Assembly: GCA_963169745.1 (NCBI GenBank)
Contig: CAUJCU010000011.1
Location: forward strand, 1-64,000
Origin: Bacteroidota bacterium
GTDB lineage: Bacteria; Bacteroidota; Bacteroidia; UBA4408
Direction of reading: 5' to 3'
DNA: 64,000 nt
Made by a program: the position numbers and the translations under genes. This document shows positions 1-64,000 of this stretch, piece by piece. Within the stretch, counting starts at the first letter, position 1; every line of letters starts with the position of its first letter. The notes beneath the pieces are model-generated. The model was given only the letters and a program-made list of their open reading frames with translations, was not told the DNA's origin and ran no database searches.

Positions 1-231
1 AAGTGGCGTGCCGTGTTTATCGTATTTTTTTATGGAAATATCTGGACCTGTTAAACTGTCAATAACAGAGCCTGCCACATAAAGATTATCGTTGCCGTCA
101 ATAACCGTAGGAATTTTAAGCACCGTGTCTTGCAAGCCAAAAGCATCTGTCCAAATTGTGGTGGCGGTGTTTTGCGCTTGCACTTTTATTAAAAAAAATA
201 AAAGGAAGAGGGAAGTGTAGAAATTTTTCAT
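1..231 (-). CDS. Secreted SBBP/propeller-type protein, N-terminal part
   Basis: This is the 5' end of a gene that leaves the window on the left; 77 codons are visible. It starts at ATG (229-231 on the plus strand). The product begins with a clear signal peptide (MKNFYTSLFLLFFLIKVQAQ, cleavage likely after AQ). The mature part reads like a beta-propeller or SBBP repeat, with GNDNLYVAGSV followed by a D-I-S-I-K-K-Y-D motif. Such proteins are usually exported in Bacteroidota and often end in a T9SS sorting domain, but that end is outside the window. The fold assignment rests on one repeat and is tentative. Confidence 0.7.
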   Translation of the reverse strand, partial: MKNFYTSLFLLFFLIKVQAQNTATTIWTDAFGLQDTVLKIPTVIDGNDNLYVAGSVIDSLTGPDISIKKYDKHGTPL

Positions 232-523
232 TGGAGTAAAATTAAGGATTAAATTTTAATTATTGATTTTTAATTTCTGTAAACAGAAAAGTTCAAGGTG
301 GCCTGAATGACTTAAAATTAACTTCAAACTTAGTGGAGGGTGTGCGGTTGTGCACGTGGGCTTTTTGGGTTGAAGGTTGCTCCTGTCCATCATGTTGGCA
401 ATGCCCTATTGGTTGCTTAAATCAATAGAGAAATCACACGTGAACAAATTTGGAAATAAGGCATTCGTTTTACTGTATTTTTCATAATTATTCAACTATT
501 TCTTTATAATTTTGGGGTAAAAT
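232..523. other. Intergenic region without a recognised gene
   Basis: This is the spacer between two divergent genes. I see no convincing short ORF and no tRNA. It contains a 6-bp AT-rich palindrome at 274-289 and, at its right end, a TAATTTTG box at 507-514 that fits the Bacteroidota -7 element of the next gene. Confidence 0.5.
507..514 (+). promoter_or_regulatory. Possible -7 box for the metallo-hydrolase gene
   Basis: TAATTTTG matches the Bacteroidota -7 consensus TAnnTTTG and lies 9 bases before the ATG at 524. No good -33 TTG is found at the expected distance, so the call is weak. If real, the mRNA would have almost no leader. Confidence 0.25.
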
Positions 524-1291
524 ATGTCATTAAAAATAACTTTTCTTGGAACCGGAACTTCACAGGGAGTTCCTGTAATAGCTTGTTCGTGCAAAGTTTG
601 TAGCAGTGCCCATGCATTTGATAAACGCTTGCGTACGGCCGTTATGGTTGAAAATGATAATACGCGAATCGTGATTGATTGCGGACCCGATTTCAGACAA
701 CAAATGTTACGTGAAAAAGTTACCCATTTAGATGCTGTTGTTTTAACACACGAACATAAAGACCACATAGCAGGCTTAGATGATGTACGAGCTTTCAATT
801 ATTTTCAGCACACACACATGGAGGTGTATGCCACTCATAGAGTGCAACAAGCAGTAAAAAGAGAATATGCTTATGTTTTTTCAAATGAAAAATATCCCGG
901 AACACCGCTTATACACCTCAATGAAATTGCGTTAGAATCTTTTTCTATTAAAGATTTACGTTTAATTCCCATAGAAGTTATCCATTATAAATTACCTGTT
1001 TTAGGATTCAGAATAGGTGACTTTTCTTATATTACTGATGCTAAGACAATCAGTTCGTCTGAAAAGAAAAAATTAATGGGATCAAAAATTTTGGTTCTTA
1101 ATGCGTTAAGACAAGAAAGCCATATTTCGCATCTTACGTTGAGCGAAGCCCTAGAGTTAATTGAAGAGTTACAACCTCAGAAAGCTTATTTAACACACAT
1201 CAGCCATCAATTAGGCTTACATCAGGAAGTTTCGGATTTCTTGCCCCAAAATGTATTTTTAGCTTACGATGGCTTACAGTTAAAACTATAG
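524..1291 (+). CDS. MBL-fold metallo-hydrolase, PhnP-like
   Basis: The product has 255 residues and is a cytoplasmic metallo-beta-lactamase-fold hydrolase with no signal peptide. It opens with GTGTSQGVP, followed by Cys residues (CSCKVC) as in PhnP-type cyclic phosphodiesterases. The metal-binding motif THEHKDH sits near residue 76, and further His residues lie in THISHQLG near the C-terminus. PhnP relatives hydrolyse cyclic phosphodiesters, often 1,2-cyclic phosphoribosyl compounds. No phosphonate (phn) genes are nearby, so the physiological substrate is unknown. The family assignment is firm; the exact reaction is inference. The length is normal for the family. Confidence 0.85.
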   Translation: MSLKITFLGTGTSQGVPVIACSCKVCSSAHAFDKRLRTAVMVENDNTRIVIDCGPDFRQQMLREKVTHLDAVVLTHEHKDHIAGLDDVRAFNYFQHTHMEVYATHRVQQAVKREYAYVFSNEKYPGTPLIHLNEIALESFSIKDLRLIPIEVIHYKLPVLGFRIGDFSYITDAKTISSSEKKKLMGSKILVLNALRQESHISHLTLSEALELIEELQPQKAYLTHISHQLGLHQEVSDFLPQNVFLAYDGLQLKL

Positions 1292-1357
1292 GAATTTCAG
1301 AAATAAAATAAGTAGAGAAGAGGCTTTTTATATACCTTTACGCTCCTGAATATTTAT

Positions 1358-3301
1358 ATGAACTCAGACCAAAGCCATTACCACAAGCTCACCACAGCAG
1401 GCGTTTTAGTAACACTAGGTATTATTTTTGGAGATTTAGGAACCTCTCCCTTATACGTTTTACGTGCCGTTGCGGGTGATAATATTATTGACAAAGAAGT
1501 TATAATGGGGGCGGTATCATGCGTGTTTTGGACACTTACCATGCAAACCACCTTTAAATATATTGTGTTGATAATGCGAGCCGATAATCGAGGCGAGGGA
1601 GGTGTTTTCTCACTTTATACATTAGTTAAGAAAACCAAAGTAAAATGGTTAATTATTCCGGCTATTATTGGGGGAAGTGCATTGCTGGGCGATGGTATTA
1701 TTACACCGGCCATTTCGGTATCTTCTGCTATTGAAGGGTTACAAGCCATTAACCCACAAATACAAACAGTTCCTATTGTTTTGGTCATAATAATTTTCTT
1801 ATTTTTTATACAACAATTTGGAACCAAATCTATTGGTCAGTTTTTTGGGCCAGTTATGTTAATTTGGTTTTTGTTTATTGCACTTATGGGAGTTTTGTCA
1901 ATAAAAGACAATCCAGAAGTTATAAAAGCTTTGAATCCCTATTATGGCATCAAGTTACTTATAGCTCATCCGGGAGGTTTTTGGCTACTAGGAGCAATAT
2001 TTTTATGCTCTACCGGAGCCGAAGCATTATATAGTGATTTAGGACATTGTGGGCGAGAAAACATTAGAGTGAGTTGGATTTTTGTTAAAGTGTCACTCAT
2101 ACTCAACTACCTGGGACAAGCTTCTTATTTAATAAATATAGAAGGACAGCAATTAGGAGGTGCCAGCCCATTTTATGCTATTGTGCCTAAAGAAATTTTG
2201 CCTGTAGGTATAGGAATTGCCACAGTGGCTACTGTAGTGGCTAGCCAGGCCTTAATTAGCGGATCGTTTACATTAATTAATGAAGCTATCCGTCTTAATT
2301 TATGGCCCAAAGTTAAAGTGAATTATCCCTCTAATATGAAAGGACAGCTTTACATTCCTTCAACCAATTGGCTATTAATGGCCGGGTGTTTGTGCGTAGT
2401 TCTTTTGTTTAGAGAGTCGAAAAATATGGAAGCTGCATATGGGCTAACGATCATCATTGGCATGATTATGACGAGCACACTATTTGTTTATTACATGATT
2501 TTAAAGAGGTATAACAAGTTTTATATATTTAGCTTTGCACTTATTTATTTCATTATTGAGGTTTCATTTCTAATTACCAATTTAGAAAAATTACCACATG
2601 GCGGGTGGTTTAGCTTAACTGTAGCTAGTTTATTGGTCTTTATTATGTGGGTGTGGTATGATTCTCGCAAAATACGCAATAGGTATATTGAATTTGCTAA
2701 GCTTGACGAGTATTCAGGACTTCTTTATGACCTTAGCAAAGATTTAAGTATTCCTAAATACGCTACACATTTAGTATATTTGACAAGTGCTAACAGAAAA
2801 GATGAAATTGAATCAAAAATAATATACAGCATCCTTCAAAAGCAACCCAAAAGAGCAGACTTATACTGGTTTGTTCATGTTGACCTAATGGATGAGCCTT
2901 ATACCTTGGAATATAAAGTAACAGAAATAATAAAAGAAGACGTTATAAGAATTGATTTTAGGCTAGGATTCCGAGTGGCTCCTCGAATTAATCTTATGTT
3001 TCGTAAGGTTGTACAAGATTTAGTTAATAATAAAGAAGTTGATATTACCAGCCGATACGAATCATTAAATAAAAACAATGTAATTGGCGATTTCAGGTTT
3101 GTTGTAATGGAAAAATTTTTAAGCACAGAAAATGATCTTCCTTTTTACGAAAGTGTCATATTGAAAATCTATTTTATGCTTAAAAATATTAGCCTTTCCG
3201 AGGAAAAGGCCTTTGGTTTGGATACCAGTTCTGTAACTATAGAAAAAGTACCCTTAATTATTGCCCCACCTCGTGATATGAATTTGAAACGCATAGGATA
3301 A
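1358..3301 (+). CDS. kup: Kup-family potassium uptake protein
   Basis: The product has 647 residues, the usual size for Kup/HAK transporters. The N-terminal signature GIIFGDLGTSPLYV is present near residue 22. About twelve hydrophobic segments follow to about residue 440, then a soluble cytoplasmic C-terminal domain. Kup carries out proton-coupled potassium uptake across the inner membrane. A TACCTTTA element at 1333-1340 resembles a -7 box with one mismatch. The lpd gene begins 20 bases downstream, so the two may be co-transcribed. No regulatory RNA such as a c-di-AMP switch is visible in the 66-base leader. Confidence 0.95.
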   Translation: MNSDQSHYHKLTTAGVLVTLGIIFGDLGTSPLYVLRAVAGDNIIDKEVIMGAVSCVFWTLTMQTTFKYIVLIMRADNRGEGGVFSLYTLVKKTKVKWLIIPAIIGGSALLGDGIITPAISVSSAIEGLQAINPQIQTVPIVLVIIIFLFFIQQFGTKSIGQFFGPVMLIWFLFIALMGVLSIKDNPEVIKALNPYYGIKLLIAHPGGFWLLGAIFLCSTGAEALYSDLGHCGRENIRVSWIFVKVSLILNYLGQASYLINIEGQQLGGASPFYAIVPKEILPVGIGIATVATVVASQALISGSFTLINEAIRLNLWPKVKVNYPSNMKGQLYIPSTNWLLMAGCLCVVLLFRESKNMEAAYGLTIIIGMIMTSTLFVYYMILKRYNKFYIFSFALIYFIIEVSFLITNLEKLPHGGWFSLTVASLLVFIMWVWYDSRKIRNRYIEFAKLDEYSGLLYDLSKDLSIPKYATHLVYLTSANRKDEIESKIIYSILQKQPKRADLYWFVHVDLMDEPYTLEYKVTEIIKEDVIRIDFRLGFRVAPRINLMFRKVVQDLVNNKEVDITSRYESLNKNNVIGDFRFVVMEKFLSTENDLPFYESVILKIYFMLKNISLSEEKAFGLDTSSVTIEKVPLIIAPPRDMNLKRIG

Positions 3302-3320
3302 ATAGTTAAAATTAAACACA

Positions 3321-4721
3321 ATGGAAAAATTTGATGTAACAGTTATTGGCTCAGGACCCGGAGGATATGTGGCTGCAATAAGATGTGCGCAACTGGGTTT
3401 TAAAACAGCTCTAATTGAGCGCTACAACACCTTAGGAGGAACTTGCCTTAATGTAGGTTGCATTCCTTCAAAAGCATTGCTTGACAGTTCTGAACATTAT
3501 CATAATGCTTCAACATCTTTTGCTCCCCATGGAATTGAAATAAAAGGGCTTAAAGTTAATTTACCGCAAATGATAAAGCGTAAACAAGATGTTGTAAAAC
3601 AAACCTGTGATGGCATAAGCTTTTTGATGAAAAAAAATAAAGTCACTGTTTTTCAGGGATTTGGCAGCTTTGATTCAAAAAATACCATTAAGGTGAAAAA
3701 TGAAAAAACAGAAAATCTTATTAAATCAGATAAAATAATAATAGCTACAGGGTCAAAACCATTTTCGCTTCCCTCTATAGCTATTGATAAAAAGAGAATA
3801 ATTACATCTACCGAAGCTTTAGAGCTAACAGAAGTTCCTAAACACTTAATTTTAGTAGGAGGTGGAGTTATTGGTCTGGAATTGGGTTCGGTATATGCCC
3901 GCCTTGGAGCAAAAATTACCGTACTTGAATATGCCGATAGCATTATTCCAACTATGGATAAAGCATTAGGAAAAGAGCTTCAGAAATCACTAACCAAGTT
4001 AGGAATTGAATTTTATTTAAACCATAAAGTTACAGGAGCTAAAGCAAGTGCTAAAGAAGTAATAGTAACAGCCGAAAACAAAGAAGGGAAACAGCTATCG
4101 TTTAATGGAGATTATTGCTTAGTTGCTTTAGGGCGCAAACCCTATACCGATAACTTGGAACTTGAAAAAGCCGGTGTAACAAAAGATAAAAGCGGCAAAA
4201 TAGAAGTTAATGAGCAGTTACAAACCAATATACCAAACATTTACGCTATAGGTGACGTGGTAAAAGGTCCAATGCTGGCACATAAAGCCGAAGAAGAGGG
4301 GGTTTTTGTAGCAGAACTGTTAGCCGGACAAATGCCACACATCAATTATAACCTGATACCCGGTGTTGTTTATACTTGGCCCGAAGTAGCATCAGTAGGA
4401 GCAACCGAAGAACAACTTAAAACAAACGGTCAAAATTTTAAGGTGGGAATGTTTCCATTTAAAGCAAGTGGTAGAGCACGTGCGAGTATGGATACAGATG
4501 GATTTGTAAAAGTTTTGGCACATACCGATACGGATGAAATTTTAGGCGTTCATATTATTGGCCCTCGGGCTGCTGATATGATTGCCGAAGCTGTAGTGGC
4601 CATGGAGTACAGAGCCTCAGCAGAAGATATTGCACGAATTTGTCATGCCCACCCTACATTTACCGAAAGTTTAAAGGAGGCGTGTTTAGATGCAACAGCA
4701 AAAAGAGCCATTCATATTTAA
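3321..4721 (+). CDS. lpdA: Dihydrolipoyl dehydrogenase (E3)
   Basis: The product has 466 residues, normal length for lipoamide dehydrogenase. It re-oxidises dihydrolipoyl groups of 2-oxoacid dehydrogenase complexes or the glycine cleavage system, using FAD and NAD. Visible landmarks are the FAD loop GSGPGGYVAA near residue 11, the redox disulfide GGTCLNVGCIPSK, the NAD-binding GGGVIGLELGSVYARLG near residue 179, and the C-terminal His-Glu dyad in HAHPTFTE. No E1 or E2 genes are in the window, so the partner complex cannot be assigned from context. Confidence 0.95.
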   Translation: MEKFDVTVIGSGPGGYVAAIRCAQLGFKTALIERYNTLGGTCLNVGCIPSKALLDSSEHYHNASTSFAPHGIEIKGLKVNLPQMIKRKQDVVKQTCDGISFLMKKNKVTVFQGFGSFDSKNTIKVKNEKTENLIKSDKIIIATGSKPFSLPSIAIDKKRIITSTEALELTEVPKHLILVGGGVIGLELGSVYARLGAKITVLEYADSIIPTMDKALGKELQKSLTKLGIEFYLNHKVTGAKASAKEVIVTAENKEGKQLSFNGDYCLVALGRKPYTDNLELEKAGVTKDKSGKIEVNEQLQTNIPNIYAIGDVVKGPMLAHKAEEEGVFVAELLAGQMPHINYNLIPGVVYTWPEVASVGATEEQLKTNGQNFKVGMFPFKASGRARASMDTDGFVKVLAHTDTDEILGVHIIGPRAADMIAEAVVAMEYRASAEDIARICHAHPTFTESLKEACLDATAKRAIHI

Positions 4722-4802
4722 ACGCCTGGCATTTAATTATAGAATAAACAATATTTTCGTAAATATTACGTTGTTCAAAATTACACTTTGTACTGATTGA
4801 GA

Positions 4803-7424
4803 GTGAAAATAAAAACACTATATCTATCTTTATTTATCTATCTGGGTTTTCCAGTACTTTTTTTATTGTCGTCAGGCTGCTCTACTAAAAAAAATACCTG
4901 GATAAATAGAAACTACCACGACCTTAATGCTAAATTTAATGGCTATTATAATGGTCAAGAGGCATTAAAAGAAGCTGTAAACACGATGGAAGATAATTAT
5001 AAAGATGATTATAGCAAAGTGTTGCCCATTTATACCTATGGCGATCAAAAAGATGCCAAAACTGCTATTCCGGCTATGGAAAAGGTTTTTAAAAAGGCTT
5101 CTTTTGTAATTCAGCGCCATAGTATGCGTATTAAAGGTCAGGAGTATTGCAACTGGATTGATGATACTTATTTATTAATAGGACAAAGTCATTTTTATAA
5201 GCATGAGTATTTTGCCGGTGTTGAGACATTTGAGTATGTTATTAGTGAATTTAAGAAAAAAGAAAGCCGCTTTGAAGCCTTGCTTTGGTTAATAAAAACG
5301 TATAATGAAATTGGAGCTTTTACAAAATCACAGGGCTATTTAGATATGATTAAAAGCGATCCGGCCTTTCCTTATCGATTACGTGGAGAATTAATGGCGG
5401 TAACGGCCGATTTTTATAGCAAACAAGAAGATTACGAACAGGCATCAAAATACTTGAACCGAGCCATAGGATTTACTAAAAGAAAGAAAACTAAAGCTCG
5501 TTATACCTTTATTTTGGCACAAATGTATCAACGATTAAATAAAGTTACTTTGGCTCGTAATTTATACGGAAAAGTAGTTAAAATGAATCCGAAATATGAA
5601 CTTACATTTTATGCAAAAATTTTTCAAGCAAAAATGTATGACGCTTCCGCAGGAGATAGCAAGCAAATATTGGCTCAGCTAAATAAAATGTTGAAAGATT
5701 CTAAAAACAAAGATTATTTAGATCAAATATATTATGGTTTAGCCGAAATAGCGATTGCCGATGGCAGCAAAGACAAAGCCGAACAGTATTTAAAAAAATC
5801 TATTAAAACAAGCACTACAAACACAAAACAAAAAGGTCAAAGCGCCCTTAGATTAGCTGATTTGTACTTCGAAATGCCTCAATACCCGATGGCCGGAGCC
5901 TATTATGACAGTGCGGTATCATTATTAGATAAAGATTATCCAGGTTATGATATTGTACTTAATAAAAAAAACAGTCTCTCGCGTCTTATCAACGATTATA
6001 ATACCATTGCAACTGAAGATAGCTTACTGAGAATAGCCAAACTTAATCCGAATGAGTTGGACAAACTAGTTAGTGATTTAATTAAAAAAGCAATTGATGA
6101 TGAAGAGAAGGCTAAAGAATTTGCTGAAAACGCTGCTTTTAACTCAGCAAATTCAACAGATATAAATAATGGAGCTATAAAAGCTGGAACCTCGGGCTCT
6201 TCTTGGTACTTTTATAACCAGCAGCAGCTTGTTTTTGGATTCAGTGAATTCCAGAAACGATGGGGAACACGGAAGCTTGAAGATAATTGGCGTAGAAGCA
6301 ATAAGCAAATTGTAGCTGCCTTTAATACCGATGAAGGAGGAACTAAAACGGGCAATCAAGATGCAGAAGCAGACACTACCGGACCAACCAAAAGCAAATA
6401 TTGGTACACAAAAAATTTACCTTTTACAACCGAAAAAAAGGAAGCTTCTATGCTTAAAATTATAGAAGCATACTACGACTTAGGAATTGTATATAAAGAA
6501 CAGTTGGTAGATTATAAAAAAGCGATTTCTACTTTTGAAATGCTAAATCAAAAATTTCCGGCTAATAAGTATGAAGCTACCTGTTATTATCAGTTATATC
6601 GCCTGTATTTATCCTTGAAAGACAACGCAAATGCCGAAGTGAACAAAAACCTAATACTTAGTAAATACCCCAATTCTGATTTTGCAGAGTTAGTAAAAAA
6701 CCCCCTCTATAGTTCAGAAAAAACGAACCGTTTGAGTAAAATTGAAGCCTATTATGAGGTTACTTATACCGCATATAGTGAAGGAAACTACAATCAGGCC
6801 TTAGAGCGTTGCTTAGCTGCCGATACACTTATTGCACAAAGCCCATTTAAACCCAAATTTGCTTTGCTTAAAGCTTTATGTATAGGGCACTTAAAGCCTA
6901 TTAATGATTTTGAATTAGCCTTAAAACAAGTAGCAGCAGATTACCCTAAAGACTCAGTGAAATATAGAGCAGATGAGATTATAGCTGTAATAAGCAAACT
7001 GAAGTTTGGTGACAAAGCTGTTTCTCCTGTTGATACTATGGCAGCTAAATCAGTCTATAAACTGGGGCCTGATAAAGTTCATTTTTTTGTGTTAGCATTT
7101 GATTTAAAAAATATAAATATTGAGCAACAAACAGTAACCTTGGCTAACTTTAATACACAATATTACGAGTCTAAAAACTACAAGGTAAACTATTTGCCTT
7201 TTGGAAAAACGAAGGGGTTACTAGTGGTTCGGCAATTTACTAATAGTGCCGAAGCGATAAAATATTTTACTACAACACAAGCAGATAATGCTATTTTTAA
7301 GGACTTACAAATTGGTTCGTACTCCTACTTTATTATTAGTGACGAAAACTACAATGCTTTATTTAAAGCACAAGAAACCGAAAAATATGTTGATTTCTTT
7401 GCTCAAAACTATAAAATTGAGTAA
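4803..7424 (+). CDS. porW: T9SS lipoprotein PorW/SprE
   Basis: This lipoprotein of about 873 residues is built of TPR-like helical repeats. The signal peptide ends in a lipobox (LSSGC), followed by CSTKKNTWINRNYHDLNAKF, the characteristic start of the PorW/SprE family. PorW is a periplasmic-side lipoprotein needed for T9SS function and, in gliders, for motility (SprE). The reading frame has no ATG near the front: TTG is at 4797 and GTG at 4803. I chose GTG because it gives a compact signal peptide beginning MKIKTLYLSL. The Tat-D-like gene follows after 11 bases. Other T9SS genes of this genome lie at 45871-53700. Confidence 0.88.
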   Translation: MKIKTLYLSLFIYLGFPVLFLLSSGCSTKKNTWINRNYHDLNAKFNGYYNGQEALKEAVNTMEDNYKDDYSKVLPIYTYGDQKDAKTAIPAMEKVFKKASFVIQRHSMRIKGQEYCNWIDDTYLLIGQSHFYKHEYFAGVETFEYVISEFKKKESRFEALLWLIKTYNEIGAFTKSQGYLDMIKSDPAFPYRLRGELMAVTADFYSKQEDYEQASKYLNRAIGFTKRKKTKARYTFILAQMYQRLNKVTLARNLYGKVVKMNPKYELTFYAKIFQAKMYDASAGDSKQILAQLNKMLKDSKNKDYLDQIYYGLAEIAIADGSKDKAEQYLKKSIKTSTTNTKQKGQSALRLADLYFEMPQYPMAGAYYDSAVSLLDKDYPGYDIVLNKKNSLSRLINDYNTIATEDSLLRIAKLNPNELDKLVSDLIKKAIDDEEKAKEFAENAAFNSANSTDINNGAIKAGTSGSSWYFYNQQQLVFGFSEFQKRWGTRKLEDNWRRSNKQIVAAFNTDEGGTKTGNQDAEADTTGPTKSKYWYTKNLPFTTEKKEASMLKIIEAYYDLGIVYKEQLVDYKKAISTFEMLNQKFPANKYEATCYYQLYRLYLSLKDNANAEVNKNLILSKYPNSDFAELVKNPLYSSEKTNRLSKIEAYYEVTYTAYSEGNYNQALERCLAADTLIAQSPFKPKFALLKALCIGHLKPINDFELALKQVAADYPKDSVKYRADEIIAVISKLKFGDKAVSPVDTMAAKSVYKLGPDKVHFFVLAFDLKNINIEQQTVTLANFNTQYYESKNYKVNYLPFGKTKGLLVVRQFTNSAEAIKYFTTTQADNAIFKDLQIGSYSYFIISDENYNALFKAQETEKYVDFFAQNYKIE

Positions 7425-7435
7425 TCTGTAGTTTC

Positions 7436-8113
7436 TTGGTTTTGCATCCTTTTGTTGATATACATACACACAACACCGAATCATCTTCTAAGGTTATAAG
7501 TGTAGTAAACTGTTATCCTAACCCATTGGTAAACAGCTATACCTATCGGTATATTTCAGTAGGGCTTCATCCTTGGCATATATTTCCCGAAAAATGGAAT
7601 CAAGATTTTGAACTTTTAACACGATATACAGAGCAAAAAAACTGTGTGTCCTTAGGAGAGTGTGGCTTAGACCGGTTGAAGGGCCCGCATATAAAATTAC
7701 AAATAGAAGTGTTTGTTAAGCAAATTCAATTGGCAATTAAATGCTCAAAACCAATTATTATTCATTGTGTAAAAGCCTATGATTTATTAATCCCACTGAT
7801 TAATGAGTACCATAAAGATCAAATTTTTATTATACACGGGTTTAACTCCAAATATCAAATAGCCGAACAACTACTTAAGTACTCCTGTTTTTTTTCCTTT
7901 GGAAGGGCGTTAATAGATCCTCGAAATAAAAAACTACATCACCTTTTCAAAACGCTTCCCTTAAGCCAAGTATTTTTAGAAACCGATCAATCAGAAATCC
8001 CAATATCGCATTTATACGCTTTTGCTTCAGAATGTAGAAACGAAACTACGGAACAATTAAAAAAATCTCTTTATAAGAACTTTTATTCAGTTTTTTCACC
8101 AAACAAGTTATAG
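7436..8113 (+). CDS. TatD-family metal-dependent hydrolase
   Basis: The product has 225 residues and is a TIM-barrel TatD-like deoxyribonuclease. Family motifs appear in order: metal-binding DIHTHN near residue 9, GLHPWH, LGECGLDR, IIHCVKAYD, IHGFN and ETDQSE near the end. It is slightly shorter than the usual 250-260 residues. No ATG is available at the front; translation must begin at TTG 7436 or TTG 7442, because the PorW stop lies just upstream. Co-transcription with porW is likely. TatD proteins are cytoplasmic nucleases with unclear physiological substrates. Confidence 0.82.
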   Translation: MVLHPFVDIHTHNTESSSKVISVVNCYPNPLVNSYTYRYISVGLHPWHIFPEKWNQDFELLTRYTEQKNCVSLGECGLDRLKGPHIKLQIEVFVKQIQLAIKCSKPIIIHCVKAYDLLIPLINEYHKDQIFIIHGFNSKYQIAEQLLKYSCFFSFGRALIDPRNKKLHHLFKTLPLSQVFLETDQSEIPISHLYAFASECRNETTEQLKKSLYKNFYSVFSPNKL

Positions 8114-8274
8114 TGTAGCTTAACTCTTTATAGCTCTAATAAATTAACCATTTGAAAACACTGCAACAGTATTTTCATCCAACCGCTTTATCCGTTATAA
8201 AAACCAACAGGAATTAGCTCTGTTAAATTAAACTCCAAAGAGTATTTTGCTTTTAAGGGGGTGGGGCTATAATA

Positions 8275-8305
8275 AAAAAGGCTGCCTCAAAGAGGCAGCT
8301 TTTTT
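8275..8305 (-). terminator. Rho-independent terminator, probably bidirectional
   Basis: A perfect 8-bp stem (GCTGCCTC / GAGGCAGC) with an AAA loop is flanked by A-run and T-run. It lies 18 bases beyond the stop of the minus-strand L25 gene and can also serve the converging tatD-like transcript. Confidence 0.85.
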
Positions 8306-8322
8306 ATACAAACTAGATAGAA

Positions 8323-8910
8323 TTATTTTTTAGTAGTTTTAGCAGCTTCTGTTGCTTCTGAAACCATATTACGAGTAGCTTTTACAGTAGCTACTACCAT
8401 GTTTGGAGTGTCTAAAAATTCAACACCGTCTTTAGCAATATCTGAAACTCTGATATTTTTTCCAATATCTAAATTTTCAATATTAATATCAATGCTATCT
8501 GGCAAGTTGGCAGGTAAAGCCTTAATTTTAAGTTTTCTTACATTTAAGGTCAGTTTACCACCGGCTCTAACTCCTACTGAGTTACCAAATGTTTTAACAG
8601 GAACGCCAATAACAACCGGTTTGTTATCAAACATTTCCAAAAAATCAATATGCTGAATTTTATCATTTACAGCATGAAATTGAATTTCTTGCATGGAAGC
8701 TTTGTGTGCAACTCCGTTAATATCTAAATCAACCGTTAACACGTCTGGTGTGTAAACCAAAGGCAGCAAATCGTTGTATTTTACCGAAAAAGCCTTTTGT
8801 TCTTTACCACCATACAACACGCATGGTACCATTCCTGCATGACGCAGATTTTTTGCATCTTTTTTCCCTACGTTCGTTCTTAACGAACCGCTAATAGATA
8901 CTGATTTCAT
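8323..8910 (-). CDS. rplY: 50S ribosomal protein L25/Ctc
   Basis: The product has 195 residues and is the long Ctc form of L25: an N-terminal 5S-rRNA-binding domain of about 90 residues plus a C-terminal TL5-type beta domain. I chose the ATG at 8910, giving MKSVSISGSLR, the normal family start. An upstream in-frame start at 8946 would add twelve residues with no homology to the family. Conserved RHAGMVPCVLYGG binds 5S rRNA. The tail (about 195) is rich in Lys, Thr and Ala. It lies downstream of prs in the same direction, the order commonly seen in bacteria (prs-rplY). A strong terminator follows. Confidence 0.95.
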   Translation of the reverse strand: MKSVSISGSLRTNVGKKDAKNLRHAGMVPCVLYGGKEQKAFSVKYNDLLPLVYTPDVLTVDLDINGVAHKASMQEIQFHAVNDKIQHIDFLEMFDNKPVVIGVPVKTFGNSVGVRAGGKLTLNVRKLKIKALPANLPDSIDINIENLDIGKNIRVSDIAKDGVEFLDTPNMVVATVKATRNMVSEATEAAKTTKK

Positions 8911-8996
8911 TTTTTTGTAATTTGTTTTTTTTGTTAGTTCAGACAATACCCGCCTTTGCTTATCTAACGTTATTAATTATTTATTACGGGTTTTAT

Positions 8997-9941
8997 TTAT
9001 AAAAGAAAAAAAGAACTAGAGCTTATAGATTCAAAATTATGAACTCTTTTAAAGACATCGGCAAATAAATCGGCTACTGTAAGCACTTTTATTTTACTGC
9101 AGTTTTTATTTGCATTAAGTGGTATGGTATCTGTAACTACAAGTTCTGTTAATTTTGAGTTTTCAATTACATCATAAGCCTTTCCTGATAAAATAGGGTG
9201 GGTGCATACTGCCCGAACGCTATTTGCACCTCGATCCATCATAATATCCGATGCCTTGGCCAAGGTCCCGGCAGTATCCACAATATCATCAACAAGTACA
9301 ATATCCTTTCCTTCTACATCACCTATCAAAGTCATGCTTTCAATTTTATTAGCTACTTTTCGTTGTTTATAGCAAATAACAATATCGCAGTTTAAAAATT
9401 TAGCATAGGCATTGGCTCTCTTAGAGCCTCCCATATCGGGGGCAGCCATAGTTAAATTGGGAAGATTTAAAGATTGGATATAAGGTAAAAAGATACTTGA
9501 GGCATATAAATGATCGACCGGTACATCAAAAAAACCCTGAATTTGATCGGCATGCAAATCCATGGTAATAATACGAGTAATACCTGCCGAGCTCAATAAA
9601 TTAGCTACCAGCTTAGCCCCAATAGCAACTCTGGGTTTGTCTTTTCTGTCCTGACGGGCAAAGCCAAAATACGGTAAAACGGCAATAATTTGATTGGATG
9701 ATGCTCTTTTGGCAGCATCAATAAGCAGTAGCAATTCAAATAAATTATCTGCTGGAGGAAAAGTAGATTGAATAATAAAAACATCGGCTCCTCTTACCGT
9801 TTCTTCAAATGAGGGCTGAAACTCACCATCACTAAACCTTGAAACAGTTACTTTCCCTAAATCCTGACCATAGCTTTTAGCTATTTTTTCAGAAAGGTAC
9901 ATACTTTCTGTACCGGAAAAAATTTTTACCTGCGATTCCAT
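8997..9941 (-). CDS. prs: Ribose-phosphate pyrophosphokinase (PRPP synthetase)
   Basis: The product has 314 residues. It makes PRPP from ribose 5-phosphate and ATP for nucleotide, His and Trp synthesis. Conserved features are FSDGEFQPSFEETVRG near the N-terminus, the ATP-site FARQDRK loop, the metal-binding MDLHADQIQGFFD, and the PRPP-binding VDDIVDTAGTL. The C-terminus (SSSSFFLL) is slightly extended. The gene sits 86 bases upstream of rplY. A TACCTTTG -7 box lies just upstream. Confidence 0.96.
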   Translation of the reverse strand: MESQVKIFSGTESMYLSEKIAKSYGQDLGKVTVSRFSDGEFQPSFEETVRGADVFIIQSTFPPADNLFELLLLIDAAKRASSNQIIAVLPYFGFARQDRKDKPRVAIGAKLVANLLSSAGITRIITMDLHADQIQGFFDVPVDHLYASSIFLPYIQSLNLPNLTMAAPDMGGSKRANAYAKFLNCDIVICYKQRKVANKIESMTLIGDVEGKDIVLVDDIVDTAGTLAKASDIMMDRGANSVRAVCTHPILSGKAYDVIENSKLTELVVTDTIPLNANKNCSKIKVLTVADLFADVFKRVHNFESISSSSFFLL

Positions 9942-9968
9942 ATTTAATTATGAGCCCATAAAGGTGTG

Positions 9969-9976
9969 CAAAGGTA
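9969..9976 (-). promoter_or_regulatory. Probable -7 box of prs
   Basis: Read on the minus strand, this is TACCTTTG, an exact TAnnTTTG match 27 bases before the prs start codon. A TTG at the standard -33 distance is not seen, so the promoter is only half supported. Confidence 0.35.
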
Positions 9977-10102
9977 ATGCTATTTATGGAATAATAAAAT
10001 CAGATTAAGCTCAATTTGAACTTTTTAATAGTATTTAGTTAATCAAACGTAAGTTACAAAATAGATTGTATATAATTAATTATCAATTGTATAAAACTAT
10101 TA

Positions 10103-13100
10103 TCACTTACCTGTGCGACTCATGGCATCGTAAAAAACTTGGTGAATATTGGTTCTGGTATTTAGTTTGGAAAGCTTTTTATTTTCGGCTTCGGGGTACA
10201 CACGATTGGAAAGAAAGATATACAATAAGCCATTTTCAGGATCGGCCCAAGCATAGGTTCCGGTAAAACCGGTGTGTCCAAAACTACAAAGGGAGGCACT
10301 TTTACAAGTAGGCCCTTCTTTGCTTTTATTGGGTTCCGGCTTGTCAAAACCAAGACCCCTTCTGTTCCCATCCGGACAAGCAACACAAGAGCTGAAGTAA
10401 TTTATAGTGGCCGAGGTAAGATACTGTTCGCCCCCATAAGTCCCTTTATTTAAATACATTTGCATTACTTTGGCCAAATCGTTGGCGTTACTAAATATTC
10501 CGGCATGACCGGCAACACCACCTAACATAGCGGCTCCCGGGTCGTGAACATAACCTTGTATAAGTTGTTGACGGAATGTTTTATCGTTTTCGGTTGGAGG
10601 AATTACTTTTTTAGAGAATCTTGATAGGGGCAAATAGCCCGTTGTGCTTGCTCCAAGGCGATTGTAAATAGGGCTTACATAAGCATCTAAACTACGCTTA
10701 CTAAGGTACTCACACATCATTTTTGTTAGGTAAAAGCTCAAATCACTATAAACATATTTTCCGTAGTTTTTTATAGGTGATTTTAATATTTTTTGATAAA
10801 TAGTATCACGATAAGCAGACCATAAAAACAGGCTATCTGCCACGGGAATATTATATTGTGCTGTATATTTTTTATGATATAGTTTGGGATCGGGCTTGCC
10901 GTTTTTAAGGGTGCTTTCATAAAAAGGAATAAATGGGCGCAAACCGGCTTGATGGGTAAGTATATCTTTAATAATTAAATCACCTTTATTGGTATTTTCT
11001 GAAAGAGGCAAAACATCTTTCAAGGCTTGTTCGGGATGATACTTTTTTAAATCATATAACTGCATTGTTGCCAATAAGGTAGCACTTATTTTTGTAATGG
11101 ATGCAATGTCGTAAACACTTTTTAAATCTACCGGAGTAGATTTATCATAAGTAAAGTTACCCCACGCTTTATGATAAAAAACTTTTCCATCCTTAGCTGC
11201 CAGAATTTGACAGCCAGGCATGGCTCCCTCTTGTATAGCGCTAAGAGCCAAACTATCGACTTGTAGCAGCAACTTTCGATCAATTCCTATATCTTCGGGT
11301 ATAACATAGCTAAACCGTACCGGAGCACCTAAATTAATGCCGGTTCCTGCAGGGTATTTTGTGGTAATGCTTACTGGTAGCTTGCCCGGAGTATTTTGTC
11401 CACCAAAAATAATTTCAGCAGCTTTTTGCAGGGTGTAATCATTACGCTCGTAGGTTAAAATTACTGCATCAGCATTTTCAATACCTTCAAACTTTTGCAA
11501 ACAGTAAGGGCTTCCCGGAAGATTTATAACAACTTTGCTGTAAAAGTTAATACGCTTAATAATACTGATCGTTTCAGGATCTATTCCAAAGTTATTATTT
11601 GATTTTTTGGTCACATTTTCTAAGCTAACTAAAACTAAGTTATACATTTTTAGGGCATCTACAATAGAATCGGCTGCTGCCTTTGAAGCAGGATTCTTTA
11701 AATTAAAATGGCTGACAGTGGTATATAGTTCAGCCGTTTTTTGGAAAGCCCCGGGGAGTTTTTCACCTAAACATAGAGTGGCAATACACAAAGTATCAAG
11801 TCGCTTCAAGGGCAACAGATTGTTTTTATTTTGAAGTGTAGTAAAGGATTCGTTATACAAACGATGATTAAAAGCTTCCAAAGTTGGATTATTAATGTCA
11901 CTATTTATATTTTGAAGCGAAACAGGTTTTAGTGAATCCAAGCCGGCCCATTCTTTAGCCATCAGTATTTTTTTACAACTGTGGTTTATGTCTTCCATAC
12001 TCAACTCTCCATTTTTTATAGCTTCTTTAATAGTAGCAATAGCCAAGGGGATATTTTCACTAAAAAGTAAAACATCATTTCCTGCTTTTAGGGCTTTAAC
12101 TTCTAAATTTCCTGGTTTATAATATTTGGCAACCCCTTTCATATTCAAGGCATCGGTAAATACTAAACCATGAAAGTGCAAAGAGTCCTGGAGTAAATCT
12201 TTAACTATATTTTTTGAAATAGAAGCACTTACATTTTTTCCGCTATCTAAAGCAGGAATTTCAATATGTGCCACCATCATACTTTTTAGTCCTTTGTTGA
12301 TAAGCGCTCTAAAGGGGTAAAGTTCCATACTGTCTAATCGTTCGTACGAATGATGAATAACGGGTAAATCGGCATGAGAGTCCACATCGGTATCACCGTG
12401 TCCGGGAAAATGTTTGCCGCAAGCCATAATTCTATGATCTTGTAACCCTTTCATATACAGGATACTTTTTAAAGCAACGTCTTTCTTATTTTCACCAAAA
12501 GAGCGGTATCCGATAACAGGGTTCATGGGGTTGCTATTAATATCTGCATCGGGGGCAAAGTTAATATGTAAGCCTACGCGTTTGCACTCTCGAGCTATAT
12601 GAGTTCCCATTTCATAAATTAACTCATTGTCTTGTATGGCTCCTAAAGTCATTTGTTTAGGGTAAGCCAAGGTGCTGTCAAGACGCATGTTTAGACCCCA
12701 TTCGCCATCAATTGCCATTAAAAGCGGGGTTTTGGCAATAGCTTGATAATGATTTGTTTGAGCGGCTTGCCTTAAGGGACCTCCCTGAAAAAAGAGGAGC
12801 CCCCCAATGTTGTATTTTACAATGAGAGAGTCAATTTCAGCTATATGCTTTTTGTCACGATTACTGTATGCTGCAACCATAAAAAGTTGTGCTATCTTTT
12901 CATCATCACTTAAACTATTAAAAACACTGTCGGCCCAGCTCATTTTTTCTTCTCCCCAAAATTCTTCTTCAGGAGGAGCCTGTTCAGGGTTCGTAAGCGA
13001 ATCGTAAAGAACCGCATAATTTAACCGCTTTTTTTTGTTTCTTTTCAAGTTGGTATCAGAGCTTTTCTTAGAGGGTTTAATAATACGGCAACTATCTAGA

Positions 13101-13168
13101 AAAAAAATGATAGTAAGTGATAGAATAATCAGAGATAAGGGCTTTATTTTTGAACTTAAATGATACAT
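10103..13168 (-). CDS. GH3 glycosidase / class C beta-lactamase-fold fusion lipoprotein
   Basis: This two-enzyme lipoprotein has about 1021 residues. A signal peptide ends in a lipobox (FFLDSC, Cys about residue 27). Residues about 75-600 form a family 3 glycosidase of the NagZ type, with KHFPGHGDTDVDSH near residue 252 and the nucleophile Asp in FTDALNMKG near 339. Residues about 625-1010 form a serine beta-lactamase/DD-peptidase-like domain, with SITK (Ser690, Lys693), YSD in place of YxN, and HTG in place of KTG. NagZ enzymes release N-acetylglucosamine from peptidoglycan fragments, so a role in cell-wall turnover is likely. I chose the ATG at 13168 because a -7 box at 13181-13188 overlaps the upstream candidate start at 13183. 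Confidence 0.9.
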   Translation of the reverse strand: MYHLSSKIKPLSLIILSLTIIFFLDSCRIIKPSKKSSDTNLKRNKKKRLNYAVLYDSLTNPEQAPPEEEFWGEEKMSWADSVFNSLSDDEKIAQLFMVAAYSNRDKKHIAEIDSLIVKYNIGGLLFFQGGPLRQAAQTNHYQAIAKTPLLMAIDGEWGLNMRLDSTLAYPKQMTLGAIQDNELIYEMGTHIARECKRVGLHINFAPDADINSNPMNPVIGYRSFGENKKDVALKSILYMKGLQDHRIMACGKHFPGHGDTDVDSHADLPVIHHSYERLDSMELYPFRALINKGLKSMMVAHIEIPALDSGKNVSASISKNIVKDLLQDSLHFHGLVFTDALNMKGVAKYYKPGNLEVKALKAGNDVLLFSENIPLAIATIKEAIKNGELSMEDINHSCKKILMAKEWAGLDSLKPVSLQNINSDINNPTLEAFNHRLYNESFTTLQNKNNLLPLKRLDTLCIATLCLGEKLPGAFQKTAELYTTVSHFNLKNPASKAAADSIVDALKMYNLVLVSLENVTKKSNNNFGIDPETISIIKRINFYSKVVINLPGSPYCLQKFEGIENADAVILTYERNDYTLQKAAEIIFGGQNTPGKLPVSITTKYPAGTGINLGAPVRFSYVIPEDIGIDRKLLLQVDSLALSAIQEGAMPGCQILAAKDGKVFYHKAWGNFTYDKSTPVDLKSVYDIASITKISATLLATMQLYDLKKYHPEQALKDVLPLSENTNKGDLIIKDILTHQAGLRPFIPFYESTLKNGKPDPKLYHKKYTAQYNIPVADSLFLWSAYRDTIYQKILKSPIKNYGKYVYSDLSFYLTKMMCEYLSKRSLDAYVSPIYNRLGASTTGYLPLSRFSKKVIPPTENDKTFRQQLIQGYVHDPGAAMLGGVAGHAGIFSNANDLAKVMQMYLNKGTYGGEQYLTSATINYFSSCVACPDGNRRGLGFDKPEPNKSKEGPTCKSASLCSFGHTGFTGTYAWADPENGLLYIFLSNRVYPEAENKKLSKLNTRTNIHQVFYDAMSRTGK

Positions 13169-13180
13169 ACAATAAAAGCT

Positions 13181-13188
13181 CAAAATTA
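13181..13188 (-). promoter_or_regulatory. Possible -7 box of the GH3 fusion gene
   Basis: On the minus strand this reads TAATTTTG, fitting TAnnTTTG, and lies 12 bases before ATG 13168. No -33 element is recognisable. Confidence 0.33.
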
Positions 13189-13304
13189 GCTATAGAGTAA
13201 GAGCTTTGCGATATGATTTTTTAATTTTATCAAAATTTTACTGTTGAGAAAGAAACGAGCCTATTTACACCCAAACTCAATTTATAAGAATAAGAGTATA
13301 AAAG

Positions 13305-13334
13305 TTTGCAATTGTTCTTAGTGTTCTATCTTTG
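13305..13334 (+). promoter_or_regulatory. Promoter of the SGNH-MBOAT operon
   Basis: TTTG (13305-13308), an 18-base spacer and TATCTTTG (13327-13334) match the Bacteroidota housekeeping promoter. The ATG of the first SGNH gene is 41 bases after the -7 box. Confidence 0.65.
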
Positions 13335-13375
13335 TAACCCTAAAAAATATCCTTATAATAGGGTGTTCTATACCT

Positions 13376-14809
13376 ATGAAATCACATAATAACAAAGCTT
13401 TTGAGCCCTTTTTAATAATTTTATTGGCTTTTTGTTTTTTATTGGTTTTAAGCACGGCTAATGAGTATATCAGCAAAAATTTTAAGCAGTTAAAACCGCT
13501 TCACCTGCTTTCGGATATTACTTACAAAAAGGAGAAAAAAGGTATTAAAACGGCCTTGTACACGGCCAACAATAAGCTAATAATCAGTAATCATAAAACA
13601 GAAAGTACGCCAACACAAAATTATATTGAACACACTCAATCATTAGACACTCTAAAAGGCTTAGACCGTTTTTTTGAGGCTCTTAAAAACATTAAACAAA
13701 AAAGAAAAGTACGAATAGCTTGGTTTGGCGATAGTATGGTTGAGGGTGATTTAATTACTCAAGATTTACGTTATTTATTACAAAAAAAATTTGGAGGTTC
13801 GGGGGTGGGTATAGTTCCTTTAACATCAATAACTGCGGGGTTTAGGCAAACCATTAGACACACCTTCTCTGAAAACTGGTCGAACAAAAATTTACTTGAG
13901 CCTCTTAAACCAGATGATTTACTTGGTATAACAGGGTATGTTTTTAATCCGGTGAATTTAATAAACAGTGACACTATAAATATAAATTCAGAACAATTGA
14001 GCTGGGTTAAATACAAAGGGGTGTCGCGAAGGGGGTTGGACAAATTTTATAAAACACGTCTTTTTTATGGCCCTTGTACCACATTAAGCTTTGTACAGGT
14101 GCTCTACGGCAATGGATATCAAAAAAAGATTACTTTAAGCGGAAGCAAAAAGGTAAACAGTATTGATATTACAGCAAAAGAACCGGTTAGTGAAATCCAA
14201 CTTAATTTTATTAGCCCCAATGATTTATCGGTGTATGCCTTAAGTATGGAAAGCGACACCGGTGTTTTTGTAGATAATCTTTCTTTTCGCGGAAATTCAG
14301 GCTTGCCTCTTACTAAAATATCTCAACAAGTGCTCAACGAGTTTGACCAGGAAAACAACTATGATTTAATTATTTTACAATATGGCATGAATGCCGTTAA
14401 CCCCGAAGTAAGCGATTATAGCTGGTATCAAAAAGGATTAAGTAGAATGATAAAACACATACAACGTGGATTCCCAAAAGCTGCCATATTGTTTGTAGGA
14501 GTTCCTGATAAGGGTTATAAATTAGAAGACGAGTATATTACAAACCCCGGAGTACCTTATGTGGTAGCTATTGAAAAGGAAATATCGGAACAAAATGGAA
14601 TTGCCTTTTGGAATTTATTTGAAGCCATGGGGGGGTATAATTCTATGGTTAAGTGGACAGAAGCCGATACTGCTTTAGCCAATAAAGATTATACCCACTT
14701 TAACTATCGAGGAGCTTCAAAAGTTGCTTCGTTACTTTATAAAGACCTGGATAAGCAGTATCAGTATTATTTAAAAAAAACACAAACAACAGCATTATTG
14801 CCCAAATAG
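13376..14809 (+). CDS. Membrane-anchored SGNH/GDSL hydrolase-family protein
   Basis: The product has 477 residues with one N-terminal membrane segment (about residues 12-28) and a large extracytoplasmic domain. SGNH blocks are visible: WFGDSMVEGD near residue 121 (block I Ser), QYGMNAVN near 339 (block III Asn), and DYTHFN near 444 (block V Asp-His). An insertion of roughly 150 residues lies between blocks I and III. The next gene, 3 bases downstream, encodes a shorter relative sharing LQKKFG and the same block order. The MBOAT gene then follows, so the likely role is transfer or removal of acyl groups on an envelope polysaccharide. The substrate is not known. Confidence 0.78.
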   Translation: MKSHNNKAFEPFLIILLAFCFLLVLSTANEYISKNFKQLKPLHLLSDITYKKEKKGIKTALYTANNKLIISNHKTESTPTQNYIEHTQSLDTLKGLDRFFEALKNIKQKRKVRIAWFGDSMVEGDLITQDLRYLLQKKFGGSGVGIVPLTSITAGFRQTIRHTFSENWSNKNLLEPLKPDDLLGITGYVFNPVNLINSDTININSEQLSWVKYKGVSRRGLDKFYKTRLFYGPCTTLSFVQVLYGNGYQKKITLSGSKKVNSIDITAKEPVSEIQLNFISPNDLSVYALSMESDTGVFVDNLSFRGNSGLPLTKISQQVLNEFDQENNYDLIILQYGMNAVNPEVSDYSWYQKGLSRMIKHIQRGFPKAAILFVGVPDKGYKLEDEYITNPGVPYVVAIEKEISEQNGIAFWNLFEAMGGYNSMVKWTEADTALANKDYTHFNYRGASKVASLLYKDLDKQYQYYLKKTQTTALLPK

Positions 14810-14812
14810 ATT

Positions 14813-16069
14813 ATGTCCTTAAAAATAGCAGCCTGTTTCATTCTCTCCATTTTCAGCTTAGAGTCTAAAGCCCAAGAAGCCTTAGGAACAAACGACAGTA
14901 TTCATAAAAAGTATCCATTTATAAAAACAGAGCAAAACATAGTTCAGGGCGACACAGCTTCATTAATACCATTTTATCAAAAATTGTATTTGTTACAACA
15001 AGACTCGGCCATTACAGTTAGAGTTGTTCACATTGGTGACTCGCATTTACAAGCAGATCATTTTCCAGCAATGGTACGCCAAAAATTACAAAAAAAATTT
15101 GGAAATGCCGGAAGAGGTCTTGTTGCTCCATTCAAACTTGGACGAACGAATGAGCCCACAAACTATAAAAGCACAAGTAACACGCCATGGAAAGCACGAA
15201 GAATTGTGAATGAGAAAGATAGTATGCCAATAGGAATAAGCGGATTAACAGTTAAAAATGATGCTGCCTCATCATATTTGTCTATGCATACGTATAATGC
15301 AGACGGACTGGATTATAGTTTCAGTAAAATAACCCTTTTTCATCAAAAAGGAATGGGGACTTACAATTTTAATGTGTGTGACAGTTTGTTTTGCTTTCAA
15401 ACAGCTATAAACTCCCAAAACGATTCCCTTAACGAATACAGTGTTGTCCATGTTCCTTTATCCAATACCGTTATTTTTAGCTTTGATACGATTGATACAC
15501 TATCAAAAAAAACAGCTTTAATTTATGGAATGCTACTGGAAAACGAAAAGCCCGGAATGTTATATAGTACCATTGGGATTAACGGTGCTGAATACAGACA
15601 CTATAACCGAAACCCTAAATTTCAACATCAATTAAAAGTGCTGCAACCCGATTTAATTATTATATCATTAGGAACCAATGAGGCTTATGCTGCCAAATAC
15701 AACAGCAATGATTTTTATAAAGAAATAGACACCTTAATAACCAATTTAAAAACACAAAATCCGGGAGCTCAGTTTTTACTTACAACTCCTGGTGACAGTT
15801 ATAGAAAGAGAAAGTATAAAAATCCAAATAATTTGAAAGCAACACGCACTGTAATTAACTACAGTAACGATCATTATTTGGCCTATTGGGACTGGTATCA
15901 TATTATGGGGGGTATGGGTAGCATCAATAAATGGTTTGTTAAGGGGCTAACATCAAAAGATAAATTGCATTTGAACCGTAAAGGGTATGAAGTTCAGGGA
16001 AATTTACTCTATCAGGCTCTTTATATGAGCTATATGAACTACTTAAACGTGTTGCATACAAAACCCTAA
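14813..16069 (+). CDS. Secreted SGNH/GDSL hydrolase-family protein
   Basis: The product has 418 residues with an N-terminal signal peptide (MSLKIAACFILSIFSLESKA). SGNH motifs are HIGDSHLQADHF near residue 75, SLGTNEAY near 285, and DKLHLN near the C-terminus, so the Ser-Asp-His triad is retained. The N-terminal third resembles the upstream gene (LQKKFGNAGRGLV against LQKKFGGSGVGIV), pointing to an old duplication. The gene lies 3 bases after one SGNH gene and 7 before the MBOAT gene. By analogy with AlgJ/AlgX or PatB it may receive acyl groups moved across the membrane by MBOAT; that is inference. Confidence 0.8.
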   Translation: MSLKIAACFILSIFSLESKAQEALGTNDSIHKKYPFIKTEQNIVQGDTASLIPFYQKLYLLQQDSAITVRVVHIGDSHLQADHFPAMVRQKLQKKFGNAGRGLVAPFKLGRTNEPTNYKSTSNTPWKARRIVNEKDSMPIGISGLTVKNDAASSYLSMHTYNADGLDYSFSKITLFHQKGMGTYNFNVCDSLFCFQTAINSQNDSLNEYSVVHVPLSNTVIFSFDTIDTLSKKTALIYGMLLENEKPGMLYSTIGINGAEYRHYNRNPKFQHQLKVLQPDLIIISLGTNEAYAAKYNSNDFYKEIDTLITNLKTQNPGAQFLLTTPGDSYRKRKYKNPNNLKATRTVINYSNDHYLAYWDWYHIMGGMGSINKWFVKGLTSKDKLHLNRKGYEVQGNLLYQALYMSYMNYLNVLHTKP

Positions 16070-16076
16070 ATTCTAC

Positions 16077-17567
16077 ATGCACTTCCCGGATATAGACCTA
16101 TCAAAACTTTCAAAAATTCTGACTTACAGTCAGAGTGAACCATTACTTTTTAATAGTGGTTTGTTTTTGTTTTTGTTTTTAGGATTTATGTTTTTTTATG
16201 GCTTTTTGTACAAGCACATTACAGTCCGTGTTTTATATATTACTGTTTTTTCATTTTATTTTTATTACAAAAGCAGCGGATGGTATTTTGTTCTTATGGC
16301 CGGGGTTACTGTAGCAGCCTATTTCTTAACGAATCTTATTTTTAAAACACAAAGCAGCAAGCAACGTAAAGCATTGTTAATACTAAGCCTTACTCTCTAC
16401 CTGGGTGTTTTGGGTTATTTTAAATATACTAATTTTTTAATTGAAATAGTTAACTCATTTTTAAACGATAAAATAGCTTTTCAAAATATTTTTCTGCCTT
16501 TAGGAATTTCCTTTTACACCTTTGAGCTTATCAGTTATTCTATAGATGTTTATCAAAAAAAATTTGAACCCGTAAAAAACATTCTTGATTTTGGTTTTTA
16601 TATTTCCTTTTTCCCACATTTAGTAGCCGGCCCAATTGTTAGACCACATGAACTTGTTCCGCAAATACGTAAAAAACTGATTATACATAATGAGTTTGTA
16701 GGAAAGGGTGTTTTTTTTATTACTTCCGGATTAATTAAAAAGGCAATAATTTCAGATTATATAGGAATAAATTTTGTAGATCGTATTTTTGATAATCCCA
16801 CCCTTTATTCCGGATTGGAAAATTTAATAGGAGTTTATGGCTATACTTTGCAAATATATTGCGATTTTTCAGGCTATAGCGATATGGCTATTGGTATTGC
16901 TTGTTTTATGGGTTTTACTTTACCACTTAATTTTAATGCCCCGTATAAAAGCACCAACATTACTGAGTTTTGGAGGCGCTGGCACATATCTTTAAGCACC
17001 TGGTTGCGCGATTATTTATATATTCCTTTGGGTGGAAACCGCAAAGGAAAAATAAGGCAGCATTGCAATTTAATAATTACTATGCTGTTAGGCGGTTTGT
17101 GGCATGGTGCCTCATTTAAATTTATTGTTTGGGGAGGTATGCATGGCATAGCCTTAGCGCTTGATAAAGGGCGAGAGAAACTTATACAATCGAATAAAGC
17201 AAGCTTCAAAAATCATTTTCTTTTTCGCTTTGCCGGTTGGTTTTTTACATTTCATCTGGTTGCTTTGTGCTGGATATTTTTTAGAGCATCAGATTTTCAA
17301 AATGCTCTTTCTGTAATAACTCAAATAGGTACTAATTTCCAACCTAAACTATGGCTTCAGATTGTACTTGGTTATAAAATAGTTGTAATCTTTATGGCTT
17401 TGGGCTATTTAATTCATTTTACGCCACAGCCTTTTGATAATAAACTTCTTGATTTTATTACCCGATTGCCTTTATTTTTTAAAGCCTTGCTTCTTTCTTT
17501 AGTAATTTATTTGGTGTATCAAACCAAAAGTGCCGAAGTTCAACCCTTTATTTATTTCCAATTTTAG
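16077..17567 (+). CDS. MBOAT O-acyltransferase, AlgI-like
   Basis: The product has 496 residues with many membrane segments, the usual size of AlgI/PatA/DltB-type proteins. Signature stretches are WRRWHISLSTWLRDYLYIPL near residue 300 and GGLWHGASFKFIVWGGMHG near 340, the latter containing the catalytic His. Such proteins move acetyl or other acyl groups from a cytoplasmic donor across the inner membrane for attachment to polysaccharides. The two upstream SGNH proteins are probably its partners. No alginate or other exopolysaccharide synthesis genes are nearby, so the polymer could be peptidoglycan, capsule or another glycan. Confidence 0.92.
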   Translation: MHFPDIDLSKLSKILTYSQSEPLLFNSGLFLFLFLGFMFFYGFLYKHITVRVLYITVFSFYFYYKSSGWYFVLMAGVTVAAYFLTNLIFKTQSSKQRKALLILSLTLYLGVLGYFKYTNFLIEIVNSFLNDKIAFQNIFLPLGISFYTFELISYSIDVYQKKFEPVKNILDFGFYISFFPHLVAGPIVRPHELVPQIRKKLIIHNEFVGKGVFFITSGLIKKAIISDYIGINFVDRIFDNPTLYSGLENLIGVYGYTLQIYCDFSGYSDMAIGIACFMGFTLPLNFNAPYKSTNITEFWRRWHISLSTWLRDYLYIPLGGNRKGKIRQHCNLIITMLLGGLWHGASFKFIVWGGMHGIALALDKGREKLIQSNKASFKNHFLFRFAGWFFTFHLVALCWIFFRASDFQNALSVITQIGTNFQPKLWLQIVLGYKIVVIFMALGYLIHFTPQPFDNKLLDFITRLPLFFKALLLSLVIYLVYQTKSAEVQPFIYFQF

Positions 17568-17579
17568 AATAGGTTAGCA

Positions 17580-17614
17580 TCAAGATAAATGAATTTTTAA
17601 GGCTTTTATCTTGA
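17580..17614 (+). terminator. Possible terminator hairpin after the MBOAT operon
   Basis: A perfect 10-bp stem (TCAAGATAAA / TTTATCTTGA) with a 15-base loop begins 12 bases after the MBOAT stop. It is AT-rich and followed only by a weak T-rich stretch, so efficiency is doubtful. Confidence 0.4.
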
Positions 17615-17810
17615 AATTATTTGTATGAGTTTTGCTTAAATTACAGCCATTGTACGGGTATGGTTATTACTTTGCAATAGAGCATATTTTTAAAAAAAAG
17701 ACACCCAAAGCTTTAGATCGGAATCATTTTTTAAGGTAAAGTCTGCAGTTAGTCATTAAGTTTTGATGTTTGAATTTGCTGTGTTAATTGAGCCTGATGA
17801 GTTTAAAAAC

Positions 17811-17848
17811 AAAAAAAGGGAACTTGCATAGCATGTTCCCTTTTTTTT
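17811..17848 (-). terminator. Rho-independent terminator between converging genes
   Basis: GGGAACTTGC / GCATGTTCCC forms a stem with one T-T mismatch and an ATA loop. It is flanked by seven As on one side and eight Ts on the other, so it can act in both directions. It lies 14 bases beyond the stop of the minus-strand T9SS cargo pseudogene. Confidence 0.82.
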
Positions 17849-17861
17849 AGTATAAGGTACC

Positions 17862-18863
17862 CTACTTAATTACAGTAATGGGAGTTGTTTGTGTACTATA
17901 ATTCGTATTAACTTGTACAAAATACTGACCTTGCGGGATACCGCTTAAATCTATTTCAATTGAATGACTTCCGGTCATTTGCTGACCGTTATCAAATCTT
18001 TTAATTAATTTTCCTTCAAGATTAGTTATCGTGATGTTTACTTTTGAAAAGTGTTCAACACGATAGTTTACCTTTAAGGTATTTGAAACAGGATTAGGAA
18101 ATACCTCAAGATTTATTGTGCTATTTGTCTTATTTAGAATACCATTTGCGGTAGGCGAATAAACTTTAATATCATCTAAAAACATTAAATTATCATCATG
18201 CGAGTTGGCAACAAAAGCAATATATATTGTTTTTCCTGAGTATGCGGCAAGGCTTACAGAATCAGGTCTTAAATAACCTCTGAAACGTGCAGAATCACCA
18301 TCGTAGTATATATATTGCCCATCGGCACCATGAACAAACCCTGACGAAAAGGTATATCCGGCAAACGAGCTATCAGGCAAGGGGTCAACTTTAGATATAT
18401 ACTCTGCAAATACAGCTAGAGTATCAGTAAAAGAGTTTTCAAAGTTTGAAGTGGTTGATGCCAAAACAACGTAACCATCAACTTAGAGTGGAGTTTGATA
18501 AGGAAATGATTTCCAAGACAAGGTAAAAGAAGGGTCGATGATATTTAAGGGTGGAGTAATAAGCCAATTTTGAATTTGTGTACTTACTTCATTGGTCCAA
18601 GAGTTACTTGCAGCTACGGTATTTAATGAGTCATAAATATCGTATTGTCCAGAAAACCACTCTCCGGGTCTTCCCTGTGAGCTGCCATCAGGTAATCCAT
18701 CTCCATCAAAGTTTATCCAAAAATTATCTGCGCCTCCCGGAGGGTTCATATCATAATTTTCTGGAGCACCGCCCTCAAAGTCTTCATAAACCAATGTCAT
18801 TTGTGCTTTTAAACATACATTTAGCGATAAAAGCAAACCAATACTGAGTAATATTTTTTTCAT
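17862..18863 (-). pseudogene. T9SS cargo, choice-of-anchor J domain, interrupted by a stop codon
   Basis: One frame runs from ATG 18863 to 17862 but has a single TAA at 18483-18485, after 126 codons. Before it are a signal peptide (ending LKAQ) and the first half of a choice-of-anchor J domain (DFEGGAPENYD, WLITPPLN, TLSWKSF). After it, in the same frame, the domain resumes (DGYVVLAST) and ends with a type A T9SS sorting domain (EVFPNPVSN, GQYFVQV, final K). The join point lies inside the domain and no residues seem lost, so one base change explains it. It could be a real nonsense mutation, a sequencing error, or readthrough. A TATATTTG -7 box precedes it. Confidence 0.85.
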
Positions 18864-18882
18864 AGTTTCTTTTTTAGTTATA

Positions 18883-18890
18883 CAAATATA
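18883..18890 (-). promoter_or_regulatory. Possible -7 box of the interrupted T9SS cargo gene
   Basis: The minus strand reads TATATTTG, an exact -7 consensus match 19 bases before the start codon. The same octamer precedes the GloVer cargo gene at 61429-61436. No -33 TTG is in range. Confidence 0.35.
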
Positions 18891-19022
18891 ATTTTTTTAC
18901 TTTCAGTAGAGTGACTTTTTAATAAAGAAGCAACTACGAATCATTCATTTCTGCTTAATTTATTGTGCCTACTATGTATCAAGTGTTTAAATTGATTTAA
19001 TTTGCAGTATAATTTAAACGCT

Positions 19023-20261
19023 TTGGCTAATAAACAAAAAATAATCAATGATCCTATTTATGGTTTTATTACCATTTCGGGGAATTTGGTTTTTGATATT
19101 ATTGAGCATCCCTACTTTCAGCGATTACGTAGAATTAAACAACTTGGCTTAACGGCTTATGTTTATCCCGGGGCGCTACATACCCGCTTTCATCATGCAT
19201 TGGGAGCCATGCATTTAATGCTCACTTGTATTGAAACCTTACGAAGCAAAGGAACAGAAATTAGTGCCGAAGAAGCTGAAGGTGTTGTGTTAGCCATTTT
19301 ACTTCATGATATTGGTCATGGCCCCTTTTCTCATGCCTTAGAATCTGTTTTGGTTAAGGGCGTAAATCACGAAGAAATTTCACTGCTTTTTATGCACAAA
19401 CTCAACGAAATCTTTAATGGAAAACTGAGTTTAGCTATTCAAATATTTCAAAATAAATATCCTAAAAGTTTTTTACATCAGCTAGTAAGCAGTCAACTGG
19501 ATATGGACAGACTGGATTATCTAAAACGCGATAGTTTTTTTACCGGGGTTTCTGAAGGCATTATTAATTCAGATCGGATTATCAGTATGATGCGGGTGGT
19601 TAACGATACCCTTGTTATAGAAGCAAAAGGAATTTACTCTGTTGAAAAATTTATTATTGCCCGAAGATTGATGTATTGGCAGGTGTATTTGCACAAAACA
19701 GTACTGTGTGCCGAAAATATACTGGTGAATATCTTAAAAAGGGCCAAATATCTAATAGCTCAGGGTATTGAATTACCGGCAACACCACCATTTGCTTATT
19801 TTTTAAAAACGGAAATTTCTGCGCCCAAATTTTTTCAAACCAACGAAGTAGCCGAAATTTTTAGCAAATTAGATGATTACGATGTTTTTGCTTCTGTAAA
19901 AATGTGGCAATGGAACGAAGACAAGGTGTTGAAGTTTTTGTGTAACAGCCTTGTTGACCGAAAACTATGGCATATTGAAATTTCAAACCAACCCTTTAAT
20001 CAACCCTTTCAGGATACATTACTTAAAAAGATACAAGAGTTGTTTCACCTAAGTTATGAAGAAGCTATGTATTTTGTAATTAGCGACTCAGTGAGCAATA
20101 GTGCCTATAAACCGGGTAACGATAAAATTAATTTATTATATCGAGATGGCACTTTAGTAGATATTGCTGATGCTGCCGATCAATTAAATATTTCGGTATT
20201 GTCTCATACTGTGGAAAAGTTTTTTATTTGTTATCCCAAAGAGTGTTTAGTTATCTTGTAG
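19023..20261 (+). CDS. HD-domain phosphohydrolase, dNTPase/SAMHD1-like
   Basis: The product has about 412 residues. The HD metal site is intact: the His of TRFHHALG near residue 55, then LLHDIGHGPFSHALE near 105, and a later Asp in SQLDMDRLDYLKRD. The arrangement matches the SAMHD1/YdhJ-like group of bacterial HD proteins, whose best-known members are dNTP triphosphohydrolases. No ATG is available at the front. I chose TTG 19023, giving MANKQKIINDPIYGF as in relatives; TTG 19002 would add seven residues. The lpx operon begins 21 bases downstream, a conserved neighbourhood in Bacteroidota with no known mechanistic link. Confidence 0.85.
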   Translation: MANKQKIINDPIYGFITISGNLVFDIIEHPYFQRLRRIKQLGLTAYVYPGALHTRFHHALGAMHLMLTCIETLRSKGTEISAEEAEGVVLAILLHDIGHGPFSHALESVLVKGVNHEEISLLFMHKLNEIFNGKLSLAIQIFQNKYPKSFLHQLVSSQLDMDRLDYLKRDSFFTGVSEGIINSDRIISMMRVVNDTLVIEAKGIYSVEKFIIARRLMYWQVYLHKTVLCAENILVNILKRAKYLIAQGIELPATPPFAYFLKTEISAPKFFQTNEVAEIFSKLDDYDVFASVKMWQWNEDKVLKFLCNSLVDRKLWHIEISNQPFNQPFQDTLLKKIQELFHLSYEEAMYFVISDSVSNSAYKPGNDKINLLYRDGTLVDIADAADQLNISVLSHTVEKFFICYPKECLVIL

Positions 20262-20282
20262 ATTTACACCCAAAAAAACACC

Positions 20283-21320
20283 ATGGAATTTACACTGGCA
20301 CAAATTGCCCACTTACTTAGCGGTGATTTAGAAGGAAATCCGAATGATGTAGTTAACAGCCTTTCAAAAATTGAAGAAGGGAAAACACATTCTTTATCTT
20401 TTTTATCCAATCCAGCTTACACCGAGTATATATACAGCACCCAGGCTACTGCAGTAATTGTTGCTAAAACATTTATAGCCGAAAGGCCTGTAAAACCATC
20501 GTTAATAAGGGTTGAAAACCCTTACCAAAGCTTTGCCCTGCTTTTAGAAACCTACAATAAGATTAAACAGAATAAAAGCGGAATAGAACAACCTTGCTAT
20601 ATATCAGAAACTGCAGAAACCGGAACTAATATTTATATAGGTGCTTTTGCTTATATTGGACAAAATGTAAAGATAGGAAACCAGGTAAAAATTTATCCAA
20701 ACGTGTATTTGGGCGATAATACTGTTGTTGGCGATAACTGCATTCTTTTTCCGGGTGTAAAAATTTATTCTGATTGTGTTATTGGAAACCATTGCACGCT
20801 CCATGCAGGAGTTGTGATTGGTGGAGATGGTTTTGGATTTGCACCCAACAGTGACAATAATTATCAGAAAGTACCCCAAATAGGTAATGTTATTATTGAA
20901 GATTATGTTGAGATAGGGGCCAATACAACTGTAGATCGAGCAACTTTAGGCTCAACCCGAATAAAAAAAGGAACAAAAATTGATAATCTTGTACAAATAG
21001 CCCATAATGTTGAAATAGGAGAAAACACAGTAATTGCAGCACAAACCGGAATAGCCGGATCTACAAAAATTGGAAGTGACTGTATGATAGGAGGGCAGGT
21101 AGGAATTGTTGGGCACCTCAATATTGCCAAGGGAACAAAAATTGCTGCACAAAGCGGTGTTGGACAAAGTATTACCAATGAGAATGAAATTGTTCAAGGC
21201 TCTCCTGCTTTTGGTATTGGCGACTATAAACGCTCTTATGTCATGTTTCGTAAACTTCCTGAGTTACAAACTAAAATTTTAGAATTAGAACGATTGTTAT
21301 CAAATAAAAATAAAACTTAG
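20283..21320 (+). CDS. lpxD: UDP-3-O-acylglucosamine N-acyltransferase
   Basis: The product has 345 residues. LpxD adds the second hydroxyacyl chain to UDP-glucosamine in lipid A synthesis, using acyl-ACP. An N-terminal uridine-binding domain (about residues 1-100) is followed by a left-handed beta-helix of hexapeptide repeats. The family motif GGDGFGFAPN lies near residue 181 and the catalytic His in QIAHNVEIG near 240. A C-terminal helix (KLPELQTKILELERLL) is present. The gene is the first of lpxD-lpxC/fabZ-lpxA, which are separated by 32 and 20 bases. Confidence 0.96.
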   Translation: MEFTLAQIAHLLSGDLEGNPNDVVNSLSKIEEGKTHSLSFLSNPAYTEYIYSTQATAVIVAKTFIAERPVKPSLIRVENPYQSFALLLETYNKIKQNKSGIEQPCYISETAETGTNIYIGAFAYIGQNVKIGNQVKIYPNVYLGDNTVVGDNCILFPGVKIYSDCVIGNHCTLHAGVVIGGDGFGFAPNSDNNYQKVPQIGNVIIEDYVEIGANTTVDRATLGSTRIKKGTKIDNLVQIAHNVEIGENTVIAAQTGIAGSTKIGSDCMIGGQVGIVGHLNIAKGTKIAAQSGVGQSITNENEIVQGSPAFGIGDYKRSYVMFRKLPELQTKILELERLLSNKNKT

Positions 21321-21352
21321 CTTTGCTCTTAAAATAGTTTCGTTTTTTATAT

Positions 21353-22753
21353 ATGTTGACCGAAAAACAAAGAACCATAAAAAAGGCTGTAAAAGTTGAA
21401 GGTGTTGGGCTGCATACAGGTGAGCATGCTGTGCTTAATATTCTTCCTGCACCCGAAAATCACGGTTATAAATTTAAAAGAATTGACTTGCCCGGCCAAC
21501 CGGTAATTGATGCCGATGTTGATTTAGTTGTGGATACTGCCCGAGGAACAACCTTAGGTAAAGATGGCGTAAGAGTAAATACTGTTGAACATATATTAGC
21601 GGCATTAGTTGGAACGCAAGTTGATAATGCTCTAATTGAAATTTCCGGAACCGAAATTCCAATTATGGACGGGAGCTCTAAACCTTTTGTTGATGCTATA
21701 TTGGAAACCGGTTTTACCGAACAAAATGCCACACGAGAGTATTTTGTATTTGACTCTACTTTAACGTATGAAGATCCGATAAAAAAATCGGAAATGCTGG
21801 CTGTTCCTTCAGAAGATTATAGAATTACCGTTATGGTTGATTATAACTCGCCCATATTAGGAACACAACATGCTTCCATGTACCACATCGGAGAATTTAA
21901 TCATGGGATATCAGAGTGTAGAACTTTTGTTTTTTTGCATGAACTGGAACAACTTTTGCACCATAACTTAATAAAGGGCGGAGATTTAAACAATGCCATT
22001 GTTATTGTTGATCGTGAGATAGAACAAAGTAAATTAGACCATTTAGCTAAAATTTTTAATAAACCCACAGTTAAAATTCAAGGGAAGGGCGTTTTAAACA
22101 ATACCGACCTGCACCATCAAAACGAACCAGCCCGACATAAGCTTTTAGATATAGTAGGAGATTTAGCTTTAGTTGGAGTTCCTATCAAGGGACATATATT
22201 AGCAGCACGCCCGGGCCATGCTGCCAATGTGTCTTTTGCAAAAATGATTAAAGAATTAGTAGTAGCGAGGAAGAAAAAAAAGGAAGAATTGGTTTTGTTT
22301 GATTTGAACGCGAAACCACTCATGAATATTCTAGATATCATGAAGTTGTTGCCGCACCGCCAACCCTTTTTATTTATAGATCGTATTATTGAACTTTCAC
22401 CTTCACATGTTGTTGGGGTAAAAAATGTATCTATGAATGAGTATTTCTTTCAAGGACATTTTCCGGCAGAACCCGTAATGCCCGGTGTAATACTCATTGA
22501 AGCAATGGCACAATGCGGAGGAGTTTTGGCTTTAAAAACAGTACCTGACCCCGAAAACTATTTGACCTACTTTTTAAAAATAGATAATGTACGGTTTAAA
22601 CAAAAAGTAGTACCGGGTGATACTGTTGTTTTTAAGCTCGATTTACTAGGGCCAATACGCAGAGGGCTAACACACATGAAAGGAGTTGCATACGTAGCCG
22701 GAAAACCCGTAATGGAAGCCGAAATGCTGGCTCAACTTGTAAAAGAAAAATAA
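21353..22753 (+). CDS. lpxC/fabZ: Bifunctional LpxC deacetylase / FabZ dehydratase
   Basis: This 466-residue fusion is typical of Bacteroidota. Residues 1 to about 310 are LpxC, the zinc deacetylase that commits UDP-GlcNAc derivatives to lipid A: zinc ligands appear in NTVEHILAAL and HKLLDIVGD, and a catalytic His in PGHAAN. Residues about 322-466 are the hot-dog dehydratase FabZ, with LPHRQPFLFIDRI and GHFPAEPVMPGV carrying the His/Glu pair. The fusion ties the 3-hydroxyacyl-ACP pool, which both pathways use, to lipid A synthesis. Both active sites look intact. Confidence 0.97.
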   Translation: MLTEKQRTIKKAVKVEGVGLHTGEHAVLNILPAPENHGYKFKRIDLPGQPVIDADVDLVVDTARGTTLGKDGVRVNTVEHILAALVGTQVDNALIEISGTEIPIMDGSSKPFVDAILETGFTEQNATREYFVFDSTLTYEDPIKKSEMLAVPSEDYRITVMVDYNSPILGTQHASMYHIGEFNHGISECRTFVFLHELEQLLHHNLIKGGDLNNAIVIVDREIEQSKLDHLAKIFNKPTVKIQGKGVLNNTDLHHQNEPARHKLLDIVGDLALVGVPIKGHILAARPGHAANVSFAKMIKELVVARKKKKEELVLFDLNAKPLMNILDIMKLLPHRQPFLFIDRIIELSPSHVVGVKNVSMNEYFFQGHFPAEPVMPGVILIEAMAQCGGVLALKTVPDPENYLTYFLKIDNVRFKQKVVPGDTVVFKLDLLGPIRRGLTHMKGVAYVAGKPVMEAEMLAQLVKEK

Positions 22754-22773
22754 ACCTTAATAATACAAAATGC

Positions 22774-23553
22774 ATGATTCATCCCAGCGCGATAGTTTCG
22801 CCTTTGGCAAAAATTGGTAAGCAAGTTGAGATAGGCCCTTTTACCACTATTTCAGATGACGTTGTAATTGGTGATAACACGTGGATTGCTCCAAATGTTA
22901 CTATTATGGATGGCGCACGAATCGGTGATCAGTGTAAAATTTTCCCCGGGGCTGTTATCAGTGCCGTTCCACAAGATTTAAAATACAATGGAGAAATAAC
23001 TACAGCTGAAATAGGGGACAATACGACTATCCGCGAATGCGTAACGATCAACAAAGGAACATCAGACAAAATGAAGACTGTGGTGGGAAGCAACTGCCTT
23101 ATTATGGCGTATGTGCATGTAGCCCATGACTGCTTTATAGGCAATCATGTTATTTTAGCAAATACCGTGAATTTAGCGGGTCATGTACATATTGATGATT
23201 ATGTAATTTTAGAAGGTCTTGTTGCTGTACAACAATTTGTACATATTGGAAGCCATGCATTTATTACCGGTGGAACCTTAGTACGAAAAAATGTTCCGCC
23301 CTTTGTAAAGGCTGCCAGAGAGCCCCTTTCGTATGTAGGTATAAACGCAGTTGGCCTACGCAGAAGAGGATACTCACAAGAGAAAATACTCATTATTGAA
23401 GATATTTACAGAACGATTTACGTAAAAGGTTATAATGTTACCAATGCCTTAAATATTGTTGAACACGAAGCACCACAAATTGCTGAAAAACAAGAAATCA
23501 TAGATTTTATTAAACAAAGCACCAACGGAATTATGCGAGGTAGTTTACAGTAA
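22774..23553 (+). CDS. lpxA: UDP-N-acetylglucosamine O-acyltransferase
   Basis: The product has 259 residues and is the first enzyme of lipid A synthesis, a trimeric left-handed beta-helix. Hexapeptide repeats run to about residue 190. The catalytic His is in YVHVAHDC near residue 117. The C-terminal helical part contains GINAVGLRRRGYS, typical of LpxA. It lies 20 bases after lpxC/fabZ and 8 before an ABC ATPase gene. No lpxB or lpxK is in the window. Confidence 0.96.
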   Translation: MIHPSAIVSPLAKIGKQVEIGPFTTISDDVVIGDNTWIAPNVTIMDGARIGDQCKIFPGAVISAVPQDLKYNGEITTAEIGDNTTIRECVTINKGTSDKMKTVVGSNCLIMAYVHVAHDCFIGNHVILANTVNLAGHVHIDDYVILEGLVAVQQFVHIGSHAFITGGTLVRKNVPPFVKAAREPLSYVGINAVGLRRRGYSQEKILIIEDIYRTIYVKGYNVTNALNIVEHEAPQIAEKQEIIDFIKQSTNGIMRGSLQ

Positions 23554-23561
23554 TAACATCT

Positions 23562-24182
23562 ATGAATATAAGCGCTCAAGAAACCGGCAAAAAGTTTGGT
23601 AACGAATGGGTTATTAAAAACTTTACTTTTGAGTTTACTACCGAGCATCCTGTTGCTATTTTAGGAGGAAACGGCAGTGGTAAATCAACCCTCCTTAAAA
23701 TGCTTTCCGGCTTTATGAAACCCTCGGCCGGAACAATTCATTACCATCAAAATAATCAAGAAATTAGTTCCGAACATATTTTTAATAAAATTAGTTATGC
23801 TGCACCCTATCTTGAACTTATAGAAGAGTTTAGTTGTATTGAAACCATTGCTTTTCAAAGTCAATTTAAGCCATTCGTAAATCAACTTACTACCGAAGAG
23901 GTTTTAGAACAGTCAGGTTTAGCCCATGCTGCAAAAAAACAGGTACGCTTCTTCTCATCAGGAATGAAGCAGAAGCTAAAACTCACCCTGGCAATAATGG
24001 CCAACTGCCCTATATTGCTGCTAGATGAGCCCTGCTCTAATCTTGATGCTAAGGCAATTGATTGGTATCACTATATGCTTAAAACTTTTGCTCAAAACAA
24101 ACTTATTATTATTTGCAGTAATCATTTACAATATGAGTATGAAATTTGTAAGAAAGAGATTAATACTGCATTGTTCAAATAA
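23562..24182 (+). CDS. ABC transporter ATP-binding protein
   Basis: The product has 206 residues, a single short ABC ATPase domain. Walker A is GGNGSGKSTLLK near residue 36, the signature is SSGMKQKLKL near 128, and Walker B with catalytic Glu is LLLDEPCSNLD near 147. The signature is degenerate (SSGMKQ for LSGGQ), as in ATPases of ABC-2-type and CcmA-like exporters. No permease gene is adjacent, so the substrate is unknown. It starts 8 bases after lpxA and is probably in the same transcript. A link to envelope lipid transport is possible but unproven. Confidence 0.88.
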   Translation: MNISAQETGKKFGNEWVIKNFTFEFTTEHPVAILGGNGSGKSTLLKMLSGFMKPSAGTIHYHQNNQEISSEHIFNKISYAAPYLELIEEFSCIETIAFQSQFKPFVNQLTTEEVLEQSGLAHAAKKQVRFFSSGMKQKLKLTLAIMANCPILLLDEPCSNLDAKAIDWYHYMLKTFAQNKLIIICSNHLQYEYEICKKEINTALFK

Positions 24183-24209
24183 AATACTTTAACAAGAGTT
24201 CCATTTAAT

Positions 24210-25007
24210 ATGTTTTTTACCACACACGATAACCTAAAAATTTATTACGAATTTAAAGGAAACATCAACAGCCCTCGAAAAATAATACTATTAAACGGAC
24301 TAACTCAAACTACGATTGCATGGGAGCTTTGTATTCAAAAACTACTCCCTTCTTTTCATGTTATATTAATGGATTTTATTTTTCAAGGACGCTCAGATGA
24401 GGCCCCACAGCACCGAAGTTTTGATGTACATGCACAAGACGTTTTTGGATTCATTAGTACCGTTGTTAAACAACCGATAGCGGTAGCCGGTATATCTTAT
24501 GGCAGCTTGGTAGCCCAACACCTTGCTGTAAATTATCCGCAAGTGGTTAATAAACTCATGTTAATTAGCTCATTTGCACACAAAACACCCTTATATCGTT
24601 CGGTTGAGCTTTCCTGGAAGAACGCTTTAAAAATAGGAGGGTACGACTTGCTTTTGGATGTAATGATGCCCTATGTTTTAGGACAATCATATTTTGAAAG
24701 TCCATTTATACCAATCGAAAAAATGAAAACACTGCGTAAAGATTTGCAACCCAAGCCAGAATCAATACTCAAATTGATGCAGGCAACAGAGGAACGGGCT
24801 GATTATTTGAATGCCTTAAAACAAATCACGTGCCCGGTATGGATTATTCATGGCCAAAACGACATATTGTTTCCGGTGTATTATGCAAAGGCTATACAGG
24901 AATCTATCAGCCAATCACAACTCCATATTTATGAACACTGCGGGCATACTATTAATCTTGAAAAACCAGAGCAATTAGCTCAGGATATGATTACTTTTTG
25001 CTCCTGA
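24210..25007 (+). CDS. Alpha/beta hydrolase
   Basis: The product has 265 residues, a cytoplasmic alpha/beta-hydrolase fold without a signal peptide. The nucleophile elbow is GISYGS near residue 93 (Ser95). An acid in GQNDILFP and the late His in EHCGHTINLEKPEQ complete the triad. The overall layout matches the 3-oxoadipate enol-lactonase/BioH-like group, which covers many substrates. Position after the lpx genes and ABC ATPase suggests co-transcription but does not give a function. Confidence 0.82.
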   Translation: MFFTTHDNLKIYYEFKGNINSPRKIILLNGLTQTTIAWELCIQKLLPSFHVILMDFIFQGRSDEAPQHRSFDVHAQDVFGFISTVVKQPIAVAGISYGSLVAQHLAVNYPQVVNKLMLISSFAHKTPLYRSVELSWKNALKIGGYDLLLDVMMPYVLGQSYFESPFIPIEKMKTLRKDLQPKPESILKLMQATEERADYLNALKQITCPVWIIHGQNDILFPVYYAKAIQESISQSQLHIYEHCGHTINLEKPEQLAQDMITFCS

Positions 25008-25079
25008 TTAATAAATGTTACAAGCCCCTATTAATGCGTTAAAAACGATTAATTTTATAGATTGCTATGTTTTTATCCC

Positions 25080-25087
25080 TACATTTG
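25080..25087 (+). promoter_or_regulatory. Possible -7 box of the CtpA-like protease gene
   Basis: TACATTTG is an exact TAnnTTTG match, 16 bases before the chosen ATG. The nearest upstream TTG is only 15 bases away, shorter than usual. The position supports ATG 25104 as the true start. Confidence 0.35.
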
Positions 25088-25103
25088 ATTTTAATCTGTG
25101 AGT

Positions 25104-26867
25104 ATGCAAGGTATTAAAACTATTTTTCATAAATTTAAAAAAGGTATTGTTATTACTCTGTTGGTGTTTGTTTCGCTAACAATTTATGCCTTTGATGGGA
25201 ATAACCTTTTTGAGATATCTAAAAACATTGACATATTCGTTACTTTGTTTAGAGAGTTAAATGCAAATTATGTTGATGAAGTAGAAGCCGGTAAAATAAT
25301 TCACAAGGGAATAGATTCTATGCTTGAATCTCTTGACCCATATACCGAGTATATTCCTGAGGAAAATGTTGAAGAATACAAACGCTCTCACGTAAGCAAT
25401 GAGTATGCCGGTATTGGCGCATTGGTTCAACAAATTGACGGAAAGACAGTTGTGGTGGAGCCCTATTTTGGTTACCCTGCCCAAAAGGCCGATGTGCGTG
25501 CCGGTGATATAATAATGAAAGTTGAAAATCAAGAATTAGGGAATAAAAAATCAGAAGATGTTGTTTCACTACTAAAGGGGCCACGCAACACCCCGGTTAA
25601 AATTACATTTTTAAGAAAAGGCGAAAAACAGCCCCTTGTAAAAACACTGATACGTGAAGAAATTAAAGTTAAAAACGTATCTTACTATGGAACTGTTGAG
25701 CCGGGTATAGGATACATAAAATTAGACCGTTTTTTAGATGATTGCTCCAAAGAAGTTAAAGACGCATTTGTTTCCTTAAATGAAAATGAAAAAATAAACG
25801 CTTTAATTCTTGACCTCAGAGGAAATGGGGGAGGTATTTTGCAAGAGGCGGTTAAAATTGTGAATTTGTTTATTCCTAAAGGGTCATTAATAGCAACTCA
25901 AAAGGGCAGAACCAAAGAAAATAATGCAGAATATTATGCTGAATATAATCCTGTTGATACTTTAATTCCATTAGTGATTTTGGTCGATAACAATAGTGCA
26001 TCAGCATCCGAAATTGTTGCCGGTGCCATTCAGGATAGAGATCGAGGAGTTATTATTGGTGAAAGAACTTTTGGAAAAGGATTGGTACAACAAACACTTA
26101 GTTTGCCATATAATTCATTGCTTAAAGTAACCATAGCCAAATATTACACCCCAAGCGGTCGTTGCATTCAAAGTTTGGATTATGCCCATAGAAAAGACGA
26201 TGGCTCTGTGGTAAAGTTTGCTGATTCATTGATTACGGAATTTAAAACCAAAAACCAGCGAAGCATTTATGATGGAAGTGGTATTTTTCCGGATATAGTT
26301 ACTTCTGAACCTGTTTTTCATCAAATATCTTTTTCATTAACACAAAAGAATATTATTTTTAACTATGCCAACGACTTTAAATTAAATAATAAAGAGATAG
26401 CACCAGCTAAAACATTTCAATTAAACAATACACAGTATAACGAATTTGTAAATTTTGCAAGCCAGTCAAAATTTGATTACACGCTTAAAAGCGAAGAGCA
26501 AATTAAAGAATTTGAAGCAGCTTCAAAAAAAGAAAAGTATTATAGCAATTTAAGTTCTGAACTAACCCAATTAAAAAATCAATTAGAAGCGAAAAAGAAA
26601 AATGATCTTTTAACCTTTAAAAGTGAAATCATTCAATTGTTAGAATCTGAAATAGTTAGCCGTTATTATTTTCAGGACGGAAGAACAGAAGCATCATTCA
26701 AATATGATAATGACATTAAAGCAGCTTCAAAGATTCTAAATAAGAATAATGATTATGCGGCTATATTGAGAGGCGAGGGCATTTATAAAATTATTGGTAA
26801 ACCTGTTAATAAAAGCTCTGATTTAAGCTTGCAAAAAGAAGAAAATCCGGAACAGGATGATGAATAA
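25104..26867 (+). CDS. S41-family carboxy-terminal processing protease
   Basis: The product has about 587 residues. An N-terminal hydrophobic segment (about residues 15-32) exports or anchors it. A PDZ domain lies around residues 85-170 (YAGIGALVQQIDGK, VRAGDIIMKVENQ). The S41 core has LDLRGNGGG, the catalytic Ser in NNSASASEIVAGA and the catalytic Lys in GERTFGKGLVQ. A charged C-terminal domain of about 180 residues follows. Such proteases trim or degrade periplasmic proteins. I chose ATG 25104 over GTG 25098. A terminator follows. Confidence 0.92.
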   Translation: MQGIKTIFHKFKKGIVITLLVFVSLTIYAFDGNNLFEISKNIDIFVTLFRELNANYVDEVEAGKIIHKGIDSMLESLDPYTEYIPEENVEEYKRSHVSNEYAGIGALVQQIDGKTVVVEPYFGYPAQKADVRAGDIIMKVENQELGNKKSEDVVSLLKGPRNTPVKITFLRKGEKQPLVKTLIREEIKVKNVSYYGTVEPGIGYIKLDRFLDDCSKEVKDAFVSLNENEKINALILDLRGNGGGILQEAVKIVNLFIPKGSLIATQKGRTKENNAEYYAEYNPVDTLIPLVILVDNNSASASEIVAGAIQDRDRGVIIGERTFGKGLVQQTLSLPYNSLLKVTIAKYYTPSGRCIQSLDYAHRKDDGSVVKFADSLITEFKTKNQRSIYDGSGIFPDIVTSEPVFHQISFSLTQKNIIFNYANDFKLNNKEIAPAKTFQLNNTQYNEFVNFASQSKFDYTLKSEEQIKEFEAASKKEKYYSNLSSELTQLKNQLEAKKKNDLLTFKSEIIQLLESEIVSRYYFQDGRTEASFKYDNDIKAASKILNKNNDYAAILRGEGIYKIIGKPVNKSSDLSLQKEENPEQDDE

Positions 26868-26873
26868 TAAACA

Positions 26874-26903
26874 AAAGCACACCACAAAAGGGTGTGCTTT
26901 CTC
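26874..26903 (+). terminator. Rho-independent terminator after the S41 protease gene
   Basis: A perfect 10-bp stem (AAAGCACACC / GGTGTGCTTT) with a 7-base loop starts 7 bases after the stop codon. The T-tract is short and interrupted by C, but the stem is strong. Confidence 0.78.
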
Positions 26904-27385
26904 TTTAATCAAATAAACTAAACTAAAATGAAAAGAGTAATGGGGGTGGTGAATAACGCGTTTCCCTGGTGCAAAAGAAAACGATAAAACCACACTTTAC
27001 TCTAAATGATTAAAGAACTATTAAAGTTAAGAAACAGAATTAAGATCATCAATTTTTTCATTAGTAATAGGAGCTAAGTATAAAATCATTTTAGTATTTA
27101 TATTTTTATTACCCTAGTTGTTTTTAATGCAGCAACACAACTTTAATTTAAACCAATTACCCCTACTTGTACAAATTTAGAAACGCGTATTTTATTCACA
27201 GCACTAGTATGGTTTAACCCCAATAACATTTTTTGCATACGAAGATACTTTTTAGGGCAAAACCTCACACAATCTATACTTAAGCCATACAACTAAGTAA
27301 AAATAAAATACTCTTTTCGTAAATTTTAAGTTATACACATCAAAAGTAGTAAGTATAAAGCTTACAATATATGATTCCAATCATA
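26904..27385. other. Long intergenic region without a recognised gene
   Basis: About 480 bases lie between the protease terminator and the tryptophanase promoter. I find no convincing coding frame on either strand, no tRNA and no clear hairpin. One 19-codon frame at 26928-26987 has a single Trp but no supporting context. It may be an untranslated upstream control region or a decayed gene. Confidence 0.5.
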
Positions 27386-27415
27386 TTGCTAATGTTTAAA
27401 TTTCCGATAAATTTG
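27386..27415 (+). promoter_or_regulatory. Promoter of the tryptophanase gene
   Basis: TTG (27386-27388), exactly 19 bases, then TAAATTTG (27408-27415) fit the Bacteroidota promoter. The predicted transcript would start near 27422, leaving a leader of about 30 bases, too short for a TnaC-type leader peptide. Confidence 0.7.
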
Positions 27416-27450
27416 TCGCTTTAATTAATCGACCTAAATAACAAATAGTT

Positions 27451-28836
27451 ATGAGTGAAAAGATGCGAACTCTTACAGAGCCTTTTAAAATAAAAGTGGT
27501 TGAACCACTTCGAGTAACAACCGAAGAATACCGAAAAAAAGTTTTACAAGAAGCAGGCTATAATACATTCTTATTACATTCAAAAGATGTTTTTATTGAT
27601 TTGCTTACTGATAGTGGTACAGGAGCTATGAGCGATAAGCAGTGGGCTGGTATTATGGTAGGCGATGAAAGCTATGCCGGAGCCAAAAGTTGGGAAAATC
27701 TAGATGCTGTAGTTAAAGAGCTAACCGGAATGCCTTACGTATTGCCTACCCATCAAGGTAGAGCAGCAGAACGTATTTTATATGGAATATTAGGAGGCAA
27801 AGGAAAAGTCTTTATCAGCAATACACATTTTGATACTACCCGAGCCAATATTGAATTTACCGGAGCAACGGCCATTGATATTATTAATGAAGAGGCCGAA
27901 GATACCGAGGTTGACCTTCCGTTTAAAGGAAATATAGATATTGAAAAACTGGAAGAACTTATTGCACAATATGGGAAAGAAAACGTAGCCGCTATAATTA
28001 TAACTGTAACCAATAATTCATCAGGAGGGCAACCGGTAAGCATGGCCAATGTAGAAGCCCTAAGAAAGGTGTGCAACACACATCAAATACCTATGGTTAT
28101 TGATGGATGCCGTATTGCAGAAAATGCTTATTTTATCAAACATCGTGAAAAAGGATTTGAGAACAAAACATGCCAAGATATTGCGAAGCAAATGCTCCGC
28201 TTAGGTGATGCTTTTGTAATGAGTGCCAAAAAAGATGGCATGGTAAATATGGGAGGATTACTTACCGTAAAAGACGAAGAGCTTTCCGTGAAGTGTAAAA
28301 ATCTACTTATTATTTCCGAAGGATTTACTACCTACGGTGGCCTTGCAGGTCGTGATATGGAAGCACTTGCCATAGGCCTTACTGAAGTTTTTGACGAAGA
28401 TTACCTTCACTATCGTATCAGAAGCACCGCCTATTTAGGTGAAAAGCTACGTGCTAAAGGAGTTCCGGTTGTGTGGCCTATTGGCGGACATGCTGTTTAT
28501 ATTGACGCTAAAAAACTTTATTCTCATATTCCGCTTCACGAATATCCTGGACAGGCTTTGGTTTGTGACTTATACATAAAGGGAGGTATTCGTACAGCAG
28601 AAATTGGTAGTTTAATGTTTGGAAAATATGATGAACAGGGAAAACTAATTCCAGCCACCAACGAATTAGTTCGTTTGGCTATTCCGCGCAGAGTATATAC
28701 ACAAAGCCATATAGACTACGTACTGGATATCTTTGACGATATTTTAGAGTTGAAGAATCAGAAAAGAGGATACCGTATAACCTACGAACCCCCATTTTTA
28801 AGACATTTTACCGCTCGATTAGAAAAAATAGATTAA
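27451..28836 (+). CDS. tnaA: Tryptophanase (tryptophan indole-lyase)
   Basis: The product has 461 residues and is a PLP beta-eliminating lyase. Tryptophanase splits L-tryptophan into indole, pyruvate and ammonia. The PLP lysine is in MSAKKDGMVNMGG (Lys261). LTDSGTGAMS, PTHQGRAAE and SSGGQPVSMAN match the family. Two sites separate it from tyrosine phenol-lyase: AEIG (Ile385) where the phenol-lyase has MER with its phenol-binding Arg, and RHFTARL with His452, as in E. coli tryptophanase. A paralog assigned as tyrosine phenol-lyase starts 29 bases downstream. Specificity is inferred from these residues. Confidence 0.88.
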   Translation: MSEKMRTLTEPFKIKVVEPLRVTTEEYRKKVLQEAGYNTFLLHSKDVFIDLLTDSGTGAMSDKQWAGIMVGDESYAGAKSWENLDAVVKELTGMPYVLPTHQGRAAERILYGILGGKGKVFISNTHFDTTRANIEFTGATAIDIINEEAEDTEVDLPFKGNIDIEKLEELIAQYGKENVAAIIITVTNNSSGGQPVSMANVEALRKVCNTHQIPMVIDGCRIAENAYFIKHREKGFENKTCQDIAKQMLRLGDAFVMSAKKDGMVNMGGLLTVKDEELSVKCKNLLIISEGFTTYGGLAGRDMEALAIGLTEVFDEDYLHYRIRSTAYLGEKLRAKGVPVVWPIGGHAVYIDAKKLYSHIPLHEYPGQALVCDLYIKGGIRTAEIGSLMFGKYDEQGKLIPATNELVRLAIPRRVYTQSHIDYVLDIFDDILELKNQKRGYRITYEPPFLRHFTARLEKID

Positions 28837-28865
28837 ATATTAATATTGCTTATAAACACATAGTT

Positions 28866-30248
28866 ATGAAAAACATTAAAAAGCGCTCTTGGGCAGAGCC
28901 ATACAAAATGAAAATGGTAGAACTTTTAAAAATGACTACCAAGCCACAACGTATTAAAGCTATTAAAGATGCCGGATATAATACATTCTTATTACCCTCA
29001 GAAGATGTTTACATTGATTTGCTTACAGACAGTGGAACCAATTCTATGAGCGATAGACAGTGGGGCGTATTTATGACCGGAGATGAAGCCTATGCCGGAA
29101 GTAAAAGTTATTATATTTTAGAAGAGGCTATTAAAAAATACTATGGTTATAAATATGTTGTACCCACACATCAAGGTCGTGCAGCTGAAAATATATTGTC
29201 TCAAATTCTTATTAAGAAAGGAGACATTGTACCGGGTAATATGTACTTTACCACAACGCGCTTACACCAAGAGCTTGCAGGAGGAACATTTGTTGATGTT
29301 ATTATTGACGAAGCCCATGACCCACTTAACGAACATCCGTTTAAAGGAAACATAGATATAGGCAAGCTGGATAAATTGGTAAAAAAACATGGAGCCAAAA
29401 AAATTCCTTATGTATGCTTAGCCACCAATGTTAATATGGCCGGTGGGCAACCGGTAAGTATGGCTAATTTGAAAGAGTTAAGAGCTTATACCAAAAAACA
29501 CGGAATTCGAATTATTCATGATATGACTCGAGTTGCTGAAAATGCCTACTTTATTCAACAACGTGAAAAAGGATATGACAAAAAAAGTATTCGTGAAATA
29601 GTAAAAGAAATTTGCTCTTATACAGACGGTGCCACCATGAGTGCCAAGAAAGATGCTCTGGTAAATATTGGAGGCTTTATGGCTATTAATGATTGGGATG
29701 TTTTTGAAGAAGCCCGAAACTTAGTTGTTGTGTATGAAGGTTTACATACTTATGGAGGTTTGGCCGGAAGAGATATGGAGGCCATAGCAGTTGGAATTGC
29801 AGAAAGTTTAGACGATAACCATCAACGTGCTCGTGTGGGACAGGTAGAATACCTGGGACAAAAAATGATAGAATACAACATTCCCATTGTAAAGCCAATT
29901 GGAGGACATGGAATATTTGTTGATGCCAAAGCCTTTTTGCCTCATCTTACACAAGATCAGTTTCCGGCACAAACTTTAGCTGCCGAACTTTATATTGATT
30001 CAGGAGTAAGAACAATGGAGCGCGGTATTGTATCAGCAGGTAGAAAACCCAATGGCGAAAACTACTATCCCAAATTAGAATTGGTTCGCTTTACAATTCC
30101 AAGACGTGTTTATACTCAGGCCCACATGGATGTAATTGCCGAATCAGCAGCAGCCGTTTACGATAAACGAAAATCAATAAAGGGCTTAAAAATGGTTTAT
30201 GAACCCAAGTATTTACGTTTCTTTCAGGCACGTTTCCAAAAATTATAA
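28866..30248 (+). CDS. tpl: Tyrosine phenol-lyase
   Basis: The product has 460 residues and is a paralog of the preceding gene. Tyrosine phenol-lyase splits L-tyrosine into phenol, pyruvate and ammonia. The PLP lysine is Lys262 in MSAKKDALVNIGG. It retains GVRTMERGI, where Arg386 corresponds to the phenol-binding Arg381 of the Citrobacter enzyme, and the C-terminal RFFQARF with the paired Phe residues of the active site. LTDSGTNSMSDRQW and GNMYFTTTR also follow the phenol-lyase pattern. Close spacing suggests one transcript with tnaA. No aromatic-amino-acid permease is adjacent. Confidence 0.9.
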   Translation: MKNIKKRSWAEPYKMKMVELLKMTTKPQRIKAIKDAGYNTFLLPSEDVYIDLLTDSGTNSMSDRQWGVFMTGDEAYAGSKSYYILEEAIKKYYGYKYVVPTHQGRAAENILSQILIKKGDIVPGNMYFTTTRLHQELAGGTFVDVIIDEAHDPLNEHPFKGNIDIGKLDKLVKKHGAKKIPYVCLATNVNMAGGQPVSMANLKELRAYTKKHGIRIIHDMTRVAENAYFIQQREKGYDKKSIREIVKEICSYTDGATMSAKKDALVNIGGFMAINDWDVFEEARNLVVVYEGLHTYGGLAGRDMEAIAVGIAESLDDNHQRARVGQVEYLGQKMIEYNIPIVKPIGGHGIFVDAKAFLPHLTQDQFPAQTLAAELYIDSGVRTMERGIVSAGRKPNGENYYPKLELVRFTIPRRVYTQAHMDVIAESAAAVYDKRKSIKGLKMVYEPKYLRFFQARFQKL

Positions 30249-30257
30249 ATTATAGGT

Positions 30258-30265
30258 TATATTTG
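30258..30265 (+). promoter_or_regulatory. Possible -7 box of the NorC-like gene
   Basis: TATATTTG fits the -7 consensus 9 bases after the tpl stop and 17 bases before the ATG at 30283. No TTG occurs at the -33 distance. It would let the NorCB-like pair be expressed apart from the lyases. Confidence 0.33.
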
Positions 30266-30282
30266 GAGTTTTATAGTTGCGA

Positions 30283-30699
30283 ATGAAACTAAAAGCACGA
30301 TACACTTTTTTTACACTAAGTATATTGTTTTTAGTATATACGGGATCCATTTATTTACGACCATTAAGAGCCGGTTCTATGAACAGCTCCAAGGAGGCTA
30401 TTAGCGGACGCATAGTGTGGCAAAAGTATAATTGCCAGAGCTGTCATCAGTTATATAGTTTGGGTGGATATTTAGGCCCCGATTTAACCAATATTATGTC
30501 GCAGCCCGGTAAGGGAGAAGTATGGGTAAGGGCTATGCTACAAGTAGGACCTAAACAAATGCCTCAATTTCATTTAACTGAAGTAGAAACAGAGGAACTA
30601 ATAGCTTTTTTAAAATCAACGGATAGTAGCGGTGTAGCCGACCCCCGAAATTTTAAAACCAGTGCATCAGGGATGATTGAAAGTAATGGAAGAAACTAA
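30283..30699 (+). CDS. NorC-like membrane-anchored cytochrome c
   Basis: The product has about 138 residues with one N-terminal membrane helix (about residues 9-25) and one periplasmic c-type heme domain. The heme motif is CQSCH (Cys51, Cys54, His55), and the distal ligand is the Met of KQMPQFHLTE near residue 93. The order and spacing (GRIVWQKYNC, GGYLGPDLTNI, MPQF, EELIAFLK) follow NorC, the electron-accepting subunit of cytochrome c-dependent nitric oxide reductase. I chose ATG 30283 rather than the in-frame TTG 30277. The NorB-like gene overlaps its 3' end by 14 bases, so the products are almost certainly partners. Confidence 0.85.
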   Translation: MKLKARYTFFTLSILFLVYTGSIYLRPLRAGSMNSSKEAISGRIVWQKYNCQSCHQLYSLGGYLGPDLTNIMSQPGKGEVWVRAMLQVGPKQMPQFHLTEVETEELIAFLKSTDSSGVADPRNFKTSASGMIESNGRN

Positions 30700-32011
30700 A
30701 ATAGAACCCGGAAAATTATTTTTAAAAACAGCCTTGGTTATGATGCTGTCAGCTGCTCTTTTTGGACTTTTGGCAGCATTAACGTATATCTATCCCGACT
30801 TTTTAAAAGAAAGTGTAGGCTTTACTGCTCTTCGCCCACTTCATGTATCATCAGCTTTGTTTTGGATTATTTTGGGGGCAACAGGATGTGTTTTTAGTGG
30901 TCTAAATACGTTAACTAAAAAGAGCAAAAATAATAAAGTGGCATTGCTTCAGTGGGGTTTATGGATCTTGAGCATAAGTGGTATTTTTATTTCTTACTTT
31001 AGAAAAGATTTTGGAGGGCGCGAATACTGGGAGTTTAATCCTATATGGGCACTTCCTATAGCTTTGGCTTGGATACTCTTTTTGTATAACTTTTTTAGCA
31101 GAATTAAAAAATTAAGGAAATGGCCTGTATATGTTTGGATGTGGCTTACAGGTATAGTATTCTTTATGTTTATTTTTTTAGAAAATTACTTGTGGATTTT
31201 CCCCTATTTTAGACAGCATTTTATTACGGATATGACCATTCAGTGGAAAGTGAATGGCAGCTTGGTAGGCTCATGGAATCAAATGCTTTACGGAACAGCC
31301 ATTTTTTTAATGGACAAAATTTCAGGAAGCAAGAAGGCAGGGCAAAATAAAATAGCCTTTGCTATGTATTTTTTGGGCTTGTTTAATTTAATGTTTAACT
31401 GGGGCCACCATATATATACCTTACCTACCGAAAAATATATTCGACTCATCGGTTACTCGGTAAGTATGACCGAATGGATTATTTTTCTAAAAATTATTTA
31501 CGACTGGCGTGCTACGGTAACCACAATACAAAAGCATTACCATTATTTCCCATATAAGTTTATTATGGCCTCCGATATATGGGTGTTTTTCCATGTATTA
31601 CAAGCAACTTTAATTTCAATTCCAGCTATAAATATTTATACCCATGGAACCCATTTTACGGTAGCTCACTCAATGGGAACCACTATAGGTATTAATACCA
31701 TGATACTACTTGCAGTTTGCTTTGAATTTTTAAAACCAGATACGTATCAAGGTACAAAATCATATCAATTCTTAAATTGGGTTTTTTGGTTCCTGCAAGT
31801 ATTTTTACTAGTGTTTCTAATAGCCCTAATGACTGCCGGAATAAAGAAAGGACTATGGCAACTAAGTAGCAATCAAAGTAGTTTCTCAGATATGATGCAA
31901 ACCTTGTATCCGTACTTTGTTGCCTTTACAGTTACCGGTGCCGGTATTTTAATTACTCTGGCAATTTTTGCCTTTCATTTATTACAGCCTAATTCAAAAT
32001 CAAAACCGTAA
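30686..32011 (+). CDS. NorB-like heme-copper oxidoreductase with altered catalytic site
   Basis: The product has 441 residues with about twelve membrane helices, the size of NorB. Retained landmarks are low-spin heme His53 (RPLHVSSALFW), GREYWEF, the FeB pair NWGHH (His241-His242), a Glu in SMTEW (Glu263, matching NorB Glu280), and heme b3 His328 in THGTHFTVAHSMG. NorB's HLWVEGVWE segment reads NGSLVGSWN here, so the third FeB His and both glutamates are absent by my alignment. The second low-spin His is replaced by Met330. The protein is therefore unlikely to be a normal NO reductase. Nitric oxide dismutase-like or another activity is possible. ATG 30686 was chosen over TTG 30677. Confidence 0.85.
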   Translation: MEETKIEPGKLFLKTALVMMLSAALFGLLAALTYIYPDFLKESVGFTALRPLHVSSALFWIILGATGCVFSGLNTLTKKSKNNKVALLQWGLWILSISGIFISYFRKDFGGREYWEFNPIWALPIALAWILFLYNFFSRIKKLRKWPVYVWMWLTGIVFFMFIFLENYLWIFPYFRQHFITDMTIQWKVNGSLVGSWNQMLYGTAIFLMDKISGSKKAGQNKIAFAMYFLGLFNLMFNWGHHIYTLPTEKYIRLIGYSVSMTEWIIFLKIIYDWRATVTTIQKHYHYFPYKFIMASDIWVFFHVLQATLISIPAINIYTHGTHFTVAHSMGTTIGINTMILLAVCFEFLKPDTYQGTKSYQFLNWVFWFLQVFLLVFLIALMTAGIKKGLWQLSSNQSSFSDMMQTLYPYFVAFTVTGAGILITLAIFAFHLLQPNSKSKP

Positions 32012-32112
32012 GAAATTCGATGTTTTTAGTATAAAAGTCATTTCTTCGACTGATTAATATCATAAAACAATCACTTCTGCCTGCTTACCTTTACAAAGTC
32101 TAAAAACAATAC

Positions 32113-32490
32113 TTGAAGAACCTGACACTCATAGTGCTTCTTGTTGCTTTGTTAAATGCTGTATTTAGCAAAACCATCATTTATGTTAATTATTTGATAT
32201 ATGTAAATGAAATTACGGTAAAGTATTGTGAAAATAAATCGCGTCCTGCTATGGCTTGTCAAGGAAAGTGCTACCTAAAAAAACAATTGCATAATCAGGA
32301 GCAGAAGGAAGAAGCAACTCAAAATATTTTCCAAAATTTATTTGAAATTTTATTGTTTTCACCAACATCTTGTTTTAAAATATTTAACCCTTTAACAGAT
32401 GTTATAAAAAGAAAAATCCCCTGCTTAGAAGGCTTTTCATCATTCTTTTTTTTCTTTGTTTTTCGACCACCCAAAACGTGTTTTATATAG
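32113..32490 (+). CDS. Small membrane protein with a conserved Cys motif
   Basis: The product has 125 residues and is a hypothetical protein. It has an N-terminal hydrophobic segment (residues 4-30) and a second near the end (FSSFFFFFVF). Between them is a Cys cluster: C39, then C49 and C53 in MACQGKCYLKKQL. The pattern Cys, nine residues, Cys-x-GKCyL recurs, from memory, in small Bacteroidota proteins encoded beside metal-uptake genes, which suits the copper receptor two genes downstream. There is no ATG at the front; TTG 32113 is the best start. A metal-binding or metal-transfer role is inference. Confidence 0.6.
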   Translation: MKNLTLIVLLVALLNAVFSKTIIYVNYLIYVNEITVKYCENKSRPAMACQGKCYLKKQLHNQEQKEEATQNIFQNLFEILLFSPTSCFKIFNPLTDVIKRKIPCLEGFSSFFFFFVFRPPKTCFI

Positions 32491-32607
32491 AAAAATCAAC
32501 CTCTTTTTTTGATAAAAATAGAGTAGTATTTTTTGTATCTCTTATTTAAAGAGACCATCACATTCTTAAATAAAACATTCTTTAACTCGTATAAAAAAAG
32601 ATTATAT

Positions 32608-33447
32608 ATGAAAACAGTAAAATATATGGTATTGCTTAGTATTATTATAGCATTTACCAGTTCGTGTAAAAAAAACAATCCGGTTGATGACAGTGAACAA
32701 CCGGAAAAACCAATAGTGGAAAATCCGAATACCAAATTAGGAGAAACATATATTCTCGGGGCCAAAGCCAAAGCTATTGTTTATAGTAAAAAGTCGCTAA
32801 TTACTGGTTATAACGAAATTTTAGTTGCCTTTTATGATTCTATAAATGGAAGCCCTTTGTCGTCCGGAAAATTAACGGTTACACCTATAATGGATATGGG
32901 AACTATGACACACAGCGCTCCGGTTGAAAATTCAGACGCTCAAGCTGATGAAAATGGATATTTCAAAAGTAACGTAGTATTTACCATGCCCGGTACCGCA
33001 TCAGAATGGTCTCTAAAGCTCCATTTTATAAACAATAAGAACGGGCTTCAGGGGAATGGCAGCATTGGCGTTTCTGTAGCAGCCTCTTCTCCTTCAAAAC
33101 TTATAAATACTACCCTGAGTGCCGATAGTAGCCGAAAAATATTTATTTCATTGTTGCAACCTGCTGCTCCAGAAGTTGGTATTAACAATTTTGAAATTAC
33201 CGTACATCAAAAAAGCACCATGATGGATTTTCCGGCTGTTAGCGATTATACTTTTGAAATTGAACCTGAAATGCCAAGTATGGGACATGGTTCGCCTAAC
33301 AATGTAAACCCTGTTTATACCGGAAACGGACACTATGTTGGGAAGGTAAACTATACGATGACCGGGCTGTGGTATATTCGTTTAAAAATATACAAAAACG
33401 GGACTTTAATCAGTAACGACCAATATTTTGAAATGACATTGAACTAA
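32608..33447 (+). CDS. YtkA-like lipoprotein, candidate copper-binding protein
   Basis: The product has about 279 residues. A signal peptide ends in a lipobox (FTSSCKK). Two immunoglobulin-like, YtkA-type units follow: one with PIMDMGTMTHS and TMPGTASEWSLKLHF, another with PEMPSMGHGSPNNV and TMTGLWYIRLKI. Both carry clustered Met and His before the strand, a pattern compatible with copper binding. Its last base is shared with the ATG of the downstream TonB receptor, so the two are translationally coupled. I chose ATG 32608; an upstream in-frame codon at 32533 would put extra residues before the signal peptide. Confidence 0.75.
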   Translation: MKTVKYMVLLSIIIAFTSSCKKNNPVDDSEQPEKPIVENPNTKLGETYILGAKAKAIVYSKKSLITGYNEILVAFYDSINGSPLSSGKLTVTPIMDMGTMTHSAPVENSDAQADENGYFKSNVVFTMPGTASEWSLKLHFINNKNGLQGNGSIGVSVAASSPSKLINTTLSADSSRKIFISLLQPAAPEVGINNFEITVHQKSTMMDFPAVSDYTFEIEPEMPSMGHGSPNNVNPVYTGNGHYVGKVNYTMTGLWYIRLKIYKNGTLISNDQYFEMTLN

Positions 33448-35450
33448 TGGTTAAAAAAAAGCTTTCGTTATTAATTTTGATTCTCATTTCAGGAGTTCTT
33501 TTGGGGCAAGAAGCCCCAAAAGACTCTGTAATGAAGATAATTAACCTCAGCGAGGTTCAAATTTCTGAAGAAGGATATGAAAACAATAATGCGTTTAATT
33601 TTTACAAACAAAACAAATTATCCACTATTGAAGATATTTTGTCTCGAATACAAGGTGTAAACCTTATTAAAAGAGGGGCTTATGGTTTAGAGCCATCATT
33701 GCGCAATTACAGTGGAGGCCAAACCAACATAAGTATTGACGGAATGCGAATATATGGTGCTTGTACAGATAAAATGGATCCTGTTTCTATCTATGTTGAA
33801 CCGAGTAATTTATCAGGTATTCAGGTTGCACATGGCTCGTCTGGTTCGTTTAATGGGAGTACTGTTGGAGGGCTAATCAACATGAAAATAAAAGAACCAA
33901 TAATACTTTCAAGTGCCCGCCCTCATGGCGATTTTTCACAAACGTATGCCCATGTAAACAAGGCTTTGTTCACTACAGCAACGCTGCAACAGAGCTATAA
34001 AAAACTAACCTACCGAATCAATGGAACATACCGGAAAGCCGATGATTATGCAGCAGGAGGCGGATTAATAATTCCCTACTCTGGCTTTGAGAAATATAAT
34101 TTAGGAGGGTCACTTTTATATAAAATATCGGAAAAACAGAAAATTAAAACAGACTATTTGGGCGACTGGGGTAAAAACATTGGATATCCTGCTTTGCCTA
34201 TGGATGTTGCTTCTGCAGTAGCCAACATAGTTTCGTTAACACATCAACTTACTTTTAAAAACAAATGGGTTAGCTCCAATGAGATAAAAGTCTATTACAA
34301 TGCAATTACCCATAAAATGGATGATACGCATAGACCCTATGTTCCCATGCACATGGATATGCCCGGATGGACCCAAACTATAGGTTTTTTTAATGAGTTA
34401 ACTAGTAACGAAAATTTGAAAATTAGGCTTGATGCGCATCATGTAAACTCCCGTGCCGATATGGTAATGTACCCTAAAGGAGAGCCTGTTATGTATTTAC
34501 AAACACTTCCTGAAAATGATTTAATTAATGGGGGTCTATCTTTACAATATTTACGTAATTTTAAGTACCATCAGGAAATAACAATGACTGCCCGGGGCGA
34601 TTTTTTTACTCAGATGGCTGTATTGGGGCCCGGATCTAAGCAGTGGAAAGTTTTTAATACTGACGTTACGCAAAGATTGATAAACGTATTAAAAAATGGA
34701 AACCTTACTTATTCCAAACGTTTTTATGAAAAAATTATACTGCAAGTTACGGCCGGTTATAGTGAGCGCATTCCCTCCTCAAACGAGCGCTATGGATTTT
34801 ATTTATTTAACCGGCAAGATCAATTTGATTATATCGGAAATAGCTTGCTAAAACCGGAACAATCGTTACAGGGAGAGGTTTCAGTAAAGCATAAAATGCA
34901 ACATGTGGAGTATGGAGTAACTCTTTTTTATCACCATATTCGTAATTATATTTATGCCTACAAACTAGCACATGTTGGACAAATGACAATTGGTGCCCAA
35001 GGGTCTAAAACCTATCGAAACATTGATTATGCTCTGTCACAAGGATTTGAAACAAATATAAAGGCCCATTTTTTACAAAACTTTTTCTATATTAATAATA
35101 TGAAATTTGTGTATGCTCAAACCTTTTTAGGGCAGCCTTTAGCTTTAATACCCCCCTTAAAGTTACAACAAGCACTACGCTATGCATATAATTTATATCA
35201 ATTTCAAGTGGAGCATGACTATGCCATGGCTCAAAACCGCATTAATAGTGATTTTGGGGATAAGGCAACTCCAGAGTATCACCTCTTTAATATACGCGTC
35301 TCTAAAAACTTTAGAATAAAAGAAACTGTTTTACAAGCTACTTTAGCTTGCGAAAATATTTTTGACACAAACTATAGAGAGCACTTGGATATTGGGCAAA
35401 TTCCACGATTTGGCCGCAATTTTATTTTCAATACAAGCTTTTTATTTTAA
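33447..35450 (+). CDS. TonB-dependent copper receptor, OprC/NosA type
   Basis: The product has 667 residues: signal peptide (cleavage near LLGQ), plug domain (about residues 30-150) and a 22-strand-type barrel ending in Phe. Copper-site motifs of the Pseudomonas OprC family are visible: CTDKM (Cys106-xxx-Met110) in the plug and HKMDD (His289-x-Met291) in the barrel. These match the CxxxM and HxM ligands reported for OprC. A further Met-rich stretch is VPMHMDMPGW. The start overlaps the upstream lipoprotein stop. OprC-like receptors import copper across the outer membrane using TonB energy. TonB/ExbBD are not in this window. Confidence 0.88.
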   Translation: MVKKKLSLLILILISGVLLGQEAPKDSVMKIINLSEVQISEEGYENNNAFNFYKQNKLSTIEDILSRIQGVNLIKRGAYGLEPSLRNYSGGQTNISIDGMRIYGACTDKMDPVSIYVEPSNLSGIQVAHGSSGSFNGSTVGGLINMKIKEPIILSSARPHGDFSQTYAHVNKALFTTATLQQSYKKLTYRINGTYRKADDYAAGGGLIIPYSGFEKYNLGGSLLYKISEKQKIKTDYLGDWGKNIGYPALPMDVASAVANIVSLTHQLTFKNKWVSSNEIKVYYNAITHKMDDTHRPYVPMHMDMPGWTQTIGFFNELTSNENLKIRLDAHHVNSRADMVMYPKGEPVMYLQTLPENDLINGGLSLQYLRNFKYHQEITMTARGDFFTQMAVLGPGSKQWKVFNTDVTQRLINVLKNGNLTYSKRFYEKIILQVTAGYSERIPSSNERYGFYLFNRQDQFDYIGNSLLKPEQSLQGEVSVKHKMQHVEYGVTLFYHHIRNYIYAYKLAHVGQMTIGAQGSKTYRNIDYALSQGFETNIKAHFLQNFFYINNMKFVYAQTFLGQPLALIPPLKLQQALRYAYNLYQFQVEHDYAMAQNRINSDFGDKATPEYHLFNIRVSKNFRIKETVLQATLACENIFDTNYREHLDIGQIPRFGRNFIFNTSFLF

Positions 35451-35464
35451 AGAAAAAACTTCTC

Positions 35465-36415
35465 CTAAAAAACACTCTTGACAATTCGTTTTACCGGATC
35501 AGAATTTCCCATAGTATAAAAATGCAAACAAGGAACTCCTTCTTTAATAAGCTCTTTAGATTGTTGAATTCCCCATTCAATTCCTATTTCTTTAGCTTCT
35601 GCATCTGATTTTGCTTTTTGCAAAGCATCAGCAAGAGCTTCGGGAATATCAATATTGAAAATTTTAGGTAAGCTGGTCATTTGCTTTAGTACCGATATGG
35701 GTTTTAATCCGGGGATAATAGGAACCGTAATCCCAGCTTCTAAACAAGCCTGACGAAACTTAAAGAACTTTTCATTGTCGTAAAAAAGCTGTGTAACGAT
35801 ATAATGAGCACCGGCATCTATTTTGGCTTTCAAGTATTTAATATCTGTATTAAAATTAGGCGCCTCAAAATGCTTTTCGGGGTATCCGGCAACTCCTATG
35901 CAAAAATCTGAAGGACTGGTATGAATTTCATTATCGGAATAATTACCCTTATTCATATCAACAATTTGCTTTACTAAATCAACGGCATGTGCATGGCCAT
36001 TTTCTTTAGGAACAAAAGTCGACTCTGTTTTTACGGGATCACCTCGCAAAGCCAAAACATTGTCAATCCCTAAGTACTGCAAATCAATAAGGGCGTTTTC
36101 CGTTTCATCTTTTGAAAATCCACCACATATAAGGTGTGGTACAGCATCTATTTTGTATTTATTAATAATTGCCGCACAAATACCCACAGTTCCCGGGCGC
36201 TTTCTCATTGAAATTTTTTCGAGATAGCCCCCTTCGCGCTTTTTATAAATATATTCTTCCCGATGATAGGTTACATTTATAAAGTTAGGCGAGTACTCAA
36301 TAAGTGGATCAATACTTTCGTAAATAGATTCTATTCGCTTCCCTTTTATTGGAGGAAGTATTTCAAATGAAAACAATGTTTTATGGGCATTATTTATGAG
36401 GTCAATTACTCGCAT
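35465..36415 (-). CDS. metF: 5,10-methylenetetrahydrofolate reductase
   Basis: The product has 316 residues, a cytoplasmic FAD-containing TIM barrel that makes 5-methyl-THF for methionine synthesis. Family features are FSFEILPPIKG near residue 16 (active-site Glu), VTYHREE, the FAD-binding ALRGDP near residue 130, FCIGVAGYPEKH, and the later QLFYDNEKFF and IPGLKPI motifs. The gene converges on the copper receptor with a 14-base gap. A TACTTTTG -7 box lies just upstream. No S-box riboswitch is visible. Confidence 0.96.
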   Translation of the reverse strand: MRVIDLINNAHKTLFSFEILPPIKGKRIESIYESIDPLIEYSPNFINVTYHREEYIYKKREGGYLEKISMRKRPGTVGICAAIINKYKIDAVPHLICGGFSKDETENALIDLQYLGIDNVLALRGDPVKTESTFVPKENGHAHAVDLVKQIVDMNKGNYSDNEIHTSPSDFCIGVAGYPEKHFEAPNFNTDIKYLKAKIDAGAHYIVTQLFYDNEKFFKFRQACLEAGITVPIIPGLKPISVLKQMTSLPKIFNIDIPEALADALQKAKSDAEAKEIGIEWGIQQSKELIKEGVPCLHFYTMGNSDPVKRIVKSVF

Positions 36416-36432
36416 ATTGTATGAAAAGACTG

Positions 36433-36440
36433 CAAAAGTA
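36433..36440 (-). promoter_or_regulatory. Possible -7 box of metF
   Basis: The minus strand reads TACTTTTG, matching TAnnTTTG, 17 bases before the metF start. The expected -33 TTG is missing. Confidence 0.3.
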
Positions 36441-36512
36441 GGGAATTATTTTGGTGACTGAAATTCCTATTGTATTTATTGGGTTAATGACACTAATAAG
36501 ACCAATTGAAAA

Positions 36513-37085
36513 TTATTTTTCGCCCCAGCGCAAGGTGTTAATACGCAGGCCTGCTAAATCTAACGCTCTGTCAATTACAGTAGTGGCAAGCTCTTCAATG
36601 GTTTGTGGTAAGTGATAAAAGGAAGGGCTGGCCGGACATATAATACCACCGGCCTCAGTTATTGCTTTCATATTTTGAAGATGAATTAAGCTGTATGGTG
36701 TTTCGCGAAGAATTAGAATAAGTTTTCTGCGCTCTTTAAGTATAACATCAGCAGCACGCGTGGTTAAATCGCTTGAGACGCCCGTTGCAATACGTGCCAA
36801 AGTGCCCATAGAACAGGGACAAACAAACATGGTATTATATTGTGCTGAACCACTGGCAAAAGGAGCATAGAAGTTATTTTTTTCGTAATGTTGAAAAGGA
36901 AAATCAAGATATGATTTGCCTCCCAATTCATATTCCCAAACTTCCTTGGCATTTTGGCTTAAGATAAGCCCAACATCATCTACTTGTTCTTTTAATGCCG
37001 TTAACTTTTGGAGTAAAATTTTGGCATATAATGCGCCACTGGCTCCGGTAACGGCTACTACTATTTTATTTTTGCTTAAGGACAT
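36513..37085 (-). CDS. ubiX: UbiX-like flavin prenyltransferase
   Basis: The product has 190 residues. UbiX joins a dimethylallyl group to FMN to make the prenylated cofactor of UbiD-type decarboxylases. Landmarks are the N-terminal VAVTGASGALYAK, the SGSAQYN region, CPCSMGTLARIATGVSSDL, RRKLILILRETPYSLIHLQNM and CPASPSFYH. No ubiD is in the window. It is likely the last gene of the minus-strand cluster starting near 40806; the gap to the upstream gene is 21 bases. Confidence 0.95.
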   Translation of the reverse strand: MSLSKNKIVVAVTGASGALYAKILLQKLTALKEQVDDVGLILSQNAKEVWEYELGGKSYLDFPFQHYEKNNFYAPFASGSAQYNTMFVCPCSMGTLARIATGVSSDLTTRAADVILKERRKLILILRETPYSLIHLQNMKAITEAGGIICPASPSFYHLPQTIEELATTVIDRALDLAGLRINTLRWGEK

Positions 37086-37106
37086 TTTAGAGAGAAAATC
37101 CAGTAT

Positions 37107-37730
37107 TTATATGCTATATTTTAAAGAAAATGAAAGTAAATTATTTGTTTGTCCGTAGTTAAGCGCATAAAAGAAGGTAGCTCCACTAGCATGTTTCCGA
37201 ATTGGGAGCAAGGGGAATGTGTCAACTGTTTTGACTTCAATTTCCCATTTTTTTGCGAGAGCCAATGAAATTCCTAAATGAGTACTTACCTCATATTTTT
37301 TAAAAGGCCTGTTTTCAATACTATAAGTTGGAAAGGGGCCTGATTCATTGGCAATGGAAGAGTGCATCAAATAGCCTCCGGAAAGGCCACCAAATAACCA
37401 TACTTTTTTAATTTTATATCGGTAAAGTATGGGAACTTCAATATAGTTTAAATGCAAATAATAAGCACTAAATTTCCCATTTTCAGGGTCCGGAATATCT
37501 CTGCTCCCTTTAGCTGAATAGGTTAATCGCATTTCAAGCTGACTTTTTTCACTTAAATTCTTCCCAACAAAAAAGCCTCCGTAAAGGCCGGCTTTATTGT
37601 AGCCCGTTAAATTGTCGCCCGATACCTGAGAAGCATTTAAACCCAAAAGAGCCCCTCCTATAAAGTTTTGCGCCTTGCCCTGTGATGTGAATAACAGTGC
37701 TATAGAAATTAAATAAGGGGCAATTTTCAT
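37107..37730 (-). CDS. Outer-membrane beta-barrel protein
   Basis: The product has 207 residues. A signal peptide (ending GKAQ) precedes a small barrel of the OMP_b-brl_2/PorT-like type: GGALLGLNASQVSGD near residue 25, alternating strands, and a C-terminal strand ending LKYSI. The start is 1 base from the stop of the Omp28-like gene, so they are co-expressed. No specific function is known for this group. Confidence 0.78.
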   Translation of the reverse strand: MKIAPYLISIALLFTSQGKAQNFIGGALLGLNASQVSGDNLTGYNKAGLYGGFFVGKNLSEKSQLEMRLTYSAKGSRDIPDPENGKFSAYYLHLNYIEVPILYRYKIKKVWLFGGLSGGYLMHSSIANESGPFPTYSIENRPFKKYEVSTHLGISLALAKKWEIEVKTVDTFPLLPIRKHASGATFFYALNYGQTNNLLSFSLKYSI

Positions 37731-37731
37731 A

Positions 37732-38619
37732 TTACTTTACTGGTTTTTCCTGAGCTTGAACAACCTCATAATTACCCACTTTATATATATATGCAACTAT
37801 TTTACAATGTTCAGGCTTCCATTCCGGTAATAAAACTAGAGAATAATCTCTTTCAATAGGTAATGTATTTTTATCGGGATTGGTTGCAATGCTTTCGCCA
37901 AAGGCTGGTGTAAGGCCTTTTCTGAGCATGTGATTATGCACATAATCTACAACTTTACCTCCGGGAGCATTGGCATCTTTTTGAGGCGAAATAATACTGT
38001 CTTGAAGCAGAAAAACACAAAGCTTAACCTCATCGTTAATTGGGTTTTCAAAATCAATTTTTAAGTGAACCGATACCTTTTTTTGGTTCTCATCAAATGT
38101 ATTTTTCATACTTATCCAAGCATCCAACGGAGTATTAATAATATTGTTTACTTCGGTACTCCATGACTGAAATGGTAATATATGTTGTCCTTGATAGCCT
38201 CTTCTGTTTATCATTCCTTTAGGTAATCCGGCATCTGATATTTTAAAGAAGTCATCAATGGCTGTCCCTTCTGTAGTACGATATTCGGCTGGAAATGATG
38301 GGGGTGCTGGTGCTGCAAAAGTTTCGGAAACATGGAGCGCCATAGCAACAACCTTTTCACCAAATAGGTTTTCAATGTTTTTAACTTCGGTGGCAGCTTG
38401 TGGGCAATTAGGGCAAAGATGTCCCGTAAAGTCTTCAAGTAAAACTATTCTTGTTCTAGTTTCGGTGCTATCGGTGTTAGTGGTTGTATCTTGTGGGGTT
38501 GTATTTTCTTTTCCATAGTTGGCTACAATATCTTTGTCAATGTAATCACAGGCATTTAAAAGAGTTAATGTACATAAAGCAACCGTGAGTTTTAATATTG
38601 ATTTCATGGCTTTATTCAT
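37732..38619 (-). CDS. Omp28-related lipoprotein with thioredoxin-like domain
   Basis: The product has 295 residues. A lipobox (LLNACDY) marks a lipoprotein. After a Thr-rich linker comes a thioredoxin-like region with a CPNC pair in FTGHLCPNCPQA, typical of the Omp28 family. A beta-rich C-terminal half follows. ATG 38607 is an alternative start, four residues in. It lies 9 bases after the DUF6029 gene. Omp28 itself is a surface protein of Porphyromonas; the role of the CxxC pair is not established. Confidence 0.83.
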   Translation of the reverse strand: MNKAMKSILKLTVALCTLTLLNACDYIDKDIVANYGKENTTPQDTTTNTDSTETRTRIVLLEDFTGHLCPNCPQAATEVKNIENLFGEKVVAMALHVSETFAAPAPPSFPAEYRTTEGTAIDDFFKISDAGLPKGMINRRGYQGQHILPFQSWSTEVNNIINTPLDAWISMKNTFDENQKKVSVHLKIDFENPINDEVKLCVFLLQDSIISPQKDANAPGGKVVDYVHNHMLRKGLTPAFGESIATNPDKNTLPIERDYSLVLLPEWKPEHCKIVAYIYKVGNYEVVQAQEKPVK

Positions 38620-38628
38620 TTTTATTTA

Positions 38629-40269
38629 TTAGAAACTGCTTGATATAGAAATAGTAGCCCCATTAGAAGCCGGAACAACACGGCATATACCACCTATACA
38701 AAATATGCCGGCTCGCTGCCTACCGTAACCAATTGTAACTCGTGTTGAGTTTTTTATAAATCCAATTTGTCCAATAGGATAAAATAAACGATTGGCCTTT
38801 ACACTATTCCCGTAATTGTATTGGTTTACAGCAGAGAAGAACCATTTTGGAGAAACAGTATATTCAGCTACAACAGTTGCCCAGTCACCATGATCTTGTT
38901 TGGTTTGAAGCCCCTGTAATTCCATTCTTAATGCATGAATATCATTAAACTTATAGGTAAATTCTAGCACTTCAATGTTTGCATATACCATTCCTTCACC
39001 TACTTTTCCTTGGGCTACATCTTTGTTGTAAACAAAATTGGCATAAAACAAGTTCACCTTTAATGATTTGTTTATTTTTTTCTGAATTTCAATATTAAAA
39101 TCTTTAAAATATACTTTTCCCAGTTTGCCATAGTTGGCTTTATAGCCCAATCCACTATTTTCTGGGGTAGTACTTAAGCCATTAGCCGAGGAGTAATTTA
39201 ATAATACTGTAGTTCCGTATTTACCACCTAATTTTGAATCTTTTTTTAAGGTGTAGGTAATATCACCTTGATATGCCATTTCGCCATTGGGCTGTGTAGC
39301 ATACGGGTATATAGTTGAAGCTAGGTTGTAGGCGTGCTGGCGTGTTAAGGCAGGCAAATAATTAATCAGCAAATCATTGTTTTGTGCCGTACGGTCGCTT
39401 CTAAAGTTCATATTATCAATTATTTTACCGGAGAGGTTAATACCCAATCCCTTTTGAGAGTAGCTGGTATTAACGTAGGCAGCAAGCCCTTTTTTATAAA
39501 TATAGTTGTTTACGCTAGAGGGGTCGTTTATTTTATTGGCATACTCACCATATAATGACCATCCGCCATGGTTTATCTTTATTCTGGAAGCCCAAGCTCC
39601 TACATTTTCGGGTAATACAAATATGGGGTCTTGATCAACTTGATATTTACTTACAAAGCTACCCCCAACAAATACTTTAGTTTTCTTTTCGTTTAGTTTT
39701 TCACTAAGTTCATTAATGGCTACTTCACCATCAAATCCTCTGACAATACCAGGGCCATGTGTAAAGTAATAACGTTGTTTTCCGATAAGTCCTTTTAAAT
39801 GAACTCCCTTTATCAAAGTATATTTAACACGCAATCCATCCATGGCATTATCATATCCAAGCCCACGTTCCTCATAGCTTCTAAATATTAATCCACTTCC
39901 AAACTGCTCATAATAACTCCCCACTGTTATAGAAAAATTATCTTTATTAAAGCTAGCATACCTAAATGGAACCCCATTGCCAACATAGCGTGGGTCAAAG
40001 CCCAACATGGTATTTAAGTAACTTTCAAAACGTACTCCGGCAGAAAAACCACCGTTGGTGTATATAATATTTGTAAAACTGTTCATTAAAACCTTTTCAG
40101 GAATAGGTTTTGCACCAATAGCACTATCTGGATTATAATACTGGGCATCAACCTGAAAATTACCATGCACTTCACCTCCGCCTATAGTTTGCGCCTGACT
40201 TTTAGTATATTTTAAAGAATAAAAAACTAAAAAAAAGAGTTGACAAAATAATAAAGAGTTTCTTTTCAT
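38629..40269 (-). CDS. DUF6029-family outer-membrane protein
   Basis: The product has about 546 residues. A signal peptide (ending KSQAQ) is followed by a long beta-rich sequence with VHGNFQVDAQYYNPDS, SYYEQFGSGLIFRSYEERGLGYDNA, and repeated amphipathic strands, matching the DUF6029 family of Bacteroidota. I chose ATG 40269; an upstream TTG (40284) would add five residues. It is sandwiched between TlpA-like and Omp28-like genes, an order that I recognise from other Bacteroidota. The function is unknown; an outer-membrane barrel is likely. Confidence 0.8.
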   Translation of the reverse strand: MKRNSLLFCQLFFLVFYSLKYTKSQAQTIGGGEVHGNFQVDAQYYNPDSAIGAKPIPEKVLMNSFTNIIYTNGGFSAGVRFESYLNTMLGFDPRYVGNGVPFRYASFNKDNFSITVGSYYEQFGSGLIFRSYEERGLGYDNAMDGLRVKYTLIKGVHLKGLIGKQRYYFTHGPGIVRGFDGEVAINELSEKLNEKKTKVFVGGSFVSKYQVDQDPIFVLPENVGAWASRIKINHGGWSLYGEYANKINDPSSVNNYIYKKGLAAYVNTSYSQKGLGINLSGKIIDNMNFRSDRTAQNNDLLINYLPALTRQHAYNLASTIYPYATQPNGEMAYQGDITYTLKKDSKLGGKYGTTVLLNYSSANGLSTTPENSGLGYKANYGKLGKVYFKDFNIEIQKKINKSLKVNLFYANFVYNKDVAQGKVGEGMVYANIEVLEFTYKFNDIHALRMELQGLQTKQDHGDWATVVAEYTVSPKWFFSAVNQYNYGNSVKANRLFYPIGQIGFIKNSTRVTIGYGRQRAGIFCIGGICRVVPASNGATISISSSF

Positions 40270-40290
40270 ACTTCTGTAACACAATATTGT

Positions 40291-40806
40291 TTAGTTTAAT
40301 TTCTCTCCTTTGGCAACCTTCTTTACAATTTCATATAGTTTTTTGTCGTCACCGGGGGCGGCAGAGTTTTGCTGATATACTATTTCTCTGTTGCCATTTA
40401 ATACAAAAACATGAGGTACATTATTAACATTCATAGCTCTTTTAAAGTCACCATTAACATCAGAGAGTACTTCATACTCCCAGCCTTTGCCGTTTACATA
40501 AGGAGCAACTTTGTCCACATTTCGTGCATCATCTATTGAAACTGCTACAAGCTTAACACCTGTTTCTTGCTGCCAGTCGGCATAGTCTTCGGCAATAGCG
40601 TTAAGCTCTGCTTTGCAGGGGCTGCACCAAGTGGCCCAAAAGTCAATAATTATCGGTTTCCCGTCATTTTGAATATTGTTGGTGTTAAAAGTACTTCCGT
40701 CTAGTTTTTTAATATCTACCGAAGGAATAACACGGGTGTTGTTTTGAGCTGTTGTTAAGCTTGAAGTGCTAAGCATAAAAGCAATAGCAAAAAGAACTTT
40801 TTTCAT
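40291..40806 (-). CDS. TlpA-like periplasmic thiol-disulfide oxidoreductase
   Basis: The product has 171 residues with a signal peptide (ending TTAQ). The thioredoxin fold carries the active site FWATWCSPCKAEL near residue 57 and the cis-Pro in NVPHVFVL. Such proteins reduce periplasmic disulfides, often for cytochrome c maturation or envelope proteins. It is the first gene of the TlpA-DUF6029-Omp28-barrel cluster; the next gene starts 21 bases downstream. The Omp28-like CxxC protein may be a redox partner, which is inference. Confidence 0.9.
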   Translation of the reverse strand: MKKVLFAIAFMLSTSSLTTAQNNTRVIPSVDIKKLDGSTFNTNNIQNDGKPIIIDFWATWCSPCKAELNAIAEDYADWQQETGVKLVAVSIDDARNVDKVAPYVNGKGWEYEVLSDVNGDFKRAMNVNNVPHVFVLNGNREIVYQQNSAAPGDDKKLYEIVKKVAKGEKLN

Positions 40807-40914
40807 GGAGTTAAATTTTTCAGAGGATAAAGTTATATATTTTTAGAATTTGATAAGCACAATTGTACTAATTACAGTTTTTGTGCCATAAATCCTTTTA
40901 ACTTCCAAACTAAA

Positions 40915-41574
40915 TTAAGTAAAACTTGCAAGGGAAGTGAGACCTCCTTTTACTTTTTGATTTAACGTAACATTAATTTTAGTTCCGACCGGGACAAAAA
41001 CATCTACTCTTGACCCAAATTTAATAAATCCAAATTCTTCTCCTTGTTGTGTATTTATACCTTCTTTACAGTAATAAACAATTCTTCGGGCTAAGGCCCC
41101 GGCAATTTGTCGCATCAAAATAGATTTTCCATTAGTATGTTCAATTACTATACTAGTTCTTTCGTTTTCTGTTGATGATTTAGGATGCCATGCAACAAGA
41201 TAAAGACCGGGGTGGTATTTTACATATTTAATAATTCCTCCAATTGGGGTTCGGTTAACATGAACATTTACCGGAGACATAAATACAGAAATTTGAATTC
41301 TTTTATCCTTAAAGTATTCAGTTTCTTCAACCTCTTCAATAACAACAATTTTTCCATCGGCAGGGCTTAAAATATTATTGTTGTTTAAGGCAATTTTACG
41401 GTTGGGATGGCGAAAAAACTGAAGAATAATAATAAGGACCAACACACTTAATGCCAGTAATGTTTGTTGCGCCCAAGGTAAACCTATTAGCAAAAAGCCC
41501 ATAACGCCATTTACCATAAAAATAATCATTAGGCTCATTAATAAGGTTGGAACGCCTTCTCGGTGAAATTTCAT
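40915..41574 (-). CDS. psd: Phosphatidylserine decarboxylase, short form
   Basis: The product has 219 residues. It makes phosphatidylethanolamine from phosphatidylserine at the inner membrane. Two N-terminal membrane segments (about residues 10-55) are followed by SPADGKIVVIEEVEE, VHVNRTPIGG and the self-cleavage motif FGSRVDVFVP near residue 185, where cleavage before Ser creates the pyruvoyl cofactor. The short form with FGSR is common in Bacteroidota and Archaea-like Psd. No cdsA or pss gene is adjacent. Confidence 0.93.
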   Translation of the reverse strand: MKFHREGVPTLLMSLMIIFMVNGVMGFLLIGLPWAQQTLLALSVLVLIIILQFFRHPNRKIALNNNNILSPADGKIVVIEEVEETEYFKDKRIQISVFMSPVNVHVNRTPIGGIIKYVKYHPGLYLVAWHPKSSTENERTSIVIEHTNGKSILMRQIAGALARRIVYYCKEGINTQQGEEFGFIKFGSRVDVFVPVGTKINVTLNQKVKGGLTSLASFT

Positions 41575-41602
41575 TCTTAGTGTGTTATGTATTTATAAAT
41601 AG

Positions 41603-41641
41603 AAAAAGTGAGGTTGAATAATAAATTCAATCCTCACTTTT
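41603..41641 (-). terminator. Rho-independent terminator of the glutamate dehydrogenase gene
   Basis: AAAAGTGAGG pairs with CCTCACTTTT and TTGAA with TTCAA, with one bulged T and a 7-base loop. On the minus strand it ends in a run of Ts. It lies 21 bases beyond the gene's stop. Confidence 0.8.
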
Positions 41642-41661
41642 GTAAACATTAGCTTAATTAA

Positions 41662-42984
41662 TTAGAAGTTACCACGGTACTCTACTGCTTTTTCCAGCTT
41701 TTCTAAAGCGGTAACATAAGCCCCGGTACGTAAATTGGTTTTAAACTTTTGAGAGTTATACCATACTTTTTCAAAAGCATTGGCCATATTGGCATCATGT
41801 TTTGAATTAACTTCATCTTCAGACCAATAGTGACCATATTTATTTTGTACCCACTCGAAATAAGAAACGGTAACACCACCGCCATTGGCCAAAATATCAG
41901 GAACAACTGTAATTTTTCTTTCAAAAAGAATAGGATCAGCTTCTGCAACAGTAGGACCATTGGCTCCTTCAACTACTAATTTGGCTTTCATATTTTCGGC
42001 AATATGAGCTGTTATTACATTTTGTACAGCAGCCGGAACTAATACATCAACATCTGCTAATAATAATTGTTCTCCAGTAATGGATTCACCACCATGGAAT
42101 CCTTTAAGGACACCGCCATTTTCTTTCACATATTTTAAAGCAGCTTCAATATCAATGCCTTTTGCATTATAGAAATTAGCTGTGTGATCTCCTATAGCCA
42201 ATATCTTAATTCCTTTTGCATTCAATAAGCGAGCGGCACTTGAACCAACATTACCAAAGCCTTGTACAGCGCATGTAGCTGTTTTGTGATTCATTCCTAT
42301 CTTTTTCATAGCCTCTAAACACGAAATCATCACTCCTCTACCGGTGGCGGCTTCACGACCTTTTGAACCACCAAGAGTTAAAGGTTTGCCGGTTACAACA
42401 CCCGGGGCATCAATACCGTGTATTTTAGAGTAAGTGTCAACTATCCAAGCCATTTCTCGCTTACTGGTACCCATATCTGGAGCCGGAATATCTTTATCCA
42501 CCCCAAAAACATCAGACATAGCAGCCGTATATGCTCTTGTTAGGCGCTCTAGTTCACCTAACGAAAGTTTTTTAGGATCGCACTGGATACCTCCTTTTGC
42601 ACCTCCGTATGGGATGTTGGCAATGGCACACTTAAATGTCATCCAGGCTGATAGAGCTTTTACTTCATCCATATCCACATCCATAGCATATCTTATGCCT
42701 CCTTTTGAGGGACCAAGAGCTGTACTGTGAATAATACGATAGCCCTGAAAGACTTCAATCTTTCCATTATCCATCATAACAGGAAGACTTACAACCACCT
42801 GCTTTTGTGGATTTTTTATTATTTGTTGAAAATTATAAGAAGGATTAAGCTTAGAAAAAGCCATATCCAATCTTGACAAAACTGCATCAAACATTCCTTG
42901 TCCGGAGTGAGAAGCTTTTGTTGTAGCAGAAGCACTTTTACCTTTTGGGGAAGCAGGAGCTCCAACTTCTTTTTTGTTAGCCAT
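41662..42984 (-). CDS. gdhA: Glutamate dehydrogenase (Glu/Leu/Phe/Val family)
   Basis: The product has 440 residues. It converts 2-oxoglutarate and ammonia to glutamate or the reverse. Core motifs are GPSKGGIRYAMDV near residue 92, the catalytic Lys in TFKCAIANIPYGGAKGG, DIPAPDMGTS, and the nucleotide-binding CAVQGFGNVGSSAA. The first 30 residues form an Ala/Ser/Lys-rich extension before the conserved region; it has no hydrophobic stretch, so it is not a signal peptide. Coenzyme choice cannot be read with confidence. A strong promoter and terminator suggest a single-gene unit. Confidence 0.94.
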   Translation of the reverse strand: MANKKEVGAPASPKGKSASATTKASHSGQGMFDAVLSRLDMAFSKLNPSYNFQQIIKNPQKQVVVSLPVMMDNGKIEVFQGYRIIHSTALGPSKGGIRYAMDVDMDEVKALSAWMTFKCAIANIPYGGAKGGIQCDPKKLSLGELERLTRAYTAAMSDVFGVDKDIPAPDMGTSKREMAWIVDTYSKIHGIDAPGVVTGKPLTLGGSKGREAATGRGVMISCLEAMKKIGMNHKTATCAVQGFGNVGSSAARLLNAKGIKILAIGDHTANFYNAKGIDIEAALKYVKENGGVLKGFHGGESITGEQLLLADVDVLVPAAVQNVITAHIAENMKAKLVVEGANGPTVAEADPILFERKITVVPDILANGGGVTVSYFEWVQNKYGHYWSEDEVNSKHDANMANAFEKVWYNSQKFKTNLRTGAYVTALEKLEKAVEYRGNF

Positions 42985-43021
42985 GATTAATTGTATTTTA
43001 AAGATTAACTATTTGCGGGCA

Positions 43022-43051
43022 CAAAGGTACTAAAAGTTAATTCTTTAGCAA
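43022..43051 (-). promoter_or_regulatory. Promoter of gdhA
   Basis: On the minus strand: TTG (43051-43049), exactly 19 bases, then TACCTTTG (43029-43022), an excellent Bacteroidota promoter. The ATG is 37 bases after the -7 box. Confidence 0.72.
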
Positions 43052-43131
43052 GAAAAGCAAGCTTTAATTATATTATTGAATAGCTGCTATAAATACTTAT
43101 TTAAAAGGCTATATTTGAGGCTCGAAGGGCG

Positions 43132-44466
43132 TTAATGATGTAAAGAATCGTTTATTTTTGGGACACGATGTAAAAACAAAAAGCCGAGAATAAAAAATAT
43201 CATAAGCAGCATAACCGGGGTTCGCATCGTTTCAGAACTCTCGGTGATTAATGCAAAACAAAACATACCCATTACAATACTCAGTTTTTCGCATACATCG
43301 TAAAAACTAAAGTACGAGGTGTGGTCGTGGGTTACAGGAAGCATTTTACTATAGGTGCTGCGCGATAATGACTGAATTCCTCCCATAACAAGGCCTACGC
43401 CTATAGCTACCACGTAAAAGTGTGCGGGGGTATAAACAAAGCGATATGTAAATCCACAAATCAGTATCCAAAACAGGGTTGCTATTTTTAAGGTAAAAAG
43501 ATTATCTGTTTTTCGGGATAGGAAAGAAAACAAATAGGCTCCGGCCATGGCAACAAATTGAATTATCAAAATAACTGTAATTAATTTACTGGCATCCATT
43601 CCGTTTCCGTTACTGTCTTTTATTTCATTTGATGCAAAAAGTGTAGCTACCAGCATAACGGTTTGCACCCCCATACTATACACAAAAAAGGCAAATAAGT
43701 ATCGTTTAAGTTGTTTGTTTGTTTTAAGGTCTTTCCAAACCTTATGCAACTCCATATACCCATTAGCTAAAGTTGTTCTTTTCCTTTCTTTTCTTTGACC
43801 CGCAGGCAAATAATAAAATGGAATTTGGGCAAACCCGGCCCACCAAAGCCCCACCGTTAAAAAGGAAATTTTTGTAGCTTGTGCCGTTGAAGAAATATGA
43901 AACCAGTCGGGTTTTTGAATCATAATTAAATTAAAAATTAACAGTATGGAACTTCCCCAATATCCCATAGCAAAGCCTTGAGCACTAACCTTATCTTGTT
44001 GTTCGGGAGCAGCAATTTCCGGAAGATAAGCATTGTAAAACACCATACTGCCCGAGAAACCTATACAGGCGAGGACAGCTAATAAAATACCAAAACTAAC
44101 ATTAGTGCTATCAAAAAAATACATAAGTGCACAGGCAGTTGCTCCCAAGTAACAAAACAGTTGCATAAATTTCTTCTTACTGCCTCCATAATCAGCTACT
44201 CCTGATAAAAGTGGTGAAAATAAAGCAACAATAAGATATGCAAAAGCTAGGGCATATTCATACAAAGCGGTATTTTTAAAGGTTAATCCTAAAAATTGTA
44301 CGGTGTCACGGATAATTTCTCCGCTACTGTTTTTTTGGGTGGTAACCGCATTGTAATAAATAGGAAAAATAGTAGCAGTAATAACTAAATTATAAGCCGA
44401 ATTGGCTAAATCGTAAGTAGCCCAAGCTCTGGTTATTTTTTTACTTCCAAGGGGCAATGTTTCCAT
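43132..44466 (-). CDS. MFS transporter, UMF1 family
   Basis: The product has 444 residues with about twelve membrane helices. The opening KKITRAWATYDLANSAYNLVI is characteristic of the UMF1/Atg22-like major facilitator family, and DYGGSKKKFMQLF is the loop 2-3 region. In yeast the relative Atg22 exports amino acids from the vacuole; bacterial substrates are not known. The gene appears to stand alone: no close same-strand neighbour and no clear terminator. The family call is firm, the substrate unknown. Confidence 0.9.
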   Translation of the reverse strand: METLPLGSKKITRAWATYDLANSAYNLVITATIFPIYYNAVTTQKNSSGEIIRDTVQFLGLTFKNTALYEYALAFAYLIVALFSPLLSGVADYGGSKKKFMQLFCYLGATACALMYFFDSTNVSFGILLAVLACIGFSGSMVFYNAYLPEIAAPEQQDKVSAQGFAMGYWGSSILLIFNLIMIQKPDWFHISSTAQATKISFLTVGLWWAGFAQIPFYYLPAGQRKERKRTTLANGYMELHKVWKDLKTNKQLKRYLFAFFVYSMGVQTVMLVATLFASNEIKDSNGNGMDASKLITVILIIQFVAMAGAYLFSFLSRKTDNLFTLKIATLFWILICGFTYRFVYTPAHFYVVAIGVGLVMGGIQSLSRSTYSKMLPVTHDHTSYFSFYDVCEKLSIVMGMFCFALITESSETMRTPVMLLMIFFILGFLFLHRVPKINDSLHH

Positions 44467-44636
44467 ATAACAAAAAGGTTGAGGTATGTTTAGTTATTCT
44501 TCTGTTACGAAAGTAGTAAAACTAAAGAAGTTTGCTATATAAATATTAAAATCCCTTAAGCTCATTTTTAGTATAGTTTTAAACAGGAGCTTTCTGGTTT
44601 AAATTTTTTGATTTAATTTTAACTCAAAATTATACC

Positions 44637-45146
44637 ATGGATTCTTTTCAAGAGCTTAAACTAGATGCACTTTTCTTTGATGCTGATCGCTTAATAAGCG
44701 AACGGAAATACACCGATGCTATTAACATGCTTGAGGCTATTCTTATTGAAGCTCCAGATTACGGTAAGGCGTATAATCATTTGGGGTTTATATACGAAAC
44801 GAAGTATCGTGATATTGCAAAAGCCGAAGAGTTTTATAAGAAAGCGCTGCTTTATAGTCCGAATTATCCTGCAGTGTATTCCAATTTATCGGTAGTATTG
44901 TCATCGCAAGGCAAGTATGATGAATTAGAACCCTTGTTAAAGCAGGCATTAGAAATTAAAGGAGTTGAAAAGGCGGGCATATACAATGAGTTTGGAATTA
45001 TGTATGAACTGCAAGGGAAGTATTTACGAGCTATTGAAAGTTACAAAGATGCTATTCGAAATAGTTTAAGCGATGTTAATGTTGAAACCTATTCTAAATC
45101 TATGAAGCGCTGTAAAAGCAAATTAGAAATTTTAGAAGGAAATTAG
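44637..45146 (+). CDS. TPR-repeat protein
   Basis: The product has 169 residues without a signal peptide. Three to four tetratricopeptide repeats cover most of it (for example YGKAYNHLGFIYETKY, AVYSNLSVVLSSQGKYD, GIYNEFGIMYELQGKYLRAI). It is probably a cytoplasmic protein-interaction scaffold. It converges on recO: the two stop codons overlap in the four bases TTAG at 45143-45146. No terminator is visible, so the transcripts must overlap. The partner is unknown. Confidence 0.82.
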   Translation: MDSFQELKLDALFFDADRLISERKYTDAINMLEAILIEAPDYGKAYNHLGFIYETKYRDIAKAEEFYKKALLYSPNYPAVYSNLSVVLSSQGKYDELEPLLKQALEIKGVEKAGIYNEFGIMYELQGKYLRAIESYKDAIRNSLSDVNVETYSKSMKRCKSKLEILEGN

Positions 45147-45871
45147 AGTGCATGTACCTCGGAGAGAACCTCTAATGATTTAACTTCCTTTAGGGAAGCA
45201 ATATGTTGCATATAAAAGAACAGAATGTTTTCAAGGAGTTTTATGCGCTGTTTGTTTTGTAATACGAGCAAATGCATTTGTTCAAAATCTAACGTTAATA
45301 ATTTTGAGAACAACAGGCTTTGTTCTTCGTCCATCATTAAGCACCCCGGCTTGTAATTATCAAACACCCCATCGGTAAAATAAAAGTATTTGTGAAATGC
45401 GCTGTGGTTTGATTGCGGTTTAAATCCTAAAAAGTGACTTAATTTTACGAGAAAAAGAAGGTGGAAATTATTACAGTTTTGTGTTGTATTATTTAAATAG
45501 CAGATGCTGTTATAAATAAAATCAAACAAAGGGGTGTCTGTCAATTCTTCGCTTAAGCATTTATACAGAATTTCATTAATAAATAAGAGAATTGAGCGTT
45601 TTGTGTGGTTTTGTAAAGCATTTTGAATATTACCCGCAGCTGTAATTTCACCTAAGCGAAACAAGCGGTTGCTTTCGTCAAAACCTGTTTCAAGCCAAAT
45701 GGGCTGTAAGGGTTGTAACAAAGCTGTTTTTTGCCGGCTATTTTTGGTACTTCCTGCCGATACAACAAACGAACGTAATCCAAAATGTTCGGTATGTATT
45801 TTAACAATACGATTTTTGTCGTTAAAAGGGAGTAACTTTAGGGGAATACCCCGGGTTTTCTGTAACAGCAT
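45143..45871 (-). CDS. recO: DNA repair protein RecO
   Basis: The product has 242 residues. RecO helps load RecA on SSB-coated single strands in gap repair. The N-terminal OB-fold part (KTRGIPLKLLPFNDKNRIVKI style sequence, then HTEHFGLRSFVV) and the helical C-terminal half match Bacteroidota RecO. I chose ATG 45871; an upstream frame extension to 45928 would lie inside porZ and lacks homology. The ATG shares its A with the porZ stop (TAATG), so recO is translationally coupled to porZ. There is no classic zinc-finger Cys set. Confidence 0.88.
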   Translation of the reverse strand: MLLQKTRGIPLKLLPFNDKNRIVKIHTEHFGLRSFVVSAGSTKNSRQKTALLQPLQPIWLETGFDESNRLFRLGEITAAGNIQNALQNHTKRSILLFINEILYKCLSEELTDTPLFDFIYNSICYLNNTTQNCNNFHLLFLVKLSHFLGFKPQSNHSAFHKYFYFTDGVFDNYKPGCLMMDEEQSLLFSKLLTLDFEQMHLLVLQNKQRIKLLENILFFYMQHIASLKEVKSLEVLSEVHAL

Positions 45872-48183
45872 TAGTTTACAAAAAAGAGTTTTGTAGTTTC
45901 TGTTTTTGATCCATCGGGATTGGTGCAATAAACAATATAAACTCCCGTTTGTGCTTTTCTGCCTTCAAAGTTCTTTCCATCCCAAATAGCCTGCCCTCCA
46001 AGAGCTTTTGTAGCATATATTAACCTTCCTGATGTATCGGTAATTTTTACATCACAATCACGCACAAGTCCTTTTATTGCAATAACACCATCGTAATTTT
46101 GTTTCACCGGATTCGGGTAGGCATAAACCTGCTCATATTTTTCTGTAGGCTCTGTAGCGGTAAATTTATATGAGATAATGCCACTGGTTGTGGCAATATA
46201 CACTTCCCCTGTTTGGCCATCAATTTCAATATCGTTAATAGTGTTATTTAACAGAGGGCTGTTATCAACGGTAAAGTGTTCTAACTGCTTGGTTCCGTCT
46301 GGGTTAATCAAATACACACCACTATTTGCTGTTCCAATCCATTTTCGATTGGCTCCATCTACGGCAATACATTTGACCACTTCGCTTTCTAATAAATACT
46401 CAACATATCCTCCGAGTTCAATTTTTATTTGTTGAGCATCAAAACCAGAGCCGTCAAAAACTGTAGAAGGAGCATAAAAAACACAAATTCCCTTATCGGT
46501 TCCTACCCACATACTCCCATTTTGGTCTTCAGCCACAGTAAGGGCATCAGCCCCGGTTAAGGCTCCTGTACCGGGTGTAAAACCTAATTTTTTAATTTGA
46601 TCATCTCCTTTGTTGCTTATGGTTCCTTTGTCATCAAAAACTAAAATACCTCCGCCTTCGGGAAGAATACACCATTTTTGACCTAAGGAGTTAATTGTAA
46701 TTTTGCTTATGCGGGTGCTTCCCAAAACATCTTGTGTAACTATTTCGTCCCACTTTTTTAGTTTGTTGTCAAAAACACAAATACTGTGGGTGCTGTATGC
46801 ATTGCTTACCCAAATATTTCCGTTGTCATCAATTGCAGAGCCACCTACATATATAAAAGGAGCACCCATAATAGTGTCTAAAGTGGAGTTACTCTGATTA
46901 AAGTAGTTACTTACTTTTTTACCGTTTATTTGCACTAATCCTTTGCTCCAGCTCGAGGCAAAAACACGTTCTGCATCTTTGGGGTCTGTACAAATTTGAA
47001 TCAGGTCATACACTCCATATTCAGCAAACAACGAGTCTCCGGCAATAATATTCCATTCATTATTAAAATAATGTGAAACCCCATCGGTATTAAAAAGGTT
47101 TGACCAACCGTCTAAATCGCCCGGGGCAACCCATAAATGTCCCTCCGAAACAGCTATATCAAAGGCCTTATTAGAAGAAGGACCTGAGGGTTTAATAATT
47201 TCGTAATCGCCACTATACATTTTTGATTTAACCATACCATTATTAAAATCAGCCAACCAAAAACAATTATCAACGAAAATGGCATCTCGAGGGTCACACT
47301 TCGGATAAAAATTTTTTACATCTATATAGTTCCAGTTTCCCTCATAAAGGGCTGTTCCGAGAGCGAACATAACTAATAATTTATGGTCTGAAACACGCAA
47401 GCCATAACATTTATAATCCACTAAAGTATCTACCCATGCCCAAGCGGTATCACTTATGTTTTTTTGCCACAAACGTCCATTATTAACTGATGTGGCTTGA
47501 TTGGTAATAATTCTATTGTCATAAAAAACAAGGGCGTTAAAATCGGCAGAAGGCAGTCCATTATCCAAAGTCCAGGAACCGAAATCGGATAAAAATGGAT
47601 TGCTTTTTTGACCTTTAAACACACCCATAGAGGTGGCTGCATAAAAGTATGTCCCTTCGCTGCCAAAGTCTTTTACATTAACAGAAACACCCGATATTCC
47701 AATATTATAGGTATCTTTAATTTCAAGTTTTTCAAGATCAAGAACAACAACTCCAAACCCACATGAGAGATAGGCAAATTGCTCATCCATAAATATATTG
47801 TTAATGCTCTTGTTCCCAAATATTTGTTTGTTTTTTATATCTGGAATATTGATGATTTTTCCATTTTTTATAATGTCTAAATTAGTGTTTAAATAAGCTA
47901 CAACAAGTGCCTTTGTTGTTTCATTATAGGCTACTTTAACGGCTGTTACATCTGAAAATCCGTTGACTTTATTGGCACGCTCCAAGGCATTGTCCTGAGT
48001 GTTATATATGAATAAATTACCATTAGCAATACAATATATCAAGTTTCCTGATTGTACTATGGATGTTCCTTGATTATAGGCCAAGTGATCGCGCCATTGA
48101 CCAATAGCTATTTCTTGTGCAAAAACTTGTACAATGCAAGTGAACACAAGTCCAAACAGTATTTTTGAGAATTTATTCATCAT
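45871..48183 (-). CDS. porZ: T9SS surface protein PorZ
   Basis: The product has about 770 residues with a signal peptide (ending CIVQVFAQ). The mature start EIAIGQWRDHLAYNQG is characteristic of PorZ. Two beta-propeller-like regions follow, with two-component-regulator propeller repeats such as DDNGNIWVSN and DQNGSMWVGTDKGI, then a C-terminal sorting-type domain (VYAYPNPVKQNYDG, GVYIVYC). PorZ is part of the T9SS attachment complex and presents anionic LPS to the sortase PorU in Porphyromonas. ATG 48183 or 48180 gives the best signal peptide. recO overlaps its stop. Confidence 0.88.
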   Translation of the reverse strand: MMNKFSKILFGLVFTCIVQVFAQEIAIGQWRDHLAYNQGTSIVQSGNLIYCIANGNLFIYNTQDNALERANKVNGFSDVTAVKVAYNETTKALVVAYLNTNLDIIKNGKIINIPDIKNKQIFGNKSINNIFMDEQFAYLSCGFGVVVLDLEKLEIKDTYNIGISGVSVNVKDFGSEGTYFYAATSMGVFKGQKSNPFLSDFGSWTLDNGLPSADFNALVFYDNRIITNQATSVNNGRLWQKNISDTAWAWVDTLVDYKCYGLRVSDHKLLVMFALGTALYEGNWNYIDVKNFYPKCDPRDAIFVDNCFWLADFNNGMVKSKMYSGDYEIIKPSGPSSNKAFDIAVSEGHLWVAPGDLDGWSNLFNTDGVSHYFNNEWNIIAGDSLFAEYGVYDLIQICTDPKDAERVFASSWSKGLVQINGKKVSNYFNQSNSTLDTIMGAPFIYVGGSAIDDNGNIWVSNAYSTHSICVFDNKLKKWDEIVTQDVLGSTRISKITINSLGQKWCILPEGGGILVFDDKGTISNKGDDQIKKLGFTPGTGALTGADALTVAEDQNGSMWVGTDKGICVFYAPSTVFDGSGFDAQQIKIELGGYVEYLLESEVVKCIAVDGANRKWIGTANSGVYLINPDGTKQLEHFTVDNSPLLNNTINDIEIDGQTGEVYIATTSGIISYKFTATEPTEKYEQVYAYPNPVKQNYDGVIAIKGLVRDCDVKITDTSGRLIYATKALGGQAIWDGKNFEGRKAQTGVYIVYCTNPDGSKTETTKLFFVN

Positions 48184-48286
48184 TCTATAATAGGGCACAA
48201 GGTAAGTGTATTTTAGGGATTCCTGAGTAACCGTTAAGAATATTGCTTTTTAGTGGGTTAAAACGATGTCCTGAGCTAATTATTGT

Positions 48287-48661
48287 TTACGGTTTAGTTA
48301 ATTTACTTTGTCGCTGCGTAATTTCAGTAATAACTTCGCAATAAATGGAGTCTAAGGCAATTGGTTTTTTCTCATAGTATGCATAACTGTTAAAGAAACG
48401 TTCTTTAGAAACGTTATAATCTTTGTAAATTTTATCTTTCAACACATTTCGCATGTTCGCAGTTGTTTTGTCATCAAGCATTTTTAAAGTAAGTGATGCT
48501 TCGAGCACATGAAAATCAGCCAAAATAAGAACCAGAGTATCTTTTGCTATTACATGGTGGGGAGGTGCAACTGTTGATGGTGTTTTTTTGTTACAGGCCG
48601 TACTTGTTAACAGAAAAGAAATTAAGATAACAAAGAATGTAAGTTTGAGTTTTACATCCAT
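48287..48661 (-). CDS. DUF4296-domain lipoprotein
   Basis: The product has 124 residues. A lipobox (LTSTACNK) marks a lipoprotein. The rest is one DUF4296 domain (LILADFHVLEASLTLKML, YKDYNVSKERFFNSYAYY), a small helical domain of unknown function found widely in Bacteroidota. It overlaps the end of the PorP/SprF gene by 10 bases, suggesting translational coupling and joint use. porZ begins about 100 bases downstream. A role in T9SS or in outer-membrane lipoprotein assembly can only be guessed from context. Confidence 0.78.
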   Translation of the reverse strand: MDVKLKLTFFVILISFLLTSTACNKKTPSTVAPPHHVIAKDTLVLILADFHVLEASLTLKMLDDKTTANMRNVLKDKIYKDYNVSKERFFNSYAYYEKKPIALDSIYCEVITEITQRQSKLTKP

Positions 48662-49704
48662 ACCGGGCAGTTTTTAGATTTAAGTTGGAAAATGGGTATT
48701 TTCCTAAAAATATAAATTATTGATACTTCAGCTCCTCCTCTAAGATTATTGGCCGCTTTTAGTTTAGAAACAGTAATATCGTAACTGAGACCAACTCTAA
48801 AATTTTGATAATCTATGGCAGCAGCAAGCACAGCAGCATCTCCAAGGCGGTAAAATAGACCACCGTAAACGGCATAATCGGAAGTACCGGTGCTTCCCAA
48901 CCAGTATTTTACCCACGAACCTATGTTAAAGGCATTGTACTTATTTTGATGCGAAAATTGCAGTTCGGGAATAATATCAACAAAAGTAGATACGGGTTTG
49001 ATTAATGAAAAATGGGCGTTTAACTTTGGAGATACAGCTACAGGATTTTCTGTATAAAAAGATCTTTTAGGACGGTTAAAATGTTGGTATGAAATACCTG
49101 TTAACATAGTGTTACGCTTATTTCTAAAAACATACCACGAAACCCCCACATTAAAATCAGCAAAAATAACATTGGTATTTGCAAAGTCTTCATTCGAGCT
49201 CAAAGCTCCATTATAGCCATCTCCGTCATATTGATTATCAAAAGTTAAAGCACTTGTTGAAATACCTCGATTGGCAATACCCGGCTGAAAACCTAAGGCT
49301 ATAAAATGTGCTGAGTCTTTACTTACTTTTTTTATATACGAGAGTGAAAGGTTTAGTCGGTTGCCTCCGTAACGACTTGTTCCGGCTTTGTCATTTTGAA
49401 TAAATGCGCCTATCCCAATAAAATTATTTTTTATTTTGTATTTAGTATCAGCAGCTATTGTAGTAGAGTTATAACCTACAGTGAGTACCTTATACTGATT
49501 TCGAAAATTTCCCGAAATCCGGTATTCTCCATCAAACAAACCGGTATTTCCAGGGTTTTGGAATAAAGCCGCACTGTTAAATTGAGAGTAATGAATATCC
49601 TGTGCATTACTAGAAAACACGCAAAATATAAGACTAAGAAAAGCCAGCAAATGTCTTTTCAGTTGAAACTCAAGCTTCTTATATTTTGATACAGATATTT
49701 TCAC
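48652..49704 (-). CDS. PorP/SprF-family T9SS outer-membrane protein
   Basis: The product has 350 residues. A signal peptide (CVFSSNAQ) leads to QDIHYSQFNSAALFQNPGNTG, the diagnostic PorP/SprF start, and a barrel of amphipathic strands. PorP/SprF proteins help secrete or anchor cargo with type B sorting domains, and the gene directly upstream encodes exactly such a cargo. The start is GTG 49704, touching the upstream stop; no better ATG precedes the signal peptide. The short cytoplasmic-looking lead before the hydrophobic core is slightly long. Confidence 0.92.
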   Translation of the reverse strand: MKISVSKYKKLEFQLKRHLLAFLSLIFCVFSSNAQDIHYSQFNSAALFQNPGNTGLFDGEYRISGNFRNQYKVLTVGYNSTTIAADTKYKIKNNFIGIGAFIQNDKAGTSRYGGNRLNLSLSYIKKVSKDSAHFIALGFQPGIANRGISTSALTFDNQYDGDGYNGALSSNEDFANTNVIFADFNVGVSWYVFRNKRNTMLTGISYQHFNRPKRSFYTENPVAVSPKLNAHFSLIKPVSTFVDIIPELQFSHQNKYNAFNIGSWVKYWLGSTGTSDYAVYGGLFYRLGDAAVLAAAIDYQNFRVGLSYDITVSKLKAANNLRGGAEVSIIYIFRKIPIFQLKSKNCPVWM

Positions 49705-52700
49705 TTATCTAATTAACGTTACGTTTCCTTTTATTTCATTAGTTTCGCCATTACGGCAGGTTGTTTTTAGATACCAGCCAAAAACACCCGGATCGGCCTC
49801 ATTGCCTTGGTAAGTTCCATCCCATCCCATATTTTTATCATTGGTTTCAAATACTTTTTCGCCCCATCTGTTGTATATGGCAAAATAAAGTTGACTGATA
49901 TAGTTTCCTCGTACCTTTAGAAGGTCATTCTTTCCATCGTGATTAGGAGAAAATGTGTTTGGAACAAAAATTGATGCTTCACTGCAATCGGCTTTAAAAA
50001 CAACTATTTTTACCTTCTCAGAACGACTGCATAAGCTGCCTTCAGTAACTGTTAAAGTATATTCTGTTGTGTTTACTGGAGAGGCTACAACATTATCTGT
50101 TTGAGCATTATCTAACCCTTGGGCAGGAGCCCATAAAAAGCTAAAATTACCATTTGATATTTCAACATTAATTGGAGTGCTCTCGCCTTCAAAAATTGTA
50201 TCTCTCTCGGCATCTATATGAAATTGAGCATAACCAAGGTTAGAAACTTGAATAGTTGTACTAAAGGTTTGACGACAAGTATCCCCTTTTTGATTGATTC
50301 TTCCAATGGTAACGGTAAAAGTAGAATCACTAGAAATTGTTACCAACTGATTAGATGCCGATGGTTGGCTGAATAAATAGGGAGGTTGCCATTGGTAAAA
50401 ATCACCCCCTTGTGCCTGTAATAATATATCAGAGGGTATGGCACATAACAAAGTATCAGCACTCAGAAAATAGGGATTATAGGAATTAAACAGGAGTTGT
50501 TGACTTACAGTATCTATACAACTATTTGCAGCAGTTACAATAAGTGTTGCGGTATAAGAACCATTATTATAGGTATAAACCGGATTTTGTTGAGAGGTGT
50601 ACTGGCCGTCACCAAAACTCCACAGCCATTGGCTACTCGGATTTCCGACAGATGAGGTAGTTTCTGTAAAAGATACTTGGTTGCTACAGGTGTCTTGATT
50701 AAAACTGAATGAAGCTTGAAAAGCAGGGTTTATAGTGACATCAAAAAAAGCGGTATCGCTACAGCTATTCTTATCCCAGTAAACAACCAAATAGCCATGA
50801 TATACACCAGTATCAGGATACAGAAAACTAGATGGTACTAAGGAAGAAGTATTTCCATTGTATCCATAATTCCACCAATAACCCGATGCTCCTGATGTTG
50901 TTGAATTAAATAGAGCTAAAAAGTTACCACATTGTGTAGTAATACTTGGTTGTGCTGTTAGAGCAGTAATAACAATTGTGGAATCATAAGAACCGGAACA
51001 GCCGTTAACATCTGTGGTAGTGAGGTGTACTATATAGGTTCCCGGATTTAAATAAGTATGTGAAGGATTGAATGTGTTTAAAGTGGTGCTATCCCCAAAA
51101 TCCCAAAGCCATGAATTAATAGGGGCTCCTGCTCCAACAGTTAAATCAGTAAAGTTTACAGTGCTCTCGCAAGTAGGAACAGAGCCTGAAAAACCGGTAT
51201 TTAAACCCGGTAATACAGTAATATATTTTATTATGGTATCAGCAACATTACAACTATTAATATTGCGTATGATTAATATAACCGGATAGACACCGGGGGA
51301 TGTAAATGTACGTATGGGGTTTAGTTCTGTTGATGTGGTGTCGTTATTTCCAAAGTCCCAAAAGAAACTATTGGGGCTTAAGTTGATAAAATTAACAGTT
51401 AAGGGAGCACAACCACTTAGGGGACTAGCCAAAAAATCAGCATGTACAAGCCCAATTTCAAAATCAAATTTAAAAACGCCATTGTTACAGTTAGAACTGT
51501 TATTGGTGTTGCTCCAGGCCCCGGGTGTTGTTGGGAAATCATTATGAGCCCCACAGCCGGCACATACAGACTGATAGACGATCCCTTTTTTATCAAAACG
51601 ACTGGTTCCTCCATCTACATGCTCGTGGCTTTGGTTTCCACCAAAATAAGTAGCATAAATCATGCTATCCATATCATGTTCAAATACGGCTAAATAAAAA
51701 TCAAAACCATCTGTAGTACTTTGAAAAGCATTTGTTGATAATGGCATATTCTGTGTCGGAATACCTGCTAAAAGATTACCTCCCCATCCACAAATATAAA
51801 TATGATTACAATCATCAACTAAAAAAGCCGAAGGCGAAATATTGGGGGCGCCATTTCCATTTCCAAATGTTGTAGATAATAACAGGGTGCTTAAGCTACT
51901 GTCTAATTTCATAATAAACTGCCCACTATTGGGATTTTGATATGCCCCAGCCCCTGTATAAGGGAAACTGCCGGCCGTTTGTCCAAAAAGGTACACATTT
52001 TTCATGTCGTCTAATTGAATGAAATAGCTTTGGTCATAAGCCAATGTTCCAATATAACTGGCTAAAACAGGTATTGTACTGCTGGTTGACAACTTGAATA
52101 CCATGCCATCTGTTTGTCCGCCTGCATAGTTGGGTTGATAAGCATTAGCAGAAGTGGGAATATCAGAACTGCTTGTTCCTCCAGTTGCATATACGTCAGT
52201 TCCGGAAACAGTTATGGCATAAACAGCATCATTTTGATTTCCACCCAAGAATGTACTGTAAAGTAAATTCTGAAGATTTTTGTCAAACTTTATAATACAC
52301 CCATCAGAAAAGGCTCCTTTAATAGGTTGTACCGCATTGGCCGTAACTGGAAAATCAGCAGAAAGCGTATTGGTCCCGATAACAATATTATCATCACCAT
52401 CAACATTAATCTCACCCCTATAGAAATCTCCATAATTATACGCCAGCTCTGAGGCTGTGTTTAAACCATCATTCTCTGTTCCACCTATAAAGGTACTGGC
52501 CAACAACTGTGAACCATTGCTACTAAAGCGACTTACAAAAATATCAATACCATATTCAAAATAAGTACCATTGCTTGCTGCTGAAAAGCTTTGCCCTCCG
52601 TTAAAACTCGTATCATAAACCTTGGCTGTAGTAGGAAAATCGGACGATCCGGTAGTGCCAAAAACACATAACTCTTCGGTAGAATTAACAACCATACTAT

Positions 52701-53700
52701 GTACCACTTCGGTATTATCTGCCCCGCCTAAGTATGTGCTATAAATTAAAGTGGCTCCGGTGCTATCAAACTTCGAAATTGAAACATCTGTTCGGCCGTA
52801 TTGAACAATTCCATTATAACTGTCATCATAAGCCCCTAATGTTGTAGGGTATCCGGGGCCATATACCAAGCCTCCGGTATATAAATTTCCATGATTATCA
52901 TAGGTAGCCGTAAGGCCAAAATTATCGGCTGTAGAACCGGTGTAGCTTGCAAAAACTAATACAGGGTCAATAACTAAAGGATAGGCCGGGTTGTATTTTT
53001 TTGATAACTTAAACGAAACACTATTTTCTTGCAACACATACTCGCAGGGAATTTCAACTTTTTTGTTTTGAATAATTTGCCAAGCTACCGGAGCTTCATC
53101 AATAAGTTTATTTACCGATGTGGTAATAATTAGCGTATTGTTTTTTAGTTCTAATTGGGTTATGCCCTCAAATTGAAGCTTTATATTCGTATAATCAGCG
53201 TTTGGAGCTACATTAAATTGGTATTTTATTCCGTTTTGAAGCCCCTCTGTTTCCATGTCAATACCTTTATACAAATTATGGGCAATAATTTTTTCCCACG
53301 ATTTTACACCGCTAGCCCAATAATCAGGATTATTTCCAATAAAATAATTTTTATAGGCAGGACAAGGGCTGTGTTTTTTGAAAACTACTTCTGAATTAGA
53401 ATTAACCATATTCATTTTAAAAGTATGTCCATTAACTTTTAAACGCGTTTTATTCTTATTAATATGATTTTGATGAAGCGCTTCTTTGTTATAAAAATGA
53501 TATGTAAAACTATTGTTCTCTACAAACAAAGCCCCACCATCTATATCGCCTCTGAATTTGATATTTTTTTCCCATTGCCCATTGTTTTCTGTAAAGTTTA
53601 TGGTTTGTTTATGGGCAAAAGAAACCGAAGAAATAAGTATAAAAATAGCCGCAATGAGTATTTTCAATGAACAATTTGTATTTCTGAAAAATAGAAACAT
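49705..53700 (-). CDS. Giant SBBP/PKD protein with type B T9SS sorting domain
   Basis: The product has about 1331 residues. Signal peptide, then an N-terminal domain opening FTENNGQWEKNIKFRGD (DUF7948-like), SBBP-type propeller repeats to about residue 740 (for example STYLGGADNTEVV, STFLGGNQNDAV), about four PKD or PKD-like domains (FFWDFGNNDTTS, WLWDFGDSTT, WLWSFGDGQY), and a C-terminal gliding-motility-associated type B sorting domain (VPNTFSPNHDGKNDLLKVRG, NRWGEKVFET). It is presumably exported by T9SS and held at the surface. The adjacent SprF-like gene is its likely dedicated helper. I chose ATG 53700 rather than TTG 53706. Confidence 0.92.
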   Translation of the reverse strand: MFLFFRNTNCSLKILIAAIFILISSVSFAHKQTINFTENNGQWEKNIKFRGDIDGGALFVENNSFTYHFYNKEALHQNHINKNKTRLKVNGHTFKMNMVNSNSEVVFKKHSPCPAYKNYFIGNNPDYWASGVKSWEKIIAHNLYKGIDMETEGLQNGIKYQFNVAPNADYTNIKLQFEGITQLELKNNTLIITTSVNKLIDEAPVAWQIIQNKKVEIPCEYVLQENSVSFKLSKKYNPAYPLVIDPVLVFASYTGSTADNFGLTATYDNHGNLYTGGLVYGPGYPTTLGAYDDSYNGIVQYGRTDVSISKFDSTGATLIYSTYLGGADNTEVVHSMVVNSTEELCVFGTTGSSDFPTTAKVYDTSFNGGQSFSAASNGTYFEYGIDIFVSRFSSNGSQLLASTFIGGTENDGLNTASELAYNYGDFYRGEINVDGDDNIVIGTNTLSADFPVTANAVQPIKGAFSDGCIIKFDKNLQNLLYSTFLGGNQNDAVYAITVSGTDVYATGGTSSSDIPTSANAYQPNYAGGQTDGMVFKLSTSSTIPVLASYIGTLAYDQSYFIQLDDMKNVYLFGQTAGSFPYTGAGAYQNPNSGQFIMKLDSSLSTLLLSTTFGNGNGAPNISPSAFLVDDCNHIYICGWGGNLLAGIPTQNMPLSTNAFQSTTDGFDFYLAVFEHDMDSMIYATYFGGNQSHEHVDGGTSRFDKKGIVYQSVCAGCGAHNDFPTTPGAWSNTNNSSNCNNGVFKFDFEIGLVHADFLASPLSGCAPLTVNFINLSPNSFFWDFGNNDTTSTELNPIRTFTSPGVYPVILIIRNINSCNVADTIIKYITVLPGLNTGFSGSVPTCESTVNFTDLTVGAGAPINSWLWDFGDSTTLNTFNPSHTYLNPGTYIVHLTTTDVNGCSGSYDSTIVITALTAQPSITTQCGNFLALFNSTTSGASGYWWNYGYNGNTSSLVPSSFLYPDTGVYHGYLVVYWDKNSCSDTAFFDVTINPAFQASFSFNQDTCSNQVSFTETTSSVGNPSSQWLWSFGDGQYTSQQNPVYTYNNGSYTATLIVTAANSCIDTVSQQLLFNSYNPYFLSADTLLCAIPSDILLQAQGGDFYQWQPPYLFSQPSASNQLVTISSDSTFTVTIGRINQKGDTCRQTFSTTIQVSNLGYAQFHIDAERDTIFEGESTPINVEISNGNFSFLWAPAQGLDNAQTDNVVASPVNTTEYTLTVTEGSLCSRSEKVKIVVFKADCSEASIFVPNTFSPNHDGKNDLLKVRGNYISQLYFAIYNRWGEKVFETNDKNMGWDGTYQGNEADPGVFGWYLKTTCRNGETNEIKGNVTLIR

Positions 53701-53733
53701 GGGCAAAATGAGATATTAAAAATAGATATTTAA

Positions 53734-53764
53734 TTGAAAAAAAACAATTCTAATATTAGTTTTG
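53734..53764 (+). promoter_or_regulatory. Promoter of the propeller/SpoIIE sensor gene
   Basis: TTG (53734-53736), 20 bases, then TAGTTTTG (53757-53764) fit the Bacteroidota promoter. The predicted transcript start, about 53771, falls just before the coding frame opens and limits where translation can begin. Confidence 0.6.
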
Positions 53765-53778
53765 TACGAAAATAAAAA

Positions 53779-56700
53779 ATTATTACTCTAAATAAATACA
53801 TATTAATACTTTGTTTTTCTTATTGCTTTTACTTAAATGTATATGGGCAAAAGCAAGCACCCTCTTATGGTTACCCGTTGGTTCAGAACTTTACCAGCAA
53901 GCAATACCTTATCGGTAACAATAATTGGTGTGCCGCTCAAGATGGATTAGGAAACATGTATTTTGCCAACAGTCAAGGCGTTTTAAAATATGATGGTGTT
54001 AGATGGTTCACGTTTCAAACCCCAGCAGAGGCTTTATCTTTAAGTTATGACTCCATAACACAAACCATATATGTTGGCTGTACCAATGATTTTGGGTTAT
54101 TAAAAATAAATAGCAAGGGGCAAACAGAGTATCAATCACTGGTTGACAACAGAAAGCCAAATACGAATATAGGTGATGTATGGGATTGTTTTGCTACCCC
54201 AAAAGGTATATTCTTTAACACAGCTAATGAGTTATACCGATATAAAGATGGGAACATAAAGAAGTGGACATCAAGAACAGGGTTCTATAAAATTTTTTAT
54301 TCGAATAATAAATTGTTTGTTGTTGAAAAGGAAACGGGACTGTTTTGCCTTGAAAACAATCAGTTATTATATATTCAAGGATCAGAAATCTTTTCAAAAA
54401 ACAGACCTTGTTTTATAGGGAATATAAAGACAGACACGAGCAGCTATTTTTTATCTACAAAAGATTTTAATCTTTATGGATTTAAACTAACTAAAAGTAA
54501 AGACGGATATGGAGCTAAGTTTGACCCATTAAGTACAAAAACTTCAAGCTTATTTTCTGATAACTTTATATACAATGGGGTTGTTTTGAAAGATAATAGA
54601 ATTGCCCTTACAAATATTAATCATGGTATTTTTATACTTGACAAAGAGGGGCGTTTGTTAAATCAGTTTACCGTACAAAATGGTCTGGTAAGTGATGCAA
54701 TCAATCATATTTTCGAAGATATTGAGGGTAATTTATGGCTTTCAACCGAAAACGGAATTAGTTTGTTGATGTACACTTTGCCTTCCTATAAGTTATCCGA
54801 AGGAAAAGATATTACCGGGTTTGTTGAGTCTTTTGCTAAGCTAGATAATGAGCTATATGTAGGAACATCAATAGGCTTATTCAAATTTGATACCATTGAA
54901 AATAGCTTCAGTAAGGTAAACTTCCCTTCGGCTTATATAAAAAAAATAATTAAAATTCCCGGAGAATCAGCACTCATGGTTATATGTTCTTACGGAATAT
55001 ATAAACTTACTTCAATGGGCTACTCTATATTAAATAATGCGATTGCAAATATTTGGACAGGAATTAATTCAAAAAGAAATAATCAACTCTATTTTATTGG
55101 CCATGATAATGGTTTAGCTGTTTTTATATATGAAGGCGGTATGTTAAAGTTAGTAAGTCAGGTTCCGAATATTAATTACAGTATTAATTTAATAACTGAA
55201 GAAGACCAAGGAAACCTTTGGTTATCTACTAAATATGACGGAATAATCTATTTACTATCTTCTAATTTTGACCTTTCTAAAAAAACAAACTACATCAACT
55301 ATATTACTTATGGTGTTGAAAGTGGACTTCCTAATTTAAATGCAAACCGACTTTATGTATTTGAACAGGAAACTATAGTAGCCACTTATGACGGAATTTA
55401 TAAGCTAGATAAATCAAAAATAAGTGCTAACCCGTCAATTCAAGAACTTGCCGATCTCAGGTTTTCAAAATATACGAAAATAAATCCCTTCAATACCATA
55501 CCCAATATTCAAGTAGAAACTCTAATTCCTGAGGAAAAAAATAACCTATGGCTTACAGCTCTTTTTCCTAATGGAAGAAGGGAGTTAGGAAAAATTGTTT
55601 GGAACAATCAAAAAACAAGTAAATGGATAGCTGCACCTTTTAAAGTAATTGCAAAAGAACGAATAAATGAAATTTTCCCTGACTCTAATTATGTTTGGTT
55701 TGGTGGAACAGATATTGTTTATTGCTTTAACAAACAAAAAAAATATAATTTTAATAAGAAATTTAACTCAAACATCAACCTTATTTTATCCAATAATGAT
55801 ACAATTTTTAACGGAATCTATTATAAAACAATAACTAGCGAAGCACGTAGTTTTAACGTGCCTGCGCTAAAGCAGCCCGATGCTTTAATACAATCATTCC
55901 CGTATCAATATAATGACTTTACTTTTTATTTTTCAGCAAATTCATTTGTTGCAAACGCTACGGTAAAGTTCTCTTTTATTTTGGAAGGAGAAGACAAAGC
56001 TTGGTCAGAGTGGACCAACGATGTCAGTAAGTCATACATGAATCTTTCTGAAGGGAAATATATTTTTTTGGTTAAAGCCCAAAATATTTTTGGTACAGAA
56101 AGTACAATTTCCAGTTATGAGTTTACCGTATTGCCCCCATGGTATCGTACTATTTTGGCCTATATCATCTATTCTTTTTTAGCTGCAGGTTTTATTTACT
56201 CTACGGTAGTTATCTCTACCCGTAGTCTTAATAAAATTATAAAAAACCAAACAGCTGAGATTCAATTCAAAAAAGATGAAATTGAAAAGAAGAACAATGA
56301 AATAATGGATAGCTTAAATTACGCTAAGCGTATACAGGACGCCATAATGCCAAGTAATGAATACGTAAAAACAATGTTCCCAGATAGCTTTGTTTTTTTT
56401 AAGCCCAAAGATATTGTAAGTGGAGATTTTTATTGGGCTCATTATCGCGACAACCATGCTATTATTGCTGCAGTTGATTGTACCGGGCATGGTGTTCCGG
56501 GAGCCTTTATGAGTATGATGGGAAACGATTATTTGAATGATATTATTGTTGACTCTAAAGAAAACAGCACCGACCGAATACTTAATAAAATGCGTACCGG
56601 AATTATTAAAGCGCTAAAACAAAGAGGAGAATCAGGAGAAGCTAAAGATGGAATGGATATGTCTATCGTGAACCTTGATATTAACAATAATATTATAGAG

Positions 56701-57111
56701 TATTCAGGAGCAAATAACCCTATTTATATTGTGAGAGAGAAAAACAGAGAGGAAATTTATAATGCCATTAATTTTACAATTCCAGAATCAGAGTTTGTTT
56801 TGTATGAGATTAAGGGAAATAAATTCCCTGTGGGTATTTATATGGGTGATAAATTACCGCCATTTTCAAAAAACATTGTGTCATTAAACAAAGGAGATAT
56901 TTTTTACATTTTCTCTGATGGCTATGCCGACCAGTTTGGTGGACCATTTTCTAAAAAATTGAAATACAATCAATTAAAAAGGTTTATATTGGAGTCGGCT
57001 ACATTAACAATGGAAGATCAGAAAACCTATCTGGAACAAAAACTTATGAACTGGAAAGGAGATTTGGAACAGGTAGATGATATTTTAGTAATTGGGGTGA
57101 GATTAACATAG
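53779..57111 (+). CDS. Propeller sensor with SpoIIE-type serine phosphatase
   Basis: The product has about 1110 residues. Upstream of the first ordinary start (TTG 53878) the frame encodes a perfect signal peptide (NKYILILCFSYCFYLNVYGQ) but contains no ATG, GTG or TTG; an ATT at 53779 or 53782 is the likely initiator. Domains: two-component-regulator propeller repeats (EDIEGNLWLSTENGIS, EEDQGNLWLSTKYDG), a Y_Y_Y domain, one membrane helix (PWYRTILAYIIYSFLAAGF), a coiled coil, and a SpoIIE/PP2C domain (PKDIVSGDFYW, VDCTGHGVPGAFMSMMG, DGYADQFGG). It senses outside the membrane and dephosphorylates Ser/Thr targets inside; no anti-sigma gene is nearby. Confidence 0.88.
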   Translation: MITLNKYILILCFSYCFYLNVYGQKQAPSYGYPLVQNFTSKQYLIGNNNWCAAQDGLGNMYFANSQGVLKYDGVRWFTFQTPAEALSLSYDSITQTIYVGCTNDFGLLKINSKGQTEYQSLVDNRKPNTNIGDVWDCFATPKGIFFNTANELYRYKDGNIKKWTSRTGFYKIFYSNNKLFVVEKETGLFCLENNQLLYIQGSEIFSKNRPCFIGNIKTDTSSYFLSTKDFNLYGFKLTKSKDGYGAKFDPLSTKTSSLFSDNFIYNGVVLKDNRIALTNINHGIFILDKEGRLLNQFTVQNGLVSDAINHIFEDIEGNLWLSTENGISLLMYTLPSYKLSEGKDITGFVESFAKLDNELYVGTSIGLFKFDTIENSFSKVNFPSAYIKKIIKIPGESALMVICSYGIYKLTSMGYSILNNAIANIWTGINSKRNNQLYFIGHDNGLAVFIYEGGMLKLVSQVPNINYSINLITEEDQGNLWLSTKYDGIIYLLSSNFDLSKKTNYINYITYGVESGLPNLNANRLYVFEQETIVATYDGIYKLDKSKISANPSIQELADLRFSKYTKINPFNTIPNIQVETLIPEEKNNLWLTALFPNGRRELGKIVWNNQKTSKWIAAPFKVIAKERINEIFPDSNYVWFGGTDIVYCFNKQKKYNFNKKFNSNINLILSNNDTIFNGIYYKTITSEARSFNVPALKQPDALIQSFPYQYNDFTFYFSANSFVANATVKFSFILEGEDKAWSEWTNDVSKSYMNLSEGKYIFLVKAQNIFGTESTISSYEFTVLPPWYRTILAYIIYSFLAAGFIYSTVVISTRSLNKIIKNQTAEIQFKKDEIEKKNNEIMDSLNYAKRIQDAIMPSNEYVKTMFPDSFVFFKPKDIVSGDFYWAHYRDNHAIIAAVDCTGHGVPGAFMSMMGNDYLNDIIVDSKENSTDRILNKMRTGIIKALKQRGESGEAKDGMDMSIVNLDINNNIIEYSGANNPIYIVREKNREEIYNAINFTIPESEFVLYEIKGNKFPVGIYMGDKLPPFSKNIVSLNKGDIFYIFSDGYADQFGGPFSKKLKYNQLKRFILESATLTMEDQKTYLEQKLMNWKGDLEQVDDILVIGVRLT

Positions 57112-57114
57112 ACA

Positions 57115-58140
57115 ATGCCAGAAAAGAATGACTATTGGTTAATAGTAAAGAAAATTACAGGTAAACGCTTTCTGAACGCATTAGCGCTGTACGTGTCCTA
57201 TATCCTTTCAAAACATCTAAAAATAGAAACGCACTGGGGGCTTCCGGCAAGTATTTCCATTGAACCTACAACTTCTTGTAATTTAAGGTGCCCGGAGTGT
57301 CCAAGCGGTTTGCGTTCATTTACCAGACCAACCGGAATGTTGCAAGAAGAACTGTTTAAAAAAATTATTGACGAGTTGCACAGTTCATTAATTTATTTGA
57401 TTTTTTATTTTCAGGGAGAGCCCTATCTAAATCCTAATTTTTTGAATATGGTTACCTATGCAAAAGAAAAAAACATATACACTGCCACCAGCACCAATGC
57501 TCATTATTTAACCAACGAAAACTGCAAAAAGACCATTTTGTCGGGGCTTAATAGATTGATTATTTCTATTGACGGCACAACACAAGAAACCTATCAATCC
57601 TACCGCATTGGTGGAAATTTGAATAAAGTTATTGAGGGAACAAAGAACATGATTAAATGGAAAAAGGAAATGAAGTCAGCTACCCCTCATTTAATATTTC
57701 AGTTCTTAGTGGTTAGGCCAAACGAGCACCAAGTTGAAGAGGTAAAACAACTGGCTGCTGAACTTGGAGTGGATGAAGTAAGATTTAAAACAGCTCAAAT
57801 TTATAATTATAAGCACGGAAACCGATTGATTCCACAAAATGAAAAGTTTTCACGATACAAGAGAAACGCAGATGGAACTTATTCTATTGTAAACAAAATG
57901 TTGAATCATTGCTGGAAAATGTGGCATTCTGCTGTAGTTACCTGGGATGGGAAAGTGGTACCTTGTTGTTTTGACAAAGACGCCCATCATGTTATGGGAA
58001 ATATACAAAATCAAAGTTTTTCTGAAATATGGAGAGGGCAGCCTTACCGCCATTTTAGAGCATTGCTGTCCAAAAGTCGCTCCCATATAGATATGTGTAA
58101 AAACTGTACAGAGGGCACTAAGGTTTTTACTTCGTCCTAA
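57115..58140 (+). CDS. Radical SAM protein with SPASM domain
   Basis: The product has 341 residues. The radical SAM 4Fe-4S site is CNLRCPEC (near residue 53), with the SAM-binding GEPYLNP. A C-terminal SPASM-type Cys cluster (HCWKMW, VPCCFDKD, MCKNCTEG) binds additional iron-sulfur clusters. SPASM enzymes commonly modify peptides or proteins, and some act on small molecules. No short precursor-peptide gene was found within a few hundred bases. It begins 3 bases after the sensor/phosphatase gene, so it is in the same transcript. The substrate is unknown. Confidence 0.88.
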   Translation: MPEKNDYWLIVKKITGKRFLNALALYVSYILSKHLKIETHWGLPASISIEPTTSCNLRCPECPSGLRSFTRPTGMLQEELFKKIIDELHSSLIYLIFYFQGEPYLNPNFLNMVTYAKEKNIYTATSTNAHYLTNENCKKTILSGLNRLIISIDGTTQETYQSYRIGGNLNKVIEGTKNMIKWKKEMKSATPHLIFQFLVVRPNEHQVEEVKQLAAELGVDEVRFKTAQIYNYKHGNRLIPQNEKFSRYKRNADGTYSIVNKMLNHCWKMWHSAVVTWDGKVVPCCFDKDAHHVMGNIQNQSFSEIWRGQPYRHFRALLSKSRSHIDMCKNCTEGTKVFTSS

Positions 58141-58188
58141 TCATTTTTTTATGACAGAATTAAAAACCTATATTTTTTTTTATAACTA

Positions 58189-58220
58189 TTGCAAATATTC
58201 AATTAAATAGTGTAGGTTTG
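58189..58220 (+). promoter_or_regulatory. Promoter of the DUF3276 gene
   Basis: TTG (58189-58191), 21 bases, TAGGTTTG (58213-58220). The spacer is slightly long, but the -7 box is exact. It overlaps an in-frame TTG at 58218, which argues that the true start is ATG 58254. Confidence 0.5.
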
Positions 58221-58253
58221 TATGAACCAGAAAATAAAATAATAAAAATTAAA

Positions 58254-58640
58254 ATGGAAGAATTTGATAACAGAGGGGCTGAAAAGAAAGATAAAAATCT
58301 AATCTTTGGTCAGCAAGTAAAGGCCGGTAAACGTGTATATTTTATTGACGTTAGGGCAACCAATAAAGGAGACTATTATTTATCCGTTACAGAGAGCAGG
58401 AAAAAACTGGATCAGGATGGAAGAATGACTTTTGAAAAAAGTAAAGTCTTTTTGTATAAAGAGGATTTTGATAAATTTACTACCTCTTTAAATGAGGCTA
58501 TTGATTTTATTAAAAAGGAGCAACCTTTTGACCCTGCCGAATATGCTGAAAGAAGAAAACATTATATGGAAGAAAGAGGCGGGAATAATTTAAACAACAG
58601 TACCGAGTCAGGGAAAGATATTTCTTTTGAGGATTTGTAA
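58254..58640 (+). CDS. PUR-alpha-like nucleic-acid-binding protein (DUF3276)
   Basis: The product has 128 residues, a DUF3276 protein with one PUR repeat fold: IFGQQVKAGKRVYFIDVRAT, DYYLSVTESRKK, VFLYKEDFDKFTTSLNEAIDFI. Related bacterial proteins bind single-stranded DNA or RNA as dimers. The C-terminal 30 residues are polar and likely disordered. ATG 58254 was chosen because the promoter overlaps the earlier TTG at 58218. The gene stands alone, and its cellular role is not established. Confidence 0.85.
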   Translation: MEEFDNRGAEKKDKNLIFGQQVKAGKRVYFIDVRATNKGDYYLSVTESRKKLDQDGRMTFEKSKVFLYKEDFDKFTTSLNEAIDFIKKEQPFDPAEYAERRKHYMEERGGNNLNNSTESGKDISFEDL

Positions 58641-58873
58641 AATTGGTTTAATTCTGATTATTAAAAGGAAAACCAAAATTAATTTGCCCATTTTATTTTA
58701 ACCGTTTTTATTGGTATTGCAGCCTTTTATTTGGGTGTAAATGAATAAAAGGGTTAGTTGGTGAAGTTTTTGAATGATATAGAATCTTTCAAAGAAGGGT
58801 TATATGAAGTATTATCTTAAACTTATGCTTTTTCAATACTATCGTGCTTAATAAATATATTTTAGGGATGAGT

Positions 58874-61405
58874 TTATTCCACGACAACTTTTGTGGTGCT
58901 TTGCATTCCTTCAGATGTGTTTATTTTTACCATGTATATACCTTTCGGCAAATTGAGGCCGAGAGTTAGATTTTGTTGATTATAAAACTCTTTTGTATAA
59001 ACAGGAGCCCCTGTTTCATTAATAATTTGCAGGTTTAATTTGCTGTAAATTTTATCAAGCATCACAGTAAAACCGCTATTTGTTGGATTAGGATAAACTT
59101 GAATAGCAGTATGGTTGTTGTAGATATTTTTTACACCAACACTAAAAGGTGATTCTATTAATTTTGTATAAATAGGCTTAGCTCCATTAACACCTGAAAA
59201 ATTTGACTTTAAAACAAATGAAGATGAGTTTGGATTATATTCAAATACAATTCCCATTCCATAAGCACCACCATTAGTTGTCATTCCATATAATTTCCCG
59301 TTACTAGCCAACATTAAACTCCCTTGAGGGAATGCTCCATGGTTTGCTCCATCAAAATCAAGCTTTTTGATATACATGTTTGTTGTTGGGTCATACTCAA
59401 ACAAAACGCCCCAGTTGTTTGTTCCTCCTTTGTATGTCATCCCATAGAGTTTATTATTGTTAGCTGATGTTAAGCTGCCCAAAGGTAATGAACCATTACT
59501 GGCACCGTCAAAATCAAGTTTTTTGACAAAAGTATTAGCGGTAAAATTATACTCAAATAAAATACCCAAATCATTTGTTCCTCCGTAAGAAGTCATTCCA
59601 TACAAATTATTGTTGCTTGCTTGCGTTACGCTCCCGTTGGGGTAGCTCCCATAATTTGTACCATTAAAATTAAGTTTTTTGGTGTAAGTATCAGTTGCAA
59701 TATCGTACTCAAAAAAAGTCCCCAAGTTATATGTACCTCCTGAATAGGTCATTCCGTATAATTTACCGTTGCTTGCTTGCATTAAACCTCCGGTAGGGTA
59801 TGCTCCATTGCTTGCCCCATTAAAATCCAGTTTCTTTGTAAAAGTATTTGTTAATGGGTCATATTCAAATAATATACCCGAGTTACTTGCGCCTCCATAA
59901 TAGGTCATTCCATATAAATTTCCGTTGCTTGCCAGCACTAAATCACCTACAGGGTATGCTCCGGTGCTTACCCCATTAAAATCAAGTTTCTTGGAGTAGG
60001 TAAATGTAAGTGGGTCGTATTCAAACAGAACACCTACGTTACTTGTACCTCCTTGATTGGATACACCATACATCTTGTTGTTAGGGGCAAATATTAGACT
60101 CCCTTGAAGGTTCTTAGCCCCTTGAGTTTGTGCAAAGTCAATTTTTATAGTATAGATATTCGACATTGTATTAAACTCAAACAACACCCCTAAATTATTA
60201 GGTCCCCCCCAATAAGTCATTCCATAAAGGTTGCCATTATTAGCTTGCATTAAACTTCCCTCAGGATTTGCACCGTTAGCAGCATAATTAAAATCAATTT
60301 TTTTAGTATAAAAAGAAGAGTTGGGGTTGAATTCAAATAACACACCTGCCATATACATTCCTCCTTTTGAAGTCATGCCATACAAACTGCCATTATTGGC
60401 TAGCATCAAACTACCTTTAGGGGAGGAGCCAAGGTAGTTGCCATCAAATTCAAGTTTTTTAGTATAGACAGAAGTTGTAAGGTCGTATTCAAATAAAACA
60501 CCTAAACTATCTAGTGTGTTTTTCTTTGTCAATCCATACAGCTTACCATTGCCTGCTTGTGTTAATCCGCCAGTGGGTTCACCACCATTGTTTGCTATAT
60601 TAAAATCTAATTTTTTTGTATAAGTAGATGTTGTAATGTTGTATTCAAATAATACTCCAATATTGTTCACTCCACCAAACTGAGTTGTACCATATAAATT
60701 GCTGTTGCTTGCTTGTATTAAGTTATCATTGGGCTTATCACCATAATTAACGCCATCAAAATCGAGTTTCTTGATATATGTAGAAGTTGCAGGATTGAAC
60801 TCAAACAAGACGCCTTTGTTGTTTAACCCTCCTAATTGAGTTACACCATATAAATTACCATTATTAGCCTGTATTAAACTTCCTTTTGGGCTCGCCCCAT
60901 TGCTTACACCGTTAAAATCAAAAATCTTGGTATAGGTAGAGGTTGTAGGGTCGAATTCAAATAATACACCCCAATTATTGGCTCCTCCAAACTGGGTCAT
61001 ACCATATAGTTTTCCGTTTATGGCTTGCAATAAGTTACCACTTGGGCTCGCCCCATTGCTAGTACCGTCAAAGTCAAATTTATTAATGTATATAGCATTA
61101 ACAGGATCGTATTCGAACAAAACGCCTAAATTGCTTAATCCACCAGCAGAAGTCATTCCATATAATTTACCGTTACTGCTTTGTATTAAGCCTCCTTGAG
61201 GGTATGCCCCACTTATGTCACACGGAAAAGTTTTTTCAACTGTAAGGCTTCCATTAAAGTCAGTTTTAAAAAGTACCCCATTGTTATCAGCACCACCCTC
61301 GCTAGTAACACCATATAAAATCCCTTGAGCCTGTGTCTTAGTTGGCAGTATGGCACATAGAATGATTAGTCCTAAAAAAAGACTATTAAAGATTGTTTTT
61401 TTCAT
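58874..61405 (-). CDS. GloVer-repeat T9SS cargo protein
   Basis: The product has 843 residues. A signal peptide (ending KTQAQG) is followed by 14 tandem units of about 52 residues, each with a LYGMTxxGG...GVLFEYD core, the choice-of-anchor GloVer repeat. They should form several beta-propeller-like blades. A type A sorting domain closes the protein (VYPNPTNSGFTVML, GIYMVKINTSEG, ending KVVVE). It is presumably secreted by T9SS. A TATATTTG box lies 23 bases upstream. The ligand is unknown. Confidence 0.9.
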   Translation of the reverse strand: MKKTIFNSLFLGLIILCAILPTKTQAQGILYGVTSEGGADNNGVLFKTDFNGSLTVEKTFPCDISGAYPQGGLIQSSNGKLYGMTSAGGLSNLGVLFEYDPVNAIYINKFDFDGTSNGASPSGNLLQAINGKLYGMTQFGGANNWGVLFEFDPTTSTYTKIFDFNGVSNGASPKGSLIQANNGNLYGVTQLGGLNNKGVLFEFNPATSTYIKKLDFDGVNYGDKPNDNLIQASNSNLYGTTQFGGVNNIGVLFEYNITTSTYTKKLDFNIANNGGEPTGGLTQAGNGKLYGLTKKNTLDSLGVLFEYDLTTSVYTKKLEFDGNYLGSSPKGSLMLANNGSLYGMTSKGGMYMAGVLFEFNPNSSFYTKKIDFNYAANGANPEGSLMQANNGNLYGMTYWGGPNNLGVLFEFNTMSNIYTIKIDFAQTQGAKNLQGSLIFAPNNKMYGVSNQGGTSNVGVLFEYDPLTFTYSKKLDFNGVSTGAYPVGDLVLASNGNLYGMTYYGGASNSGILFEYDPLTNTFTKKLDFNGASNGAYPTGGLMQASNGKLYGMTYSGGTYNLGTFFEYDIATDTYTKKLNFNGTNYGSYPNGSVTQASNNNLYGMTSYGGTNDLGILFEYNFTANTFVKKLDFDGASNGSLPLGSLTSANNNKLYGMTYKGGTNNWGVLFEYDPTTNMYIKKLDFDGANHGAFPQGSLMLASNGKLYGMTTNGGAYGMGIVFEYNPNSSSFVLKSNFSGVNGAKPIYTKLIESPFSVGVKNIYNNHTAIQVYPNPTNSGFTVMLDKIYSKLNLQIINETGAPVYTKEFYNQQNLTLGLNLPKGIYMVKINTSEGMQSTTKVVVE
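59160..61320 (-). repeat. Fourteen in-frame repeats of about 156 bp
   Basis: The region codes for the 14 GloVer units. At DNA level the units are similar but not identical; the LYGMT and LFEYD segments are most conserved. Boundaries are approximate. Such arrays are prone to unequal recombination and assembly collapse. Confidence 0.85.
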
Positions 61406-61761
61406 GACCCTTTTTATTAATACTTAAACAAATATAATTATTAATAAATAAATATGGAGTCATTTTATCTTGTTTAAAAAACTGAAATTCAAATAGGTAA
61501 TATCTACAATGTGCGGTTTTATTTTTTTAAAAAACTCGGGTAATTCAAGTATAAAATGTTTTTAATCCAGATTTTATAAAAGAAATAATTTAAAGGGTTT
61601 TCTTGTAGCTTTAGATAATAATTTTTTAGTTGCAAACAGATAGACGAAACCCTTAGCTAGAGTATCTCTTGAATTGATATAAAAAATGTACATTCGGTAA
61701 AGCGTTGCATAGACTACATACGTCTTTAAACCTATTTATTTAGATAATTTTATTTAGGGTA
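61406..61761. other. Intergenic region without a recognised gene
   Basis: The 356 bases between alaS and the GloVer gene hold a TATATTTG -7 box (61429-61436, minus) for the GloVer gene, without a matching -33 element. I see no coding frame, tRNA or clear terminator for alaS. Confidence 0.5.
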
Positions 61762-64000
61762 TTACTCTTTAAAAGCTGATGCAATTGCTTTCTCAATACC
61801 ATTAATAAAAGTACCACCTGCTGTTGCAAATGTTGGACTGCCACCACCACCACCTTGTATTTCTTTAGCAAGATTCTTTACTATATGAGCTGCATTCCAT
61901 TTTTTATCTTGAACTAAGTCATCGCTCAGAGCCACAAAAATCTGAGCTTTTTCTTGAATTACAGCACCTAAAACGATGTATGAACAAGGAGTTTGTTTAA
62001 GCTGAAAACAGAGATCTTTAATTATATCTGACGATGGGAGTTCAATAATCCCTTTAATTACATTAACGCTATTGATTTGAACGGCCTGTTTCTGCAGATT
62101 GCCTTTAATTTCTTTAGCTTTATCGCGCAATAAATGTTCAACCTGTTTTTGAAGTTTAGTGTTCTCCTCTAAAAATGACTCTATACTTTTAACAATCTCT
62201 TTAGGGTTCTTCAAACTTTCTTTAATGGCGTTAAGAATACTTAATTGGTCGTTCATAAAAGTTTCAGCACCTTCGGCTGTATAAGCTTCAATGCGTCTTA
62301 CCCCTGCTGCAACAGCACTTTCAGAAATTATTTTAAACAGTCCTATTTGTCCGGTGTGTTTAACATGGGTGCCTCCACATAACTCAATACTGTAATTCTT
62401 ATCAAAGGTAACAACCCGCACAAGGTCTCCATATTTTTCACCAAAAAGAGCCATAGCTCCCTTTTTTCGGGCATCTTCAAGAGTCATTAATTCAACCTGC
62501 AAGGGAATATTTTCACGAATCTTTTTATTCACCAGAAGTTCAATAGCAATAATTTCATCTTGTGATAATTTAGCAAAATGAGAAAAATCAAAGCGTAGGT
62601 ATTTATCATTTACCAAACTCCCTTTTTGCTCTACATGAGTTCCCAAAATATTACGTAAAGCAGCGTGCATAAGGTGTGTAGCAGAGTGATTATTTTCTGT
62701 TTTTTGCCGTTCTTTTTCATTTACCTGCGCGGTAAAAACAGTATTTATATCCTGGGGCAACGTATCGGTAAAATGAATGGTTATCCCATTCTCCTTTTTT
62801 GTGTCAGTAATAAGCACATGTTCCTTTTCGTTACTCAGAATCCCTTTGTCGCCTACTTGCCCCCCACTTTCTGCATAAAAGGGAGTACAGCTCAAAACAA
62901 GCTGAAAGTATTCTTTATTCTTAGTTTTTACCTTACGATATTTTATAATTTCAGTATCTGTTTGTAATAAATCATATCCAACAAAAACAGACTCTGCTTT
63001 TTTATCTAAAATTATCCAATCATCAGTATCTATGGTTGCAGCAGATCTAGATCGTTCTTTTTGTTGAGCCATACATTGCGCAAACTCATCCATATTTACG
63101 TGTAAATTTTGTTCCCTTGCCATAAGTTGTGTAAGATCAATAGGAAATCCATACGTATCATACAGTTCAAAAGCAAAAGAGCCCTCTATTTCGGTTTTTT
63201 TTAAGCTTGCTAAGTGGTTATTAAAACGAATAATACCATTTCCTAATGTTCTTAAAAAAGCAGTTTCTTCTTCTCTAATTACATTCGTGATTAGTTCTTG
63301 TTGTGCTTTTAATTCAGGAAAAAACGACCCCATTTCTTGAACCAAAACAGAGACCATACGCCATAAAAAGGGCTCTTTAAGATCTAAAAAAGTATAGTAG
63401 TATCTTACTGCCCTACGAAGTATTCTACGTATTACATACCCAGCCTTATTATTGCTTGGTAACTGCCCATCGGCAATTGCAAAGGAAATAGCACGAATAT
63501 GGTCGCTCAGAACACGAATTGCAATATCTGTTTTTTCAGAAACCCCATATTTTTTGTTGGAATGGCTTGCTACAAATTGTATTAAAGGCTGAAATACTCC
63601 GGTTTCATAATTACTATTTTTCCCGGTTATAGCACGACAAAGGCGCTCAAACCCCATGCCTGTATCAACATGCTTTTTAGGAAGTTTAACTAAAGAACCG
63701 TCAGCCCTTCGTTCAAACTCCATAAACACATTGTTCCATATTTCAATAACCTGTGGGTGATCATTATTAACCAACAAAGCACCATTCACCTGTGCGCGAT
63801 CCACATCGTTTCGTAAGTCAATATGTATTTCTGTACACGGCCCACAAGGTCCGGTATCGCCCATTTCCCAAAAATTATCTTTTTTATTTCCTTTTAAAAT
63901 TCGGTTTGGGGCTACCCACAATGCCCAGTTATCATACGACTCTTGATCAAAAGCTAAACCATCTTTTTGGTCACCTTCAAATACGGTTACATATAACCTT
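61762..64000 (-). CDS. alaS: Alanyl-tRNA synthetase, 5' end beyond the window
   Basis: About 745 C-terminal residues are visible; the frame stays open to the right edge, so the start is outside. Present are the end of the catalytic domain (FWEMGDTGPCGPCTEIHID), the tRNA-recognition helices, the editing domain with zinc-binding NHSATHLMHAAL and ELCGGTHVKHTGQIG, and the C-Ala/DHHA1 tail (GGGGGSPTFATAGG). The tail glycine motif reads GGGGGSP rather than the more common GGGGGGRP. The enzyme charges tRNA-Ala and clears mischarged Ser or Gly. Only the missing start limits the call. Confidence 0.97.
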   Translation of the reverse strand, partial: RLYVTVFEGDQKDGLAFDQESYDNWALWVAPNRILKGNKKDNFWEMGDTGPCGPCTEIHIDLRNDVDRAQVNGALLVNNDHPQVIEIWNNVFMEFERRADGSLVKLPKKHVDTGMGFERLCRAITGKNSNYETGVFQPLIQFVASHSNKKYGVSEKTDIAIRVLSDHIRAISFAIADGQLPSNNKAGYVIRRILRRAVRYYYTFLDLKEPFLWRMVSVLVQEMGSFFPELKAQQELITNVIREEETAFLRTLGNGIIRFNNHLASLKKTEIEGSFAFELYDTYGFPIDLTQLMAREQNLHVNMDEFAQCMAQQKERSRSAATIDTDDWIILDKKAESVFVGYDLLQTDTEIIKYRKVKTKNKEYFQLVLSCTPFYAESGGQVGDKGILSNEKEHVLITDTKKENGITIHFTDTLPQDINTVFTAQVNEKERQKTENNHSATHLMHAALRNILGTHVEQKGSLVNDKYLRFDFSHFAKLSQDEIIAIELLVNKKIRENIPLQVELMTLEDARKKGAMALFGEKYGDLVRVVTFDKNYSIELCGGTHVKHTGQIGLFKIISESAVAAGVRRIEAYTAEGAETFMNDQLSILNAIKESLKNPKEIVKSIESFLEENTKLQKQVEHLLRDKAKEIKGNLQKQAVQINSVNVIKGIIELPSSDIIKDLCFQLKQTPCSYIVLGAVIQEKAQIFVALSDDLVQDKKWNAAHIVKNLAKEIQGGGGGSPTFATAGGTFINGIEKAIASAFKE

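What the first reader, a model, noticed from the sequence alone, without database searches (positions are those of the whole stretch)
30686..32011. NorB-like protein that has lost an FeB ligand and the catalytic glutamates
Seen: His241-His242, His328, His53 and Glu263 align with NorB ligands, but NorB's HLWVEGVWE is NGSLVGSWN here. The first FeB His becomes Asn190 (or Gly191, depending on a one-residue shift), and the two Glu positions are not acidic. Known: NorB needs these residues for NO reduction, and catalytic-site substitutions are reported for putative nitric oxide dismutases (Nod). Inference: this enzyme either dismutates NO, makes another product, or binds NO without turnover. It differs from typical Nod in being short and paired with a NorC-like cytochrome c rather than fused to a quinol-oxidase-type N-terminal domain.
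Basis: partly seen in the sequence, partly recalled or inferred. Interest (0 to 1): 0.85.

Follow-up and report, generated by a model that had tools for sequence, protein, structure and literature searches.

The report
NorB-like enzyme missing key metal ligands
This bacterial gene belongs to a widespread, previously unnamed (as far as I could check) family of nitric-oxide-reductase-like membrane enzymes in Bacteroidota that lost a metal-binding histidine, the catalytic glutamates and one haem-binding histidine, yet travels with denitrification genes, so it may be the missing nitric oxide enzyme of denitrifiers that appear to lack one.

Summary
The 441-aa protein at 30686-32011 lacks the helix-VI FeB histidine (N190/G191) and both helix-VI glutamates. 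The second haem-b histidine is also gone: AHGHM is AHSMG, with Met330 instead. This is not a one-off. I aligned 106 different Bacteroidota relatives. His53, His241, His242, Glu263, His328, Met330, Lys188, Gly191, Gly195 and Asn198 are identical in all 106. The family is monophyletic and lies outside cNOR, qNOR, Nod and cbb3. A NorC-like cytochrome c gene is its regular neighbour (77 of 80 loci).

It is not a Nod. Real Nod proteins in related genomes, sometimes in the same gene cluster, keep the helix-VI His and Glu and change HH to HN and Glu to Gln, the opposite set.

The family tracks nosZ (47 of 59 carriers versus 47 of 236 non-carriers) and lies among NO-stress genes. All 20 carriers tested that lack cNOR also lack NorQ, which loads FeB into cNOR; all 11 cNOR genomes have it.

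Most likely it is a NorC-fed NO reductase with a rebuilt active site: haem b3 plus a His2/Glu metal site or none, and a His/Met haem b. Activity is inferred, not shown.

The parts
30686..32011 (+). norB-like gene, 441 aa, 12-TM heme-copper-oxidoreductase fold ('F family')
   Evidence: ORF; COX1 Pfam E 2e-34; PDB cNOR 4xyd E 4e-14; AF2 pLDDT 93.2, pTM 0.93; VIA-align Z 41.1 to cNOR and 41.5 to cbb3
30277..30699 (+). norC-like gene, 140 aa, N-terminal TM plus one haem c (CQSCH, Met95)
   Evidence: PDB NorC 3o0r_C E 7e-14; overlaps norB-like start by 14 bases; relative in 77 of 80 loci; Cys53, Cys56, His57, Met95 in 82 of 82 aligned sequences
30842..30844 (+). His53: first axial ligand of low-spin haem b (inferred)
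   Evidence: 106/106 in family, His in all cNOR, qNOR, Nod, cbb3
31247..31249 (+). Lys188, family-specific invariant Lys one helical turn from the lost FeB-His position
   Evidence: 106/106; V/T/W in cNOR, qNOR, Nod, cbb3
31253..31279 (+). NGSLVGSWN (190-198): altered FeB motif of helix VI; no His, no Glu; Gly191, Gly195, Asn198 invariant
31406..31411 (+). His241-His242: the two remaining non-haem metal histidines
   Evidence: 106/106; HH in cNOR, qNOR, cbb3, HN in Nod
31472..31474 (+). Glu263 (cNOR Glu280 position), Gln in Nod, Leu in cbb3
   Evidence: 106/106
31667..31669 (+). His328: proximal ligand of haem b3 (inferred)
   Evidence: 106/106 and in all comparison families
31673..31675 (+). 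Met330 where every compared cNOR, Nod and cbb3 has the second haem-b His
   Evidence: 106/106 Met
27451..28836 (+). beta-eliminating lyase (tryptophanase / tyrosine phenol-lyase family), conserved neighbour
   Evidence: family in 49 of 80 loci
28866..30248 (+). tyrosine phenol-lyase (over the NCBIfam cut-off), directly upstream of norC-like gene
   Evidence: TIGR02618 746.8 bits, cut-off 720.7

Best explanation
It is the catalytic subunit of a two-subunit, cytochrome-c-fed enzyme acting on nitric oxide, most likely reducing it to N2O, with a rebuilt active site. Inferred path: electrons enter at the NorC-like haem c, pass to a low-spin haem b held by His53 and Met330, and reach haem b3 (His328). 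NO binds at haem b3. The second metal either sits in a reduced His241/His242/Glu263 set (a 2-His-1-carboxylate site) or is absent. Invariant Gly191 and Gly195 leave an opening where the FeB His and Glu would stand, and invariant Lys188 could reach into it. Shown: sequence pattern, conservation, family separateness, NorC partner, absence of the NorQ chaperone gene in 20 carriers, genomic link to nosZ and NO-response genes. Inferred: haem and metal content, the electron path and the reaction.
For: NorC-like partner directly upstream in 77/80 loci, with its haem ligands invariant. Strong tie to nosZ: 47/59 carriers versus 47/236 non-carriers, p 1.5e-17; stratified by taxonomic family, odds ratio 111, p 6e-10. 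Gene clusters contain Rrf2 regulators, RIC iron-sulfur repair protein, NosDFYZ, Crp-type regulator and NrdDG. Eight of 17 sampled genomes with nir and nosZ lack cNOR/qNOR; five of those carry this family, and four of the five have no match to the two other NOR-like proteins tested. Own genome has nirK and no cNOR or qNOR. His241, His242, Glu263, His328 are 106/106, so the site is under selection, not decaying.
Against: cNOR needs the missing His and Glu. NorQ, required for FeB insertion in cNOR (PMC9976466), is absent from all 20 carriers tested, although qNOR does not need it. Twelve of 59 carriers have no nosZ and ten have neither nir nor nosZ. The own genome has two other NOR-like heme-copper homologues. 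No biochemical data were found. Tree and fold place it as near cbb3 oxidase as cNOR, so substrate cannot be read from ancestry.
Confidence: 0.52

Rival explanations
1. It binds or scavenges NO (or another ligand) at haem b3 without steady turnover: a membrane NO buffer or sensor that kept its electron donor by descent.
For: Loss of the helix-VI FeB His and both Glu residues that cNOR needs; NorQ absent in 20/20 carriers tested.
Against: Why keep a haem-c partner with invariant ligands and HH plus Glu263 in 106/106 if no redox chemistry occurs; strong tie to nosZ.
Confidence: 0.13
2. It reduces another substrate, such as O2 at very low levels, or oxidises NO.
For: Structure and several invariant residues (Gln186, Tyr202, Asn337) are shared with cbb3 oxidase, and the unrooted tree joins it to cbb3.
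Against: Two of the three CuB histidines only; no cbb3 subunits II/III among the recurrent neighbours; partner is NorC-like; tie to nosZ and NO-response genes. The join to cbb3 is flagged as long-branch.
Confidence: 0.15
3. It is a nitric oxide dismutase making N2 and O2.
For: One FeB histidine is lost, as in Nod, though a different one.
Against: Its substitutions are the complement of Nod's; it is outside the Nod clade; it keeps an electron-donor subunit, which a dismutase would not need; true Nod genes occur beside it.
Confidence: 0.05
4. It is an ordinary cNOR in function whose FeB site is completed by residues from elsewhere (for example Lys188 or Asn198).
For: Lys188 and Asn198 are family-specific and invariant and lie on the conserved face of helix VI.
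Against: No His or Glu replaces the lost ones on helix VI in any of the 106 sequences; NorQ is absent; it branches outside cNOR.
Confidence: 0.12

Closest known systems
[quoted passage not shown] PDB 4xyd, 3o0r)
   Same: Fold; NorC-like partner; haem-b3 His, first haem-b His, HH pair, Glu280 equivalent, THGT motif; best sequence hits
   Different: No helix-VI FeB His, no Glu211/Glu215 equivalents, Met for the second haem-b His, no NorQ gene in the carriers tested; separate branch
cbb3 oxidase subunit CcoN (PDB 3mk7, 6xkw)
   Same: Fold (Z 41.5); Gln186-Trp187, Tyr202, Asn337 shared; joined in the unrooted tree
   Different: CuB His of helix VI lost; NorB-type Glu263 present; NorC-type partner; HxH is HxM
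Nitric oxide dismutase (Nod)
   Same: Same superfamily branch; also loses one FeB histidine; sometimes in the same gene cluster
   Different: Nod loses the other histidine (HH to HN) and Glu to Gln, keeps helix-VI His and Glu; has a fused N-terminal domain; separate clade
eNOR, sNOR, gNOR, nNOR, bNOR (Murali et al. 2024)
   Same: Also NOR-like heme-copper families with changed active sites
   Different: Described as B-family relatives (PMC11388526), and eNOR, sNOR and gNOR as carrying a cupredoxin subunit (PMC8756737). Their sequences and the defining paper were not available, so no direct comparison

Membership tests
Heme-copper oxidoreductase superfamily | Twelve-helix subunit I fold | tested here: met
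   AF2 model pTM 0.93; Z about 41 to CcoN and NorB
Heme-copper oxidoreductase superfamily | Histidine sextet (PMC3413370) | tested here: not met
   Four of six kept (53, 241, 242, 328); helix-VI His and second haem-b His lost in 106/106
cNOR | FeB ligands His207, Glu211, His258, His259 | tested here: not met
   Only the HH pair is present
cNOR | NorC partner with His/Met haem c | tested here: met
cNOR | NorQ maturation chaperone | tested here: not met
   0/20 carriers without cNOR versus 11/11 cNOR genomes
cNOR | Branches inside the cNOR clade | tested here: not met
   F family 100/99, cNOR 99/97 as separate groups
qNOR | Fused N-terminal cytochrome-c-like domain | tested here: not met
   441 aa, no such domain; PF22085 finds no qNOR in own genome
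Nod | HH to HN and Glu280 to Gln with helix-VI His/Glu kept | tested here: not met
Nod | Branches inside the Nod clade | tested here: not met
   Nod monophyletic 100/97 without this family
cbb3 CcoN | Three CuB histidines and bis-His haem b | tested here: not met
eNOR/sNOR/gNOR/nNOR/bNOR | B-family sequence with cupredoxin subunit II | tested here: inconclusive
   Partner is NorC-like and best matches are cNOR and cbb3, but reference sequences of these families were not available
NO reductase (function) | Turns NO into N2O | not testable with these tools
   Needs biochemistry

The most novel reading that the evidence does not exclude
A new branch of the heme-copper superfamily, widespread in Bacteroidota, that reduces NO without a classical FeB: at most a His2/Glu metal site, or haem b3 alone with an invariant lysine in the vacated space, fed through a His/Met low-spin haem b. 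It supplies the missing NO-reduction step in part of the Bacteroidota recorded as carrying nir and nosZ but no nor.
Probability: 0.3. Interest if true: 0.9.

Novelty: new variant of a known kind. Interest (0 to 1): 0.76.

Why it matters
Three FeB histidines and two acidic residues are regarded as essential for respiratory NO reduction. A conserved family that dispenses with one His and the helix-VI acids, and replaces a haem-b His by Met, would show that the chemistry can be done another way, or reveal a different NO reaction. It is also practical. Bacteroidota supply most of the 'terminator' genomes (nosZ without nir) in a recent survey, and 9% of the Bacteroidota denitrifiers there carry nir and nosZ but no recognised nor (PMC12569097). 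That survey excluded sequences lacking conserved ligands, which would probably discard this family. In my sample it fills five of eight such gaps, so N2O budgets built from nor counts may be off for this phylum.

Tried and rejected
A first alignment of the loci was wrong because minus-strand loci were not turned; one search replaced it. Single-gene artefact, frameshift or pseudogene: rejected, 106 different intact relatives. Nod: rejected on residues and tree. Placement inside cNOR: rejected. Viral or plasmid origin: no relative in phage records or viral contigs, and plasmid hits are only distant cNOR-like proteins at about 25% identity. The paper defining nNOR, sNOR, gNOR and eNOR is not held. 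A search for a methionine-ligated low-spin haem in this superfamily found nothing relevant. Several hits first counted as qNOR proved to be Nod on inspection, so the c/qNOR column includes Nod; G156, G092, G010 and G015 were not inspected residue by residue. A one-genome-per-branch test of the nosZ link was replaced by a family-stratified one, which leaves out 90 genomes whose family code was not listed.

Full report
WHAT WAS CHECKED. The ORF at 30686-32011 (+) encodes 441 residues without interruption; the opposite strand there has many stops. It belongs to the COX1 superfamily (Pfam E 2e-34). Its best solved relatives are cNOR NorB (4xyd E 4e-14, 3o0r 2e-10), followed by CcoN of cbb3 oxidase (5e-8) and qNOR. 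The upstream ORF 30277-30699 is NorC-like (E 7e-14 to 3o0r_C) and overlaps the norB-like start by 14 bases, as in a translationally coupled pair.

THE ACTIVE SITE. In the alignment with cNOR, qNOR, Nod and cbb3 the protein keeps His53 (haem b), His241-His242 (two of three FeB/CuB histidines), Glu263 (cNOR Glu280) and His328 (haem b3). Profile alignments put Gly191 at the FeB-His position; Asn190 varies (N/Y/A/G/S/L) whereas Gly191 never does. The invariant residues of helix VI (187, 188, 191, 195, 198, 202) fall on one helical face with Gly191 near its centre (permutation p 0.044, so only suggestive). All compared cNOR, Nod and cbb3 rows have His there, while one of the qNORs has Tyr.

IT IS A FAMILY. 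Fifteen of 60 relatives have an orthologue at 37-64% identity, then a gap to about 22%. A scan of genome contigs found at least 574 related stretches; the best 80 are nearly all labelled Bacteroidota. In 106 different sequences His53, Lys188, Gly191, Gly195, Asn198, His241, His242, Glu263, His320, His328 and Met330 are 106/106. Among 295 genomes of the class, 59 carry it, with scores over 400 bits against under 67 for everything else. The AlphaFold2 model is confident (pLDDT 93.2, pTM 0.93) and matches CcoN and NorB equally (Z 41.5 and 41.1).

PLACE IN THE SUPERFAMILY. A maximum-likelihood tree of 49 rows gives five clean groups: this family 100/99, cNOR 99/97, Nod 100/97, cbb3 100/100, qNOR 87/80. 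The unrooted tree puts this family on the cbb3 side, but the programme warns that long branches meet. It is therefore neither inside cNOR nor inside Nod.

NOT A NOD. PMC3413370 reports that Nod replaces one coordinating His by Asn and a nearby Glu by Gln. Genes with exactly that pattern (SHNFYW, STLQ, with VVHMWVEAFFE kept) turned up in the genomes examined, in several cases a few kilobases from this family's gene: L062, L078, L089, L105, L110, L146, L154. This family has the complementary pattern.

GENOMIC SETTING. A NorC-like gene lies in 77 of 80 loci, with CxxCH and Met95 in 82/82 aligned sequences. Other recurrent neighbours are tyrosine phenol-lyase/tryptophanase (49 loci), Rrf2 regulator (36), NadA/NadB, RIC iron-sulfur repair protein (21), MbnP/MbnH, NosD/F/Y/Z and NrdD/G. 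The gene is strongly tied to nosZ: 47/59 carriers versus 47/236 others (Fisher p 1.5e-17; family-stratified odds ratio 111, p 6e-10). The tie to nir is weaker (p 0.0025). Of 17 genomes with nir and nosZ, eight lack cNOR/qNOR; five of these (G009, G079, G197, G205, G269) carry this family, and all but G269 also lack the two other NOR-like proteins tested. The window's own genome has nirK, no nosZ, cNOR or qNOR, but does have two other heme-copper homologues with NOR-like residues at the cross-link position, so redundancy is possible there.

CHAPERONES. NorQ and NorD insert FeB into cNOR; without them cNOR has its haems but no FeB and is inactive, whereas qNOR needs neither (PMC9976466). NorQ is absent from 20/20 carriers without cNOR and present in 11/11 cNOR genomes, beside norB. 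In the 80 loci it occurs in only four; in at least three of them a canonical norCB stands alongside. This fits a changed or missing FeB but does not prove it.

MECHANISM. The best-supported account is a NorC-fed NO reductase with a rebuilt site (confidence 0.52). Retention of HH and Glu263 in every member argues that something still binds there, perhaps a 2-His-1-carboxylate metal. The glycines at 191 and 195 open space, and Lys188 may fill it. These steps are inference; no coordinates or biochemistry were available. Low-turnover NO binding, a cbb3-like O2 reaction and a completed ordinary FeB site remain possible; NO dismutation is unlikely.

NOVELTY. No paper found describes this family, but most subscription and non-CC-BY literature, including the paper defining eNOR/sNOR/gNOR/nNOR, could not be read. 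Secondary sources describe those families as B-family relatives, and eNOR, sNOR and gNOR as having a cupredoxin subunit, unlike this one. I rate it a new variant of a known kind.

Noticed in passing
window 27451-30248; L036-L115: One or two tyrosine phenol-lyase/tryptophanase genes sit directly upstream of (or just after) the norC-norB* pair in 49 of 80 loci across many Bacteroidota; no reason known to me links an amino-acid lyase to NO reduction.
   Followed up: partly
L062:451-2865, L078:1-1761, L089:1090-3432, L105:5194-7542, L110:5217-7538, L146:4078-6408, L154:2120-4774: Genes with the full nitric oxide dismutase signature (HN, STLQ) lie within a few kilobases of this family's gene in several Bacteroidota; L150 has two different Nod-like genes in tandem.
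   Followed up: partly
L003:1261-2928 (G000:C9): Another heme-copper homologue in the window's genome has GHSSQQ (Gln at the cross-link Tyr position, as reported for eNOR) and GHFK, a Lys where the second low-spin haem His should be.
   Followed up: partly
L004:1366-2832 (G000:C2): A further heme-copper homologue with GHTLVN (Asn at the cross-link position, as tabulated for sNOR and CuANor); relatives in 6 of 59 carriers, and in G072:C13 a fragment with stop codons right beside the norB-like gene.
   Followed up: partly
window 32113-35450: Downstream: a 125-aa Cys-containing protein with no Pfam match, a YtkA-domain lipoprotein-like protein, and a TonB receptor whose best NCBIfam match is the copper receptor (below cut-off).
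   Followed up: no
L149:6415-8664: A qNOR with AVHGY in helix X: Tyr instead of the second haem-b His.
   Followed up: no
L053:4389-6197 and 31 other loci: A roughly 600-aa protein without a match in Pfam or NCBIfam at the cut-offs used recurs upstream of the cluster in 32 of 80 loci; a 190-aa protein without an NCBIfam match recurs in 21.
   Followed up: no
L098:6332-7564, L071:15526-16815: COX1-like proteins of 411-430 aa (no Pfam match, and a weak COX1 match just under the cut-off, respectively) recur near this family and the nos genes.
   Followed up: no
L049, L050, L056: A canonical norC-norB cluster with norQ lies a few genes upstream of this family's norC-norB* pair, so the two kinds coexist.
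   Followed up: partly
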